The translations under genes were made by a program, and so were the position numbers. The notes beneath the pieces were generated by a model. That model was not told the DNA's origin. It saw only the letters and a program-made list of their open reading frames with translations, and ran no database searches. Shown one piece after another: positions 1-64,000 of a DNA stretch of 64,000 nt. The stretch comes from Luteimicrobium subarcticum (GTDB taxonomy: Bacteria; Actinomycetota; Actinomycetes; Actinomycetales; Cellulomonadaceae): positions 124,001 to 188,000 of the forward strand of contig NZ_PGTZ01000011.1 of NCBI RefSeq assembly GCF_002798015.1, in the 5' to 3' direction. Each line of letters starts with the position of its first letter. Within the stretch, counting starts at the first letter, position 1.

Positions 1-1533
1 GAGACCGTCACCCCCGACGAGGCAGCGACGGCACCCGCGGCGCCCGAGGTCGAGACCGACACCCCCGAGCCCGAGCCTGAGCCGGCCGTCGAGCCCGAGG
101 AGAGCGCCGCCCCGGCGCCCGCCCCCCGACCCGCGCCGCGCCCCGGCCCCCGCCCGGGACCGCGCCCCGGCCCCCGACCCGCTGCTCCCGCGACCACCGG
201 GAACGACGCCGACGCCGCTCCCGCACCGGTGCCGCACCACGATGTCGCTCCCCTGCCGGTGGTCGACGACACCGCCGCGATCGCCACCGCCACCACGTTC
301 GGGCGCGTCGACGAGGACGGCACGGTCTACGTCCGCGAGAACGCGGGCGAGCGCGCGGTCGGCCAGTTCCCCGGCGTCGACGACGAGCAGGCGCTCAGCC
401 TGTACATCCGCCGCTACCTCGACCTGCAGGCCAAGGTCTCGCTCTTCGAGGCACGCCTCAACCAGAGCGACCTGTCCGTCCGTGAGATCGACAGCACCCT
501 CGCCAAGCTCCGCGAGGAGACCGCCGAGCCCGCCGCCGTCGGCGACCTCGACGCCCTGCGCGCCGGCGTCGAGAAGGTCGCCGCCGACGCCGCCCAGCAC
601 CGCGAGCGGCTCGACCAGGAGCGGACGGTCGCCCGGACCGCCGCCGTCGAGGCACGCACCGCCATCGTCGAGCGGGCCGAGGCGCTCGCGGAGAGCGACC
701 CGGCGCGCGTGCAGTGGAAGGCGGCCGGCGAGGAGCTCCGCGGCCTCCTGGACTCCTGGAAGACCGCGCAGCACGACGGTCCCCGGCTCGACCGGCCCAC
801 CGAGGACGCCCTCTGGAAGCGGTTCAGCCACGCACGCACGGCGTTCGACCGGGCCCGCCGGCACTACTTCGCCGATCTCGAGCAGCGCAACTCCGAGGCG
901 CGCAGCGTGAAGGCGGCGATCGTCGAAGAGGCCGAGAAGCTCTCGTCGAGCACCGAGTGGGGGGCCACCGCGGCGGACTACCGCGATCTCATGGCCCGCT
1001 GGAAGGCCGCCGGGCGTGCCAGCCGCAAGGACGACGACGCCCTGTGGGCACGCTTCCGTGCCGCCCAGGACACCTTCTTCCAGGCGCGTGACGCGGAGAA
1101 CGCCGCACTCGACACGGAGTACGAGGCCAACCTCGCCGTCAAGGAACAGCTCCTCGCCGAGGCGGAGAAGCTCGTGCCCGTGAAGGACCTGGCGGCCGCC
1201 AAGTCCGCCCTGCGCGACATCCACGACCGGTGGGAGGAGGCCGGCAAGGTTCCTCGCGCCGACATCCAGCGGGTCGAGGCTCGTCTCCGCGCGGTCGAGA
1301 CGGCCGTGCGCTCGGCCGAGGACGCCGAGTGGACGCGGTCGAACCCCGAGACGCGGGCCCGCGCCGAGGGTGCGCTCAGCCAGCTCGAGAGCGCGATCGC
1401 GGGCCTCGAGGCCGACCTCGCGGCGGCGGAGCAGTCCGGGGACGACCGCAAGGCGTCCGAGGCCCGTGCGGCGCTCGACGCCCGGCGTGCCTGGCTCGAG
1501 CAGGTGTCGAAGGCTGCGGAGGAGTCCCGCTGA
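1..1533 (+). CDS. DUF349 domain protein, 5' end cut off by the window
   Basis: The reading frame is open from the first base, so the true start lies upstream. About the first 75 visible residues are an acidic Pro/Glu stretch followed by Ala-Pro-Arg-Pro-Gly-type repeats, probably disordered. The rest is charged and helical, with several DUF349 units marked by recurring W-K-x-A-G and 'DDALWARFRAAQDTFF'-like motifs. DUF349 proteins have no established enzymatic role in actinobacteria, and coiled-coil or nucleic-acid association is only a guess. A GTG at 229 is an internal codon and not a likely start. A strong hairpin follows the stop. The family call is firm; the function is unknown. Confidence 0.85.
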   Translation, partial: ETVTPDEAATAPAAPEVETDTPEPEPEPAVEPEESAAPAPAPRPAPRPGPRPGPRPGPRPAAPATTGNDADAAPAPVPHHDVAPLPVVDDTAAIATATTFGRVDEDGTVYVRENAGERAVGQFPGVDDEQALSLYIRRYLDLQAKVSLFEARLNQSDLSVREIDSTLAKLREETAEPAAVGDLDALRAGVEKVAADAAQHRERLDQERTVARTAAVEARTAIVERAEALAESDPARVQWKAAGEELRGLLDSWKTAQHDGPRLDRPTEDALWKRFSHARTAFDRARRHYFADLEQRNSEARSVKAAIVEEAEKLSSSTEWGATAADYRDLMARWKAAGRASRKDDDALWARFRAAQDTFFQARDAENAALDTEYEANLAVKEQLLAEAEKLVPVKDLAAAKSALRDIHDRWEEAGKVPRADIQRVEARLRAVETAVRSAEDAEWTRSNPETRARAEGALSQLESAIAGLEADLAAAEQSGDDRKASEARAALDARRAWLEQVSKAAEESR

Positions 1534-1586
1534 CCGGGACGACCTGAGCGGTCTGCCGCACGGCCGACCCGCTGCTCTCCCGGTCT

Positions 1587-1620
1587 GCGCGCCGCCTCTG
1601 TGTCCACAGGGGCGGCGCGC
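1587..1620 (+). terminator. Intrinsic terminator after the DUF349 gene
   Basis: Two nested perfect arms (GCGCGCCGCC/GGCGGCGCGC outside, CTGTG/CACAG inside) form a long GC-rich stem, followed by a short pyrimidine stretch (acctttcccc). It lies 53 bp after the stop codon. Confidence 0.75.
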
Positions 1621-1650
1621 ACCTTTCCCCCGGAACCTCGTTGCGCCACG

Positions 1651-2298
1651 ATGTTCCCTGTGACAGCACCGGTTCAGGACGCCCCCGAGACCGCCCCCGC
1701 ACGCCCCGTCCTCTACCTGCCGGAGGACGTCGGCGGGACGGTGGCCTGGGACTGTCTCGTCCGCGACGGCGGCCTCGTCCCGGTGCACGGTCGGGCCGCG
1801 CGCCCCGCCACGACACCCGACTCCACCGAGATCCGGATGCGGGCGGTCAGCCCGTTCGTCCCCGGGTCCACGATCGTCGCCGGCCCCACCGCGGCGTGGG
1901 TGCACGTCGGAGGCGTGTCGCCGCGCACCCTCCACGTGGTCCACCGCAGCGGGACGCACCGCCCCCGTGCCCCGCAGGGGGTGCGGGTGCGTCAGGCGAT
2001 GCTGCTGGCGGACGACCTCGCGACCGTCGGCGGACACCAGCTCACGAGCGTCCAGCGCACCGGCCTCGACGTGGCGCGCCACGAGCCCGCCGCCCACGCC
2101 GTCGAGACGATCGTCGCGCTCACGGCCCTGGGATTCGACGTCCGGCGGGCACGGCTCCAGCTCGAGCGTCGGCTCCGCGTCACCGGTCGCGAGGCGGCGC
2201 ACCGCACGCTCGACGCCGTCGAGCGGCGCCTCCGGGCCGCGCCGGCGCGGCCGGTCACACCGGGAGCTGCGGCTCCTCCGCTGCCCGGGCGCCCGTGA
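1651..2298 (+). CDS. AbiEi-antitoxin-like protein (hypothetical)
   Basis: This is a 215-residue protein starting at ATG 1651; a GTG three codons later is an alternative. It lacks membrane segments. The middle, '[24 protein letters not shown]', and later '[13 protein letters not shown]', recall the 'S..SAAWLHG' and 'T...RT.lDlAR' signatures of type IV AbiEi-like antitoxin and DUF559-associated proteins that are common in actinobacteria. No toxin gene lies beside it, so a toxin-antitoxin role is not supported. Its last 44 bp overlap the 3' end of rel on the opposite strand. The fold assignment rests on remembered motifs only. Confidence 0.6.
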
Positions 2299-4576
2299 TC
2301 CGGTAGACGTCGAAGACCCCGTCGATCTTGCGGACGGCGGACAGCACGGTCGCGAGGTGCGCCGGCTCGGCCATCTCGAACACGAACCGTGAGAGCGCGA
2401 CGCGGTCGTTCGAGGTGGAGACGGTGGCCGACAGGATGTTGACGTGGTTGTCCGACAGGACGCGGGTGACGTCCGAGAGCAGCCTCGACCGGTCAAGGGC
2501 CTCGACCTGGATCTGCACGAGGAACAGCGTGTTGCTGCCGGACGTCCAGCTCACGTCGACGATGCGCTCCGGCTGGTCGCGCAGCCCGGTGACGTTCGCG
2601 CAGTCGGTCCGGTGCACCGACACGCCCTGGCCCCGCGTGACGAAGCCGATGATCTCGTCGCCGGGCACCGGGGTGCAGCACTTGGCGAGCTTGACCCACA
2701 CGTCCTCGACACCCTTGACGACGACGCCCGGGTCGCCCGTGCGGACGCGCCGCGCCGCGGCACCGGGCCGCACGACCTCGGCGACGTCCTCGGTGGTCGA
2801 CTCGTCGCCGCCGAGCGCGTGGACGAGACGCTGCACGACGGTCGCCGCCGACACCTGCCCCTCGCCCACCGCCGCGTAGAGCGCGGACACGTCCGGGTAG
2901 CGCATGTCGCTCGCGAGCACGACGAGGGACTCGTGCGAGAGCAGGCGCTGGATGGGCAGGTTCTGCTTGCGCATCGCCTTGGCGATGGCGTCCTTGCCGT
3001 GCTCGACGGCCTCCTCGCGGCGCTCCTTGGAGAACCACTGGCGGATCTTGTTGCGGGCCCGGGGACTCTTGACGAACGCGATCCAGTCGTGGCTCGGGCC
3101 CGCCCCCTCGGCCTTCGAGGTGAGTACCTCGACGACGTCGCCGTTGTCGAGCTGCGAGTCGAGCGGCACGAGGCGCCCATTGACGCGGGCTCCCATGGTC
3201 CGGTGCCCCACCTCGGTGTGCACGGCGTACGCGAAGTCGACGGGCGTCGACCCGCTCGGCAGCGCGATCACCTCGCCCTTCGGCGTGAACACGTAGACCT
3301 CGGAGCCCGCGATCTCGAAGCGCAGCGAGTCGAGGAACTCGGCGGGGTCCGCGGTCTCCTTCTGCCAGTCGACGAGCTGCCGCAGCCACTGCATCTCGTT
3401 GGCGGCGTCACCCTTCTCGCCGTCCTTGGCGCCGACCTTGCCGAGCTCCTTGTACTTCCAGTGCGCGGCGACGCCGTACTCGGCGCGGCGGTGCATCTCG
3501 TGGGTGCGGATCTGGATCTCGACGGGCTTGCCGCCCGGGCCGATGACCGTCGTGTGGAGCGACTGGTACATGTTGAACTTCGGCATCGCGATGTAGTCCT
3601 TGAACCGGCCGGGGACCGGGTTCCACCGCGCGTGCAGGGCGCCGAGCGCCCCGTAGCAGTCGCGCACCGACTCGACGAGGACGCGCGTGCCCACCAGGTC
3701 GTAGATGTCCGCGAAGTCGTGCCCACGGACGATCATCTTCTGGTAGATCGAGTAGTAGTGCTTCGGCCGGCCCGTCACGGTCGCCTTGATCTTCGCGCCG
3801 CGCAGGTCGGCGGCGATCTGCTCCCGGATGACCGACAGGTACTCCTCCCGCGCCGGGGCGCGGTCCGCGACGAGGTGCACGATCTCCTCGTAGACCTTCG
3901 GGTAGAGCGTCGAGAACGACAGGTCCTCGAGCTCCCACTTGATGGTGTTCATGCCGAGCCGGTGCGCGAGCGGCGCGTAGATCTCGAGGGTCTCCTTGGC
4001 CTTGCGCTGCGCGGACGCGGCCGGCACGAACTTCCAGGTGCGCGCGTTGTGCAGACGGTCGGCCAGCTTGATGACGAGCACACGGATGTCGTGCGACATC
4101 GCGACGATCATCTTGCGCACCGTCTCGGCCTGCGCGGCCTCGCCGTACTTCACCTTGTCGAGCTTGGTGACGCCGTCGACCATCATCGCGATCTCTTCGC
4201 CGTAGTCGCGGCGGAGCTGGGTCAGCGAGTAGTCGGTGTCCTCGACGGTGTCGTGCAGGAGCGCGGCCGCGAGCGTGTTCGGCGTCATGCCGAGCTCCGC
4301 GAGGATCGTGGCGACGGCGACGGGGTGCGTGATGTACGGGTCGCCGCTCTTGCGGACCTGACCACGGTGGGCGCGCTCCGCGGTCACGTAGGCGCGGTCG
4401 ATCACGGAGAGGTCGGCCTTCGGGTGGTTGGCCCGGACGGCGTGCAGCAGCGGTTCGAGCGCGGGATCCGACAGGGCGGCCCCTCGGGCCCCGAAGCGGA
4501 CGAGGCGTGACCTGACGCGGGCGCTGGTGCTCTCAGCGTCCGCCGCGGCCTGCGTGCTGCGCGTCTCCTGGCTCAT
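2255..4576 (-). CDS. rel: Bifunctional (p)ppGpp synthetase/hydrolase Rel
   Basis: This 773-residue RelA/SpoT homologue makes and degrades the alarmone (p)ppGpp in the cytoplasm, setting the stringent response. Domains in order: an HD hydrolase with HDTVED at 108-113 and LADRLHN at 171-177, so hydrolase residues are kept; a synthetase with [10 protein letters not shown] at 324-333 and 'YQSLHTTV' after it; a TGS domain around 425-487; a linker; and a C-terminal ACT domain. ATG 4576 was chosen because a purine-rich GGGGAGAG precedes it by a few bases and the protein then has the usual actinobacterial length; the frame stays open upstream. It is downstream of apt in the conserved secDF-apt-rel order. 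Confidence 0.97.
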
Positions 4577-4686
4577 CAACCACTCTCCCCGGGGCCGGAT
4601 GTCCCTCCATGCTACGTCGCACGGAGCACCGAACCGGACCGGGGAGCGGCGCCGGACCCGCCCCGCGGGACGAGCGTCGGCCGGCG

Positions 4687-5253
4687 TCACACCTGGAAGA
4701 GGGCCTCCACCGTGTGCCGGCCGAGCACGTCCCGGCCGCCGAGTCCGGTGATCTCGAGCAGGAAGCCCATGGCGACGACCTCGGCACCGCAGCGCTCGAC
4801 GAGCGCCGCCGCCGCGGCGGCCGTCCCGCCGGTCGCGAGCACGTCGTCGACCACCAGCACCCGGGCGCCCGTCGGAACCGTGCCCGTCCGGACCTCGAGC
4901 GTCGCCTCGCCGTACTCGAGCGCGTAGCTCACCGACTCGACCGGCGGCGGCAGCTTGCCCGCCTTGCGCAGGGGCACGAACCCGACGCCCAGGCGCAGCG
5001 CGAGCGCTGCCCCCAGGATGAATCCTCGTGCCTCCATGCCCGCGACGAGGTCGACCGTGCCGTGGTCGGCCGTGGTCCATGCCGCGAGCTCGTCGACGAC
5101 GGACGCCAACGCGTCACCGTCGGCAAGCAGCGGCGTGATGTCCCGGAAGACCACACCCGGCTCGGGGTAGTCCGGGACGGGCCGCACGAGCGCTTCGAGA
5201 CGCTCGGCGGCCTCCGGGGAGAGCGGTTGCGGGGACACGCGACGGACCGTCAA
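4687..5253 (-). CDS. apt: Adenine phosphoribosyltransferase
   Basis: The 188-residue cytoplasmic enzyme converts adenine plus PRPP to AMP and pyrophosphate (purine salvage). The PRPP-binding motif [13 protein letters not shown] lies at 132-144, the '[12 protein letters not shown]' family signature near 32-43, and the substrate-loop segment 'MEARGFILG' at 73-81. The start overlaps the secF stop by 4 bp, which suggests translational coupling. Length and motifs are typical, and no residues appear to be missing. Confidence 0.96.
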
Positions 5254-6326
5254 CGCTTGCGGCGCGGCTGCGACCGGTTGCCCTGGTGGGAGCCCGGCAC
5301 GAGCTGCAGGCTGCCCGCGTCCTCCACGACGGGCTCACCCGACTCGGCAGCCTCCTCGCGGCGGGCCGCGACCTTGGCCGTGTGCGCCTTGATCGCGGGC
5401 TCGCGCTCACGCAGGGCGACCTCGAGCGGCGTCGCGAGGAAGATCGACGAGTACGTGCCCACGGCGATGCCGACGAACAGCGCGAGCGAGATGTCACGCA
5501 ACGTGCCGGCACCGAGCAGGAACGCCCCCACGAAGAGGATCGCGGCGACGGGCAGCAGCGCGACGACCGACGTGTTGATCGACCGGACGAGCGTCTGGTT
5601 GACGGCGAGGTTCGCGCGCTCGGCGTACGTCGAGCGGAGCTGGTCGGTCACGCCCACCGTGTTCTCGCGGACCTTGTCGAAGACCACGACCTTGTCGTAG
5701 AGCGAGTAGCCGAGGATCGTCAGGAAGCCGATGACCGTGGACGGCGTGACCTCCCAGCCGATCGCTGCGTACAGGCCGACCGTGATGAGCAGGTCGTGCA
5801 GCAGCGCGACGAGGGCGGCGAGCGCCATCCGCCAGTTGCGGAAGTAGATCGCCATGAACGCCGCGACGAGCACCAGGAAGACGACAAGACCCTGGACCGC
5901 CTTCTGCGACACGTCCTGACCCCAGGTCGGGCCGACCGACGTGCCGCTGATGTCGCTCGCGGAAACCCCGTAGCCCTTCTGGAGCGCTGCCGTGACCTGC
6001 TTGAGCTGGTCGGACGTCAGCTCGGTCGTCTGCACGCGCACGCTGTCAGAGCCCACCGACGACACGAGCACCTCGTCGTCCGGGACGACCTGGTGCACCG
6101 CGTCGACAGCCACGTCCTGCGACTGCGTCGTGGTGTTCGAGACGATGATCTCGGTGCCGCCCTTGAAGTCGATGCCCAGGTTGAAGCCCTGGAGCACCAG
6201 GACGAGCACGGCCAGGACGGAGAGCACGCCCGACACCCAGAAGTAGCGGCTGCGACGCTGGACGACCTTGTACGAGCGGCGGCCCGTGTAGAGGTCGTTG
6301 CCCCATGCGGCGAAGTTGACGGCCAT
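5250..6326 (-). CDS. secF: Protein translocase subunit SecF
   Basis: At 358 residues this is an RND-superfamily membrane protein that pairs with SecD to assist late steps of Sec-dependent export with the proton motive force. An N-terminal membrane segment (about 29-50, starting after 'YFWVSGVLS') is followed by 'LGIDFKGGTEI', an external domain, and a cluster of five hydrophobic segments; 'GYSLYDKVVVFDKVREN' is the SecF signature. The C-terminus is basic and cytoplasmic. The secD stop and secF start share one base (TGATG), indicating coupled translation. Confidence 0.97.
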   Translation of the reverse strand: MAVNFAAWGNDLYTGRRSYKVVQRRSRYFWVSGVLSVLAVLVLVLQGFNLGIDFKGGTEIIVSNTTTQSQDVAVDAVHQVVPDDEVLVSSVGSDSVRVQTTELTSDQLKQVTAALQKGYGVSASDISGTSVGPTWGQDVSQKAVQGLVVFLVLVAAFMAIYFRNWRMALAALVALLHDLLITVGLYAAIGWEVTPSTVIGFLTILGYSLYDKVVVFDKVRENTVGVTDQLRSTYAERANLAVNQTLVRSINTSVVALLPVAAILFVGAFLLGAGTLRDISLALFVGIAVGTYSSIFLATPLEVALREREPAIKAHTAKVAARREEAAESGEPVVEDAGSLQLVPGSHQGNRSQPRRKR

Positions 6327-8428
6327 CAGAGGTTCTCCTCGTTCTCGCCGTTACCGTCGGCGGACTCCTGCGCGGCGCGACGCTCGGCGGCGCGACGCTC
6401 GGCGATGGTCATGCGGCGCCCGTCGGCTGCGGTCGCCGGGGGCGACACGGGCCGGGTCGGCTCCGCGGTCCGGGCCGACGCGGTCGCGTCGGACGGCGCG
6501 CCGACCGTGACCGGCTCGCCCTGCTCGGCGTCGTCGGCCGGCTGCTCCTGCGGGTCGGACAGCGCGTCGAGCGCCGCGACCCCCTCGGCCGGCACGCCCG
6601 ACTCCGCCTTGGCGACGAAGCGCCCGCGCCCCTTGTACCCCGAGGCACGCAGCTGCGACGTCGACAGACCGGACGCGGCGTGACCGTCCCGGAAGAACGG
6701 CACCTTCGCGATGAGCTGCATCACGGGGTGCGTGAAGAGGAACACCACGATGAGGTCCACGAACGTGGTCAGGCCGAGCGCGACCGCGAAGCCCTGCACC
6801 CCGCCGACGGCGAGGAAGTACAGGATGAGCGCGAGCAGGATGTTGACCGTGTCGGACGCGAGGATGGTCCGCCGGGCACGCTGCCAGCCCTTCTCGACGG
6901 CGCCGGCCAACGGCCGGCCGTCGCGCAGCTCGTCACGGATGCGTTCGAAGTACACGATGAACGAGTCCGCTGTGAAGCCGATCGCGACGATCAGGCCGGC
7001 GACGCCGGGCAGCGACAGCCGGTAGCCCCACGTCCACGACAGGAGGGTGATCAGTCCGTACACGAGGACGCCGGCGACGCCGAGCGAGGCGACGGACAGC
7101 AGGCCGAGGAGTCGGTACTGGAACATCGAGTACACGACGACGAGCACGAGGCCGATGAGCCCGGCGAGCAGGCCCTTGGCGAGCTGCTCGGAGCCGAGCG
7201 TCGCGGAGATCTGCTCCTGGCTCTGCACCTCGAACGTCAGCGGCAGCGCACCGAAGTTGAGCTGGTTCGCGAGGGTCGCGGCGCTCTGGCGCGTGAAGCT
7301 GCCGGAGATCTCGGCGCTCCCGCCCGTGATGCCCGTGGTCGCGTACTGGGAGTCGACGCTGGGCGCCTCGATGACCAGACCGTCGAGCACCATCGCGAAC
7401 TGGTTGCGCGGCGCCTCGAGGCCCGCGATCCGCTTCGTGGTCGCCGTGAACTCCTTGGCACCCTCGGACGTGAACTTCATGTTCACGACCCACTGGCCGG
7501 TGGAGACGCCCTGTGACGTCTGGCCGAGGCCGGACGACGCGCTCGCGATCTCGGTCCCCTCGATCTCGACGGGACCGAGGATGTACTTGGCGCTGCCGTC
7601 CTTGGCGCACGCCACGAGCGGCTTGTCCGGGTCGTCCCCGCCGCCGCCCTTACGGTTCGCCGGGTCGGTGCAGTCGAGCTCGTCGTACTGCTTCTCGACG
7701 TCCGCGGTGATCTGGTCGAGCGAGCTCGCGCCGTCGTCCGTGGTCGCCGTCGCGTCGGACGTCGCCGTCGGGCTCGGGGTGGCGCCGTCCGCAGCCCCGG
7801 CGGTCGCCGTCGGCGTGGGGGTGGTGTTCGCCGCCGCCTGGATCGTCCGGGTGCCCTTGACGTACACCGCCGACTGCGTCGACGCGTGCGACGCACCCGA
7901 CCGGAACGCCGAGTTCTTCGCGGTCGCCGTCGGCTTGGGCGTGGTGGTCGCCTCGGGGGTGGCCGTCGCGGTCGGGGCCGTCGTCGCCGCAGCTGCCGCG
8001 GCGTCCTGGTCGGCCTTGGTGCGCGGGTCGCCGATCACGAGGACCGGGCGGAACCGCATCTGCGCCGACTGCGAGACGAGGTCGATCGTCTCCTGGCTCG
8101 GGTGGCCCGGGATCGACACGACGATGTTCTTGCTGCCCTGGCGCGTGATCTGCGCCTCGGACACGCCCGACGAGTCGATGCGCTGGCGGATGACGTCGAT
8201 CGCCTGGTCGATGTCGCCGGACGTGACCTCGGAGTTGTCCGTCGTGACGGGCTTGAGGATGATCTGCGTCCCGCCCTCGAGGTCGAGCGCGAGCTTCGGC
8301 GTCCACTGCGCGCCCGAGGCGGAGGTGAGGACGCCGACGCCGATCGCGCCGAAGACGACGGCGATCAGGGCGACGAGCCACGCGAGGGTGACTCCGGGTC
8401 GGGACTTGTGGTGGCTGGTGGTGGCCAA
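6326..8428 (-). CDS. secD: Protein translocase subunit SecD, with a long Thr/Pro insert
   Basis: SecD (700 residues from TTG 8428) is the larger partner of SecF. An N-terminal membrane helix spans about 14-35 and is followed by 'LDLEGGTQIILKP', the external P1 region, then five membrane helices with 'SMFQYRLLGLLSVASLG' and 'GFTADSFIVYFERIRDE'. Residues about 142-236 are a low-complexity Ala/Thr/Pro-rich insert inside the external domain, ending before 'SSLDQITADVEKQYDEL'. This makes the protein longer than most SecD proteins. The C-terminal tail is charged and probably cytoplasmic. It is preceded by yajC on the same strand after a 109-bp gap. Confidence 0.96.
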   Translation of the reverse strand: MATTSHHKSRPGVTLAWLVALIAVVFGAIGVGVLTSASGAQWTPKLALDLEGGTQIILKPVTTDNSEVTSGDIDQAIDVIRQRIDSSGVSEAQITRQGSKNIVVSIPGHPSQETIDLVSQSAQMRFRPVLVIGDPRTKADQDAAAAAATTAPTATATPEATTTPKPTATAKNSAFRSGASHASTQSAVYVKGTRTIQAAANTTPTPTATAGAADGATPSPTATSDATATTDDGASSLDQITADVEKQYDELDCTDPANRKGGGGDDPDKPLVACAKDGSAKYILGPVEIEGTEIASASSGLGQTSQGVSTGQWVVNMKFTSEGAKEFTATTKRIAGLEAPRNQFAMVLDGLVIEAPSVDSQYATTGITGGSAEISGSFTRQSAATLANQLNFGALPLTFEVQSQEQISATLGSEQLAKGLLAGLIGLVLVVVYSMFQYRLLGLLSVASLGVAGVLVYGLITLLSWTWGYRLSLPGVAGLIVAIGFTADSFIVYFERIRDELRDGRPLAGAVEKGWQRARRTILASDTVNILLALILYFLAVGGVQGFAVALGLTTFVDLIVVFLFTHPVMQLIAKVPFFRDGHAASGLSTSQLRASGYKGRGRFVAKAESGVPAEGVAALDALSDPQEQPADDAEQGEPVTVGAPSDATASARTAEPTRPVSPPATAADGRRMTIAERRAAERRAAQESADGNGENEENL

Positions 8429-8537
8429 CGTCGTGTCTCTTCTCGTGCGCGCCGCGCGGGGACGGCGACGGAGATGGCGTGGGGCGGGCAGATGCTATCG
8501 CGCCCGGGTGAGTGCTCCCCCGGGCGCGACGATCCGG

Positions 8538-9029
8538 CTACTTCGTCGACGGCTTCCCGTCGTCGCCGTCCTTGCGGTCGGCCTCCGGCAGACCCGACAG
8601 GTCGTCCGGGATCTCCAGGACGTCCTTGTCGAGAGCGCGCTGCTCGGTGAACCCTGCGGGAGCGGTCTCGGCACCTGCGGCGGTGCTGGCGGACACGCCC
8701 TCGGCCGCGGGCTCGTGCTGCTCGACCGTCGGCTCGATGACGCGCGAGATGGCCGCGCGGACCCAGCGGGACTGCGTTCCGGGCGTCGACTCGATCGTGA
8801 TCTCGTCGTCCGAGACGGCGACGACCGTGCCGAGCATGCCGGAGGCCGTCATGACCTCCTGGCCCGGCGTGAGCGTGGAGCGGAACTCCTGCTGCTTCTT
8901 CTGCGCCTTGCGCGTGCGGCTCGACATGAAGAACACGCCGACGAACAGGATGGCAAGGATCGCCAGAAGCATGAAGTTCCCGCTCCCGGACTTCTGCTGG
9001 CTCTCGGCCACGACGGTGATCGCGTGCAT
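8538..9029 (-). CDS. yajC: Preprotein translocase subunit YajC
   Basis: The 163-residue single-pass protein is an accessory of the SecDF complex. One hydrophobic segment near residues 18-37 ('NFMLLAILAILFVGVFFMSS') is followed by a basic stretch (RTRKAQKKQQEF) and the typical 'LTPGQEVMTASGMLGTVVAVSDDEITIE' cytoplasmic domain. The tail is longer and more acidic than in proteobacterial YajC. ATG 9029 has a GAGGAG about 11 nt upstream; an in-frame extension to 9122 adds only Arg/Pro-rich residues and was rejected. Confidence 0.95.
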   Translation of the reverse strand: MHAITVVAESQQKSGSGNFMLLAILAILFVGVFFMSSRTRKAQKKQQEFRSTLTPGQEVMTASGMLGTVVAVSDDEITIESTPGTQSRWVRAAISRVIEPTVEQHEPAAEGVSASTAAGAETAPAGFTEQRALDKDVLEIPDDLSGLPEADRKDGDDGKPSTK

Positions 9030-9156
9030 GACGGGGTCGTCTCCTCGGGTCTGCGCCGCGGGGCGCGACGAACTCTCTCGGCCTACCCACCGGCGCGGGG
9101 CACGGGAAGGTTCCCGGCACACCTGCGGGCGCCGGTGCAGGCAGGACCGGATCAGT

Positions 9157-10215
9157 CTAGGCCCTGAAAAGAGTGCCCTGGTCCGTCGGCGGCTCGAGGC
9201 CGAGGTGCCGCCAGGCCGCCGGCGTCGCGACCCGGCCGCGGGGCGTGCGGGCGATCAGGCCCTCGCGGACGAGGTACGGCTCCGCGACCGTCTCGACCGT
9301 CTCGGGCTCCTCGCCGACGGTGAGCGCGAGCGTGGTCAGCCCGACCGGCCCCCCGCGGAACCGCGTGCACAGGGCGTCCAGGACGGAACGGTCCAGCCGG
9401 TCGAGGCCGATGGGGTCGACCTCGTAGACCTCGAGGGCTGCGCGCGCCGCCGCGAGGTCCATGTCGCCCGTCCCACGGACCTGGGCCCAGTCGCGCACCC
9501 GCCGCAGCAGACGGTTCGCGATGCGCGGCGTCCCCCGGGAGCGGCGCGCGATCTCGGTCGCCGCGTCGGCCGCGAGCGGGACGTCGAGCAGGCGGGCTGA
9601 ACGGTGCAGCACCTTCTCGAGCTCGAACGCGTCGTAGTAGTCGAGGTGCCCGGTGAAGCCGAACCGGTCGCGCAGCGGCGCCGGCAGCAAGCCGGACCGC
9701 GTCGTCGCGCCGACGACCGTGAACGGCGGGAGGGTCAGCGGGATCGCACTGGCCCCCGCGCCCTTGCCGACGACGACGTCGACCCGGAAGTCCTCCATCG
9801 CGACGTAGAGCAGCTCCTCCGCGGGGCGCGCGAGGCGGTGGATCTCGTCGAGGAACAGCACCTCGCCCTCCTCGAGCGAGGAGAGCACGGCGGCGAGGTC
9901 GCCCGCGTGCTGGATCGCCGGGCCGGACGTCACGCGCAGCGACGCCCCGAGCTCTGCGGCCACGATCATCGCGAGGGTGGTCTTGCCCAGCCCGGGCGGG
10001 CCCGACAGCAGGATGTGGTCCGGCGCGACGCCTCGGGCCGTCGCTGCCTCGAGCACCAGGGACAGCTGCGCCCGGACCGTCTGCTGCCCGACGAACTCGT
10101 CGAGCTTGCGCGGACGGAGCGCCGCCTCGACGGACCGCTCGATCTCGTCGGCCAGGGGCGCGAGGACCCGCTCGCCGAGGTCGCGCACCTCGTCGTCCGC
10201 CGGGCGGTCAGCCAC
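9157..10215 (-). CDS. ruvB: Holliday junction branch-migration ATPase RuvB
   Basis: RuvB is a 352-residue AAA+ motor that drives branch migration of Holliday junctions together with RuvA. Walker A is GPPGLGKTT (72-80) and Walker B is LFLDEIHR (120-127), with the sensor segment '[18 protein letters not shown]' following and a C-terminal winged-helix domain ('[21 protein letters not shown]'). The first 8 bp overlap the end of ruvA. Confidence 0.97.
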
Positions 10216-10825
10216 GCCGTCCGCCCAGGGTGCGCAGGGCCGCGCGCAGGGTGTCGGCGACGTCGGCCGCGGTCACGGCGTCGCGGCCGTCCGCCGCGAG
10301 CACCTGGGCCACGGCGTCCTCGGCGACCTTGGCGGTCCAGCCCAGGCCCACGAGTGCCTCCGCGACCTCGCCGCGGCGGTCGCCGGGTGCCGACGGCACC
10401 GCTCCCGGCGCCGCCCCCCCGGCGGGGACCCCCAGCTTGCCCGACAGCTCCAGGACGATCCGCTGGGCCCCCTTGCGACCGATGCCGGGCACCCGTTCGA
10501 GCGCCTTGAGGTCGCCGGCCGCCACCGCGGCGCGCAGCGCGTCCGGCGAGTGCACCGCGAGCATCGCCAGGGCGAGCCGTGGCCCGACGCCCGACACCGT
10601 CTGGACCGTTTCGAACACCGTGCGCTCGTCGTCGTCCGCGAACCCGTACAGCGTGATGGCGTCCTCGCGGACCACGGTCGTGACGGAGAGCGTCGTGCTC
10701 TGGCCGTGGCGGACCGCCCCGAGGGTCGCCGGGGTCGCGTGCACGAGGTACCCGACGCCCTGGACGTCCAGGACGACCGCGTCCAGACGGATCGCCGCGA
10801 CGGTTCCGGTGAGCTGGGCGATCAC
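10208..10825 (-). CDS. ruvA: Holliday junction DNA-binding protein RuvA
   Basis: RuvA (205 residues, GTG start) binds four-way junctions and loads RuvB. An N-terminal OB-fold is followed by two helix-hairpin-helix motifs, '[13 protein letters not shown]' and '[13 protein letters not shown]'. A flexible Ala/Gly/Pro linker then leads to the C-terminal RuvB-contacting helices ('[11 protein letters not shown]'). It sits between ruvC and ruvB in the usual order. Confidence 0.96.
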
Positions 10826-10889
10826 GTGCGGGTTCCTCCAAGGTCAGGACGGCTGACGGCGGGTGCGAACAGGTGTACGAACGCCAACC

Positions 10890-11468
10890 CTAGCGGCCCT
10901 GGACCCCCGACGGCTTGCGCCGCGCCGCGAGCTCGGCAGCGGCCCAGGCGCGCTGGGCGGGCGTCCCCTCGTGCCGGTCACCGCCCTGGAGCGCGCCCGC
11001 CGGGCGCCACAGGTGGCAGATCGCCAGCGCGAGGGCGTCGGCGGCGTCCGCGGGCTTCGGGAGCGCGTCGAGGCCCAGGATGTTCGCGACCATGCGCTGC
11101 ACCTGTTCCTTGTTCGCACGCCCGGTCCCGGTCACGGCGGCCTTGACCTCCGACGGGGTGTGCAGCGCGACCGGGATGCCGCGGCGCGCCGCCGCGACCA
11201 TGGCGAGCCCGGCGGCCTGCGCGGTGCCCATGACCGTCGCCACGTTGTGCTGCGCGAACACGCGCTCCACGGCGACGACGTCGGGCACGTGGCGGTCCAG
11301 CCACGCGTCGAGACCGTGCGCGATCTCGAGGAGACGCAGGTCGACGGTGGTCGTCGGGGACGTCGTCAGCACGCCGACGGCGACGAGCGCGCTGCGCCGC
11401 CCGGGCAGCGAGTCGACCACCCCGACCCCGCACCGGGTCAGACCGGGATCCACTCCGAGCACGCGCAC
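10890..11468 (-). CDS. ruvC: Crossover junction endodeoxyribonuclease RuvC
   Basis: RuvC (192 residues, GTG start) is the nuclease that resolves Holliday junctions. It has the RNase-H-like fold with its acidic residues visible: Asp7 in '[12 protein letters not shown]', the Glu of '[12 protein letters not shown]', and the C-terminal '[12 protein letters not shown]' Asp/His cluster. It opens the ruvC-ruvA-ruvB group, 64 bp before ruvA, and follows yebC by 70 bp. Confidence 0.96.
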
Positions 11469-11538
11469 CCGGTCACCCTCTCACGACGAGCACCGCCGCC
11501 CGTGAAGGCTCACGGACGGACGGGACGACCCGGGTGCG

Positions 11539-12294
11539 TCACTCCTCGTCGAGCTCCGCCATGACCTCGTCGGACGCGTCGAAGTTCGCGTACACGTTCT
11601 GCACGTCGTCGCTGTCCTCGAGCGCGTCGATGAGGCGCAGGATCTTGCGCGCGCCGTCGACGTCGACCTCGATCTGCATCGACGGGTGGAACACGACGTC
11701 GGCCGAGTCGTACTCGATGCCGGCCTCCTGGAGGGCGGTGCGCACGGGCACGAGGTCGGTCGCCTCGGTGAGGATCTCGAACGCCTCTCCGAGGTCGGTC
11801 ACCTCCTCGCCGCCGGCGTCGAGGACCGCCATCATGACGTCGTCCTCGGTGGTGCCCTCCTTCGGCACGACGATGATGCCCTTGCGGGAGAACAGGTACG
11901 AGACCGATCCGGGATCGGCGAGCTGGCCGCCGTTGCGGTTGAACGCCATCCGGACCTCGGCGGCGGCACGGTTCTTGTTGTCGGTGAGGCACTCGACCAG
12001 GACGGCGATGCCACCCACGCCGTAGCCCTCGTACATGATCGTCTGGTAGTCCGCGCCGCCGGCCTCCTGGCCGGAGCCGCGCTTGACCGCGCGGTCGATG
12101 TTGTCGTTCGGGACGGACGTCTTCTTCGCCTTCTGGATGGCGTCGAAGAGCGTCGGGTTGCCGGCGACGTCACCGCCGCCCGTGCGGGCCGCGACCTCGA
12201 TGTTCTTGATGAGCTTGGCGAAGAGCTTGCCGCGCTTCGCGTCGATCACGGCCTTCTTGTGCTTGGTGGTAGCCCACTTGGAGTGACCTGACAT
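11539..12294 (-). CDS. YebC/PmpR family protein
   Basis: The 251-residue protein has the invariant N-terminus '[25 protein letters not shown]' region and '[22 protein letters not shown]'. The family was long called a transcriptional regulator; recent work on homologues ties it to translation of difficult (proline-rich) sequences on the ribosome. Linkage to ruvC is a widely conserved arrangement. ATG 12294 is fixed by the family N-terminus; an upstream in-frame extension reads through pdxT and was rejected. Confidence 0.95.
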
Positions 12295-12301
12295 GAAGCT
12301 G

Positions 12302-12928
12302 CTACTCCTTGACGCTGGTGGGGCCGGCCTCCCGGACGACCCGGACGAAGAGCTCGTGCACGCGATGGTCACCCGTGATCTCGGGGTGGAACGACGTCGC
12401 GACGAGCGATCCCTGGCGAACTGCAACGATCTTACCGGCGACCGGCGCGGGATAGCCGGACGGGATGCGCGCGAGGACCTCGACGCCCTCCCCCGCCTCC
12501 TCGATCCAGGGCGCGCGGATGAACACCGCGTGGACCGGCTCGGCGAGCCCGTCGAACGACAGGTCGGCCTCGAACGAGTCGACCTGACGCCCGAACGCGT
12601 TACGGCGGACCGTGACGTCCAGGCCACCGAGGGTCTGCTGGTCGGACGTCCCGCCGAGCACCCGGTCAGCCAGCAGGATCATCCCCGCGCACGACCCGTA
12701 CACCGGCAGGCCGGCCGCGATGCGCTCACGCAGCAGGTCGCGCAGCGAGAAGATCCGCAGCAGCTTGTCGATGGTCGTCGACTCACCGCCCGGCAGGACG
12801 AGCCCGTCGACGGCCTCGAGCTCGGACGGGCGACGCACCGCCACGGTCGACGCACCGGCCTCCTCGAGGGCGGCGCGGTGCTCGCGCACGTCGCCTTGCA
12901 GGGCCAGGACACCGATCGTGATCGTCAC
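12302..12928 (-). CDS. pdxT: PLP synthase glutaminase subunit PdxT
   Basis: PdxT (208 residues) releases ammonia from glutamine and passes it to PdxS for pyridoxal 5'-phosphate synthesis. The class-I-like triad is visible: Cys80 in 'YGSCAGMIL', and His and Glu in 'SFHPEI' near the C-terminus, with 'LPGGEST' at about 45-51. GTG 12928 begins '[13 protein letters not shown]', the family N-terminus. A TATCAT box ends 8 nt before this GTG, so the mRNA may be leaderless. Unusually, pdxS is not adjacent: a membrane protein and a NUDIX gene separate them. Confidence 0.95.
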
Positions 12929-12936
12929 GAGGGCCG

Positions 12937-12942
12937 ATGATA
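12937..12942 (-). promoter_or_regulatory. -10 box of pdxT (leaderless type)
   Basis: On the minus strand TATCAT ends 8 nt before GTG 12928. This predicts a transcription start at or within a base or two of the start codon. No Shine-Dalgarno sequence lies in between. Confidence 0.55.
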
Positions 12943-13002
12943 CGTGGCCGCGCTTCCCGGCCGGTCGCGCCCGTCGTCTCCCCCCGGTGCCGACCCCGCT
13001 GG

Positions 13003-13008
13003 TAGCCT
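13003..13008 (+). promoter_or_regulatory. -10 box of the 13017 gene (leaderless type)
   Basis: TAGCCT ends 8 nt before ATG 13017, and no ribosome-binding site lies between them. A leaderless transcript is likely. Confidence 0.5.
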
Positions 13009-13016
13009 CGCCGACC

Positions 13017-13703
13017 ATGACGACGCCGCAGGGGATGCCCGGACCCGTCCCGCCGTACGGGTGGGCTCCTCCGCCCGGCGCGCAGGTGCCGGGTCAGGTC
13101 CCGGGCCAGGTGCCGGTGCAGGGTCCCCGGCGGCGGACGCCCGGCGCGACGGCGCTCATCGTGATCGGCGCCTGCGTGCTCGTGGGCGCGATGGTCGCAG
13201 GGGTCGTCGCCGCGGTCCTGTTCGTGCGGGTGCTCCCCACCGACATCGTGACCTCGGACGGGCACCCCGGTTCCGCGTCGCTGGCGTCGGGCACCGCTCC
13301 CGGGGACGCGACGCTCGGCGTCGACGCCGGCGAGCGGTACGCGGTGTGGTCGGCAAGGAACCCGGGGACCCAGGCGTCGACGCCCGACGACGTCACCGTG
13401 GTGTGCGACGGCGCCCCGGTCGCCGTGACAGGTCCGTCCGTCTCGGGCAGCGTCACGACGAGCGGGACGTCGGCCTACGCCGCCGCCGAGTTCGTCGCAC
13501 CCTCCGACGGGACGTGCACGGTCACGGTCACCGAACCCCTGGGGCGGACCTTCGTCGTGGCGGACGCCGACTCGTTCGGCGCCTTCTTCGGAGGCGTCGC
13601 CGCGACCGTCCTCCTGACCTTCGCAGCCATCGGGCTCGGGCTCGTCGGCGCCGGCCTGCTCGTCGGCGGCATCATCTGGAAGGTCGTGGCGCGCAGCCGC
13701 TGA
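13017..13703 (+). CDS. Two-helix membrane protein of unknown function
   Basis: The 228-residue protein has a Pro/Gly-rich N-terminal 36 residues, including two consecutive 'VPGQ' units. A membrane helix follows at about 45-70 ('[26 protein letters not shown]'-type composition), then an external domain of about 120 residues with two cysteines, and a second, Gly/Ala-rich membrane helix near the C-terminus. This is the layout of many uncharacterised actinobacterial envelope proteins. No enzyme motif was recognised. It lies opposite to pdxT and pdxS and separates them. The start is supported by a TAGCCT box immediately upstream. Confidence 0.75.
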
Positions 13704-13743
13704 GCCGCCGGCGCCGCCGGACCCCGGGCATCAGCCGGGCGAG

Positions 13744-14310
13744 CTAGTCGTCGTGCTCCTCGCCGAGGTGCCGGACCGTCCCGTCCCAGCCGGCGAGCAG
13801 CGTCTCGACCACGTCGGGGAGCGCGACCGGGAAGACCTCGAGGGTCTGTGCGCGCAGCTCGTCGACGCTCATCCAGCGCAGCTCGTCGAGGAGCTCGCGC
13901 TCGACGTCGGTCCAGCCGTCCACGGAGAAGCCCGCGCCGGCACCCCCGGTACCGTCACCGGCGCTGTGGGTCGACACGCGCGCGACGTAGAACTCCTCGT
14001 CCTGCCGGCAGGTCTCGGTGAGGAACGCGAAGATCCCGCTGCGGGTCATGACCGGGCCGACGAGCGCGTCGTCCGTCAGCACGATCCCGGTCTCCTCACG
14101 CACCTCGCGCAGCGCGGCCTCGCGCGAGGTCTCCCCCGCGTCGATGCCGCCGCCCACCGTGAACCACCAGGAGCGCTCGGGCTGGTCCGCGTCGTGACCC
14201 CGGACGAGCAGCACCCGCCCCGCGGCGTCGAGCAGGATGACCCGCGCCGCGCGGCGGAACCGCAGCCCGTCGGAGCCGACGACCCAGTCCGGCCCGAGCG
14301 CCGGGGTCAC
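13744..14310 (-). CDS. NUDIX hydrolase
   Basis: The 188-residue protein carries a complete Nudix box: Gly54, Glu60 and REVREETGI at 68-76, matching G-x5-E-x7-REUxEExGU. The substrate cannot be read from sequence; the family hydrolyses nucleoside diphosphates linked to another group. The gene starts inside the pdxS stop (4-bp ATGA overlap) and is therefore probably translated with pdxS. Cofactor or nucleotide clean-up is possible but unproven. Confidence 0.9.
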
Positions 14311-15239
14311 CAGCCGCGCTCGGCGAGGCGGTGCGGCTGCGGGATCTCGTCGACGTTGATGCCGACCATCGCCTCGCCGAGGCCGCGCGACACGTTCGCG
14401 ATGACGTCGGGGTCGTCGAAGAACGTGGTCGCCTTGACGACGGCGGCGGCGCGCTCGGCCGGGTTGCCGGACTTGAAGATGCCGGAGCCGACGAACACGC
14501 CCTCAGCACCGAGCTGCATCATCATCGCGGCGTCGGCCGGGGTCGCGATGCCACCCGCGGTGAAGAGCACGACGGGGAGCTTGCCCGTGGTCGCGACCTC
14601 CTTGACGAGCTCGTACGGCGCCTGGAGCTCCTTGGCGGCCACGAACAGCTCGTCCTCGGGGAGCGACGTGAGGCGGCGGATCTCCTGCCGGATCTGGCGC
14701 ATGTGCGTCGTCGCGTTCGAGACGTCACCGGTGCCGGCCTCGCCCTTGGAGCGGATCATCGCCGCGCCCTCGGTGATGCGGCGCAGCGCCTCGCCCAGGT
14801 TCGTCGCACCGCACACGAACGGCACGGTGAACTGCCACTTGTCGATGTGGTTGGCGTAGTCGGCCGGGGTCAGGACCTCGGACTCGTCGACGTAGTCGAC
14901 GCCGAGGGACTGCAGCACCTGCGCCTCGACGAAGTGCCCGATGCGGGCCTTCGCCATGACGGGGATCGAGACGGCCTCGATGATGCCGTCGATCATGTCG
15001 GGGTCGCTCATGCGCGACACGCCGCCCTGCGCCCGGATGTCGGCCGGGACGCGCTCGAGCGCCATGACGGCGACGGCGCCGGCGTCCTCGGCGATCTTCG
15101 CCTGGTCGGGCGTGACGACGTCCATGATCACGCCACCCTTGAGCATCTCGGCCATGCCGCGCTTCACCCGCGCGGTGCCCACGGAGGGGCTCGTGGCGGC
15201 GGCAGTCGGCTCGGTGTCGCGGAGGGTGGGGTCGGTCAC
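14307..15239 (-). CDS. pdxS: PLP synthase catalytic subunit PdxS
   Basis: PdxS (310 residues, GTG start) condenses ribose 5-phosphate, glyceraldehyde 3-phosphate and ammonia into pyridoxal 5'-phosphate. The barrel signatures '[32 protein letters not shown]' (in part), '[10 protein letters not shown]' with Lys97, and '[15 protein letters not shown]' are intact. The first 20 or so residues are a variable extension. PdxT lies about 1.4 kb further along the same strand. Confidence 0.97.
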
Positions 15240-15332
15240 GGTGCTGTCCTCGCTCTGGGGTGCTCGGGAGTGGTCGTTCGGGGCCCCTGCGCGCGGGCGC
15301 GGGTCACGACCCGGGCCGACGAGGGAACGACG

Positions 15333-15929
15333 TCATCCTACGCCGACGGCGCCGTCCGCCGGCGTGGGCGCCGACGTCGCGAGACCGTGCAGCGCCTCGG
15401 GCGAGGTGTCGTCCAGCTCGGTCGTCTGCGGCATGGGCGCCCGGCCCGCGAGCCGCAGCAGGCGCGCGTACCACTTGCGGCGCATCCGCTGGGTCTGGGC
15501 CACGGCGTCGTTGTGGAACCGGCGCGCGAGCTGCGCCCGGTACCAGGTGGCGGCGAGCTCACCGAGGACCTCGCCGCCGCGCGGGTCGCGCGCCCACCGC
15601 GCGACCTCGTCGGGGTCGTCGAGGGTCGCGCGCAGGATGGCGGACAGGTCCGACTCGGCGCGCAGCCGTCGCTCGTCGCGCAGGTCGACGGCGTCGAGGA
15701 CGCGCTGCGCGGCGTCGGCCACGAGCACCGCGCTCGCCGGGTCGACGATCCCGGAGGCGGCCAGCGCCCGGGCGGCGGACGCCCGGCGCACGAGCTGGGT
15801 GTCGAGCGCGAGCCGGGACGCGATGACCTTGCGGTGCAGCCGGTCGATGCGCGTCGCGCCCGCCCAGGCGAACCACACGGCGAGCACCACCACCAGGCCG
15901 ACGAGCGCGGCCGTCGCGTACCAGGTCAT
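15333..15929 (-). CDS. Membrane-anchored LemA-like protein
   Basis: The 198-residue protein begins with a hydrophobic helix ('YATAALVGLVVVLAVWFAWAG', residues 4-24). A helical domain follows that starts 'RIDRLHRKVIASRLALDTQLVRRA' and contains 'ARRFHNDAV'; both are reminiscent of LemA-family coiled bundles. The match is remote and made by eye. The gene overlaps the pimA stop by 4 bp, so it is likely co-translated with the phosphatidylinositol mannoside genes. Its role there is unknown. Confidence 0.7.
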   Translation of the reverse strand: MTWYATAALVGLVVVLAVWFAWAGATRIDRLHRKVIASRLALDTQLVRRASAARALAASGIVDPASAVLVADAAQRVLDAVDLRDERRLRAESDLSAILRATLDDPDEVARWARDPRGGEVLGELAATWYRAQLARRFHNDAVAQTQRMRRKWYARLLRLAGRAPMPQTTELDDTSPEALHGLATSAPTPADGAVGVG

Positions 15930-17215
15930 CGGGTCTCCCCCTCACGGCGGGACTCGACGAGCCGGGGCCACAGCCCCGCGCCCGGCCCGGCGCCGGCGTC
16001 CGGGTCCTGCGCGACGCGGCCGTGCGCGGCACGCGTCTCCAGGACCATGTCGTAGACGGCGAGGACCTGCGCGGTCACGGTGGACCAGTCGTAGCGTGTC
16101 ACCCACCGTCGGGCGTGCTCCACGAGCGCGGCGCGGCGCGGCGCGTCCGCCAGGACGTCGGACAGCGCGTCCGCGAGAGCGCCCGGGTCACCGACCGAGA
16201 ACAGCGCACCCGCGCGGCCCTCGTCGAGCACGCGGCGGAACGCGCCAAGGTCGCTCGCGACGACGCACGAGCCGGCGCTCATCGCCTCGACGAGCACGAT
16301 CCCGAAGCTCTCGCCGCCGATCTGCGGTGCCACGTACACGTCGACCGACGACAGCAGCGCGGCCTTCTCGTCGTCGGTGATCGAGCCGAGGAACTCGACC
16401 GACGACGCGGCGTCGCCGAGCGCCTCGATCGCGTCCGCCCTGCCCTGGTCGCCGCGCCCGGCGACGAGGAACCGCGCGCCCGGGAACCGTTCGAGCACCC
16501 GCGGGACGGCCTGGACCAGCACCTGCAGGCCCTTGCGCGGCTCGTCGAGACGTCCGAGGAACGCCACCGTGGGCGCCTCGGGTGTCCCCGTCCAGCGCGG
16601 GTCCGTCGGGGCGTCCGAGAACGCGTCCACGTAGACGCCGTTCGGGATGACGACCGCGTCCCCGCCGAGGTGCTCGGTCAGCGTGCGTCGGGCGTCCTCG
16701 GACACCGCGATGCGGGCGGAGATCTTCTCGAGGCTCTGCCGCACGAGCGGGTAGGCGACCTGCAGGGCGCGCGACCGCACGAGCGCGGTGTGGAAGGTCG
16801 CGACGACCGGCCCCTGGGCGAGCCACAGCGCCAGCATGCTGAGCGACGGGGTGACGGGCTCGTGCAGGTGCAGCACGTCGAACTCGCCCGCCTCGAGCCA
16901 GCGCCGCACGCGTGCCGCGGTCCGGGGCCCGAACGTCATGCGCGCCACCGAGCCGTTGTACGGGACCGCCACGGCGCGCCCCGCGGACGTCATGTAGGGC
17001 GGGACGGGCGTGTCGTCGTCGGCGGGGACGAGCACGGACACGTCGTGCCCGCGCGCGATGAGCGCCTCCGCGAGGTCCCGGACGTGGAACTGGACGCCGC
17101 CGGGCACGTCGTACGAGTACGGGCACACGATGCCGACGCGCAGGCCCGCGGACGGCGCCTCGGCCGAGAGTGCGTCGGCCTGCGGCGCCGCGGCGCGCTC
17201 GGGCTCCGGGGTCAT
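15926..17215 (-). CDS. pimA: GDP-mannose-dependent phosphatidylinositol mannosyltransferase (PimA-like)
   Basis: The 429-residue GT4-family glycosyltransferase is predicted to add the first mannose to phosphatidylinositol on the cytoplasmic membrane face. Visible motifs are the N-terminal loop 'YDVPGGVQFH' (35-44), His118 in 'HLHEP', the donor-site segment GRLDEPRKGL (221-230), and GESFGIVLVEAM (301 on), which holds the paired Glu of the EX7E motif. ATG 17215 overlaps the preceding acyltransferase stop by 4 bp. The C-terminus has a Gly/Ala/Pro-rich tail. The neighbours (pgsA, acyltransferase) support the substrate. Confidence 0.93.
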   Translation of the reverse strand: MTPEPERAAAPQADALSAEAPSAGLRVGIVCPYSYDVPGGVQFHVRDLAEALIARGHDVSVLVPADDDTPVPPYMTSAGRAVAVPYNGSVARMTFGPRTAARVRRWLEAGEFDVLHLHEPVTPSLSMLALWLAQGPVVATFHTALVRSRALQVAYPLVRQSLEKISARIAVSEDARRTLTEHLGGDAVVIPNGVYVDAFSDAPTDPRWTGTPEAPTVAFLGRLDEPRKGLQVLVQAVPRVLERFPGARFLVAGRGDQGRADAIEALGDAASSVEFLGSITDDEKAALLSSVDVYVAPQIGGESFGIVLVEAMSAGSCVVASDLGAFRRVLDEGRAGALFSVGDPGALADALSDVLADAPRRAALVEHARRWVTRYDWSTVTAQVLAVYDMVLETRAAHGRVAQDPDAGAGPGAGLWPRLVESRREGETR

Positions 17216-18162
17216 GCACCCTCCGCGGTGGTGGCGGCGTACCGCACGGGGTCGAGGTCGGCGACGAACACCTTCTGCAGCATGTGCCAGTCCTCGGGCC
17301 GTTCGCGGATGGACGCGCCGAGGAAGTCCACCCAGCGCTGCGTCATGTCGGCGACCCGGTCGGCACGCGGCAACGACTCGTCGGGAGCGATCTGCTCCGA
17401 GAACGTGACCGAGAGACCCCACGGCGACCCGGCCGCGCGACGGCGCGACCCGCGGAGCCGCTCGTAGTGGACGGCGACCGCGAAGAGCGGGACCCCCGCC
17501 ATCTGGGCGAGCGCGGCGGGGCCGGCCGCGACGCGCGTGCGCTCGCCGAACAGGTCGACCTCGATGCCGTGCGCGGTGAGATCGCGGTCCGCGAGCAGCG
17601 GGAGGACGCTCCCCCCGGCGCGAGCCGCGCGGACCAGGTCGCGGAACACGCCGTCGTCGCCGAGGGCGAGGATGCGCATGCCCAGCGCAGTGCGGAAGGA
17701 GAGGAACTCCTGGAACACCTCCTCTGGTCGCAGGCGCTCGGCGACCGTCACGACGGGCATCCAGGTCGCGCTCGACCACGCGCCCGCGAGGTCCCAGTTG
17801 CCCATGTGGCCCAGGGCCAGCGAGAGCGAGCGACCTTCGTCGAGGAACGGCTGCACGACCTCGACGTTGGTCAGGCGCACCCGTGCCGCGATCTGCCCCG
17901 GCGTCGAGCCGGCGAGGGCGAACGCCTCCCGGAAGTAGCGCATGTACGACCGCATGCCGGCGCGCGACGTGCGTCGCAGCTCGCGGTGCGAGGCGTCCGG
18001 CAGCGCCCGCGCCAGGTTCCTCTCGAGCTGGTCCACTCCCCCGCGGCGCAGCAGCCAGCACACGTCCGACACCACGGTGAAGCCGGCGCGCAGCACCGGT
18101 CCCGGGACCTTCGGGGCCCAGCGCCACGCCGCGGCGTAGAGGCGCCCGGTGTCGAGCCTCAC
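17212..18162 (-). CDS. Phosphatidylinositol mannoside acyltransferase (LpxL/HtrB fold)
   Basis: The 316-residue protein (GTG start) carries the HX4D acyltransferase motif, His119 to Asp124 in 'LGHMGNWD', and the family's 'PLLADRDL' and 'GPAALAQMAGVPLFAVAV' segments. In mycobacteria the equivalent gene between pgsA and pimA encodes PatA, which acylates the mannose of PIM1. The same order here supports that role. Start and stop overlap the flanking genes by 4 bp each (GTGA and ATGA). Confidence 0.92.
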   Translation of the reverse strand: MRLDTGRLYAAAWRWAPKVPGPVLRAGFTVVSDVCWLLRRGGVDQLERNLARALPDASHRELRRTSRAGMRSYMRYFREAFALAGSTPGQIAARVRLTNVEVVQPFLDEGRSLSLALGHMGNWDLAGAWSSATWMPVVTVAERLRPEEVFQEFLSFRTALGMRILALGDDGVFRDLVRAARAGGSVLPLLADRDLTAHGIEVDLFGERTRVAAGPAALAQMAGVPLFAVAVHYERLRGSRRRAAGSPWGLSVTFSEQIAPDESLPRADRVADMTQRWVDFLGASIRERPEDWHMLQKVFVADLDPVRYAATTAEGA

Positions 18163-18794
18163 GCGGCGTCGACCTCCCCGGACGCCGCCTTCGCCTGGCG
18201 GTGCACGGCCGCCATGCGCTGCACGACCGTCACCGCGCTCGCCAGCGCCAGCAGGTACAGGACGACGACGAGGACGATCTCCGGCACGCCCAGCCCGACG
18301 AGACCGGCGACCGTGAGCGAGATGACGAGCCGCTCGCCGCGCTCCGCGATCCCGACGTTGGCGTCGAAGCCGAGCGACTCGCCCTTGGCACGGGCGTAGG
18401 GCACGACGCCGCCGATCGCGAGGCACGCGAGGGCCGAGATGAGCCCCCACGGCTCGAGCGACGGGTCGCCGTGCTGCACGAACCACAGGGCCAGCCCGAC
18501 GAAGATCGCACCGTCGACGACGCGGTCGAGCGTCGAGTCGAGGAACGCGCCCCACACGCTGACGCGGTCCGCGAGGCGCGCCATCGTCCCGTCGAGCGCG
18601 TCGGACAGCGTGAACACGCCGATGACGATCGCCGCGGCCACCAGGTGGCCGGTCGGGAACAGCCAGAGCGCGGCGACGATCGCGCCGAACGCGCCGGTGA
18701 AGGTGATGGCGTCGGGGCTCACCCCGTGGTCGAGGAGGAACTGCGCGACCGGGCGCACGAGCCGCCCGAACCCTCCGCGGAGCTTGCTGATCAC
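18159..18794 (-). CDS. pgsA: Phosphatidylinositol phosphate synthase, CDP-alcohol phosphatidyltransferase
   Basis: The 211-residue membrane enzyme transfers a phosphatidyl group from CDP-diacylglycerol to inositol phosphate. The complete CDP-AP signature is present: Asp65, Asp68, Gly69, Ala72, Arg73, Gly82, Asp86 and Asp90 in 'SDALDGTMAR...GAFLDSTLD'. About six hydrophobic segments follow the expected topology. It overlaps the HIT gene upstream and the acyltransferase downstream by 4 bp each. Confidence 0.94.
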   Translation of the reverse strand: MISKLRGGFGRLVRPVAQFLLDHGVSPDAITFTGAFGAIVAALWLFPTGHLVAAAIVIGVFTLSDALDGTMARLADRVSVWGAFLDSTLDRVVDGAIFVGLALWFVQHGDPSLEPWGLISALACLAIGGVVPYARAKGESLGFDANVGIAERGERLVISLTVAGLVGLGVPEIVLVVVLYLLALASAVTVVQRMAAVHRQAKAASGEVDAA

Positions 18795-19414
18795 GACGCG
18801 TCCTCCCCGCCGTCGGACGGCTGCGACGGCGCGCCCCAGGCGGCGGCCAGACGCGCGCGCGTGTCGGCGAGCAGCTCGGGCACCGCCTTGGTGCGCGCGA
18901 CGATCGGCAGGAAGTTCGCGTCACCCGACCAGCGCGGCACGACGTGCTGGTGGAGGTGTGCGGCGATGCCCGCTCCCCCGGCCTCGCCGAGGTTCGTGCC
19001 GAGGTTGAACCCCTGCGGCGCGTAGACGGCGCGCAGCGCCTCGATCGCGGTGCGCGTCATCGCGGCCAGCTCGGCCGCCTCGTCGACCGTCAGCTCGGTG
19101 TAGTCCGACACGTGCCGGTACGGGCACAGCATGAGGTGGCCGGCGTTGTACGGGTACAGGTTGAGGATCGCGAAGACCGTGCGTCCGCGCGCCACGATCA
19201 GCCCGTCCTCGTCGCTCCCGCCCTGCACCCGGCAGAACGGGCACTGGGACGCCGACGCGTCGCCGGGCTTGTCCTGCCCGCCGATGTAGACCATCCGGTG
19301 CGGCGTCCACAGGCGACCCAGCCCGTCGGCCTCACCCGGGTGGTCCGCCGGCGTCTCCACCAGCGGACCGTCCGGGGTCGGCACGACGCCCGGGCCGTCG
19401 GGTTGCGTGCTCAC
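18791..19414 (-). CDS. HIT-family nucleotide hydrolase/phosphorylase
   Basis: The 207-residue protein has the histidine triad HLHQH (153-157), with 'YPYNAGHLMLCPYRHV' upstream of it, and a CPFC pair at 58-61 that may bind zinc together with later residues. In M. tuberculosis the gene between thrS and pgsA is related to the diadenosine tetraphosphate phosphorylase Rv2613c, a likely orthologue by position. GTG 19414 is chosen; an upstream in-frame extension runs into thrS. Confidence 0.9.
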   Translation of the reverse strand: MSTQPDGPGVVPTPDGPLVETPADHPGEADGLGRLWTPHRMVYIGGQDKPGDASASQCPFCRVQGGSDEDGLIVARGRTVFAILNLYPYNAGHLMLCPYRHVSDYTELTVDEAAELAAMTRTAIEALRAVYAPQGFNLGTNLGEAGGAGIAAHLHQHVVPRWSGDANFLPIVARTKAVPELLADTRARLAAAWGAPSQPSDGGEDAS

Positions 19415-19436
19415 GTCGACTCCCCCGCGCGCCCGG

Positions 19437-21473
19437 TCAGACCTGGGCCCGCTCGCGCACCGCGGTGACGATGCGCTCGACGGCCTCGGCGACGGGGATC
19501 CCGTTCTCCTGGTGACCGTCCCGGTACCGGAACGACACGGCGCCGGCCTCGGCGTCCTCGCCACCCGCGATGAGCACGAACGGGATCTTCTGCGTGCTCG
19601 CGGTGCGGATCTTCTTGGCGAACCGGTCCGTCGAGTCGTCGAGCGTCGCGCGCACGCCCTGCGCCCGCAGCTGCGCGACGACCTCGGCGAGGTACGCGTT
19701 GAACGGCTCCGCGACCGGGACGGCGAGCACCTGGACGGGCGAGAGCCACACCGGGAACGCGCCCGCATAGTGCTCCAGGAGCACCGCGAAGAACCGCTCG
19801 AAGGAACCGAACAGCGCACGGTGGATCATGACCGGACGCTGCCGCGACCCGTCCGCGGCCTGGTACTCCAGGTCGAACCGCTCGGGCAGGTTGAAGTCGA
19901 GCTGGACGGTCGACAGCTGCCAGGTGCGCCCGATCGCGTCCTTCGCCTGGACGGAGATCTTCGGACCGTAGAACGCGGCGCCGCCCGGGTCGGGCACGAG
20001 GTCGAGGCCGGACGCCTCGGCGACCTCCCGCAGGGTCTCCGTCGCCTCGTCCCACGCGTCGTCGTCGCCCACCGACTTCTCGGGGTTGCGGGTCGACAGC
20101 TCGAGGTAGAAGTCCGAGAGCCCGTAGTCGCGCAGCAGGTCGAGCATGAAGCTCAGCGCGTCGTGGATCTCGTCGCGCATCTGCTCGCGCGTGCAGAAGA
20201 TGTGGGCGTCGTCCTGGGTGAACCCGCGGGCCCGGGTGAAGCCGTGCACCACGCCCGACTTCTCGTACCGGTACACGGTGCCGAACTCGAACGCGCGCAG
20301 CGGAAGCTCGCGGTAGGACCGGCCCCGCGCCTTGTACACGAGGATGTGCATCGGGCAGTTCATGGGCTTGAGGTAGTAGTCCTGGCCCGCACGCTTGACG
20401 TTGCCCTCGTCGTCGAGCTCCTCGTCGAGGTGCATCGCCGGGTACATGCCGTCGGCGTACCAGTCGAGGTGGCCCGAGACCTCGTACAGCCGGCCCTTGG
20501 TGATGTGGGGCGTGCTCACGAAGTCGTAGCCCGCCTCGATGTGCCGGCGGCGCGAGTGCGACTCCATCTCGTTCTTGATGATGCCGCCCTTGGGGTGGAA
20601 CACCCCGAGGCCGGAGCCGATCTCCTCCGGGAACGAGAACAGGTCGAGCTCGGCGCCCAGGCGACGGTGGTCGCGGCGCTCCGCCTCGGCGACCCGCTCG
20701 GTGTAGGCCACGAGCTCGTCCTTCGTGGGCCACGCGGTGCCGTAGACGCGCTGCAGCTGCGGATTCTTCTCGCTGCCCCGCCAGTACGCCGCTGCCGTGC
20801 GCACGAGCTTGAACGCGTTCGGCACGATGTACCGGGTGCTCGGCACGTGCGGGCCGCGGCACAGGTCCTTCCACGCCACCGTGCCGTCCCGGCGCACGTT
20901 GTCGTAGATGGTCAGCTCGCCCTCGCCGACCTCCGCGCCCGCGGCCCCGCCGTCGGCCGCGGCCGCCGCGTCGGCGCCCGCGCTGCCCTTGAGACCGATG
21001 AGCTCGAGCTTGAACGGCTCGGCCGCGAGCTCGGTGCGCGCCTCGTCGTCGGAGACCACGCGGCGGCGGAAGGTCTGGCCCTCCTTCATGATCCGCTGCA
21101 TCGCCTTCTCGAGGGCCTTGAGGTCCTCCGGCGTGAACGGGGTCGCGACGTCGAAGTCGTAGTAGAAGCCGTCGGTGACAGGCGGTCCGATACCGAGCTT
21201 CGCGTCAGGGTTGACCTGCTGCACCGCCTGCGCCAGCACGTGCGCGGTCGAGTGCCGCAGGATCGACAGCCCCTCGGGCGAGCTCACCGTGACCGACTCG
21301 ACGACCTGGCCGTCGCGCAGCTCGGTCGCGAGGTCCTTCAGCTCGCCGTCCACGCGGACCGCGACGACGTCCCGGCGCTCGCCCAGCAGGTCGGCACCCG
21401 TGGTGCCCGTCGTCAGCTCGCGCTGCTCCCCGTCCAGGGTGATGGTCAGCTGCGACACGGGCAGGGAGGTCAC
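19437..21473 (-). CDS. thrS: Threonyl-tRNA synthetase
   Basis: This 678-residue class II synthetase charges tRNA-Thr. Order of domains: an N-terminal TGS domain, the editing domain with '[11 protein letters not shown]', the catalytic core with zinc ligand Cys373 in 'MNCPMHI' and the motif 2 region '[14 protein letters not shown]', and the C-terminal anticodon-binding domain ('[18 protein letters not shown]'). The GTG start has GAGGAG about 10 nt upstream. It heads the thrS-HIT-pgsA-acyltransferase-pimA series. Confidence 0.98.
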
Positions 21474-21490
21474 GTCAGGGTCTCCTCAGG

Positions 21491-21529
21491 CGATCGGGGG
21501 ACCCACCAGGCGGTGGGACCCCCCGATCG
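21491..21529 (-). terminator. Hairpin between the MFS gene and thrS
   Basis: CGATCGGGGG and CCCACC pair with GGTGGG and CCCCCGATCG around an AGGC loop. It lies 17 bp after the MFS stop on the minus strand and ends just before the thrS leader. No U-tract follows, so it is either a GC-only terminator or a structure in the thrS leader. Confidence 0.6.
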
Positions 21530-21546
21530 TACCGACCCGGCGGTGC

Positions 21547-23046
21547 TCAGTCGTCAGCGTTTCGGGACGAGGCGTCCGCGTCCTCGGCCGTCAGCGGCGT
21601 CGCGATGTCCTCGAGCGACTTCCGCTCCGCGTTCACGCCCAGGAACATCGCGAGCACACCGCCCCCCACCATGAGCGCCGCACCGATGTAGTAGCCGACC
21701 GCGATCCCGCCGATGTCCTTCGCGGCGCTCGCGGAGTCGATGAGCCGACCGAACAGCAGCGGGCCCGTGATGCCGCCCACGGCGGTTCCGATCGCGTAGA
21801 AGAACGCGATGCACAGCGCCCGGGTCTCCATCGGGAAGACCTCGGACGCCGTGAGGTACGCCGAGCTCGCACCCGCGGACGCGACGAAGAAGATCGCCAT
21901 GCCGAACGCCGTGAGCGAGACCGCGGTCAGCGAGTCGAGGCGCACCCCCGCGACCGCGAGCAGCACCCCCGACACGATGTACGTGGCCGAGATCATCCGG
22001 ACGCGCCCGACCTTGTCGAACAGCGGCCCGAGCAGAAGTGCTCCTGCGAAGTTGCTCACCGCGAACAGCGCGATGTACGCGCCCGTCTGGTCGACCCCGA
22101 GGAACGTCTGCAACGTGTCGCCGAACGTGAAGAAGAACGCGTTGTAGAGGAACGCCTGACCGACGAACAGTCCCAGGCACAGGATCGTCCGGCGCGGGTA
22201 GTCCTTGAAGACGGTCCGGGCGATCCGGCCGAGCCCGATCGTGTGGCGCTGCCGGACCGTGATCGTCCCCTCGGGCGCCGGGAGCTTCTCGCCGCTCTCC
22301 CGCTCGACCGTCTCCTCGATCTCCGAGACGATCCGCTCGCTCTCCTTCTCGCGGCCGTGGATGAACAGCCAGCGTGGGCTCTCCGGCACGTTGCGCCGCA
22401 CGAACAGGATCGCGAGGCCCAGCACCGCGCCCAGCGCGAAGCACACACGCCATCCCAGGCCGGCAGGCACCAGGTCGGGGTTCAGCAACGGGATCGTCAC
22501 CAGCGCGCCGCCCGCAGCCCCCAGCCAGTACGACCCGTTGATCGTGATGTCGACGCGCCCCCGGTACCGCGCGGGCACCAGCTCGTCGACCGCGGAGTTC
22601 ACCGCCGCGTACTCGCCGCCGATCCCCATCCCGGTGACGAACCGCACCGCGAAGTAGTACGCCGGGTTCATCGAGAACGCCGTCAGGACTGTCCCGAGCA
22701 GGTACGTCAGCAGCGTGATGATGAACAGCTTCTTGCGCCCGAACCGGTCCGTCAGCTGTCCGAACAGCAGCGCGCCGACGCACGACCCCGTCACGTAGAC
22801 CGCGCCCGCCATGCCGATCTGCGAGCTCGACAGCCCCAGACCGGTGTCGGACGACTTCAGCGCGTCCGACAGGTTGCCGACGATCGTGACCTCGAGCCCG
22901 TCGAGGATCCACACGACCCCCAGCCCGACGATCACCGTCCAGTGCCAGCGTGCCCACGGCAACCGGTCGAGCCGGGCCGGCACGTCCGTCGTGATCTCCT
23001 TCAGCCCGTCGGGGCCGCTGTCGGTCTCGCTCGTCGTCGAACGCAT
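21547..23046 (-). CDS. MFS transporter, metabolite:H+ or sugar porter type
   Basis: The 499-residue protein has twelve hydrophobic segments. It carries the MFS signature GQLTDRFGRKK after the second helix, 'RFVTGMGIGGEYAAVNS' in helix 4, 'RYRG' and 'PESPRWLF' after helix 6, and 'FPMETRAL' in the second half. These are typical of the sugar porter and aromatic-acid/shikimate-type carriers (AraE, ShiA, PcaK-like). The substrate cannot be assigned. It stands alone between thrS and an HNH gene. ATG 23046 follows directly on an arginine-poor leader with no strong ribosome-binding site. Confidence 0.88.
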   Translation of the reverse strand: MRSTTSETDSGPDGLKEITTDVPARLDRLPWARWHWTVIVGLGVVWILDGLEVTIVGNLSDALKSSDTGLGLSSSQIGMAGAVYVTGSCVGALLFGQLTDRFGRKKLFIITLLTYLLGTVLTAFSMNPAYYFAVRFVTGMGIGGEYAAVNSAVDELVPARYRGRVDITINGSYWLGAAGGALVTIPLLNPDLVPAGLGWRVCFALGAVLGLAILFVRRNVPESPRWLFIHGREKESERIVSEIEETVERESGEKLPAPEGTITVRQRHTIGLGRIARTVFKDYPRRTILCLGLFVGQAFLYNAFFFTFGDTLQTFLGVDQTGAYIALFAVSNFAGALLLGPLFDKVGRVRMISATYIVSGVLLAVAGVRLDSLTAVSLTAFGMAIFFVASAGASSAYLTASEVFPMETRALCIAFFYAIGTAVGGITGPLLFGRLIDSASAAKDIGGIAVGYYIGAALMVGGGVLAMFLGVNAERKSLEDIATPLTAEDADASSRNADD

Positions 23047-23107
23047 GACACGGGTCTACGTCCGGCGGCGCCCCGATGCACGTCGAAGCGCCCCCGGACG
23101 GGACGGC

Positions 23108-23644
23108 TCATGCCGGGGCGAGCAGGTCCCAGACCATCTTCTGCAGGTCGTCCTGCGTCGCCGGACGCCGCGGCTCGAACAGCAGCGGCATGCCCGCCTC
23201 CTCCGGCGTGCGGTCCGCCTTGAGGTTGTTGCACGGCGCGCACGCCGTCACCAGGTTCGTCCACGTGTTCGCCCCGCCACGCGACTGCGGCAGGATGTGG
23301 TCGACCGTCGCGCCACGCTGCCCGCAGTAGGCGCACGTCCGACGGTCCCGCTCGAGGATCTGCTGCCGGCTCGCGATCTCCGAGCCCGCAGACCGCACGT
23401 CGTGCGGCACGTGCACGTACCGCCGCATCGCGACGATCGTCGGCCACGGGAACGTGATGTGCGCGGAGCGGACGAACCGGTCCGGCTCCGCCCGCAGCAC
23501 CACGACCTGCTCCGCCACCAGCATCGTCATCGCCCGGATCGTCTCGACCGCGCACAGCACCTCGTACGACGCGTTGAGCAGCAGCGTGGACGAGCGCAGC
23601 AGCTGCTGGCCCGTCGTCATCGTCGTCGTCGGCGTCGCGGTCAT
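23108..23644 (-). CDS. HNH endonuclease family protein
   Basis: The 178-residue protein has a C-terminal HNH zinc domain. CxxC pairs lie at Cys104/Cys107 and Cys135/Cys138, with Asp115-His116 in 'TVDHILPQSRGG' and Asn130 in 'TWTNLVTACAPCNNLK'. The N-terminal 90 residues ('LLLNASYEVL..', 'VRSAHITFPWPTIVAMRRYV') match a broadly conserved bacterial family whose cellular substrate is not known. The start has AGGAGG 8-9 nt upstream. It is the last of three same-strand genes (23108-24405). Confidence 0.9.
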   Translation of the reverse strand: MTATPTTTMTTGQQLLRSSTLLLNASYEVLCAVETIRAMTMLVAEQVVVLRAEPDRFVRSAHITFPWPTIVAMRRYVHVPHDVRSAGSEIASRQQILERDRRTCAYCGQRGATVDHILPQSRGGANTWTNLVTACAPCNNLKADRTPEEAGMPLLFEPRRPATQDDLQKMVWDLLAPA

Positions 23645-23711
23645 GGGTCCGACCTCCTGGGACGATCCTGGGGGTTCGGGCGGCGCGGCGCCAGGGCAAA
23701 TCGCCGAGGAA

Positions 23712-23894
23712 TCAGCGTTCGCGGCCCCGGAACCAGCTTCGACGACGCCGGTGCCACAGCTCTCCGACGCGGCGCTCGGGGACGCCGGAGCCGTCCACGA
23801 GGTCCGCCGCCACCCGCGGGTCGGAGCGGAACACCGTCATCGGTTCGGTGATCACCTGCTGCCCGGGCGCTCCCCAGGACGTCGCGCGGCTCAT
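23712..23894 (-). CDS. Small basic hypothetical protein (60 aa)
   Basis: The ORF starts 7 bp after the preceding peptidoglycan-binding gene. A GAGG sits 6 nt before ATG 23894, ideal spacing for translation initiation. The product is soluble and ends in a strongly basic segment 'HRRRRSWFRGRER'. No family was recognised. Start context and tight spacing argue for a real gene; the short length and GC-rich background argue for caution. Confidence 0.45.
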   Translation of the reverse strand: MSRATSWGAPGQQVITEPMTVFRSDPRVAADLVDGSGVPERRVGELWHRRRRSWFRGRER

Positions 23895-23901
23895 CGCAAC
23901 C

Positions 23902-24405
23902 TCACGCCGTCACGCCCGGTTCGCGGACCGCGCACGCCCCCGCGAGCACCGCGCCGAGCGCGTGCAGCGGCAGCGCCCAGGTCTGCAGCCCGACGACCCC
24001 GTCGTGCGGGACGCCCGCGACCTGCTGCGCCGCCTGCACCGTGTGCGCCGTCGCCGGACCGAACACCCCGTCGGTCGCGAGCACCGCCGTCCCCGGGGGT
24101 GTGAGCTCGCCGCGTCCCTGGTTCAGGGTCGTCTGCAGCGCCTTCACCACCGTGCCCTCGGCGCCCCCGGACAGCACCGGCGGGCGCCGGTCGCCGCCCC
24201 GCAGACGGGTCCACGTGGAGTGCCCGACGATCCCGTCGACGGTCAGCCCCTCGGCGGCCTGGAACTCCTCGACGGCGTCCTTCGTGCGAGCACCGAACAC
24301 CCCGTCGACGTCGCGGTACTCGAGGGTGAGGCGCACCAGGCAGTACTGGAGCCAGCGCACGTCGTCGCCGGTGGCACCCTGCTGGATCGTGGACGGGACG
24401 GACAT
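23902..24405 (-). CDS. Protein with two peptidoglycan-binding (PG_binding_1-like) repeats, no signal peptide
   Basis: The 167-residue product consists of two repeats of the fold seen in PG_binding_1 domains. The first contains 'DVRWLQYCLVRL', 'DGVFGARTKDAVEEFQ' and 'VDGIVGHSTWTRL'; the second contains 'VVKALQTTL', 'DGVFGPATAHTVQAAQ' and 'DGVVGLQTWALPL'. There is no signal peptide, membrane helix or catalytic domain, which is unusual for a wall-binding module and leaves its location unclear. ATG 24405 is preceded by GGAGG about 7 nt away. Confidence 0.82.
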   Translation of the reverse strand: MSVPSTIQQGATGDDVRWLQYCLVRLTLEYRDVDGVFGARTKDAVEEFQAAEGLTVDGIVGHSTWTRLRGGDRRPPVLSGGAEGTVVKALQTTLNQGRGELTPPGTAVLATDGVFGPATAHTVQAAQQVAGVPHDGVVGLQTWALPLHALGAVLAGACAVREPGVTA

Positions 24406-24493
24406 CGTGCACCTCCGGGATCGCGGCCGGCAGAGCCGCCGACCGTCACCGGGGAGAGAGGCCCGGCGGCCGTCCGCGATACAGGGGCAGCGC

Positions 24494-24980
24494 TCACCGC
24501 CTCGCTGACGCCTGGCGCGCGCCGTCGTCGCGTCCCGCGCGACGGACCAGGGTGCGCCGCTGCTTGCGCATCATGACGACGTCCCCCCACGCCAGCGCGT
24601 CACGCCGCGCGCACGCGAGCACCCGGCCGAGCGGCGGCAACCACATCAGCGCCTCGAGCCGGGTCCGGTCCGGTGCGACGGGCACGACCCGGTATGTCAC
24701 GGTCACCGCCCCCATGGCCCGCGTCGGCCACCCCGGCCGCATCGTCGACGTGACCGACTCGCCCGAGACGAACGACACGAGCGTGAAGAGGGTCATGAAC
24801 CGCTGCCCGGTCCGGAGATGCACGAGCGACGGGTCCGCGCGCTGCGGGCTCCGCAGCCCGACGTTGTCGAGCCCGTCGTAGGGGGGCACGGCGCAGCTGG
24901 CACACCCAGGCGAAGAGCGTCTGAGCGCCCCCACGTCGGCATGGGTGCCAGTCTTCCGGTGCGGTGGGCAGCGCGCGCAC
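24494..24980 (-). pseudogene. SRPBCC-family gene interrupted by a frameshift at a run of six G/C
   Basis: The C-terminal part reads in one frame (about residues 'YDGLDNVGLRSPQ..GQRFMTLFTLVSF..AVTVTYRVVP..ALAWGDVVMMRKQ') and ends at 24494. The expected preceding segment, 'QTLFAWVCQLRRAP', is present but one frame away. The frames meet at six G on the plus strand (24881-24886). With five G the two halves join as '..CQLRRAPYDGLDN..', and the span from GTG 24980 then encodes 161 residues. This matches the 'W.CQLR.APYSYD..DN.GRRSP' pattern remembered for an actinobacterial SRPBCC (polyketide-cyclase-like) family. Either the gene is broken or the sequence has a homopolymer error. Confidence 0.65.
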
Positions 24981-25002
24981 CGTGGGGCGACCGCCGTGCA
25001 CG

Positions 25003-25046
25003 ACGAAGGCCCCCGAGCGGCGGTGCCGCTGTTCGGGGGCCTTCGT
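25003..25046 (-). terminator. Terminator of tRNA-Val(CAC)
   Basis: A perfect 14-bp inverted repeat, ACGAAGGCCCCCGA against TCGGGGGCCTTCGT, encloses an inner CGGC/GCCG pairing. It begins 6 bp after the 3' end of the tRNA on the minus strand. Symmetry means it could also act on the other strand. Confidence 0.85.
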
Positions 25047-25052
25047 GAAGGG

Positions 25053-25124
25053 TGGGCGATACTGGGTTCGAACCAGTGACCTCTTCGGTGTGAACGAAGC
25101 GCGCTACCACTGCGCCAATCGCCC
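25053..25124 (-). tRNA. tRNA-Val, anticodon CAC
   Basis: The 72-nt cloverleaf reads GGGCGAT paired with ATCGCCC. The anticodon stem CTTCG/CGAAG encloses TTCACAC, giving anticodon CAC for GUG codons. The T-arm is CTGGTTCGAACCAG. The discriminator base is A, and CCA is not encoded. Confidence 0.96.
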
Positions 25125-25209
25125 GCTGACGCCGGGAACCGGAGAACCGGCCCTGCGTGCGCCTCCGAGGATAGCGGGTCCGGGCGCCAGGTGTGAAACC
25201 GGCTCCCGG

Positions 25210-26064
25210 TCAGGGGTCGACGAGGTCCCGCTGGCGGGCCGCGAAGAGCTGCGCGAGGCGCTGGCTCAGTCGCCCAGGCTCGACCGGGGCGCCGTCGAGC
25301 TCGACCACCGGGGTGAGGTTGCGGACGCTGCCCGTGACGAGCAGGTGCGCCTCGCCCCGTTCGACCTCGTCGAGCACGTCGAACGTCAGCTCTCCGGGCG
25401 CGGCCTCCCGGACCGGCAGCCCGACCTCCGCGCCCCACTCGAGCGTCAGGGCGCGCGTGATCCCGGCGAGGCAGCCGCTCGACAGCGGCGGCGTGACGAG
25501 CTCACCCCCGCGCTCGACGAACACGTTCGCGCCCGTGCCCTCGCACAGCTCGCCGACGGTGTTCGCGAGGATCGCCTCGTCGGCGCCGCGCTCCTTCGCG
25601 TAGGCGAGGGCGACGACGTTCTCGGCGTACGACGTCGTCTTGAGGCCCGCCACGGCGGACCGTTCGTTGCGCACCCACGGTGCGCGCACCACCTTCGACG
25701 TCGGCCCGTGCCCGCCCGGCGACGCCGCGACCACGACGGTCTGGCGCCCCTCCGTCCGGCCGGAGCCGAGCGGCCCGACGCCACCCGTCACGGTGATCCG
25801 CAGCCGCTGCGCGGTGTCGCCTGCGTGCGCGAGCACCTCGGCGACCGCACGCCGGATCAGCGTCTCGTCCGGCGTGGCGAGGCCGAGCCCCGCGGCGGAC
25901 CGCGCGAGCCGCGCGAGGTGGCGCGTGAGCGCGAAGCCGACGCCGTCGACCACTCCCAGCGTCTCGAACACGCCGTCCCCCACCGTCAGGCCGTGGTCGA
26001 GCGCGACGAGCGCCGGCTCGTCCTCCCCCACGAACCGCCCGTCGACCCACACCGTCGTCGTCAT
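25210..26064 (-). CDS. pabC: Aminotransferase class IV, probable aminodeoxychorismate lyase
   Basis: The 284-residue PLP enzyme has Lys142 in 'AGLKTTSYAENVVAL' as the cofactor lysine and the class IV signature 'EAILANTVGELCEGTGANVFV'. Fold class alone would also fit a branched-chain or D-amino acid aminotransferase. The 4-bp ATGA overlap with pabB makes 4-amino-4-deoxychorismate lyase (p-aminobenzoate synthesis, folate pathway) the best call. The glutaminase partner PabA is not in the window. Confidence 0.88.
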   Translation of the reverse strand: MTTTVWVDGRFVGEDEPALVALDHGLTVGDGVFETLGVVDGVGFALTRHLARLARSAAGLGLATPDETLIRRAVAEVLAHAGDTAQRLRITVTGGVGPLGSGRTEGRQTVVVAASPGGHGPTSKVVRAPWVRNERSAVAGLKTTSYAENVVALAYAKERGADEAILANTVGELCEGTGANVFVERGGELVTPPLSSGCLAGITRALTLEWGAEVGLPVREAAPGELTFDVLDEVERGEAHLLVTGSVRNLTPVVELDGAPVEPGRLSQRLAQLFAARQRDLVDP

Positions 26065-27191
26065 CGTCCGTCCTCTCGTCGGTCCTGCTCCTGTCGTGGG
26101 CACGTCGCCGACGCGAGCCCGACGAGCCGGCGCGCCTTGAGCACCGTCTCGTCCCACTCGGCGGCAGGGTCGGACCCCCACGTGATGCCGGCCCCCGCGC
26201 CGAAGCGCAGCACACCGTCCGACCACCAGAACGTCCTGATGGCGACGGCCAGCTCGGCGCGCCCGCGCTCGACGTCGACCCAGCCGAACGCACCGCAGTA
26301 CGGTCCGCGGGGAACGGGCTCGAGCCTACGGATGATCCGCAGCGCGGACGACTTCGGGGCACCGGTGACGGACGCCGGCGGGAACGTCGCGTCGAGCAGC
26401 GCGAGGACGTCCAGCGGCGCGCCCACGGCCGGGGTGAGGCGCCCGGCGACGCGCGAGACCAGGTGCACCAGCCCGGGGTGCCGCTCCTCCGCGAGCAGGT
26501 CCGTCACCTCGACCGTGCCGGGCTCGCACACGCGCTGCAGGTCGTTGCGCACCAGGTCGGTGATCATGACGTTCTCGGCGCGGTCCTTGTCCGTCATGCC
26601 GCCCGGTACCGCTGCCGTGCCCTTGATCGGCCCGGACGTCACCACGCCGTCCGCGACGGACAGGTAGAGCTCGGGCGACGCGCTGACCACCCACGCGGGC
26701 GCCGCGGAGCCCCCGCGCGGGACGTGCAGGTGCCCGCCGTACGGGGCCGGGTTGCCGGCCTCGAGGACGGCCCGCAGGGCGGCGGCGTCCGGCTCGACGA
26801 CCCCGTCCGCGCCGCCCGTAGCCGGCAGGGCGGCGGCGAGCACACGGCACACGTTCGCCTGGTACACCTCGCCGTCCCGGATGCGGGCGCGGACGTCGTC
26901 CACCGCGTCGCGATACGCGCGCTCGTCGAGCGACGTCGTCCACGTGTCGCGCGCCGGGCCGATCCAACGGAGCGGCTCGCCTCGCACGTCGTCGGCCGGG
27001 GCACCGGCGTCGGTCTGCTCGACGCGCGCGAACCGCCACGCGCGCACGTCGCCCTCGAACGTCGCGACGACGAACCACGGGCCGCCCGTCGCGAGAGCTC
27101 CGGGATGCTCGCGGAGGTCCACGGAGGCCACGACGTCGTGCGCGCGCAGCGCCCCGAGTCCCGCGCTCGCAACGGACGAGGATCGGCTCAT
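26061..27191 (-). CDS. pabB: Aminodeoxychorismate synthase component I (short form)
   Basis: This 376-residue chorismate-binding enzyme converts chorismate to 4-amino-4-deoxychorismate. The PabB-type PIKGT motif is at 188-192 (TrpE has PIAGT at the same place). 'ENVMITDLVRNDL' (206-218) and the C-terminal 'GAGAGITWGSDPAAEWDET' are intact. It is shorter than the usual 450-500 residues because the N-terminal beta domain is reduced. A TAGCGT box ends 6 nt before the ATG, so it may be leaderless. Confidence 0.92.
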   Translation of the reverse strand: MSRSSSVASAGLGALRAHDVVASVDLREHPGALATGGPWFVVATFEGDVRAWRFARVEQTDAGAPADDVRGEPLRWIGPARDTWTTSLDERAYRDAVDDVRARIRDGEVYQANVCRVLAAALPATGGADGVVEPDAAALRAVLEAGNPAPYGGHLHVPRGGSAAPAWVVSASPELYLSVADGVVTSGPIKGTAAVPGGMTDKDRAENVMITDLVRNDLQRVCEPGTVEVTDLLAEERHPGLVHLVSRVAGRLTPAVGAPLDVLALLDATFPPASVTGAPKSSALRIIRRLEPVPRGPYCGAFGWVDVERGRAELAVAIRTFWWSDGVLRFGAGAGITWGSDPAAEWDETVLKARRLVGLASATCPRQEQDRREDGR

Positions 27192-27197
27192 GCGAAC

Positions 27198-27203
27198 ACG
27201 CTA
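27198..27203 (-). promoter_or_regulatory. -10 box of pabB (leaderless type)
   Basis: Minus-strand TAGCGT ends 6 nt before ATG 27191. No Shine-Dalgarno sequence is present in the gap. Confidence 0.5.
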
Positions 27204-27297
27204 GCCGTGCCGGACACGACGAACGGCCGACAAACGGCACCGTTCCGCCGTTCCGGGGCCTCCACGGCTGTCGGCGCGCCGACGCGACGGACGCCAG

Positions 27298-27328
27298 TTG
27301 GACTCTCGACCCGAATCTCCATTACAGT
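27298..27328 (+). promoter_or_regulatory. Promoter of the tRNA Gly-Cys-Val cluster
   Basis: TTGGAC (27298-27303) and TACAGT (27323-27328) are separated by 19 bp; using ATTACA (27321-27326) gives 17 bp. The predicted start is about 45 nt before tRNA-Gly. The surrounding DNA is less GC-rich than the genes on either side, as expected for a strong stable-RNA promoter. Confidence 0.6.
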
Positions 27329-27379
27329 TCAGACCGCGCCGGAAACGCCGAGGGAAACCTCGACGGAGACGGAGAGCAT

Positions 27380-27452
27380 GCGGACGTGGCTCAGTTGGTA
27401 GAGCATCACCTTGCCAAGGTGAGGGTCGCGGGTTCGAATCCCGTCGTCCGCT
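27380..27452 (+). tRNA. tRNA-Gly, anticodon GCC
   Basis: The 73-nt cloverleaf has acceptor GCGGACG/CGTCCGC. The anticodon stem TCACC/GGTGA around TTGCCAA gives GCC, and the T-arm is GCGGGTTCGAATCCCGT. The discriminator is U; CCA is not encoded. Confidence 0.96.
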
Positions 27453-27505
27453 CGGAGGCACACGAATCCCCAGAGGCTCATGTGGCCCACGGGTGCGAGT
27501 CTCAG

Positions 27506-27576
27506 GGTGGAGTGGCCGAGAGGCGAGGCAGCGGCCTGCAAAGCCGTATACACGGGTTCGAATCCCGTCTCCACCT
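27506..27576 (+). tRNA. tRNA-Cys, anticodon GCA
   Basis: The 71-nt cloverleaf has acceptor GGTGGAG/CTCCACC and anticodon loop CTGCAAA, giving GCA. The T-arm is ACGGGTTCGAATCCCGT. The discriminator is U; CCA is not encoded. Confidence 0.96.
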
Positions 27577-27609
27577 CGCAGCAGTATCGGATGTGTGTGT
27601 CGCATCCAC

Positions 27610-27681
27610 GGGCGATTGGCGCAGCGGTAGCGCGCTTCCCTGACACGGAAGAGGTCACTGGTTCGATCCCAGTATCGCCCA
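27610..27681 (+). tRNA. tRNA-Val, anticodon GAC, followed by an encoded CCA
   Basis: The 72-nt cloverleaf has acceptor GGGCGAT/ATCGCCC and an anticodon stem CTTCC/GGAAG around CTGACAC, giving GAC. The T-arm is CTGGTTCGATCCCAG. Discriminator A is followed by CCA at 27682-27684. It differs from the tRNA-Val(CAC) at 25053-25124 mainly in the D-loop and anticodon arm. Confidence 0.96.
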
Positions 27682-27686
27682 CCAGC

Positions 27687-27715
27687 AAGGCCCCAGGTCA
27701 TCGACCTGGGGCCTT
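27687..27715 (+). terminator. Terminator of the tRNA cluster
   Basis: AAGGCCCCAGGTC pairs perfectly with GACCTGGGGCCTT across a 3-nt loop. It is followed by TCGTCGTCT and begins 2 nt after the encoded CCA. Confidence 0.85.
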
Positions 27716-28248
27716 CGTCGTCTGCTCGAGGAAGCGTGCGTGACGCAGCCGCCACCAGCGCCGTAGGCCCCTATGCTCAGCTCTCGGCAGGCCGGTGCTG
27801 CAACGACCGGTTGAACGCGACCACTGCGGTCCCTGCGACCTTCGCCGGATATGCGGCCTTCGTCCCGGAACACCTTCGTTCACGAGTCCGAGGAGTCCCT
27901 CGTCAGGCTGTCGGCCGCAGTCGAGCGACTTGGACAGACCGACGACCGATTCACCGTACGGCGCTCGTCCAGTCGCACGCTGCTCATCGACTGGCTGGCC
28001 GCAGATCGAGGACGACGCATCCGGATCCTCGCGCGGACCGTCCCTGCCGTTGGCAGAGCAAGCTCAACGCAGAGACGATGCAGCTGACCTCCATCACGGC
28101 GGAGCCGATGGCGCCCGAGGCGACCGCGACCGTCTAGCCGGTCCGGGCAGTACGCGGTCGGACACGCCGCGCCACATGCACCGGAGAGCTGCCCCTGCTC
28201 CTCGAGGAAGAGCCGCCGGCCTGCGCCGTGGGTACCGTCCGGGGCGGA
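27716..28248. other. Gap after the tRNA cluster with no convincing gene
   Basis: About 530 bp after the tRNA terminator hold only short overlapping frames. One plus-strand frame (27851-28087) reads 'VRLSAAVERLGQTDDRFTVRRSS..LLIDWLAADRG', and another ends '..SKLNAETMQLTSITAEPMAPEATATV' at 28137. Neither has a ribosome-binding site or a recognised family. Base composition looks less biased than in the neighbouring genes. A decayed gene or integration scar beside the tRNAs is possible; no repeat of a tRNA 3' end marks a second attachment site. Confidence 0.4.
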
Positions 28249-28254
28249 TAGCCT
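28249..28254 (+). promoter_or_regulatory. -10 box of the 28262 gene (leaderless type)
   Basis: TAGCCT ends 7 nt before GTG 28262. No ribosome-binding site lies between them. Confidence 0.5.
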
Positions 28255-28261
28255 GACGGTC

Positions 28262-28570
28262 GTGCAGAACGACGACCCCCGTCCCCCTCGCCCCACCACC
28301 GACCGGCTGGCCGCGGTCAGCCCCGCGATGCGACGGGCCAAGCAGGAGGCGCAGGCGTCGCACGTGACGACGGGCACGGTCGACGTGCGGCCGGACGGCC
28401 GCACGACCATCGACTGCTCCTGCGGCATGGTGCTGACGAACGGACCCGACTGGTCCCTGGACGAGCACATCCGCCTGCACCGCGCGGAGGCGCGCTACCT
28501 CGCGCTCAGCATGGCGGCGCCCGCAGGCATGCCCCGGCTCCTGCCCGTCTCGCGCACCAGGCTGCCGTGA
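28262..28570 (+). CDS. Small hypothetical protein with a Cys/His cluster
   Basis: The 102-residue protein starts at GTG 28262. Its centre reads 'IDCSCGMVLTNGPDWSLDEHIRLHRAE': two cysteines followed by two histidines four residues apart, a spacing that could hold zinc. The N-terminus is Pro/Arg-rich and disordered. No known family was recognised. A TAGCCT box just upstream and a shared terminator hairpin downstream support it as a transcribed unit. Confidence 0.6.
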   Translation: MQNDDPRPPRPTTDRLAAVSPAMRRAKQEAQASHVTTGTVDVRPDGRTTIDCSCGMVLTNGPDWSLDEHIRLHRAEARYLALSMAAPAGMPRLLPVSRTRLP

Positions 28571-28609
28571 CACCGATCGGACACCACGCGCCGCCTGGGG
28601 CCGGATGCG

Positions 28610-28645
28610 CGACGAGACGCCGCCCGTGCGGGCGACGCCTCGTCG
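28610..28645. terminator. Bidirectional terminator hairpin
   Basis: CGACGAG...GCCCG pairs with CGGGC...CTCGTCG around a 2-nt loop. It lies between the convergent ends of the 28262 gene (+) and the secreted-protein gene (-), and TCGTT follows on the plus strand. Confidence 0.7.
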
Positions 28646-28667
28646 TCGTTGCCGGTGAGCGGCCGGT

Positions 28668-29519
28668 TCAGTACGCGCCCACGCTCGTGGCGAGCGAGCT
28701 GTAACCGGCGACCGTGCGCGTGCCCGCGTACACGACGCGGTAGAAGGTCGTGCCCGTGACCTTGACGGCCTTGGTCCAGCGGCCCGAGCTGCCGACGACG
28801 ATCGTGCCGCCGTAGCGCCACGTCGACGAGCCCGCCGCGTGGTACTGGAAGCTGAGCTTGCTGCCGGCGGGCAGGTACGAGCGGGTGTAGTAGTGCGACT
28901 GGTCCACGCGCGTGTACGTGCCGGTGCCCGTGATCTTCGTCGTGTGGTTGCGCACGACGCGGGTCGGCGACGCGACCGGCTTGCTCAGCGAGCTCGCGGA
29001 GCGGACGCCGAAGGTGGCCGCGGTGGTCACGGTGGCGTCCAGGTCGCCGCCGTTCGCGACGGTGTAGCGGTAGGCCTCGACCTCGGCGTGCAGGGAGCAC
29101 TGGCCGGACTGCGTGTAGTGGGAGATGCCCGATCGCTTCGTGTTGTCGAGCGTCAGCGGGAGCGTCCAGGTCGCCGACTTCGTCTGGCTGTACTTGTACA
29201 GGACGGTGGTGCCGGTGGAGCCGCCGCACGTCGCGTCGCCCACGGTGCGCAGCTCGACGCTGTAGGAGACGGGCACGGACTTGCCGTTGCTGTCCTTGAA
29301 CGCGGCCGGGATGGAGACGCTGACCTTGGCCCAGTTGGAGACCGTGTACTTGCCGGCCTTGTTCGGGACGTCGAGCACGGACACGGCGACGGTCACGCCC
29401 GAGGCGGACTTCGTGGCCGTGTGGGTGGACGCGTCAGCGACCACGGCCGGGACGGTGACGATGCCGACGGCGAGTGCCGCGGTGAGGGCGCCGGAGACGG
29501 CGCGGTTGACGAGGCGCAT
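28668..29519 (-). CDS. Secreted protein of unknown function
   Basis: The 283-residue protein has a clear signal peptide: basic start 'MRLVNR', a hydrophobic core, and probable cleavage after 'VVADA' near residue 30. The mature part is rich in Ser/Thr/Val/Tyr and looks like two beta-sandwich regions. The C-terminal region, 'GRWTKAVKVTGTTFYRVVYAGTRTVAGYSS', resembles the C-terminal domain of many secreted actinobacterial proteins. There are two cysteines. No enzyme motif was seen. An AGGAAAGG lies some 15 nt before the ATG. Surface adhesion or wall association is a guess. Confidence 0.78.
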   Translation of the reverse strand: MRLVNRAVSGALTAALAVGIVTVPAVVADASTHTATKSASGVTVAVSVLDVPNKAGKYTVSNWAKVSVSIPAAFKDSNGKSVPVSYSVELRTVGDATCGGSTGTTVLYKYSQTKSATWTLPLTLDNTKRSGISHYTQSGQCSLHAEVEAYRYTVANGGDLDATVTTAATFGVRSASSLSKPVASPTRVVRNHTTKITGTGTYTRVDQSHYYTRSYLPAGSKLSFQYHAAGSSTWRYGGTIVVGSSGRWTKAVKVTGTTFYRVVYAGTRTVAGYSSLATSVGAY

Positions 29520-29638
29520 CGTTGGATGATGCCTTTCCTGTGGGGCCCCCCACGCAGCGATCGCCGCCCGGGTCGTCGACCTTGCGGTGACGTGCGCAGC
29601 AATTGTCGCCTATCACAGGGGGTGCCCAGCGCCGTGCC

Positions 29639-29660
29639 GTATGGGGAGTTCTCCCCATAC
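29639..29660. promoter_or_regulatory. 22-bp perfect palindrome, candidate operator or hairpin
   Basis: GTATGGGGAG and CTCCCCATAC are perfectly complementary across a TT spacer. It lies 120 bp upstream of the secreted-protein gene and 15 bp after the end of the small minus-strand gene at 29675. There is no U-tract, so an operator for a dimeric regulator is as likely as a terminator. Confidence 0.5.
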
Positions 29661-29674
29661 GCTGCGCGCCGCGT

Positions 29675-29863
29675 TCAGAGCTCGTCGGGGTCGTCCCAGG
29701 ACGTGCCCGACGAGGCGCCCTCGATGGGGTGCCGCTCCGTCTCCGACAGCGAGTGCGGGGCCCTCTTGGCGTCCCCGCCCGCGAGCACGTCCCGGCGGTG
29801 CTCGCGCGCGATGCTGCGCTCCTCGTCGGTGCGGGCGGACGGTGCGGTGCTGTTGGTGCTCAT
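29675..29863 (-). CDS. Small acidic hypothetical protein (62 aa)
   Basis: The product starts 'MSTNSTAPSARTDEERSIAREH' and ends 'SSGTSWDDPDEL'. It is highly charged, lacks hydrophobic segments and is probably disordered. No family was recognised. The start has only a weak GAAG upstream, and an in-frame extension to 29899 exists. The composition differs from what chance frames give in this GC-rich DNA, which favours a real gene. Confidence 0.5.
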   Translation of the reverse strand: MSTNSTAPSARTDEERSIAREHRRDVLAGGDAKRAPHSLSETERHPIEGASSGTSWDDPDEL

Positions 29864-29973
29864 GGCTTCGGGTCTACCAGGTCCGGCGCGCCGTCGCACG
29901 TGTCCGCGCCGCGCCCGGCCCGGTGTCCGGGTTCACCCGTCGCACGCACCGCACCGGGTGGCAGTCTGAGCCC

Positions 29974-32090
29974 ATGGAGCAGTGGCCAGGACGTTCATAC
30001 CCGCTCGGTGCGACCTTCACCGGGACGGGCACCAACTTCGCACTTTTCTCGTCGGTGGCGGAGAAGGTCGATCTCGTGATCTTCACCGACCGCGGCCGCG
30101 AGCAGCGGGTGCCGCTGCACGAGGTCGACGCGCACGTGTGGCACACGTTCCTCCCGGGCGTGGTCCCCGGGACGCGGTACGGGTACCGGGTGCACGGGCC
30201 GTACGACCCGGCGCGCGGGCTGCGCTGCGACCCCACGAAGCTCCTCATGGACCCGTACGCGAAGGCCCTCGAGGGCCAGGTCGACGGCGACCCGTCGTTG
30301 TACTCGTACCGCTTCGACAAGCCGGACCACCAGAACCGCGCCAACTCGGGGCGGCACACGATGCGGTCCGTGGTCACGAACCCGTACTTCGACTGGGGCC
30401 ACGACCGGCCGCCGAACCACGACTACCACGACAGCGTGATCTACGAGGCGCACGTCAAGGGCATGACGATGCGTCACCCGGACGTCCCGGAGCACCTGCG
30501 CGGCACGTACGCGGGCATGGCGCACCCCGCGGTGATCGACCACCTGCGCAAGCTCGGTGTGACGGCGATCGAGCTCATGCCGGTGCACCAGTTCGTCAAC
30601 GACTCGACCTTGCAGGAAAAGGGCTTGTCGAACTACTGGGGCTACAACACGATCGGCTTCTTCGCCCCGCACAACGGGTACGCGGCGTACGGGTCGCGTG
30701 GCGAGCAGGTCCTCGAGTTCAAGTCGATGGTCCGCGCGCTGCACGAGGCGGACATCGAGGTCATCCTCGACGTCGTCTACAACCACACCGCGGAAGGCAA
30801 CCACCTCGGTCCGACGCTGTCGTTCCGCGGCATCGACAACCCCGCCTACTACCGGCTGGTCGACGGCGACGAGGCGCACTACTTCGACACGACGGGAACC
30901 GGCAACTCGCTGCTGATGCGCTCCCCCGCGGTGCTGCAGCTCATCATGGACTCGCTGCGCTACTGGGTCACGGAGATGCACGTCGACGGCTTCCGGTTCG
31001 ACCTCGCGGCGACCCTCGCCCGGCAGTTCCACGAGGTGGACCGGCTCTCCGCGTTCTTCGACCTGGTGCACCAGGACCCGATCATCTCCCAGGCCAAGCT
31101 CATCGCGGAGCCGTGGGACCTCGGCGACGGGGGCTACCAGGTCGGCGGCTTCCCGCCCCTGTGGACGGAGTGGAACGGCCGCTACCGCGACACGGTGCGC
31201 GACTTCTGGCGCGGCGAGCCGTCCACGCTCCCCGAGCTGGGCTCGCGCCTGACCGGGTCGTCCGACCTGTACGAGCACACGGGCCGCAAGCCGATCGCGT
31301 CGATCAACTTCGTGGTCGCGCACGACGGGTTCACGCTGCGCGACCTCGTGTCCTACAACGAGAAGCACAACGAGGCGAACGGCGAGGGCAACAACGACGG
31401 CGAGAGCCACAACCGCTCGTGGAACTGCGGCGTCGAGGGCCCCACGGACGACGAGGAGGTCGAGACGCTGCGGGGCCGGCAGGCGCGCAACGTTCTCGCG
31501 ACGCTCCTGCTGTCGCAGGGCGTGCCCATGCTCGCGCACGGCGACGAGATCGGCCGCACCCAGGGCGGCAACAACAACGCGTACTGCCAGGACAACTCGG
31601 TGGCCTGGATGGACTGGAACCTCGACGACGCGCGTCGGGGTCTGCTGGAGTTCACGCAGACCGCGGTCGCGCTGCGCCGCGAGCACCCCGTGCTGCACCG
31701 GCGCGGGTTCTTCACGGGACGCGTGCCAGGTGACGCGGTGGACGCCGTGCCCGACCTCGAGTGGTTCGACATCACGGGCACGCCCATGGACGACACGGAC
31801 TGGCACCAGGCGTTCGCCCGGTCCGTCATGGTGTTCCTCAACGGCGACGCGATCCCCGAGGTGAACCGCCGCGGCGAGCCGATCGTCGACGACTCGTTCC
31901 TCATCCTGTTCAACGCGCACAGCGACCCGCTGGACTTCGTGCTCCCCCCGGACCGGTACGGGCTGCGCTGGACGGCCGCCCTCGACACCGACGGCACCCT
32001 CGCCCCCGGCGACACCGTCTCCGCCGGGCAGGCCCTCACGGTGACGAGCCGCAGCGTCATCGTCCTGACCCGTCCCCCGGGCCTGACGGC

Positions 32091-32094
<4 letters not shown>
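29974..32094 (+). CDS. glgX: Glycogen debranching enzyme GlgX
   Basis: The 706-residue GH13 enzyme hydrolyses alpha-1,6 branches of glycogen limit dextrins. An N-terminal CBM48 domain is followed by the catalytic barrel with Asp343 (nucleophile, 'VDGFRFDLA'), Glu379 ('IAEPWDLG') and Asp451 ('VAHDGF'); 'SYNEKHNEANGEGNNDGES' (in part) is the isoamylase-type signature. The last bases overlap the treY start (ATGA at 32091-32094). Together with TreY and TreZ it would convert glycogen to trehalose. No good ribosome-binding site precedes the ATG. Confidence 0.95.
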
Positions 32095-34594
<2,500 letters not shown>

Positions 34595-34598
<4 letters not shown>

Positions 34599-36520
34599 CG
34601 ACGGCCGGGCCCGTTCCCACCGCCCCGCAGGCGGAGGCCTGGGTGCCGGCCGTCTGGGCGCCCGACGCCCGGACCGTCGATCTCGTGCTCCCCACCGCCG
34701 GCGGCGGCACGTGGGAGCCCGCCCGCCGCGTCGCGCTGCACCCCGTGGACCGGCCCGGCTGGTGGTCGGCGGGCACCGCCGCGCTGCCCGCCGACCTGCC
34801 GGACGGCCTCCCGCCCGGGACCGACTACGGCTTCTCCCTGGACGGTGGCCCCGGCCTACCCGACCCCCGCTCCCCCCGCCAGCCCTGGGGCGTGCACGGG
34901 CCGAGCCGCGTCGACGCGGAAGCCTTCGTGTGGACGGACGGGTACCGGTCGACCGGCCCCGCTCCCGGTGACCCGCCGCGGACCGCCGGCCCCGGTCGCG
35001 AGGTGCTCGGCACGGTCGTGTACGAGCTCCACGTCGGCACGTTCACCCCGGAGGGCACCCTCGACGCCGCCGCCGCCCACCTCGACCACCTGGTCGACCT
35101 GGGCGTGCAGACCGTCGAGCTCATGCCGGTCGCGGCGTTCCCCGGCCGCTGGGGCTGGGGCTACGACGGCGTCCACCTGTTCGCCGTGCACGAGCCGTAC
35201 GGCGGCCCGGACGCCCTGCGCCGGTTCGTCGACGCCGCGCACGGCGCCGGGCTGGGGGTCGTCCTCGACGTGGTGCACAACCACCTCGGACCGTCGGGAA
35301 ACTACCTGGGCGCCTACGGCCCGTACTTCACCGAGGCGCACCACACCCCCTGGGGCGCCGCCGTCAACCTCGACCAGCCCGGCAGCGCCGAGGTGCGGCG
35401 GTTCCTGCTCGACAACGCGCTGCGCTGGCTCACCGCGTTCCACCTCGACGGCCTGCGCCTCGACGCCGTGCACGCCCTCGTCGACGACTCGCCCCGGCAC
35501 CTGCTCGCCGAGCTCGCCGACACGGTCGCCGAACGGTCCCTGGAGCTGGGCCGACCCCTGACCCTCGTCGCCGAGTCGGACGAGAACGACCCGGCGACCG
35601 TGCAGCCCACCGCTGCGGGCGGTCGCGGCATGGACGCGCAGTGGGCCGACGACGTGCACCACGCCGTCCACGCCTACCTCACCGGGGAGCGGCACGGCTA
35701 CTACGTCGACTTCGGGTCGGCACAGACGCTGCGCAAGGCGCTCACGGGGGCGTTCGTGCACGACGGCACCTTCTCCACCTTCCGGGACCGGCCCTGGGGG
35801 CGGCCCGTGCCCGCCGGGACGGACGGCCACCGGTTCGTCGTGTTCGCCTCCGACCACGACCAGGTCGGCAACCGCGCGCTCGGCGACCGACCGGCCGCCG
35901 GCCTCGACGCGGGGGCGCTCGCGGCGTCGGCCGCGCTCGTCCTGTGCTCGCCGTTCACGCCGATGCTCTTCATGGGCGAGGAGTGGGGCGCGTCGACGCC
36001 GTGGCAGTACTTCACCGACCACGACGACCCCGAGCTGGCCCGCGCGGTGAGCGAGGGGCGTCGGCGCGAGTTCGGCGGGCACGGCTGGGCGGACCTGTAC
36101 GGGAGGGACGAGGTCGACGTCCCCGACCCGCAGGCGCCCGGCATGCGTGACGCGAGCGTGCTCGACTGGTCGGAGCCCGGCCGCGGCCCGCACGCGCGGC
36201 TCCTCGCCTGGTACCGGGACCTCGTCGCGCTGCGGGCCGAGCCGGCGGTGTCGTCCGGGGACCTCGGCGCGGTGCGGGTGACCGCCTCGGACGACGACGC
36301 GGTCGTCGTGGTCGAGCGTCCCGGGGTCGTGGTGGTCGTCAGCCGCGCCGAGGACGTGCGCACGGTGCGGCTGCCCTCCGGCGGTCGCTGGCGCGTCGCC
36401 GCGGCCTGGGAGACGGGCACCGCGATCACGGGCAACGGGCATGGTCAGGGGCATGGTCCGGCTCAGGAGAACTTCGTGACCGTCCCGGCCCGGTCGGTCG
36501 CCGTCCTGCTCGCGGGCTGA
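34595..36520 (+). CDS. treZ: Malto-oligosyltrehalose trehalohydrolase
   Basis: TreZ (641 residues) cuts trehalose off the end made by TreY. An N-terminal beta domain ('VWAPDARTVDLVL') precedes the GH13 barrel with 'YELHVGTFTPEGT' at 143-155, Asp290 in 'LDGLRLDAVHAL', Glu327 in 'LVAESDEND', and 'FASDHDQVGNRA'. It ends the glgX-treY-treZ operon, 5 bp from the end of a convergent methyltransferase gene. Confidence 0.96.
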
Positions 36521-36525
36521 AGGGC

Positions 36526-37266
36526 TCAGGCGGGGCGGCGGGCGAGCGCGAGGATCCCCTCGCCGGTGCCCGGCCGCATCCGCTGCGCGAGCGCGAAGGG
36601 TGCGACCGCGGCCCGGATGACGGCGCCCGTGGCGACGTCCTTGGGCTGCAGGTAGCGGCCCGAGCCCATGCTGAGCTCCTCGGGCACGGCGTCGTCCGTC
36701 TCGTCGCTGCGGCGCGCGGCCACGCGGCCGCGCACCTTCGTCAGCGCGAACCCGAGGGGCCAGCCGTAGTGGACGAGCGTCTCGACGTGCTCGACCCCCG
36801 CCGCCGCGAACGTCTCGCGCAGCGTCTGCGCGGTGTACCGGCGGTAGTGGCCGGCGAAGACGTCCGACTCGTTGAACAGGTCGGGGTCGGCGGGCACCGA
36901 CAGGAGCACGGCACCGCCGGGGCGCGCGAGGCCGACCCAGTCGGTCAGCGCGGACACGTCGTCCTCGATGTGCTCGAGCACCTCGAACGCGCAGACGAGG
37001 TCGTAGTCGTCGCGGGGGGTGTCGGAGTGGTAGCCGTGGATCACCGTGCCGGTGTCGCCCACCCGCGCGGTCGCGACCGCGTGGCTCGCGGCGTCCGGCT
37101 CGACGCCCGTGTAGTCGGCCATCCGGGCGAGCCGGGTGCCCGCCGCGCCCTGGCCGCACCCGATCTCCAGGATCGTTCCCGGCGCCTCGCGGCGCACCAG
37201 GCGACGCACCACGGACCAGCGCAGCGCGGCGCGCGGCGTGAGCGGGGGAAGGGTGGCGACCTGCAT
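36526..37266 (-). CDS. Class I SAM-dependent methyltransferase
   Basis: The 246-residue protein has the SAM-binding motif EIGCGQG (34-40), the acidic 'GVEPD' after it, and 'DLVCAFEVLEHIEDD' and 'LARPGGAVLLSVPAD' further on, as in UbiE/COQ5-type and sugar- or lipid-modifying methyltransferases. The substrate is unknown. GGAGG lies 6 nt before ATG 37266; an in-frame extension to 37440 was rejected. A TAGGCT box lies some 60 bp upstream. Confidence 0.88.
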   Translation of the reverse strand: MQVATLPPLTPRAALRWSVVRRLVRREAPGTILEIGCGQGAAGTRLARMADYTGVEPDAASHAVATARVGDTGTVIHGYHSDTPRDDYDLVCAFEVLEHIEDDVSALTDWVGLARPGGAVLLSVPADPDLFNESDVFAGHYRRYTAQTLRETFAAAGVEHVETLVHYGWPLGFALTKVRGRVAARRSDETDDAVPEELSMGSGRYLQPKDVATGAVIRAAVAPFALAQRMRPGTGEGILALARRPA

Positions 37267-37372
37267 CGGACCTCCGGTGCGTTGCGGGACGGGACCGTCA
37301 GCGGGCCCGCGATCGACCTTGCCCCCGCAGCCTAGCCGCGCCCCGCCCCCACGCCCGCCGTCGCCCCGCACC

Positions 37373-38404
37373 TCAGACGGCGGCGGTCTCCACCAGGCGC
37401 CGCCCGTCGTCGGCGAGCGCGCCGAGCCGCGACAGCGCACGGAAGTACTTCTTGCGGTACCCGCCGCCCAGCATCTCGGGCGTGAACAGGCCGGACTCCC
37501 CCGACCCGCCCAGCAGGACCGGCACGTCCCGGTCGTACAGGCGGTCGACGAGCACGACGAGGCGCAGGGCGACGCTCTGCTCCGCCACCGGGTGGACCCC
37601 GGTCAGGGTCACCAGGCCCACCCCGTCGAGCAGCGCGCCGTAACGGCTGGGGTGCACGGTCGCGAGGTGGCGCAGCAGGTCGTCGAACGCGTCGAGGGTC
37701 GCGCCGGGCGTGACCTGCGCGGCACCCCTCACCACGTCGTCGGGCAGCGCGCCGGCGTCCGTGACCGTGGCCCGCGCCCGGTAGTCCGGACCGTCGACGC
37801 GCAGCACCTCGAACCGGGACGACAGCGCCTGGATCTCGCGCAGGAAGTCCTCCGCGGCGAAGCGGCCCTCGCCGAGGGACTCGGGCAGCGTGTTCGACGT
37901 CGCGGCGAGCGCGACCCCCGCGTCCGCGAGCTCGCGCAGCAGGCGCGACATCAGGACGGTGTCGCCGGGGTCGTCCAGCTCGAACTCGTCGATGCACACC
38001 AGGGTCTTCGTCGCGAGGGCGTCGACGGTCGCGCGGAAGCCGAGAGCGCCCACCAGGTTCGTGTACTCGACGAAGGTGCCGAAGACCGCGGCGTCCGTCC
38101 CGACGGCGTGCGCGAGGGACGCGAGCAGGTGCGTCTTGCCGACGCCGAAACCGCCGTCGAGGTACACCGCGGGCGGCGCCTGCTTCTTGCGCCGGAACAG
38201 GCCGCCGCCCGTGCGGGGCCGCGCGAGGGTCGCCGCGACCTCCTCCAACCGGGCGACCGCGGCCCCCTGGCTCGGGAACTCAGGGTTCGCCCGGTAGGTC
38301 GCGAACCGTGCGTCCGTGAAGTGCCGCGGCGGCACGAGGTCCGCGAGCAGTCGCGCCGGGGGCACGTGCGGGCTGACGTCGCACAGGGCAGCAGGGGTGG
38401 TCAC
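37373..38404 (-). CDS. zapE: Cell division protein ZapE (AFG1-like ATPase)
   Basis: The 343-residue P-loop ATPase has Walker A GGFGVGKT (84-91) and Walker B 'TLVCIDEFELDD' near 134-145, with 'SNTLPESLGEGRF' as the AFG1/ZapE signature. In E. coli ZapE affects the Z-ring under stress; the actinobacterial role is less clear. A basic insert 'LFRRKKQ' precedes Walker A. The GTG start sits 8 nt after a TACGCT box. Confidence 0.92.
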   Translation of the reverse strand: MTTPAALCDVSPHVPPARLLADLVPPRHFTDARFATYRANPEFPSQGAAVARLEEVAATLARPRTGGGLFRRKKQAPPAVYLDGGFGVGKTHLLASLAHAVGTDAAVFGTFVEYTNLVGALGFRATVDALATKTLVCIDEFELDDPGDTVLMSRLLRELADAGVALAATSNTLPESLGEGRFAAEDFLREIQALSSRFEVLRVDGPDYRARATVTDAGALPDDVVRGAAQVTPGATLDAFDDLLRHLATVHPSRYGALLDGVGLVTLTGVHPVAEQSVALRLVVLVDRLYDRDVPVLLGGSGESGLFTPEMLGGGYRKKYFRALSRLGALADDGRRLVETAAV

Positions 38405-38412
38405 GACCGTCC

Positions 38413-38418
38413 AGCGTA
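38413..38418 (-). promoter_or_regulatory. -10 box of zapE (leaderless type)
   Basis: Minus-strand TACGCT ends 8 nt before GTG 38404. No ribosome-binding site is present. Confidence 0.5.
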
Positions 38419-38484
38419 CGCCCGGGGTGCGCCGCGACCGGGTCGGGCCGGGTCCGGGGGCCCGGAGTGTGACGCACGTCTCGG

Positions 38485-39198
38485 TCAGGGGCCGACGCGC
38501 ACCCGCGCGGGCGACCCCGGGTCGTCCAGGACGCCCAGCACGGCCGCCGCGACGTCCTCACCGCGCACCTGCGCCACCGGGTCGACGTTACGGTCGTCGC
38601 CCGCGACCGCCGCCGTCACGGTCACCTCGTGGAACCGCGGGCCGCTCGGCCCACCCTCCGCCCGCAGGACGTCCAGCAGCATCCGCTGCCCCGCACCCGT
38701 GACGCTGACCGCCCCCGACCCCACCATCGGGACGTCCGCGGCGGCGCCGTTCGTCATCACGTACACGGGGTCGCGCGCCCCGGCCAGCAACGGCACGTAC
38801 ACCTGCGCGGCCCGCAGGTGCGCCGTGAGGTGGTCGGTGAGGGCGGCGTGCCACGCGTCACCCGACAGGTCGAGCAGGCGCGGTCCGAGGCGCCACCCGC
38901 CGAGGGACGCCACCACCGCCGACACGTGCGGCACCAGGTCGCCCACCCGGCGCGCCACCGCGTCGTACGCGTCCCCCGGCCCGCCGTCGGGCAGCGCCGG
39001 CACGACGTGCACCGTGCCCGGCGCGTCCGCGCACGTCGCCACGACATCACGGGCCGCGTCCGGGCGCCGCGTCGGGACGAGGACCGTCCACCCCGCGCGC
39101 GCCGCCGCCACCACGACGAACCGGCCCAGCACCCCCGCACCGCCGGCCGCGACCAGCACGCGCGCCTCACTGCCGGCGGTGACGTCCTCCGCGTTCAT
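38485..39198 (-). CDS. Short-chain dehydrogenase-like protein lacking the catalytic Tyr/Lys
   Basis: The 237-residue Rossmann-fold protein has the nucleotide loop GGAGVLG at 19-25 and 'VVASLGGWRLG' where SDR proteins have NNAG. The usual YxxxK is missing: the equivalent region reads 'SVTGAGQRMLLDVLRAEG'. It may bind NAD(P) without catalysing SDR chemistry. A TACGAT box ends 6 nt before the ATG, divergent from the 39236 gene with only 37 bp between them. Confidence 0.8.
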   Translation of the reverse strand: MNAEDVTAGSEARVLVAAGGAGVLGRFVVVAAARAGWTVLVPTRRPDAARDVVATCADAPGTVHVVPALPDGGPGDAYDAVARRVGDLVPHVSAVVASLGGWRLGPRLLDLSGDAWHAALTDHLTAHLRAAQVYVPLLAGARDPVYVMTNGAAADVPMVGSGAVSVTGAGQRMLLDVLRAEGGPSGPRFHEVTVTAAVAGDDRNVDPVAQVRGEDVAAAVLGVLDDPGSPARVRVGP

Positions 39199-39204
39199 GC
39201 CGCG

Positions 39205-39210
39205 ATCGTA
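39205..39210 (-). promoter_or_regulatory. -10 box of the SDR-like gene (leaderless type)
   Basis: Minus-strand TACGAT ends 6 nt before ATG 39198. It is 13 bp from the plus-strand box of the divergent gene. Confidence 0.5.
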
Positions 39211-39223
39211 CGGGCGCTGCGGC

Positions 39224-39229
39224 TAGGGT
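39224..39229 (+). promoter_or_regulatory. -10 box of the 39236 gene (leaderless type)
   Basis: TAGGGT ends 6 nt before GTG 39236. No room is left for a ribosome-binding site. Confidence 0.55.
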
Positions 39230-39235
39230 CTACGT

Positions 39236-39730
39236 GTGACCGAGCAGCCCACCACCGTCCTCGTCCTCGCGGAAGACACCCTCAACCCCGCGGACGTCGC
39301 ACACATCCTCGACCTGCACCCCGACGAGCAGCTCGCCTACGAGGTCCTCGTCCCCGCGGACTCCGAGCGCAACTTCGCCGTCGAGCTCATCGACCACCTC
39401 AGCGTGGGCGAGCTGCGCGAGGCGTGGCGCGACCTGCGCCGCGAGGCGCCCAGCGAGCAGGACGCCGAGCGCACCGCCCAGGACCGCGCCGCCGCCAGCG
39501 CCGCCGAGATCGCCGCCGCCGGACGGGCCGCCACGACCCTCGTGACCGACGACGACCCCCTGCCGGCGCTCGCGGACCGCGCCCGAGCCGGCGACGTGCG
39601 TGAGGTCGTCGTCGTGACGTACCCGCACGCGCTCGAGGACACGTTCCACCGCGACTGGGCGTCCCGGGCCCGTGACGAGCTCGAGCTGCCCGTCCTGCAC
39701 CTGTACAGCGGGACGAGCGAGCTCGGCTGA
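39236..39730 (+). CDS. Hypothetical cytoplasmic protein, universal-stress-like fold possible
   Basis: The 164-residue protein (GTG start) alternates beta strands and helices: 'TVLVLAEDTLN', 'QLAYEVLVPADSE', then an Ala-rich helix, and 'EVVVVTYPHALEDTFHRDWASRARDELELPVLHLY' at the end. The layout suggests a USP-like or Rossmann-like alpha/beta protein, but no nucleotide-binding motif was identified. It is transcribed towards the ATP-grasp gene 103 bp downstream, which has its own TAGGAT box. Confidence 0.7.
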   Translation: MTEQPTTVLVLAEDTLNPADVAHILDLHPDEQLAYEVLVPADSERNFAVELIDHLSVGELREAWRDLRREAPSEQDAERTAQDRAAASAAEIAAAGRAATTLVTDDDPLPALADRARAGDVREVVVVTYPHALEDTFHRDWASRARDELELPVLHLYSGTSELG

Positions 39731-39833
39731 CCCTCCCGGCGCAGGGACGCTGACCAGCGCGTTCGCAACCCCGCCTAGGATGGCCGGGCCGCAGCTCGCG
39801 GCACGCCACCCTCCGGACGGGAGCCACCACCGC

Positions 39834-41075
39834 ATGTCCTACGGGAACGACGACTTCGTCCCCATCGTGCTCGGTACGAACCTCAACGCGTACAACATGG
39901 CACGGTCGCTGCACGAGGCGTACGGCGTACGCACCCTCGCCCTGGGCAGGTTCGCGGTCCGCGAGACCGCCGACTCGCAGATCGTCGGGGTGCGCGCCTA
40001 CCGGGACTTCCAGGACCCGGAGCGCATCGTCGCGACCCTGCTCGAGATCGCGGACGAGCTCGACCGGGAGCGGCCCGGCCGCACCCTGGTGCTGCTGCCC
40101 CTCATCGAGTTCTACACGAACGTCGTGCTGGAGCACCGCGCCGCCCTGGAGCAACGGTTCACGATCCCGCTCGTCGGCCAGGCGGCCGCCGACCGGCTCA
40201 TGAACAAGACGGACTTCTACCGCACGTGCGCCGAGCTCGGGGTGCCGCACCCGGAGAGCGTGATCGTCAGCCCGGCCACGCCGCTCGACGAGACGTTCGG
40301 CACGCGCCTGCCCTTCGGGTTCCCCGTCATCTGCAAGCCGTCCAACACCGACACGTACCCGAGGGTGCGGTTCGAGGGCAAGCAGAAGGTGTACCTGGTG
40401 CCGGACGCGGCGGCGCTGCGCGAGCTGTGCGCGCGGATCTTCGCGGCCGGGTACGCCGACGACCTCGTCGTGCAGGAGTACCTCGCAGGCGACGAGTCGG
40501 TCATGCGGGTCGCGAACACGTACTCCGACCGCAACGGGCAGACGGTGTTCCAGTCGCTCGGACAGGTCGTCGTCACGGAGTACGACCCGAAGATGGTGGG
40601 CAACAACAACGCCATCGTGTCGATCCGGGACGACGAGCTCGCCGCCTCGATCCGCACGTTCCTCGACGGCGTCGGGTACACGGGCACCGCGAACTTCGAC
40701 GTCATGCTCGACCGCCGCACGGGCCTGAGCAAGCTCCTCGAGATCAACCTGCGACCGGGCGCGACGAGCTACTACACGATGGCGGGCGGCGGGAACCTCG
40801 CCCGCGCCGTCATCGACGACGTGGTGTACCGGCGCTCGCAGCCGCTGACCGTGACGTCCCGCGAACGCCTGTGGCTCAACGTCCCGTACCCGGTGGTGCG
40901 GTGGTTCGCCCCCGAGCCGCTGCGCCCCCTGCTGCGCAGCGCCCGGCGGGCCGGCACCGTCCACACCCTGAAGTACGGGCCGGACATGTCGTGGCGGCGG
41001 CGCCTCGACGTGGCGCGCATCGACCTGCGCCACGTCCTCGACTACGTCAGGTACGCGAAGAACCGTCCGCGATGA
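39834..41075 (+). CDS. ATP-grasp ligase resembling D-aspartate ligase (peptidoglycan cross-bridge)
   Basis: The 413-residue ATP-grasp protein opens 'FVPIVLGTNLNAYNMARSLHEAYG'. It has 'LMNKTDFYRTCAELGVPHP', Lys168 in 'FPVICKPSN', 'VRFEGKQKVYLV', 'GDESVMRVANTYSD', 'GYTGTANFDVMLD' and the metal-binding 'LLEINLRPG' (301-309). These follow the enterococcal D-aspartate ligase (Aslfm) along its length as remembered. That enzyme attaches a D-amino acid to the side chain of the diamino acid in the stem peptide. Cellulomonas walls are known for L-ornithine with D-Glu or D-Asp bridges, so this is a candidate for that step. A TAGGAT box lies at 39776-39781. Its end overlaps the convergent DegT gene by 29 bp. 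Confidence 0.82.
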   Translation: MSYGNDDFVPIVLGTNLNAYNMARSLHEAYGVRTLALGRFAVRETADSQIVGVRAYRDFQDPERIVATLLEIADELDRERPGRTLVLLPLIEFYTNVVLEHRAALEQRFTIPLVGQAAADRLMNKTDFYRTCAELGVPHPESVIVSPATPLDETFGTRLPFGFPVICKPSNTDTYPRVRFEGKQKVYLVPDAAALRELCARIFAAGYADDLVVQEYLAGDESVMRVANTYSDRNGQTVFQSLGQVVVTEYDPKMVGNNNAIVSIRDDELAASIRTFLDGVGYTGTANFDVMLDRRTGLSKLLEINLRPGATSYYTMAGGGNLARAVIDDVVYRRSQPLTVTSRERLWLNVPYPVVRWFAPEPLRPLLRSARRAGTVHTLKYGPDMSWRRRLDVARIDLRHVLDYVRYAKNRPR

Positions 41076-42285
41076 CGGACCGCACGACCGCGGCGATCCG
41101 GTGCGCCTGCTCCGGGTCGACCGTGGTCGGCAGGTTCACGACCCGGGAGATGAGGCCCTCCGTGGTCGCGAGGGCCGCGACGCCGGGTGTGTAGCCGTAC
41201 ACGGCGGGGTCGTCCACACCGGGGAACAGCGCAGGCCGGTACCACCGGCCCGCGTAGTGCCCCGCCCGCGCGAGGGCCGCGAGGACCCGCTCGGCGGTGT
41301 CGTGGTCGGCGGCGAAGAACGGGAACCGGACGAGCGGCCCGTGGGCCGACGACGGGATCTCGACGACGCCGCCCAGCTCGTGCAGGTACACGCGCACCGC
41401 GGCGGCGCGCCCGTGCTCGACGGCGTCGAGGCTCGGCAGCTGCGCCGCGATCTGCTGCGCCATCCACTCCGACGGCCGCATCGGCTCGTACCGCAGACCG
41501 CCCTGGGCCTCGACGGGTGCGATGGCGGGCTCGAACGCACCGAGCTGCGTCAGGGTGCTGCGCACCGGACCCGCCGCGGCGTGCGGCAGGCGGTTCAGCA
41601 CCCGCACCTCGGTGCGGTACATCCGTGCGGCGAGGTCGATGCGGCGACCGACGGCCGGCAGCGCGGCGAGGTCGCCCGTGACGCGCCGGCGCAGACCGTC
41701 GCCGTCCGGGCCGCCCAGCTCCGGGTTCACCCAGACGGCGCCGCCGAACCGGGTGGGGAGCATCTTCTCGACGCCGAACGAGTGGATCGACACGTCCGCG
41801 AGCGGGCGCCCGTCCGCGCCGCGCGCCAGGCGCGTCACGCAGTGCGCGGCGTCCTCGACGAGGAGCGCGCCGACCCGGTCGGCCACCGCGCGCAGCCGCG
41901 CCGTGCGGGCGTCGTCGACGATCCCGAAGGTGTGCTGCGCGACGACAGCCCGCGTGGTCGGCGTCACGACGAGCCGCTCGGGGTCGAGCGCGACCGACGC
42001 GGGCGACACCTCGCCGTACACGGGGCGCAGCCCGCCGACGAGGATCGGGTCGACAGCCGTCGAGCACGTGAGCACCTGGGTGGCGACGTCACCCGCCCCG
42101 CGCACGGCGGCGAGGGCGCGGAACACGACCTCCATGCCGTACCGGGCCTTGAACACGAGGAACCAGTCCGCGGGGTCCGTGCCGGTGCGCTCCGCGAGGA
42201 GCGCCCGCACCCGGTCCTCGGCCGCGGACGGGACCGGCCCGCCAGGCACCTGGGTGCCGACGGGCCGGTCTGTGGGGGTCGTCAC
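41047..42285 (-). CDS. DegT/DnrJ/EryC1/StrS-type PLP protein
   Basis: The 412-residue fold-type I protein has 'VAQHTFGIVDD' (115-125), 'LLVEDAAHCV' with Asp145 for the PLP ring nitrogen, and Lys174 in 'SIHSFGVEKMLPTRFGG' as the probable Schiff-base lysine. The last motif deviates from the usual 'H..KN...GEGG' of sugar aminotransferases. Substrate unknown; nucleotide-sugar or wall-precursor amination are options. GTG 42285 overlaps the gnd stop by 4 bp. It faces the ATP-grasp ligase gene. Confidence 0.85.
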   Translation of the reverse strand: MTTPTDRPVGTQVPGGPVPSAAEDRVRALLAERTGTDPADWFLVFKARYGMEVVFRALAAVRGAGDVATQVLTCSTAVDPILVGGLRPVYGEVSPASVALDPERLVVTPTTRAVVAQHTFGIVDDARTARLRAVADRVGALLVEDAAHCVTRLARGADGRPLADVSIHSFGVEKMLPTRFGGAVWVNPELGGPDGDGLRRRVTGDLAALPAVGRRIDLAARMYRTEVRVLNRLPHAAAGPVRSTLTQLGAFEPAIAPVEAQGGLRYEPMRPSEWMAQQIAAQLPSLDAVEHGRAAAVRVYLHELGGVVEIPSSAHGPLVRFPFFAADHDTAERVLAALARAGHYAGRWYRPALFPGVDDPAVYGYTPGVAALATTEGLISRVVNLPTTVDPEQAHRIAAVVRSVIADGSSRT

Positions 42286-43718
42286 GCGTCGTGCTCCGTG
42301 CGGTCGCCCGACCACTCCGTGTGGAACGTGCCGTCCTTGTCGACCCGGCGGTAGGTGTGCGCGCCGAAGAAGTCGCGCTGCGCCTGGATGAGGGCAGCGG
42401 GCAGACGCTCGGCCCGCACCCCGTCGTAGTACGCCAGCGACGACGAGAACGCCGGCGTCGGCACCCCGTTGAGCGCGGCCTGCGACACGACGCGGCGCCA
42501 CGCCTGCAGGCCCTTGCCGACGATGTCGGCGAAGTACGGGTCGGCGATCAGCAGCGGCAGGTCGGCGTCACGCTCGTACGCCTCGGTGATCCGGTTGAGG
42601 AACTTGGCCCGGATGATGCAGCCGCCACGCCAGATGCGCGCCATCGCACCGCGGTCGATGCCCCAGCCCGACTCCGCGGACGCCGCCGCGATCTGGTCGA
42701 AGCCCTGCGAGTACGCCACGACCTTCGACGCGTACAGCGCGAGGCGCACGTCCTCGACGAACGCGTCCCGGTCGGTGACGTCCCACGTGCCCGCGTCCGA
42801 CGCGAGCGCGGCACGGCCGGCCTCGCGCTGCGGCACCGAGCCGGACAGCGCGCGGGCGAACGTCGCCTCCGCGATCCCCGTGATCGGCACACCCAGGTCG
42901 AGCGCGTTCTGCACCGTCCAGCGGCCGGTGCCCTTCTGCTCCGCCTGGTCCAGGACGACGTCCACGAACGCCTTGCCGGTCTCGGCGTCCACGTGCTGCA
43001 GCACGTCCGCCGTGATCTCGATGAGGAACGACTCCAGGTCGCCCGCGTTCCACTCCTCGAAGATCTTGCCGATCTCCGCAGCGTCGGCGTCCAGGCCGTG
43101 GCGCAGCAGGTCGTACGCCTCCGCGATGAGCTGCATGTCGGCGTACTCGATGCCGTTGTGGACCATCTTCACGAAGTGGCCGGCACCGTCCGGGCCCACC
43201 CAGGTGCAGCACGGCACCCCGTCGACCTTCGCGGAGATGTCCTCGAGGATCGGGCCGAGGGTCGCGTACGACTCCTTCGGGCCGCCCGGCATGATCGACG
43301 GGCCGTTGAGCGCGCCCTCCTCACCACCGGAGACGCCCATGCCGACGAAGTGCAGACCCAGGTCCGCGAGCTTGCGCTCCCGGCGGATCGTGTCGGGGAA
43401 GTGCGCGTTGCCGCCGTCGATGACGACGTCGCCCTCCTCCAGGTGCGGGATCAGCTCGTCGATCACGGCGTCCGTCGGACCACCGGCCTTGACCATGATC
43501 ACGATCTTGCGGGGACGCGCGATCGACGCCACGAAGTCGGCGGTCGACTCGGACGGCACGAAATCGCCGTCCGTGCCGTGATCCGCGACCAGCGACTCGG
43601 TCTTCGCGTACGACCGGTTGTGGACCGCCACCGTGTAACCGTGACGGGCGAAGTTGCGGGCCAGGTTGCGCCCCATGACAGCGAGGCCGGTGACACCGAT
43701 CTGCGCGCGTGCTGACAT
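42282..43718 (-). CDS. gnd: 6-phosphogluconate dehydrogenase, decarboxylating (GndA type)
   Basis: The 478-residue enzyme of the oxidative pentose phosphate pathway makes ribulose 5-phosphate, CO2 and NADPH. It has 'GLAVMGRNLARNFARHGYTVAVHNRS' (in part) for the cofactor, 'VIDGGNAHFPDT', 'GMGVSGGEEGA' and the catalytic 'HFVKMVHNGIEYADM' with the lysine and glutamate. ATG 43718 has GAGGAG 10 nt upstream and a TAGGCT box at 43759-43764. Its stop overlaps the DegT start. Confidence 0.97.
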   Translation of the reverse strand: MSARAQIGVTGLAVMGRNLARNFARHGYTVAVHNRSYAKTESLVADHGTDGDFVPSESTADFVASIARPRKIVIMVKAGGPTDAVIDELIPHLEEGDVVIDGGNAHFPDTIRRERKLADLGLHFVGMGVSGGEEGALNGPSIMPGGPKESYATLGPILEDISAKVDGVPCCTWVGPDGAGHFVKMVHNGIEYADMQLIAEAYDLLRHGLDADAAEIGKIFEEWNAGDLESFLIEITADVLQHVDAETGKAFVDVVLDQAEQKGTGRWTVQNALDLGVPITGIAEATFARALSGSVPQREAGRAALASDAGTWDVTDRDAFVEDVRLALYASKVVAYSQGFDQIAAASAESGWGIDRGAMARIWRGGCIIRAKFLNRITEAYERDADLPLLIADPYFADIVGKGLQAWRRVVSQAALNGVPTPAFSSSLAYYDGVRAERLPAALIQAQRDFFGAHTYRRVDKDGTFHTEWSGDRTEHDA

Positions 43719-43758
43719 GCTCGTACTCCTCGGGGAGGGACTGTCGGGTACGCCGCTC

Positions 43759-43764
43759 AGCCTA
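43759..43764 (-). promoter_or_regulatory. -10 box of gnd
   Basis: Minus-strand TAGGCT would give a leader of about 34 nt that contains GAGGAG before ATG 43718. This is an ordinary leadered promoter, in contrast to the divergent DUF3000 gene. Confidence 0.45.
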
Positions 43765-43835
43765 GTCCAGGCGGCTCGCAGACGACGCGGCCCGCCCGAA
43801 CTGCGGATGTCCGACGATTCGCGAGCACCCCGCCC

Positions 43836-43841
43836 TAGAGT
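43836..43841 (+). promoter_or_regulatory. -10 box of the DUF3000 gene (leaderless type)
   Basis: TAGAGT ends 6 nt before GTG 43848, so the predicted first transcribed base is the G of the start codon. Confidence 0.6.
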
Positions 43842-43847
43842 GCCCGT

Positions 43848-44447
43848 GTGAACCCCGCCGGTGACGTCCGCGTACCCACGGAGTTCAGCGACGCCCTCGA
43901 GTCGCTGCGCTCCGCACGGATCAGCGAGGACGTCCGCCTGCGCGAGATCCCCGCTCCTGCCCGCCTCGCACCGTTCGCCCTGGCGCTCGCGGGCGAGCTC
44001 GCGGGGCCGGGGCCCCAGGCCGACGACGACGAGCCGGCCGCGACGGGCCGGTTCGTGGTGCTGTACGACCCGGCGGGCCAGGACGTGTGGGAGGGCCGGT
44101 TCCGGGTCGTCACGATGGTGCGTGCCGCGCTCGAGCCCGACCTCGCCCGCGACCCCCTGCTCCCCGAGGTCGCGTGGACGTGGCTGCGCGAGGGCCTCGA
44201 GCACTCCGGCGCCGGCTCGCGCGCGGCGGGCGGTACCGTGACACGCGTGATCTCCGAGAGCTTCGGTTCCCTCGTCGGCCGCCCCGAGGCCGACGAGATC
44301 GAGGTGCGTGCCTCCTGGACCCCCCTGACGAGCGACCTCGCCCCCCATCTGGACGCGTGGGCGCACCTCGTCGGTGCGGCAGCCGGACGCCCACCCCTGC
44401 CCGAGGGCGTGACGCCGTTGCGCGCCCGGCGCGGGGGCGGCCTGTGA
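43848..44447 (+). CDS. DUF3000 family protein
   Basis: This 199-residue actinobacterial protein of unknown function carries the family motifs 'REIPAPARLAPFALALAGEL', 'GRFVVLYDPAGQDVWEGRFRVVTMVRA' (in part), 'WTWLREGLE' and 'EIEVRASWTPL'. The stop overlaps the RNase D start (GTGA), so the two are probably co-translated, an arrangement widely kept in actinobacteria. That suggests, without proof, a link to RNA processing. Confidence 0.9.
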   Translation: MNPAGDVRVPTEFSDALESLRSARISEDVRLREIPAPARLAPFALALAGELAGPGPQADDDEPAATGRFVVLYDPAGQDVWEGRFRVVTMVRAALEPDLARDPLLPEVAWTWLREGLEHSGAGSRAAGGTVTRVISESFGSLVGRPEADEIEVRASWTPLTSDLAPHLDAWAHLVGAAAGRPPLPEGVTPLRARRGGGL

Positions 44448-45727
44448 CGGTCCCCGGCACCGGACCGTCCGACCACCCGGCCGCGGCGTCGGGCCCGGAC
44501 GGACAGGCCGACGCTCCCGCCGCTCCCGAGGTCGTCCCCCTGCTCGAACCGGCCGACGGCGTCCCCCGCGTGGTCGACACGCCCGCGGCCTACCGCGCCG
44601 CGGTCGAGCGCCTCGCCGCCGGCACCGGACCCGTGGCCGTCGACGCCGAACGCGCGTCCGGCTACCGGTACGGCCAGGCCACCTACCTCGTCCAGGTCCG
44701 CCGCGAGGACGTCGGCACGTTCCTCATCGACCCCGTGCCGTTCGGCGACCTGTCCGCCCTCGGTGACGCGATCGCCGACGCCGAGTGGGTCCTGCACGCC
44801 GCGAGCCAGGACCTGCCCGGGCTCGCCGACCTCGGCATGCACGCCACCCGCGTGTTCGACACCGAGCTCGCCGCCCGCCTGCTCGGGTACGAGCGAGTCG
44901 GTCTCGGCGCGGTCGTCGCCCGCGTCCTCGGGTACGGCCTCGCCAAGGAGCACTCCGCGGTCGACTGGTCAACCCGTCCCCTGCCCGACGCGTGGCTGCG
45001 GTACGCCGCGCTCGACGTCGAGCTCCTCGTCGCGCTGCGCGACCACATGGCCGCCGAGCTCGCCGCCACCGGCAAGACCGACTGGGCGGCCCAGGAGTTC
45101 GAGGCCGTGCGCCTCGCGCCCCCGCCCCCGCCGCGCGTCGACCCCTGGCGCCGCACCTCCGGGTCGCACACCCTGCGCGACCGCCGCCGCCTCGCCGTCG
45201 TCCGCGCCCTGTGGGAGGCCCGGGACGCCAACGCCCGCACCCGTGACCTGTCCCCCGGGCGCGTCCTGCCCGACCGTGCGGTCGTCGCCGCCGCGCAGGC
45301 GTTGCCCCGCACCGTCGCCGACCTCGTCCGGCTCCCCGAGTTCGCCTCCAAGGGCGCCCGCCGCCGCGCCGCCGCGTGGCAGCAGGCGATCACCACGGCG
45401 CTGCAGCTCCCCGACGTCGACCTCCCGCCGCTGCGCGGGCCCGGCACCGACGGCCCACCGCCCCCGCGCGCCTGGGCCGACCGCGACCCCGCCGCCGCCG
45501 CACGCCTCGACCTCGCCCGGCCCCTCGTGGCGGCGCTCGCGGAGGAGCACCACGTCCCCGTGGAGAACCTGCTGCAGCCCGACGCGCTGCGGCGCCTGTG
45601 CTGGACCCCGCCGGCGACCCTCGACGAGGCATCGGTGGCCGCGTTCCTGCGTGGCCGCGGTGCCCGCGCGTGGCAGGTCGACCTCGTGGCAGGCCCGGTG
45701 GCACGCGCCCTGTCGGACGCCCGATGA
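44444..45727 (+). CDS. rnd: Ribonuclease D (DEDD exonuclease with HRDC domain)
   Basis: The 427-residue protein has the DEDDy 3'-5' exonuclease residues: Asp67 and Glu69 in 'VAVDAERASG', Asp123 in 'ASQDLPGL', and Tyr187/Asp191 in 'RYAALDVELL'. An HRDC domain follows at about 225-310 ('RRLAVVRALWEARD..PEFASKGARR'), and a second HRDC-like region may lie at the C-terminus. It trims 3' ends of tRNA precursors and other stable RNAs. The N-terminal 35 residues are disordered. Confidence 0.93.
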   Translation: MTVPGTGPSDHPAAASGPDGQADAPAAPEVVPLLEPADGVPRVVDTPAAYRAAVERLAAGTGPVAVDAERASGYRYGQATYLVQVRREDVGTFLIDPVPFGDLSALGDAIADAEWVLHAASQDLPGLADLGMHATRVFDTELAARLLGYERVGLGAVVARVLGYGLAKEHSAVDWSTRPLPDAWLRYAALDVELLVALRDHMAAELAATGKTDWAAQEFEAVRLAPPPPPRVDPWRRTSGSHTLRDRRRLAVVRALWEARDANARTRDLSPGRVLPDRAVVAAAQALPRTVADLVRLPEFASKGARRRAAAWQQAITTALQLPDVDLPPLRGPGTDGPPPPRAWADRDPAAAARLDLARPLVAALAEEHHVPVENLLQPDALRRLCWTPPATLDEASVAAFLRGRGARAWQVDLVAGPVARALSDAR

Positions 45728-45743
45728 GGGCATGACGATCCGT

Positions 45744-45749
45744 TAGGGT
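45744..45749 (+). promoter_or_regulatory. -10 box of the FemX-like gene (leaderless type)
   Basis: TAGGGT ends 8 nt before ATG 45758. No ribosome-binding site lies between. Confidence 0.55.
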
Positions 45750-45757
45750 TGCGGTCC

Positions 45758-46792
45758 ATGGCCTCCCCCCTGCTCGTGACAGTGATCGACGACCGAGACC
45801 TGTGGGACGGCGAGGTGAACCGCCTCGGGGGCCACCCCTTGCAGCTGTGGGGATGGGGCGAGGTCAAGGCCCACGGCGCGTGGACGGCGCACCGCATCGA
45901 GGTCTCCCGCGGTGACACGACCGTCGGCCTCGCGCAGGTGCTCGTGCGGCCCCTGCCGTCCCGTTTCAAGTCGCTGTGCTACGTGCCGCGCGGTCCCGTC
46001 GTGGCCGGCGACGCGGACGGCACCGGCGACGACGCGCTCCGCGCCGAGGTGACGCAGGCCGTCGTCGACTGGTGCCGCACCACCATCGGCGGCGTCGGCA
46101 TCACCCTCGAGCCCGACTGGCCGGCAGGCACCCCGCTCGCCCTCCCGGGCGCCCAGCCGGCCACCAACCCCGTCCTGTACGCCCAGACGCTCATCCTCGA
46201 CCTGCGCCGCAGCGACGAGGAGCTCATGAAGGTCATGGCGAAGAAGACCCGGCAGTACATCCGCAAGTCCGAGCGCGAGGACCTCGAGTTCCGGGCCGTG
46301 CACTCAGACGCCGAGCTCGACGCCTGCCTCGCGATCTACCGCCAGACGGCCGAGCGCGCCGGGTTCGGGCTGCACCCCGACGACTACTACCGGCTGGTGC
46401 GCCGCGAGCTCGACGTCCACTCGCCCGTGTTCGCCGCGTTCGCCCGCACGCACGACGGCGGGCCGCACGACCGTCCCGTCGCGTTCGTCTGGTTCGCCGC
46501 GTCGACGCGCACCTCGTTCGAGCTCTACGGCGGGATGGACGACGAGGGCATGGCCCTGCGCGCCAACTACGGCCTCAAGTGGTTCGCGATCCGGTCCATG
46601 CGCGAGCAGGGCGTGGTGCGCTACGACGTCAACGGGCTCCTCAACGACGGTATCTCCACGTTCAAGCGTGGGTTCGCCGACCACGAGGACGAGCTCCTCG
46701 GCAGCGTCGACGTGCCCTTCTCCGCCCTGTACGGGGTCTGGAACAAGGCGCTGCCCCTCGCGAAGAAGGCGGTGCGCGCCGTCCACCGCTGA
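45758..46792 (+). CDS. FemABX-family peptidoglycan bridge protein
   Basis: The 344-residue protein has two GNAT-like halves as in FemX. The first contains 'PLQLWGWGEVKAHGAW' and 'FKSLCYVPRGPVV'; the second contains 'KKTRQYIRKSEREDLEF', 'CLAIYRQTAERAGF', 'SFELYGGMD' and 'LKWFAIRSMREQGVVRYDVNG' (in part). Relatives transfer amino acids from aminoacyl-tRNA to wall precursors, or modify proteins or lipids in some lineages. Here it lies 4.7 kb from the D-Asp-ligase-like gene, so wall synthesis is the favoured reading. A strong terminator follows. Confidence 0.85.
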   Translation: MASPLLVTVIDDRDLWDGEVNRLGGHPLQLWGWGEVKAHGAWTAHRIEVSRGDTTVGLAQVLVRPLPSRFKSLCYVPRGPVVAGDADGTGDDALRAEVTQAVVDWCRTTIGGVGITLEPDWPAGTPLALPGAQPATNPVLYAQTLILDLRRSDEELMKVMAKKTRQYIRKSEREDLEFRAVHSDAELDACLAIYRQTAERAGFGLHPDDYYRLVRRELDVHSPVFAAFARTHDGGPHDRPVAFVWFAASTRTSFELYGGMDDEGMALRANYGLKWFAIRSMREQGVVRYDVNGLLNDGISTFKRGFADHEDELLGSVDVPFSALYGVWNKALPLAKKAVRAVHR

Positions 46793-46816
46793 CGCCGCCC
46801 GCCCGCCACAAGGAAG

Positions 46817-46857
46817 GGGCCCGGTCCGCCGCTGCACGCAGCCCGCGGACCGGGCCC
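46817..46857 (+). terminator. Terminator after the FemX-like gene
   Basis: GGGCCCGGTCCGC pairs perfectly over 13 bp with GCGGACCGGGCCC, with a 15-nt loop. TTCGTCGTCC follows. Confidence 0.8.
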
Positions 46858-46907
46858 TTCGTCGTCCTCCGTCATCGTGCTCCGCACACCGGCCCCGGCA
46901 CCTGAGC

Positions 46908-46949
46908 TGTGACGCGCGTCACCCCGACCCGGGCTCGGGTGCGTAGACT
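46908..46949 (+). promoter_or_regulatory. CRP/GlxR-like site with downstream -10 box, fadA promoter
   Basis: TGTGACGCGCGTCACC (46908-46923) fits the TGTGA-N6-TCACA consensus of CRP-family regulators at all positions but the last. A TAGACT box lies at 46944-46949. Counting 7 nt from it puts the start near 46956 and the site centre near -41, the position of class II activation. The -35 region is replaced by the site, as expected for an activated promoter. Confidence 0.6.
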
Positions 46950-47025
46950 TAACTGAAACCGGCGGTATCGTGTTTTTCGAGAGCCCGCCGGCTCCGGACA
47001 CCGCAGTCCCGACCAGGAGAAGCCC

Positions 47026-48252
47026 ATGACCACCGAGCCCACCCGTCCGGCCCCGCGCGACGTCGTCTTCGTCGACGGAGTCCGCACCCCGTTCGGCAAG
47101 GCCCGACCCGACGGCCTGTACGCGAACACCCGCGCCGACGACCTCGCCGTCAAGACCGTCCGCGAGCTGCTGCGCCGCCACCCCGAGCTCCCCCCCGAGC
47201 GCATCGACGAGGTCGCCATCGCCGCCACCACCCAGCAAGGAGACCAGGGCCTCACCCTCGGCCGCTCCGTCGCCGTCCTCGCCGGCCTCCCCAAGACCGT
47301 CCCCGGGTACGCCATCGACCGCATGTGCGCCGGCGCCCTCACCGCCGTCACCACCACCGCGTCCGGCATCCTCGCCGGCATGCAGGACGTGGCGCTCGCG
47401 GGCGGGGTCGAGCACATGGGCCACCACCCCATGGGCTTCGACGCCGACCCCAACCCGCGCTTCCTCACCGAGCGCCTCGTCGCCGACGACGCCCTGAACA
47501 TGGGCGTCACCGCCGAGAACCTCCACGACCGCTACCCGCACCTCACCAAGGAGCGCGCCGACGCCTACGCCGTCGCGTCCCAGGCGAAGTACGCCCAGGC
47601 CGTCGCCGACGGGAACGTCACCCCCGACCTCGTCCCCGTCGCCGTCCGCTCCGAGCAGGGCTGGGGCCTCGCGACCGCCGACGAGCTCGCCCGCCCCGGC
47701 ACGACCGTCGAGGGCATCAAGAACCTCAAGACGCCGTTCCGCCCCGGCGGCCGCGTCACCGCCGGAAACGCCTCCCCGCTGACCGACGGCGCCACCATGT
47801 CGCTGCTCGCCTCCGGCGACGTCGCCGACGAGCTCGGTCTGGACGCCAAGATGCGCCTCGTGTCGTTCGCGTTCGCCGGCGTCGACCCCGAGATCATGGG
47901 CTTCGGGCCCGTCCCCGCCACCGAGAAGGCGCTCGCGAAGGCCGACCTCACGATCGACGACATCGGCCTGTTCGAGATCAACGAGGCGTTCGCCGTCCAG
48001 GTGCTCGCCTTCCTCGACCACTTCAAGATCGCCGACGACGACCCCCGCGTGAACCCCTACGGCGGCGCCATCGCCATCGGGCACCCCCTCGCCTCGTCCG
48101 GCGTGCGCCTCATGACCCAGCTCGCCCGACAGTTCTCCCAGCACCCCGAGGTGCGCTACGGCATCACCACCATGTGCGTCGGGCTCGGCATGGGCGGCAC
48201 CGTCATCTGGGAGAACCCGCACCACGCCGACTACTCGGGCCACACGCGCTGA
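47026..48252 (+). CDS. fadA: Acetyl-CoA acyltransferase (thiolase)
   Basis: The 408-residue thiolase does the last step of beta-oxidation, splitting 3-ketoacyl-CoA with CoA. Catalytic residues are visible: Cys101 in 'DRMCAGALTA', His353 in 'IGHPLASSG' and Cys384 in 'MCVGLGMGG'. Close homologues also work in the condensation direction. GGAGAA precedes the ATG. fadB follows 70 bp later, so the two form the beta-oxidation complex operon. The CRP-like site upstream suggests control by carbon status. Confidence 0.95.
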   Translation: MTTEPTRPAPRDVVFVDGVRTPFGKARPDGLYANTRADDLAVKTVRELLRRHPELPPERIDEVAIAATTQQGDQGLTLGRSVAVLAGLPKTVPGYAIDRMCAGALTAVTTTASGILAGMQDVALAGGVEHMGHHPMGFDADPNPRFLTERLVADDALNMGVTAENLHDRYPHLTKERADAYAVASQAKYAQAVADGNVTPDLVPVAVRSEQGWGLATADELARPGTTVEGIKNLKTPFRPGGRVTAGNASPLTDGATMSLLASGDVADELGLDAKMRLVSFAFAGVDPEIMGFGPVPATEKALAKADLTIDDIGLFEINEAFAVQVLAFLDHFKIADDDPRVNPYGGAIAIGHPLASSGVRLMTQLARQFSQHPEVRYGITTMCVGLGMGGTVIWENPHHADYSGHTR

Positions 48253-48322
48253 CCGGCGCCCACCGCACCCCCGCCCCACAGCTCCCCAGACCTTTCCCGC
48301 CACAGCACGGAGACGGACGACG

Positions 48323-50467
48323 ATGACCGACACCCAGACCACCCCCGGCGCGACCCAGCGCCCCGAGCCCCGTGCCGAGCGGGTCACCCACGCGCTCGTG
48401 CGCGACGTCGAGCTCCCCCGCGGGCTCGGCACGCTCGCGCTCGTGACCCTCGACAACGGGTTCGACCACACCAAGCCCACCACGCTCGGCCCGGGCGGCA
48501 TCGCCGAGCTCACCGCCGCGCTCACGCGGCTCAAGGAGCGGGCCGACGCCGGAGAGATCGCCGCCGTCGCCGTGACCGGCAAGCCCTACTTCCTCGCCGC
48601 CGGCGCCGACCTCACCCAGGTCGCCTCCGTCACGAGCCGCGACGACGCCCTCGCCCTGGGCCGCGGCGGGCACGCCGCGTACACGCTGCTGTCCGACATG
48701 GGCGTGCCCACGTTCGCGTACATCAACGGCGTCGCCCTCGGCGGCGGCCTCGAGGTCGCCCTCCACTGCACCTACCGCACGGTCGCGTCCGACGTCGCAG
48801 CCCTCGCGCTCCCCGAGACGGGCCTCGGCCTCGTCCCCGGGTGGGGCGGCGCCTACCTCGTGCCGCGCCTCGTCGGCGTCCAGAAGGCGCTCGACGTCAT
48901 CCTCACCCGGCCCGCGCAGAACAAGCCGTTCAAGGCCGTCGAGGCCACCGAGATCGGGCTCGCCGACGCGCTCTTCGACGCCGCCGACTTCCTCGAGCAG
49001 TCCGTGGCATGGACCGCGGCGGTGCTCGCCGGCGAGATCCACGTCGAACGCCGCGCCCTCGACGACCAGGCCACCTGGGACGCCACCGTCGCCTTCGCCC
49101 GCCAGCGGCTCGACGCCACCGTCCACGGCTCCCGTCCGGCGCCCTACCGCGCCCTCGACCTCGTCGCCGCGGCCCGCACCGCCGACCGCGACGACGCGTT
49201 CGCCGCCGAGGACGAGGCGCTCGCCGACCTCATCATGAGCGACGAGATGCGCGCGTCGGTGTACGCGTTCCAGCTCGTCTCGCACGGCAAGAAGCCCGTC
49301 GGCGCGCCGGACGCGTCGCTCGCCCGTCCGGTCACGCGCGTCGGGATCGTCGGCGCCGGACTCATGGCCGCGCAGATCGGCCTCCTCGTCGCACAGCGCC
49401 TCAAGGTCCCGGTCGTCCTGCGCGACCTCGACGCCGAGCGCGTCGAGAAGGGCCTCGGGTTCGTCCGCGGGCAGCTCGACAAGCTCGTCTCGACGCGGCG
49501 CATGAGCAAGGACGACGCCGCGCGCATCACCGCCCAGGTGTCCGGGACGACCGACATCGGCGAGTTCGCGTCCTGCGACCTCGTCATCGAGGCCGTCACC
49601 GAGGTCCTCTCGCTCAAGAAGCGCGTCTTCGCCGAGCTCGAGGGCGTCGTCGGGCCCGAGACGATCCTCGCGACGAACACGTCCGCGCTGTCCGTCACGG
49701 AGATGGCCGCGGACCTCGAGCACCCCGAGCGCGTCGTCGGCATCCACTTCTTCAACCCGGTGGCCGCCATGCCGCTGGTCGAGGTCGTGCGTGCCGACAA
49801 GACGTCCGACGCGGCGCTCGCCACGGCGTTCGCGGTGACCAGGAAGCTGCGCAAGACCGCGGTGCTCGTCAAGGACCGCCCGGGCTTCGTCGTCAACCGC
49901 CTGCTCGTGCTCGTCATGGGCAAGATCATCGAGGCCGTCGAGAACGGCACCCCGGTCGAGGTCGCCGACCACGCGACCGACCCGCTCGGGTTCCCCATGC
50001 CGACGTTCGAGCTGTTCGACCTCGTGGGCCCGGCCGTCGGGCTCCACGTGCTCCAGTCGCTCCGCGAGGACCTCGGCGACCGTTTCCCCGCGTCCCCCGG
50101 CCTGGAGAAGATCGTGGCGGACGGCACGCGGGTCGTCCTCGACGCCCCCGCCAAGGGACTGCCGAAGCCGGTCGACCCCGCCATCCAGGCGGTGTTCGAC
50201 GGCGACGGGACGGGGCAGGCGGGCGAGGCGCTCGACGCCGCCGGCGTGCTCGACGCGACCCTGACGGCCCTGACCCGCGAGATCGGGATCATGCTCGACG
50301 AGGGCGTCGTCGCGACCCCGCAGCAGATCGACCTCTGCATGATCCTCGGCGCCGGCTGGCCGTTCCACCTCGGCGGGATCACGCCGTACCTCGACCGCGC
50401 CGGGTACAGCGAACGGGTGCTCGGCCGGCGGCTCCTGCCCGCGGGTCTGGCGAACGTCTCCGCCTGA
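48323..50467 (+). CDS. fadB: Fatty acid oxidation multifunctional protein (enoyl-CoA hydratase / 3-hydroxyacyl-CoA dehydrogenase)
   Basis: The 714-residue protein has an N-terminal crotonase domain ('ITGKPYFLAAGADL'-like 'VTGKPYFLAAGADL', then 'GVALGGGLEVALHC') for hydration of enoyl-CoA. A 3-hydroxyacyl-CoA dehydrogenase domain follows, with the NAD loop 'VGIVGAGLMAAQIG', 'VVGIHFFNPVAAMPLVEVV' (in part) and 'VKDRPGFVVNRLL'. It acts with FadA in one complex. An array of four 15-bp repeats and a terminator follow the stop. Confidence 0.96.
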   Translation: MTDTQTTPGATQRPEPRAERVTHALVRDVELPRGLGTLALVTLDNGFDHTKPTTLGPGGIAELTAALTRLKERADAGEIAAVAVTGKPYFLAAGADLTQVASVTSRDDALALGRGGHAAYTLLSDMGVPTFAYINGVALGGGLEVALHCTYRTVASDVAALALPETGLGLVPGWGGAYLVPRLVGVQKALDVILTRPAQNKPFKAVEATEIGLADALFDAADFLEQSVAWTAAVLAGEIHVERRALDDQATWDATVAFARQRLDATVHGSRPAPYRALDLVAAARTADRDDAFAAEDEALADLIMSDEMRASVYAFQLVSHGKKPVGAPDASLARPVTRVGIVGAGLMAAQIGLLVAQRLKVPVVLRDLDAERVEKGLGFVRGQLDKLVSTRRMSKDDAARITAQVSGTTDIGEFASCDLVIEAVTEVLSLKKRVFAELEGVVGPETILATNTSALSVTEMAADLEHPERVVGIHFFNPVAAMPLVEVVRADKTSDAALATAFAVTRKLRKTAVLVKDRPGFVVNRLLVLVMGKIIEAVENGTPVEVADHATDPLGFPMPTFELFDLVGPAVGLHVLQSLREDLGDRFPASPGLEKIVADGTRVVLDAPAKGLPKPVDPAIQAVFDGDGTGQAGEALDAAGVLDATLTALTREIGIMLDEGVVATPQQIDLCMILGAGWPFHLGGITPYLDRAGYSERVLGRRLLPAGLANVSA

Positions 50468-50523
50468 TCCGTGACCGTCTGGATCGTCACCGGCTGACCC
50501 GTCACCGTCTGACCCGTCACGGC
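50464..50523 (+). repeat. Four imperfect 15-bp tandem repeats
   Basis: Units CTGATCCGTGACCGT, CTGGATCGTCACCGG, CTGACCCGTCACCGT and CTGACCCGTCACGGC run head to tail from the fadB stop codon onward. Units 3 and 4 differ only in the last bases. The fadB stop TGA lies in unit 1, so all but the first four bases of that unit are noncoding. Confidence 0.8.
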
Positions 50524-50537
50524 CCCCGCACCGCACC

Positions 50538-50575
50538 GACGCCCGCGCCGCAGCCCCCGCTGAGGCGCGGGCGTC
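50538..50575 (+). terminator. Terminator after fadB
   Basis: GACGCCCGCGCC pairs perfectly with GGCGCGGGCGTC (12 bp) around a 14-nt loop. It lies 70 bp after the fadB stop. Confidence 0.75.
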
Positions 50576-50622
50576 GTGCACCCCGGGCGACAATGACGTC
50601 TGCGAACCGTCGAGGACCACTG

Positions 50623-51087
50623 GTGAGGATCGACGACGCGACGTGCCGACGTCTGCTCGCCGCAGCACGCCACGGCTACCTCGCGACCGCCGGGGACGAC
50701 CAGCAGCCGCGCGTGGTCCCCGTGACGTTCGCCCTCGTCCCCGCGACCGACGAGATCGTCACCGCCGTCGACCACAAGCCCAAGACCACGAGCGCGCTCC
50801 GACGCCTCCGGGACGTCGCCGAGAACCCGCGGGCCGCGCTGCTCGTCGACCGTTACGACGACGACTGGTCGCAGCTCTGGTGGGTCCGCGCGACGGGGAC
50901 GATCACCGTCGAGCGCCTCCCCTCCGACACCGCCGACGACACCACGGACACCGACGCCAGGTGGTCCGCCGCGATCGACGTCCTCGCCGGCAAGTACCCC
51001 CAGTACGTGCAGCACCGCCCGACCGACGCGGTCCTCCGGCTGCAGGTCGACCGGTGGACGGGCTGGTCCGCGACCCCGATCGGGTGA
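50623..51087 (+). CDS. PPOX-class (pyridoxamine 5'-phosphate oxidase-like) flavin/F420 protein
   Basis: The product is a 154-residue split-barrel protein: 'HGYLATAGDDQQPRVVPVTFAL', 'AVDHKPKTTSALRRLRDVAENPRAALLVD' (in part), 'QLWWVRATGTI' and 'YPQYVQHRPTDAVLRLQVDRWTGW' (in part). This matches the TIGR03668-type F420-dependent PPOX proteins as remembered. GTG 50623 is preferred because GAGGA lies about 6 nt upstream and the family starts there; ATG 50593 in the same frame would add 10 residues. The substrate is unknown. Confidence 0.85.
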   Translation: MRIDDATCRRLLAAARHGYLATAGDDQQPRVVPVTFALVPATDEIVTAVDHKPKTTSALRRLRDVAENPRAALLVDRYDDDWSQLWWVRATGTITVERLPSDTADDTTDTDARWSAAIDVLAGKYPQYVQHRPTDAVLRLQVDRWTGWSATPIG

Positions 51088-51129
51088 CCCGGGCGCGCGT
51101 CGGCACGCCCTTCACCCCAGACTTTCGGG

Positions 51130-52203
51130 ATGCGGACCGTGGGCGTCGAGGAGGAGTACCTGCTGGTCGACCACGACGGTCGGCCGGCCAAGGCCGCACG
51201 CGACACCGTGGCCGCGGCGCACGACGCTCCGGGAGACGGTGAGCTCGAGCCCGAGCTCAAGCAGCAGCAGGTCGAGACCGCGACGGCGCCGCACGACGCC
51301 CTCGCCGAGATCGAGCAGGACCTTCGCGCCGGACGCGCCCTCGCCGCCACCGCGGCCCGTGCGGCCGGAGCGCGGGCCCTCCCGCTCGGCACCTCGCCGG
51401 TCGCCGGCCCCACCCACGTCTCCCCCGGACGGCGCTACCGCGCCATGACGGACCTCTTCGCACGCACCGCCCAGGAGCAGCTCACCTGTGGATGCCACGT
51501 CCACGTCCACGTCGCCGGCGACGAAGAAGGCGTCGCCGTCATCGATCGCGTCCGCGCCTGGCTGCCGCTGCTCCTCGCACTGACCGCCAACTCGCCGTTC
51601 TGGGGTGGCGCAGACACCCACTACGCGAGCTACCGCTCGCAGGTCTGGAAGCGCTGGCCGACCGCCGGTCCGACCCCGCTCTTCGGCTCCGCATCGGCCT
51701 ACCACGGCACCGTCGACGACCTGCTGTCCTCGGGCGTCGCGCTCGACCGCGGCATGATCTACTTCGACGCCCGGCTCGCCGTCGCGTACCCGACCGTCGA
51801 GATCCGCGTCGCCGACGTCCCGCTCGACGTGCGCGACACGGTGCTGCTGGCCGCGCTCGCCCGCGGGCTCGTCGAGACCGCGGCGCGCGCCTGGTCCGCC
51901 GGCGACCCCGCCGACGACGTGCGCGTCGAGCTCCTGCGTGCCGCCACGTGGCGCGCCGCGCGGTCCGGGCTGCGCGACGAGCTCCTCGACCCCCGCACCC
52001 ACCGCCCCGTCCCGGCCGCCGAGGCCCTGCGCACCCTCGTCCGGCACGTGCACGAGGCGCTGGCGGACCACGGTGATCTCGACCTCGTCCGCGCGGGGGT
52101 GGATCGGGTGCTTGCCGACGGCACCGGCGCGGACGCTCAACGGCGCTGGCGCGGCGACGGCACGAGCGCGCTGCTCCGGCGGGCCGCCGCTGCGATGGGC
52201 TGA
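51130..52203 (+). CDS. YbdK-type carboxylate-amine ligase (glutamate-cysteine ligase 2 family)
   Basis: The 357-residue protein has the family start 'RTVGVEEEYLLVD' with the metal-binding Glu cluster, 'ELKQQQVETATAP', 'TCGCHVHVHVAGDEEGV', 'LTANSPFWGGADTHYASYRSQVW' (in part) and 'YPTVEIRVADVPLDV'. Members show weak gamma-glutamylcysteine synthesis in vitro. In actinobacteria, which use mycothiol, the physiological role is open. The gene follows the PPOX gene by 42 bp and may be co-transcribed. Confidence 0.9.
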   Translation: MRTVGVEEEYLLVDHDGRPAKAARDTVAAAHDAPGDGELEPELKQQQVETATAPHDALAEIEQDLRAGRALAATAARAAGARALPLGTSPVAGPTHVSPGRRYRAMTDLFARTAQEQLTCGCHVHVHVAGDEEGVAVIDRVRAWLPLLLALTANSPFWGGADTHYASYRSQVWKRWPTAGPTPLFGSASAYHGTVDDLLSSGVALDRGMIYFDARLAVAYPTVEIRVADVPLDVRDTVLLAALARGLVETAARAWSAGDPADDVRVELLRAATWRAARSGLRDELLDPRTHRPVPAAEALRTLVRHVHEALADHGDLDLVRAGVDRVLADGTGADAQRRWRGDGTSALLRRAAAAMG

Positions 52204-52232
52204 CCTGCTTCAGGCGTCCGCCGCCACCAGCC

Positions 52233-52889
52233 TCAGAGCCCGAGGAACGACCGGACCGGCTCGACACCGTGCATCACGACATCGGGGCGTCCGGGCTGGG
52301 CGAGCCATGCCTCCCGCGTGAGGCGGTAGCGGTTGACGACCACCGGTGAGCCGTCGCGCGCCACGAGCTCGGTCCCCTCGGGCGTGTAGCCGAGGCGCCG
52401 GGTCACGCCGTTCGACGGCGCGTTGTCGACGAACGCAGTCGTCGTCGCCTCGGTGAGGCCGAATCCTTCGAACAGCAGGTGGAGCATCACGCGTCGCATC
52501 CGCGTACCGAGGCCCTGACCCTGGTGTCGCCGCCCGAGCCACGAGCCGGTCTCGACCGTCCGCACCACGGGGACGTCCCGACCCGAGAAGCCTTGGACAC
52601 CGACCGGCGCACCGCGGTGGAAGACCGCGAGCTCGAGCCGGAGCGGCCCCTCGCCGGACGCGAGCGCGCCGCGTGTCTGCCACTGGAACGCGAGGACGCG
52701 ACGGGCCACCTCGCTCGGTGTACCGCGCGACCACGGGACCAGGAACGGCATGGCGTCGGGCGCGTGCACCCCGTCCGCGGCCAGGTGTGCGAGCTCGTCC
52801 AGCGTCGAGTCGTCGAGGTAGCGCAGCTCGAGGTCGCCGCTCACGACGCGCAGCGCGGGGAACGGCCAGAGGACGGGGTCCGGTGCCAT
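52233..52889 (-). CDS. GNAT N-acetyltransferase
   Basis: The 218-residue protein is of the RimJ/RimL-like type. It has 'LELRYLDDSTLDELAHLA', 'LAVFHRGAPVGVQGFSGRD', the acetyl-CoA loop 'LGRRHQGQGLGTRMRR' with Q-x-x-G-x-G, and 'ATTTAFVDNAPSNGVTRRLGYTPEG' (in part). The target is unknown. It lies 32 bp after the HAD gene on the same strand, probably in one transcript. Confidence 0.88.
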   Translation of the reverse strand: MAPDPVLWPFPALRVVSGDLELRYLDDSTLDELAHLAADGVHAPDAMPFLVPWSRGTPSEVARRVLAFQWQTRGALASGEGPLRLELAVFHRGAPVGVQGFSGRDVPVVRTVETGSWLGRRHQGQGLGTRMRRVMLHLLFEGFGLTEATTTAFVDNAPSNGVTRRLGYTPEGTELVARDGSPVVVNRYRLTREAWLAQPGRPDVVMHGVEPVRSFLGL

Positions 52890-52921
52890 GCCCGTACCCT
52901 CGCCGGCCGCCTGTGCCTCGG

Positions 52922-53596
52922 TCAACGAGATGCGGTGGCGGTCGCCGCCACCAGGGCGCGTACAGCGGCGACGGCCTCGACCGGCCCTTCGGCCACCACG
53001 TCGGGCTCGGCCTCGCCGGTCCACCGACGTCCGTGCGCAAGCCACACGGTCCGCAGGCCGGCGCGCCGTCCGCCCTCGACGTCCGGTCCCTCGGCGTCGC
53101 CAACCATCCAGACGTCGCCACGCTCCTCCGGTGCGACGCCGAGCGCCTCGAGCGCCAGGTCGAAGATCCTGGGGTCCGGCTTCTCGACACGCGCCTCGCC
53201 CGAGACCACCACCACGTCCACCCGGTCCGCCAGACCTGTGAGCGCGAGCTTCCCGCGCTGCTGGTGCGACGTGCCGTTCGTCACCACGCCGACGCGGTCG
53301 CCGGCGGCCCGCAGCGCGTCGAGCTGCTCGAGCACCCCGTCGTAGGGCGCGATGCGGTCACGGATGCCGGCGCGCATCGTCGCGACGAGCGCGTCCACGT
53401 CGTCGTCCACGCCGAACCGGTCCTGGACCGCGTGCGCCACGTGGTCCTTGGGGGCGTGACCGCCGCCGTCCGCGGTCAGCAGCGCCGCCAGGTCGTCGGG
53501 TGTGCCGCCGTGGGACGCCACCAGGTCGCTCGCCCAGCCGTGGAACGCCGCGGCGCGGTCGACGAGCGTGTTGTCGAGGTCGAAGAGCCAGATCAC
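52922..53596 (-). CDS. HAD-superfamily hydrolase
   Basis: The 224-residue phosphatase-like protein has motif I DLDNTLVD (6-13), motif II 'VVTNGTSHQQ', motif III Lys in 'VEKPDPRIFDLALE' and motif IV 'VWMVGDAEGPDVEGGRRAGL'. This is the YjjG / L-2-haloacid dehalogenase-like arrangement; the substrate is unknown. GTG 53596 begins 'VIWLFDLDNT'. The frame is open upstream to 53722, but the extension has no family match. Confidence 0.9.
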   Translation of the reverse strand: MIWLFDLDNTLVDRAAAFHGWASDLVASHGGTPDDLAALLTADGGGHAPKDHVAHAVQDRFGVDDDVDALVATMRAGIRDRIAPYDGVLEQLDALRAAGDRVGVVTNGTSHQQRGKLALTGLADRVDVVVVSGEARVEKPDPRIFDLALEALGVAPEERGDVWMVGDAEGPDVEGGRRAGLRTVWLAHGRRWTGEAEPDVVAEGPVEAVAAVRALVAATATASR

Positions 53597-53668
53597 AGGA
53601 CCACCGTACGGCCCCTTCCCTCCGGGCTTGTTTTCTTTGATCCCGCGGTCCGCTGGGTGGTGCAGGCG

Positions 53669-53687
53669 GCTTGGCACACTATTTTCT
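53669..53687 (+). repeat. Direct repeat copy 1 (gcttggcacactattttct)
   Basis: This copy matches 54042-54059 at all but two positions (one C/G substitution and one extra T). CCCTGTC follows both copies after a short, unequal spacer. On the minus strand it contains TAGTGT, about 75 bp before the HAD start. Confidence 0.6.
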
Positions 53688-54041
53688 ACCCTGTCTCTCG
53701 AGTCGCACGTTTCGCACGCCATGCGTGGCGAGTGAGGGAGAGAACGTGCGGCTCGGCGGGGCTCCTGGGCGCGCTCGTCCGTGATGCGCCGGACAGCGAC
53801 GTCGCCGCACCGTTCTGCTCCTACACCGCGGCGAGGAGCGCCGCGTCACCCCGTCCGGGCTGGAGCTGACCGACCGGACGTCGACGTGGTCGCACCACGC
53901 TCCCCCGCCGAACCCCTCCCACGCGCGCACGCGCGGGGTCGACGTGGTCGGTGCGGCGGGGGTGTGGCGGTGCACAGTGGCGGGGTCGTCCTGGCCGCTC
54001 TTCCCACGTGGTCCCCGACCGCGGCCGTGCTGGTTCCGCGT

Positions 54042-54059
54042 GCTTGGCACAGTATTTCT
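54042..54059 (+). repeat. Direct repeat copy 2 (gcttggcacagtatttct)
   Basis: The second copy is 373 bp from the first. It lies 62 bp beyond the end of the DUF1697 gene on the minus strand, where it reads as TACTGT-GCCAAGC. No gene starts from it. Confidence 0.55.
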
Positions 54060-54121
54060 CGATGCGCCCTGTCGGCGGTCTCGATGGAGCGGCGCGTGCG
54101 CTCGGTCCGGCGGCGCCGGCG

Positions 54122-58259
<4,138 letters not shown>

Positions 58260-58263
58260 GCGT

Positions 58264-59049
58264 TTGACCGAGGGGGCGGCCCCCGCGGCGTCGCCGTCGG
58301 TGGCGTCGACGTCCGGCGTCCCGGCGTCGCCGGCCTCGGCGCGCGACGCGCTCGCCCGGCTCGTCGACGGCGGCGGGGCGTGGACCACGCCGTGGCGGCA
58401 CGCCGTCGGCGCTCTCGACCCCGCGACCGCGCGCGACGCCGCCGTGCTCGTCCTGTTCGGCGTGCTCGACGGGGCGCCCGGTGCGGCACCGTCGACGGTG
58501 CCTGCGGACGCGCGCACGTCGGTGCGCACGGGGGTGCCGGCCGGGCTCGACGTCCTGCTCCTCGCCCGCGCAGCGACGCTCGGCAGCCACCCCGGCCAGG
58601 TGGCCTTCCCCGGCGGGCGCGTCGACCCGGGCGACGACGGTCCCGTGGCGTGCGCGCTGCGGGAGGCGACCGAGGAGACCGGCCTCGACGCGTCCGGGGT
58701 CGACGTCCTCGGGACGTACGACCCCCTGCCGCTGCCGGTGAGCAACCACCTCGTCACGCCCGTGCTCGGGTGGTGGGCGAGGCGGTCCCCCGTGCGCGTC
58801 GTCGACCCCGGCGAGTCCGCCCACGTCTTCAGCGCACCCGTCGCCGGGCTGATCGACCCGGAGCGCCGGCGCACCGTCGAGGTGCGGCGCGGCAACCGGC
58901 GCTGGCACGGACCCGGGTTCCTCGTCGCGGACGGCGACCGCGAGCACGTCGTGTGGGGCTTCACCGCCGGCATCCTCGACGCGCTGCTCGACGAGCTCGG
59001 GTGGACGCAGCCGTGGGACCGAGACCGGGTCGTCCCGGCACCTCTCTGA
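58264..59049 (+). CDS. CoA pyrophosphatase-type NUDIX hydrolase
   Basis: The 261-residue protein (TTG start, 4 bp after guaB1) has the UPF0035/CoAse signature '[21 protein letters not shown]' (in part) directly before a Nudix box '[24 protein letters not shown]' (in part). The family cleaves CoA to phosphopantetheine and 3',5'-ADP. The Nudix spacing is one or two residues longer than the standard pattern, as is common in CoAses. The N-terminal 30 residues are Ala/Ser/Pro-rich. It is probably co-transcribed with guaB1. Confidence 0.88.
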
Positions 59050-59085
59050 CACGACCGCAGGCCGACACGACCCGGAAGGACGGCG

Positions 59086-59967
59086 ATGGAAGCCGACATC
59101 GAGATCACGACCGGCCTCGCGCACGCTCTCCTGCGTGCCCAGCACGCGGACCTCGCCGACCGCCCGCTGCGGGTCGTCGCGAACGGGTGGGACACCGTCG
59201 TGATGCGGCTCGGCGACGACCTGGCCCTTCGGCTGCCGCGTCGCGAGGTGGCCGCCCACCTGGTGGAGCACGAGCAGGCCGTCCTGCCCGTGCTCGCGCC
59301 GACGCTGCCGGTCCCGGTGCCCCTCCCCGTCCGGGTCGGCCGTCCGACGGACGGCTACCCGTACCCGTGGAGCGTCGTGCCGTGGTTCGACGGCGTCGCG
59401 GCCGCCGCGACACCGGTGCCGGAGCGCTCCGCGTGGGCGGCGCACCTCGCGAACACGCTCGCCGCGCTGCACACCCCCGCGCCGGCAGACGCTCCCCCGA
59501 ACCCGTACCGCGGCGTGCCGCTCGCGGAGCGCACCGAGGTCTTCCGCGAGCGGCTCGAGATCGTCCCGGACCGCGACGCGCGACACCTGTCGCAGATCTG
59601 GGACACCGGCCTCGACGCCGCGCCCTACGACGACGTGCCCCGGTGGCTGCACGGCGACCCGCACCCCGCCAACCTCGTCGTCCGGCCGGGCGCACCCGAC
59701 CGGCTGGCCGCTCTCGTCGACTTCGGGGACGTGACGTCCGGCGACCCCGCCTCGGACCTCGCGACGGCGTGGCTCACCTTCGACGCCGCGGGGCGTGCGT
59801 CGTTCCGCGCCGTGTACGACGACGTCCACGGGGGCGACGGTCCGCGGTGGGTGCGCGCCCGCGCCTGGGCGGCGTCCTTCGCGCTCGTGATGCTCGCGTT
59901 CCCGGACGAGCACCCGCTGCTCGCGGGGGTCGGCGAGCACGCCGTCGGCGAGCTGCTCGCCGGCTGA
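59086..59967 (+). CDS. Aminoglycoside phosphotransferase-family kinase-like protein
   Basis: The 293-residue protein carries the APH/choline-kinase core: '[23 protein letters not shown]' (in part) in the N-lobe, '[13 protein letters not shown]' as the catalytic loop with Asp and Asn, and '[21 protein letters not shown]' (in part) with the metal-binding Asp. Family members phosphorylate small molecules; antibiotic resistance cannot be inferred. GGAAGGA lies 6 nt before the ATG. Confidence 0.88.
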
Positions 59968-60074
59968 CCGCCCTCCCCCGCTCGGCTCCGCGTGCGTTGC
60001 GGCGCTTCGCGTGCGCCGCAACGGGCGCGAAGCGACCTTGCGTAGGCGACGGCACCGGGCCCGGAGGGCGCGGG

Positions 60075-60120
60075 ACGGCGAGAGGCGCCCACCCCGGGTG
60101 GGGTGGACGCCTCTCGCCGT
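60075..60120. terminator. Bidirectional terminator
   Basis: ACGGCGAGAGGCG and CCACCCC pair with GGGGTGG and CGCCTCTCGCCGT around a GGGT loop, a near-perfect 46-nt hairpin. It lies between the convergent ends of the APH-like gene and acnA. Confidence 0.85.
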
Positions 60121-60150
60121 ACTCGCTGCCCGGCACGCCGGGCGGGCGGC

Positions 60151-62910
<2,760 letters not shown>

Positions 62911-63015
62911 GGTGCGCTCCTCACTGCGGTACGGCGACGCACGGACCCGCGGGAGTGCCGCGTCACGTGGCGTCGTTGGGGGGTTTGGGCTGAGCCTACG
63001 CCAGCATACCGCAGT

Positions 63016-63033
63016 TATCTTGACGTCAAGATA
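63016..63033. promoter_or_regulatory. 18-bp perfect palindrome upstream of acnA, candidate operator
   Basis: TATCTTGACGTCAAGATA is perfectly self-complementary. On the minus strand it supplies CTTGAC as a -35-like hexamer, 16 bp before TATGCT. It also contains the stop codon of the P-type ATPase gene. A bound dimeric regulator would block or modulate acnA transcription; the regulator is not in the window. Confidence 0.6.
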
Positions 63034-64000
63034 TCGGCGCGCGGTGGCGCGCGCCGATCAGCCGGAACAGCACCTCGATGAGCACCCAGCCGACGACGAC
63101 GGTCGTCGCGACGACCTCGAGCGTCCACGCGTCCGGCACCTCGAGGGCGAAGAACCGGCGCGTGACCGGGAGGGCGAACGCCCCCGCCCCGGCGAGCCCG
63201 AGGGCGACGACGAGCCAGCCCCGCCACCCCCGCCACGGCCGGGCCGCGATCCCCAGGACCCACAGCGCCAGGCCGAGCAGCACGAGCGTGGCCGCCGAGC
63301 GTGCGTCCGTCGTGCCGAGCCGGTCCCGCACGACGAGGTACGCCACGAGGACGCCCGCGCCGGCGACCAGTCCGGACGGCACCGCGTACGTGAGCACGCG
63401 CGGCAGGAACCCGGGCCGGTACCGCGTGTCGTTCGGCGGCAGCGCCAGGAAGAACGCCGGGATCCCGATGGTGAGCGAGCTGATCAGCGTGAGGTGGCGC
63501 GGCAGGAACGGGTACGGCACCGCGATGAGGACGACCGCCACCGCGAGCAGCGCGGCGTACGTCGTCTTGGTGAGGAACAGGCCGGCGACGCGCTCCATGT
63601 TCGCCATGACCCGGCGGCCCTGGGCGACGACGCCCGGCAGCGTCGCGAACCGGCCGTCGACGAGCACGATCCGGGCGACTGCCTTCGTCGCGGCCGCGCC
63701 CGAACCCATCGCGATGCCGAGGTCGGCGTCCTTGAGCGCCAGCGCGTCGTTCACCCCGTCCCCCGTCATGGCGACGACGTGGCCGCGCGCCTGCAGCGCG
63801 TGCACCATCGCGCGCTTCTGCTCGGGTCGCACCCGCCCGTACACGCCGTGGGTGTCGAGCACGTCCGCGAGCGCTTCGGCGTCGTCCGGCAGGTCGCGGG
63901 CGTCGAACCCGGGGTCGGGCGCGGCGTCCGGGCCGGACGACCCGACGGACGCGGCGATGGCGGCGACCGTGGTGGGGTTGTCGCCGGAGATCACGACGGT
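63026..64000 (-). CDS. P-type cation-transporting ATPase (CtpE-like), C-terminal part
   Basis: The gene enters from beyond the right edge; about 325 C-terminal residues are visible. They begin with '[16 protein letters not shown]', the nucleotide-domain motif, followed by '[45 protein letters not shown]' (in part), the hinge motif. Six hydrophobic segments follow, including '[23 protein letters not shown]' (in part) and '[14 protein letters not shown]', which resemble mycobacterial CtpE, a calcium-uptake pump. The stop codon lies inside the acnA upstream palindrome, and the two genes are 115 bp apart on the same strand. Confidence 0.92.

Follow-up and report, generated by a model that had tools for sequence, protein, structure and literature searches.

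A putative TamR operator before the aconitase gene acnA of Luteimicrobium subarcticum is conserved across the family Cellulomonadaceae

Results

The acnA locus of L. subarcticum

The window analyzed in this study is a 64-kb stretch of the L. subarcticum genome, toward one end of which acnA and a P-type ATPase gene follow each other on the minus strand (Table 1). The palindrome before acnA was checked against the sequence and was 18 bp long and perfect as claimed in the original prediction, and the TGA that ends the ATPase frame (63028–63026, minus strand) was also found inside it. With up to three mismatches allowed, TATCTTGACGTCAAGATA was matched at 63016–63033 only, both in the window and in the whole 3.63-Mb host genome. 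The window contained three perfect 18-bp palindromes, and the mean in 40 first-order Markov sequences of its composition was 1.4. Given that about 1.4 perfect 18-mers are expected per 64 kb by chance, the perfection of the 18-mer alone is not significant.

Table 1. Features identified around the acnA promoter, with positions in the window
Feature	Position	Strand	Basis
acnA, aconitate hydratase, 919 aa	60151..62910	-	GTG start codon at a distance of 105 bp from the palindrome; product (62910–60151) identified as NCBIfam AcnA (TIGR01341, 1333.9 bits vs. cut-off 945)
-10-like TATGCT, 15 bp after TTGACG	63003..63008	-	Sequence; 13 TATGCT and 1 TATGAT among 14 such promoters
18-bp perfect palindrome TATCTTGACGTCAAGATA, proposed TamR operator	63016..63033	.	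Sequence; site in 115/121 family genomes; lies before acnA
-35-like TTGACG inside the palindrome	63024..63029	- (acnA strand)	Sequence; fixed distance to TATGCT/TATGAT in 14/60 distinct acnA promoters
TGA that ends the P-type ATPase gene, within the palindrome	63026..63028	-	Sequence; also found in both congeners
C-terminal part of the P-type ATPase gene, which continues beyond the window	63026..64000	-	TIGR01494, 95.9 bits vs. cut-off 62.3

The gap between CTTGAC and TATGCT (63008–63003) was 16 bp, the same as counted in the original prediction, and was 15 bp when measured from TTGACG. A scanner demanding a spacing of 16–18 bp found no consensus promoter at acnA. For comparison of acnA promoters, 70 acnA loci were reduced to 60 distinct promoters by removal of 6 identical copies and of 4 loci without the strict palindrome (L081, L241, L242, and L243). 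Counted from the first palindrome base, TANNNT began at +25 in 14 of the 60 promoters, all of which had TTGACG 15 bp ahead of it. In another 20 promoters TANNNT began at -7; no promoter had it at both positions, and 26 had it at neither. After 1000 rounds of shuffling of the flanks, the means were 0.2 at +25 and 0.2 at -7, and the largest numbers were 3 at either position and 4 at any place. Smaller peaks of TANNNT were found at +16 (11 promoters) and -6 (8 promoters). All three genomes of the genus belonged to the +25 set. Based on these positions of TANNNT, the putative operator would cover the -35 region of acnA in the genus and the transcription start site in the -7 set.

The ATPase gene ended with ATA TCT TGA in the host and in both congeners, and overlap of its stop codon with the palindrome was found in all three genomes of the genus. 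A search of about 1.5 kb to either side of the sites in the inspected loci of other genera yielded no ATPase match, and thus the palindrome in those genera is not kept by a stop codon. The original prediction had proposed that selection on an operator and selection on a stop codon would coincide here. As far as examined, the overlap looks like a local coincidence of the genus, and it does not account for the conservation of the palindrome. The last ATPase codons also contain a GC-rich hairpin of 11 bp (63033–63058, minus strand) that abuts the palindrome, with no T run after it; the 71-nt stretch that includes this hairpin folded with -33.2 kcal/mol (z -2.9).

Conservation of the palindrome and the genes beside it

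With no more than one mismatch, ATCTTGANNTCAAGAT was found in all three genomes of the genus, host included, in 115 of the 121 sampled genomes of the family, covering 25 of the 25 genera sampled, and in 121 of the 197 sampled genomes of the class. The reversed pattern was matched in 0 of 3, 2 of 121, and 14 of 197 of these genomes, respectively. In the phylum sample, the 18-base form with one mismatch was matched in 21 of 296 genomes, of which 10 were among the 26 inside the class and 11 among the 270 outside. Because the reversed control of this form was matched in 6 of the same 270 genomes, the palindrome belongs to the class and drops to near background beyond it. Two near-palindromes 33 bp apart were observed in one genome outside the class (G367:C1:375028–375078, L092).

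The site adjoined acnA in 28 of the 32 loci of other genomes that were inspected (L002, L004–L034), where the family-wide matches contributed loci for 30 matches. The four remaining genomes also had a palindrome before acnA, which was exact in two of them (L036 and L038) and carried two changes, TATCTCGACATCGAGATA, in the other two (L238 and L239). In addition, one genome scored as site-less in the family count (G038) possessed TATCTCGACGTCGAGATA before acnA. No acnA was found in G027 and G036, whose assemblies are 80 and 89% complete, respectively. The palindrome was thus kept upstream of acnA in the relatives, the point on which the original prediction was to stand or fall.

The genes beside the sites were classified for 79 rows, in which some sites were counted twice (e.g., L076 = L211). 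They were acnA in 59 rows, tam in 8, tam together with tamR in 4, a monomeric NADP isocitrate dehydrogenase gene in 2, another NADP isocitrate dehydrogenase gene in 1, and other genes in 5. These rows came from a scan of 91 loci, with the host loci L001 and L003 left out, by a pattern that tolerated one outer mismatch and, at one inner position per arm, a C in place of T and a G in place of A; sites with another mismatch, many of which were chance-like, gave no row. The two types of isocitrate dehydrogenases next to the sites exceeded the NCBIfam cut-offs, as did a streptomycete Tam (353.5 vs. 320). The best match of the family's Tam was also trans-aconitate 2-methyltransferase, at a score below the cut-off (251.1 vs. 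320). At one of the sites with other genes (L045), a malate dehydrogenase gene follows at a distance of about 400 bp. Moreover, a palindrome in G004 (L015, 1501–1516) was located about 15 bp before an ORF with a weak match to a Pfam glyoxalase family, and in the streptomycete locus L084 a glyoxalase-like ORF directly followed tam.

No tam was found in the host genome (G000) at E-values up to 1e-10. Both congeners (L244 and L245) encode tam, but in the 260 bp preceding its aligned start no site was recognized, and the best core scored 6 of 12.

TamR of the host and the promoters of tamR genes

The host TamR (P0001) is encoded on contig C2 of G000 (607513–608022, minus strand). It belongs to the MarR family (Pfam MarR_2, 57.9 bits vs. 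27) and was the only protein of the host genome that matched TamR at E-values up to 1e-20. P0001 was 65% identical to P0002 of a streptomycete-type genome, and the stretch QTLVTSGTMTNRIDRL, which we take to be the DNA-reading helix region, was identical in both. Judged by its sequence, P0001 is the ortholog of the tam-adjacent TamR of Streptomyces. Among the solved structures that it matched were the MarR-family chains 8ylh, 8ylf, and 2fbk, the last of which is HucR. In the family, a TamR match was found in 116 of 121 genomes.

A search for the palindrome elsewhere and before regulator genes, as suggested in the original prediction, revealed its core before tamR both in the host and in Streptomyces. 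In the host, the perfect 14-bp core TCTTGACGTCAAGA was located 16 bp before the ATG of tamR; the strict 18-mer search with three mismatches missed this site because four outer positions differ. With at most one mismatch, the core occurred at three places in the host genome: at tamR, at acnA, and, mismatched at one position, at C1:868039. Its reversed control did not occur. The core at G000:C1:868039–868052 (L097, 1501–1514), which may be a chance match, is followed after about 165 bp by an ORF that contains F5/8 type C domains.

In two streptomycete-type genomes, the site was located between tam and a divergent MarR gene. Among the Streptomyces loci, the best 80 of 547, which were found with the streptomycete and the host TamR proteins and located by tblastn, all had the core TCTTGANNTCAAGA with at least 10 of 12 positions at or before the start of tamR (12 positions in 29 loci, 11 in 44, and 10 in 7). 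For background, 2 of 4000 random stretches of 170 bp from Streptomyces loci reached 10 of 12, the test stretches being 220 bp. Some streptomycete cores were just inside the tamR ORF, as the starts used may lie too far upstream. In 76 of these 80 loci tam was divergent from tamR with a shared operator, an arrangement that was absent in the host genome; the other four had no tam match.

Similar to those of Streptomyces, the tamR promoters of the family, represented by the best 30 of the 116 genomes with a match, host included, all had a core of at least 10 of 12 (background 0/4000). In 29 of these 30 promoters (L098–L127), TCAAG directly preceded the core, so that three half-sites stood in a row (TCAAGAnTCTTGAnnTCrAGA-like). 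In the class, 37 tamR promoters were compared, of which 20 were chosen from the 103 genomes with both TamR and the 16-mer site and 17 were all those from genomes with TamR and no site. A core of at least 10 of 12 was found in 29 of the 37 (15/20 with the site and 14/17 without). The 8 promoters below this value comprised 5 of the former 20 and 3 of the latter 17, and the first five included four genomes of 1.3 to 1.5 Mb. Three genomes of 1.3–1.4 Mb (G437, G467, and G525; L246, L247, and L248) kept a TamR ortholog and at least one palindrome, which was not at tamR.

Co-occurrence of TamR and the palindrome

Co-occurrence was tallied by hand in 2 × 2 tables. In the family, 113 genomes had both TamR and the site, 3 had TamR only, 2 had the site only, and 3 had neither (Fisher p = 6.7e-4, kinship ignored). 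The three genomes with neither (G079, G107, and G113) possess acnA, and the cores in their acnA promoters scored 6 to 8 of 12. They may represent a single loss, because they are of one genus, and two of them are 77 and 72% complete. The two genomes with a site and no TamR match (G029 and G119) are 91 and 79% complete, respectively.

In the class, the site was present in 103 and absent in 17 of the genomes with a strong TamR match, and present in 18 and absent in 59 of the others (p = 7e-19, kinship ignored), where the others included 15 genomes whose best TamR E-values were no better than 1.7e-40. Thus, 18 of the 121 site-bearing genomes were without a strong TamR, and several of their sites look like chance matches. 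G495 and G511, which are 77 and 82% complete, respectively, possessed the palindrome before acnA, and TamR was not found in them.

Discussion

Our results from this study make it highly likely that the palindrome before acnA is the operator of a TamR-type repressor of the MarR family, which is encoded elsewhere in the host genome. In this reading, the palindrome would serve to repress acnA via TamR until citrate or trans-aconitate accumulates, where the binding, the repression, and the ligands are taken over from published work on Streptomyces. A TamR dimer would bind the palindrome, cover the -35-like TTGACG, and keep acnA expression low. A rise of citrate or trans-aconitate, for instance after damage to the iron-sulfur cluster of aconitase, would loosen TamR, and its release would derepress acnA as well as tamR.

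Several other explanations of the palindrome were considered. That it is a chance palindrome near a promoter has a negligible probability: perfect 18-mers are expected by chance in a window of this size, but the sequence and the position are conserved across the family. The acnA palindrome is regarded as real because of this conservation, for which the chance explanation was rejected. It is also very improbable that the palindrome ends the ATPase transcript by means of an RNA hairpin. In favor of such a terminator, the ATPase stop codon falls within the palindrome, whose RNA is predicted to fold with -6.1 kcal/mol into a stem of 7 bp and a loop of 4 bases. However, no terminator-like match with a GC-rich stem and a T run after it was found between 62900 and 63200, and the inspected sites of other genera had no ATPase match beside them, for which reasons this explanation was rejected. 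The same element, moreover, lies between the divergent tam and tamR genes of Streptomyces.

A different regulator of acnA, such as a PecS-like MarR paralog or an iron or redox regulator, is unlikely to bind the operator in place of TamR. Many relatives possess a second TamR-like protein with an identity of about 43–53%, and aconitase is a usual target of iron regulators. The host genome, however, encodes a single TamR-matching protein (E-values up to 1e-20), the promoter of tamR itself carries the same core, and TamR and the site are jointly missing in three genomes that keep acnA. The original prediction had suggested that the palindrome may link aconitase to an iron, redox, or metal regulator. 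An operator at acnA is indeed very probable, but TamR, and not an iron or metal regulator, most likely acts on it, and the link of TamR to redox conditions, as outlined for aconitase in PMC5487221, would be indirect, through damaged aconitase.

The TamR regulon of Streptomyces coelicolor was reportedly described by Huang and Grove in 2013 and by Huang and colleagues in 2015. The genes tam, idh, and mdh are reported targets of TamR. According to one account, TamR of S. coelicolor, which is SCO3133 (PMC9739823), represses aconitase among the genes of the citric acid cycle until citrate and trans-aconitate release it (PMC5487221). Similar to this regulon, L. subarcticum possesses a MarR-family ortholog of the regulator that Streptomyces encodes divergently from tam, with aconitase as a predicted target. 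In addition, the palindrome has the same sequence as that at tam/tamR of Streptomyces, as compared at the genome loci, and sites at isocitrate dehydrogenase genes were found in relatives of the host. Different from Streptomyces, however, tam was not found in the host and tamR is apart from any tam, the core is limited to acnA, tamR, and a third place with a mismatch, and the putative operator forms the -35-like region of acnA.

The host TamR also belongs to the same wider protein family as PecS, HucR, and MftR, which are a group of urate-responsive MarR regulators. Different from these regulators, TamR is described as a sensor of citrate and related compounds that does not respond to urate (PMC6391409). 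Among actinobacteria, transcriptional control of aconitase is likewise known from Corynebacterium. AcnR and RipA control acn of Corynebacterium, and their regulator families and operators differ from those of TamR. Among the literature matches listed, which were obtained by searches without the name of the host family, TamR control of aconitase was reported for Streptomyces only; a literature search by the letters of the palindrome returned nothing useful. The putative TamR operator at acnA is thus of a known kind, which would here be extended to the family of the host.

We tentatively consider that aconitase, and not tam, may be the core of the TamR circuit, a possibility that we regard as open to doubt. 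The promoter may have moved around a fixed acnA operator: in some relatives the -10-like box ends one base before the palindrome, which would make the operator overlap the start site, and in the genus and its neighbors the operator would supply the -35 element. In L. subarcticum, the circuit may have shrunk to acnA and tamR after the loss of tam, a citrate sensor outliving the enzyme from which it took its name.

These results assign a probable regulator and a probable signal to the aconitase gene across a whole actinobacterial family, and they offer a short, readable putative operator by which TamR targets may be found elsewhere. Moreover, the acnA promoters would provide a natural series for the use of one operator by promoters in different positions.
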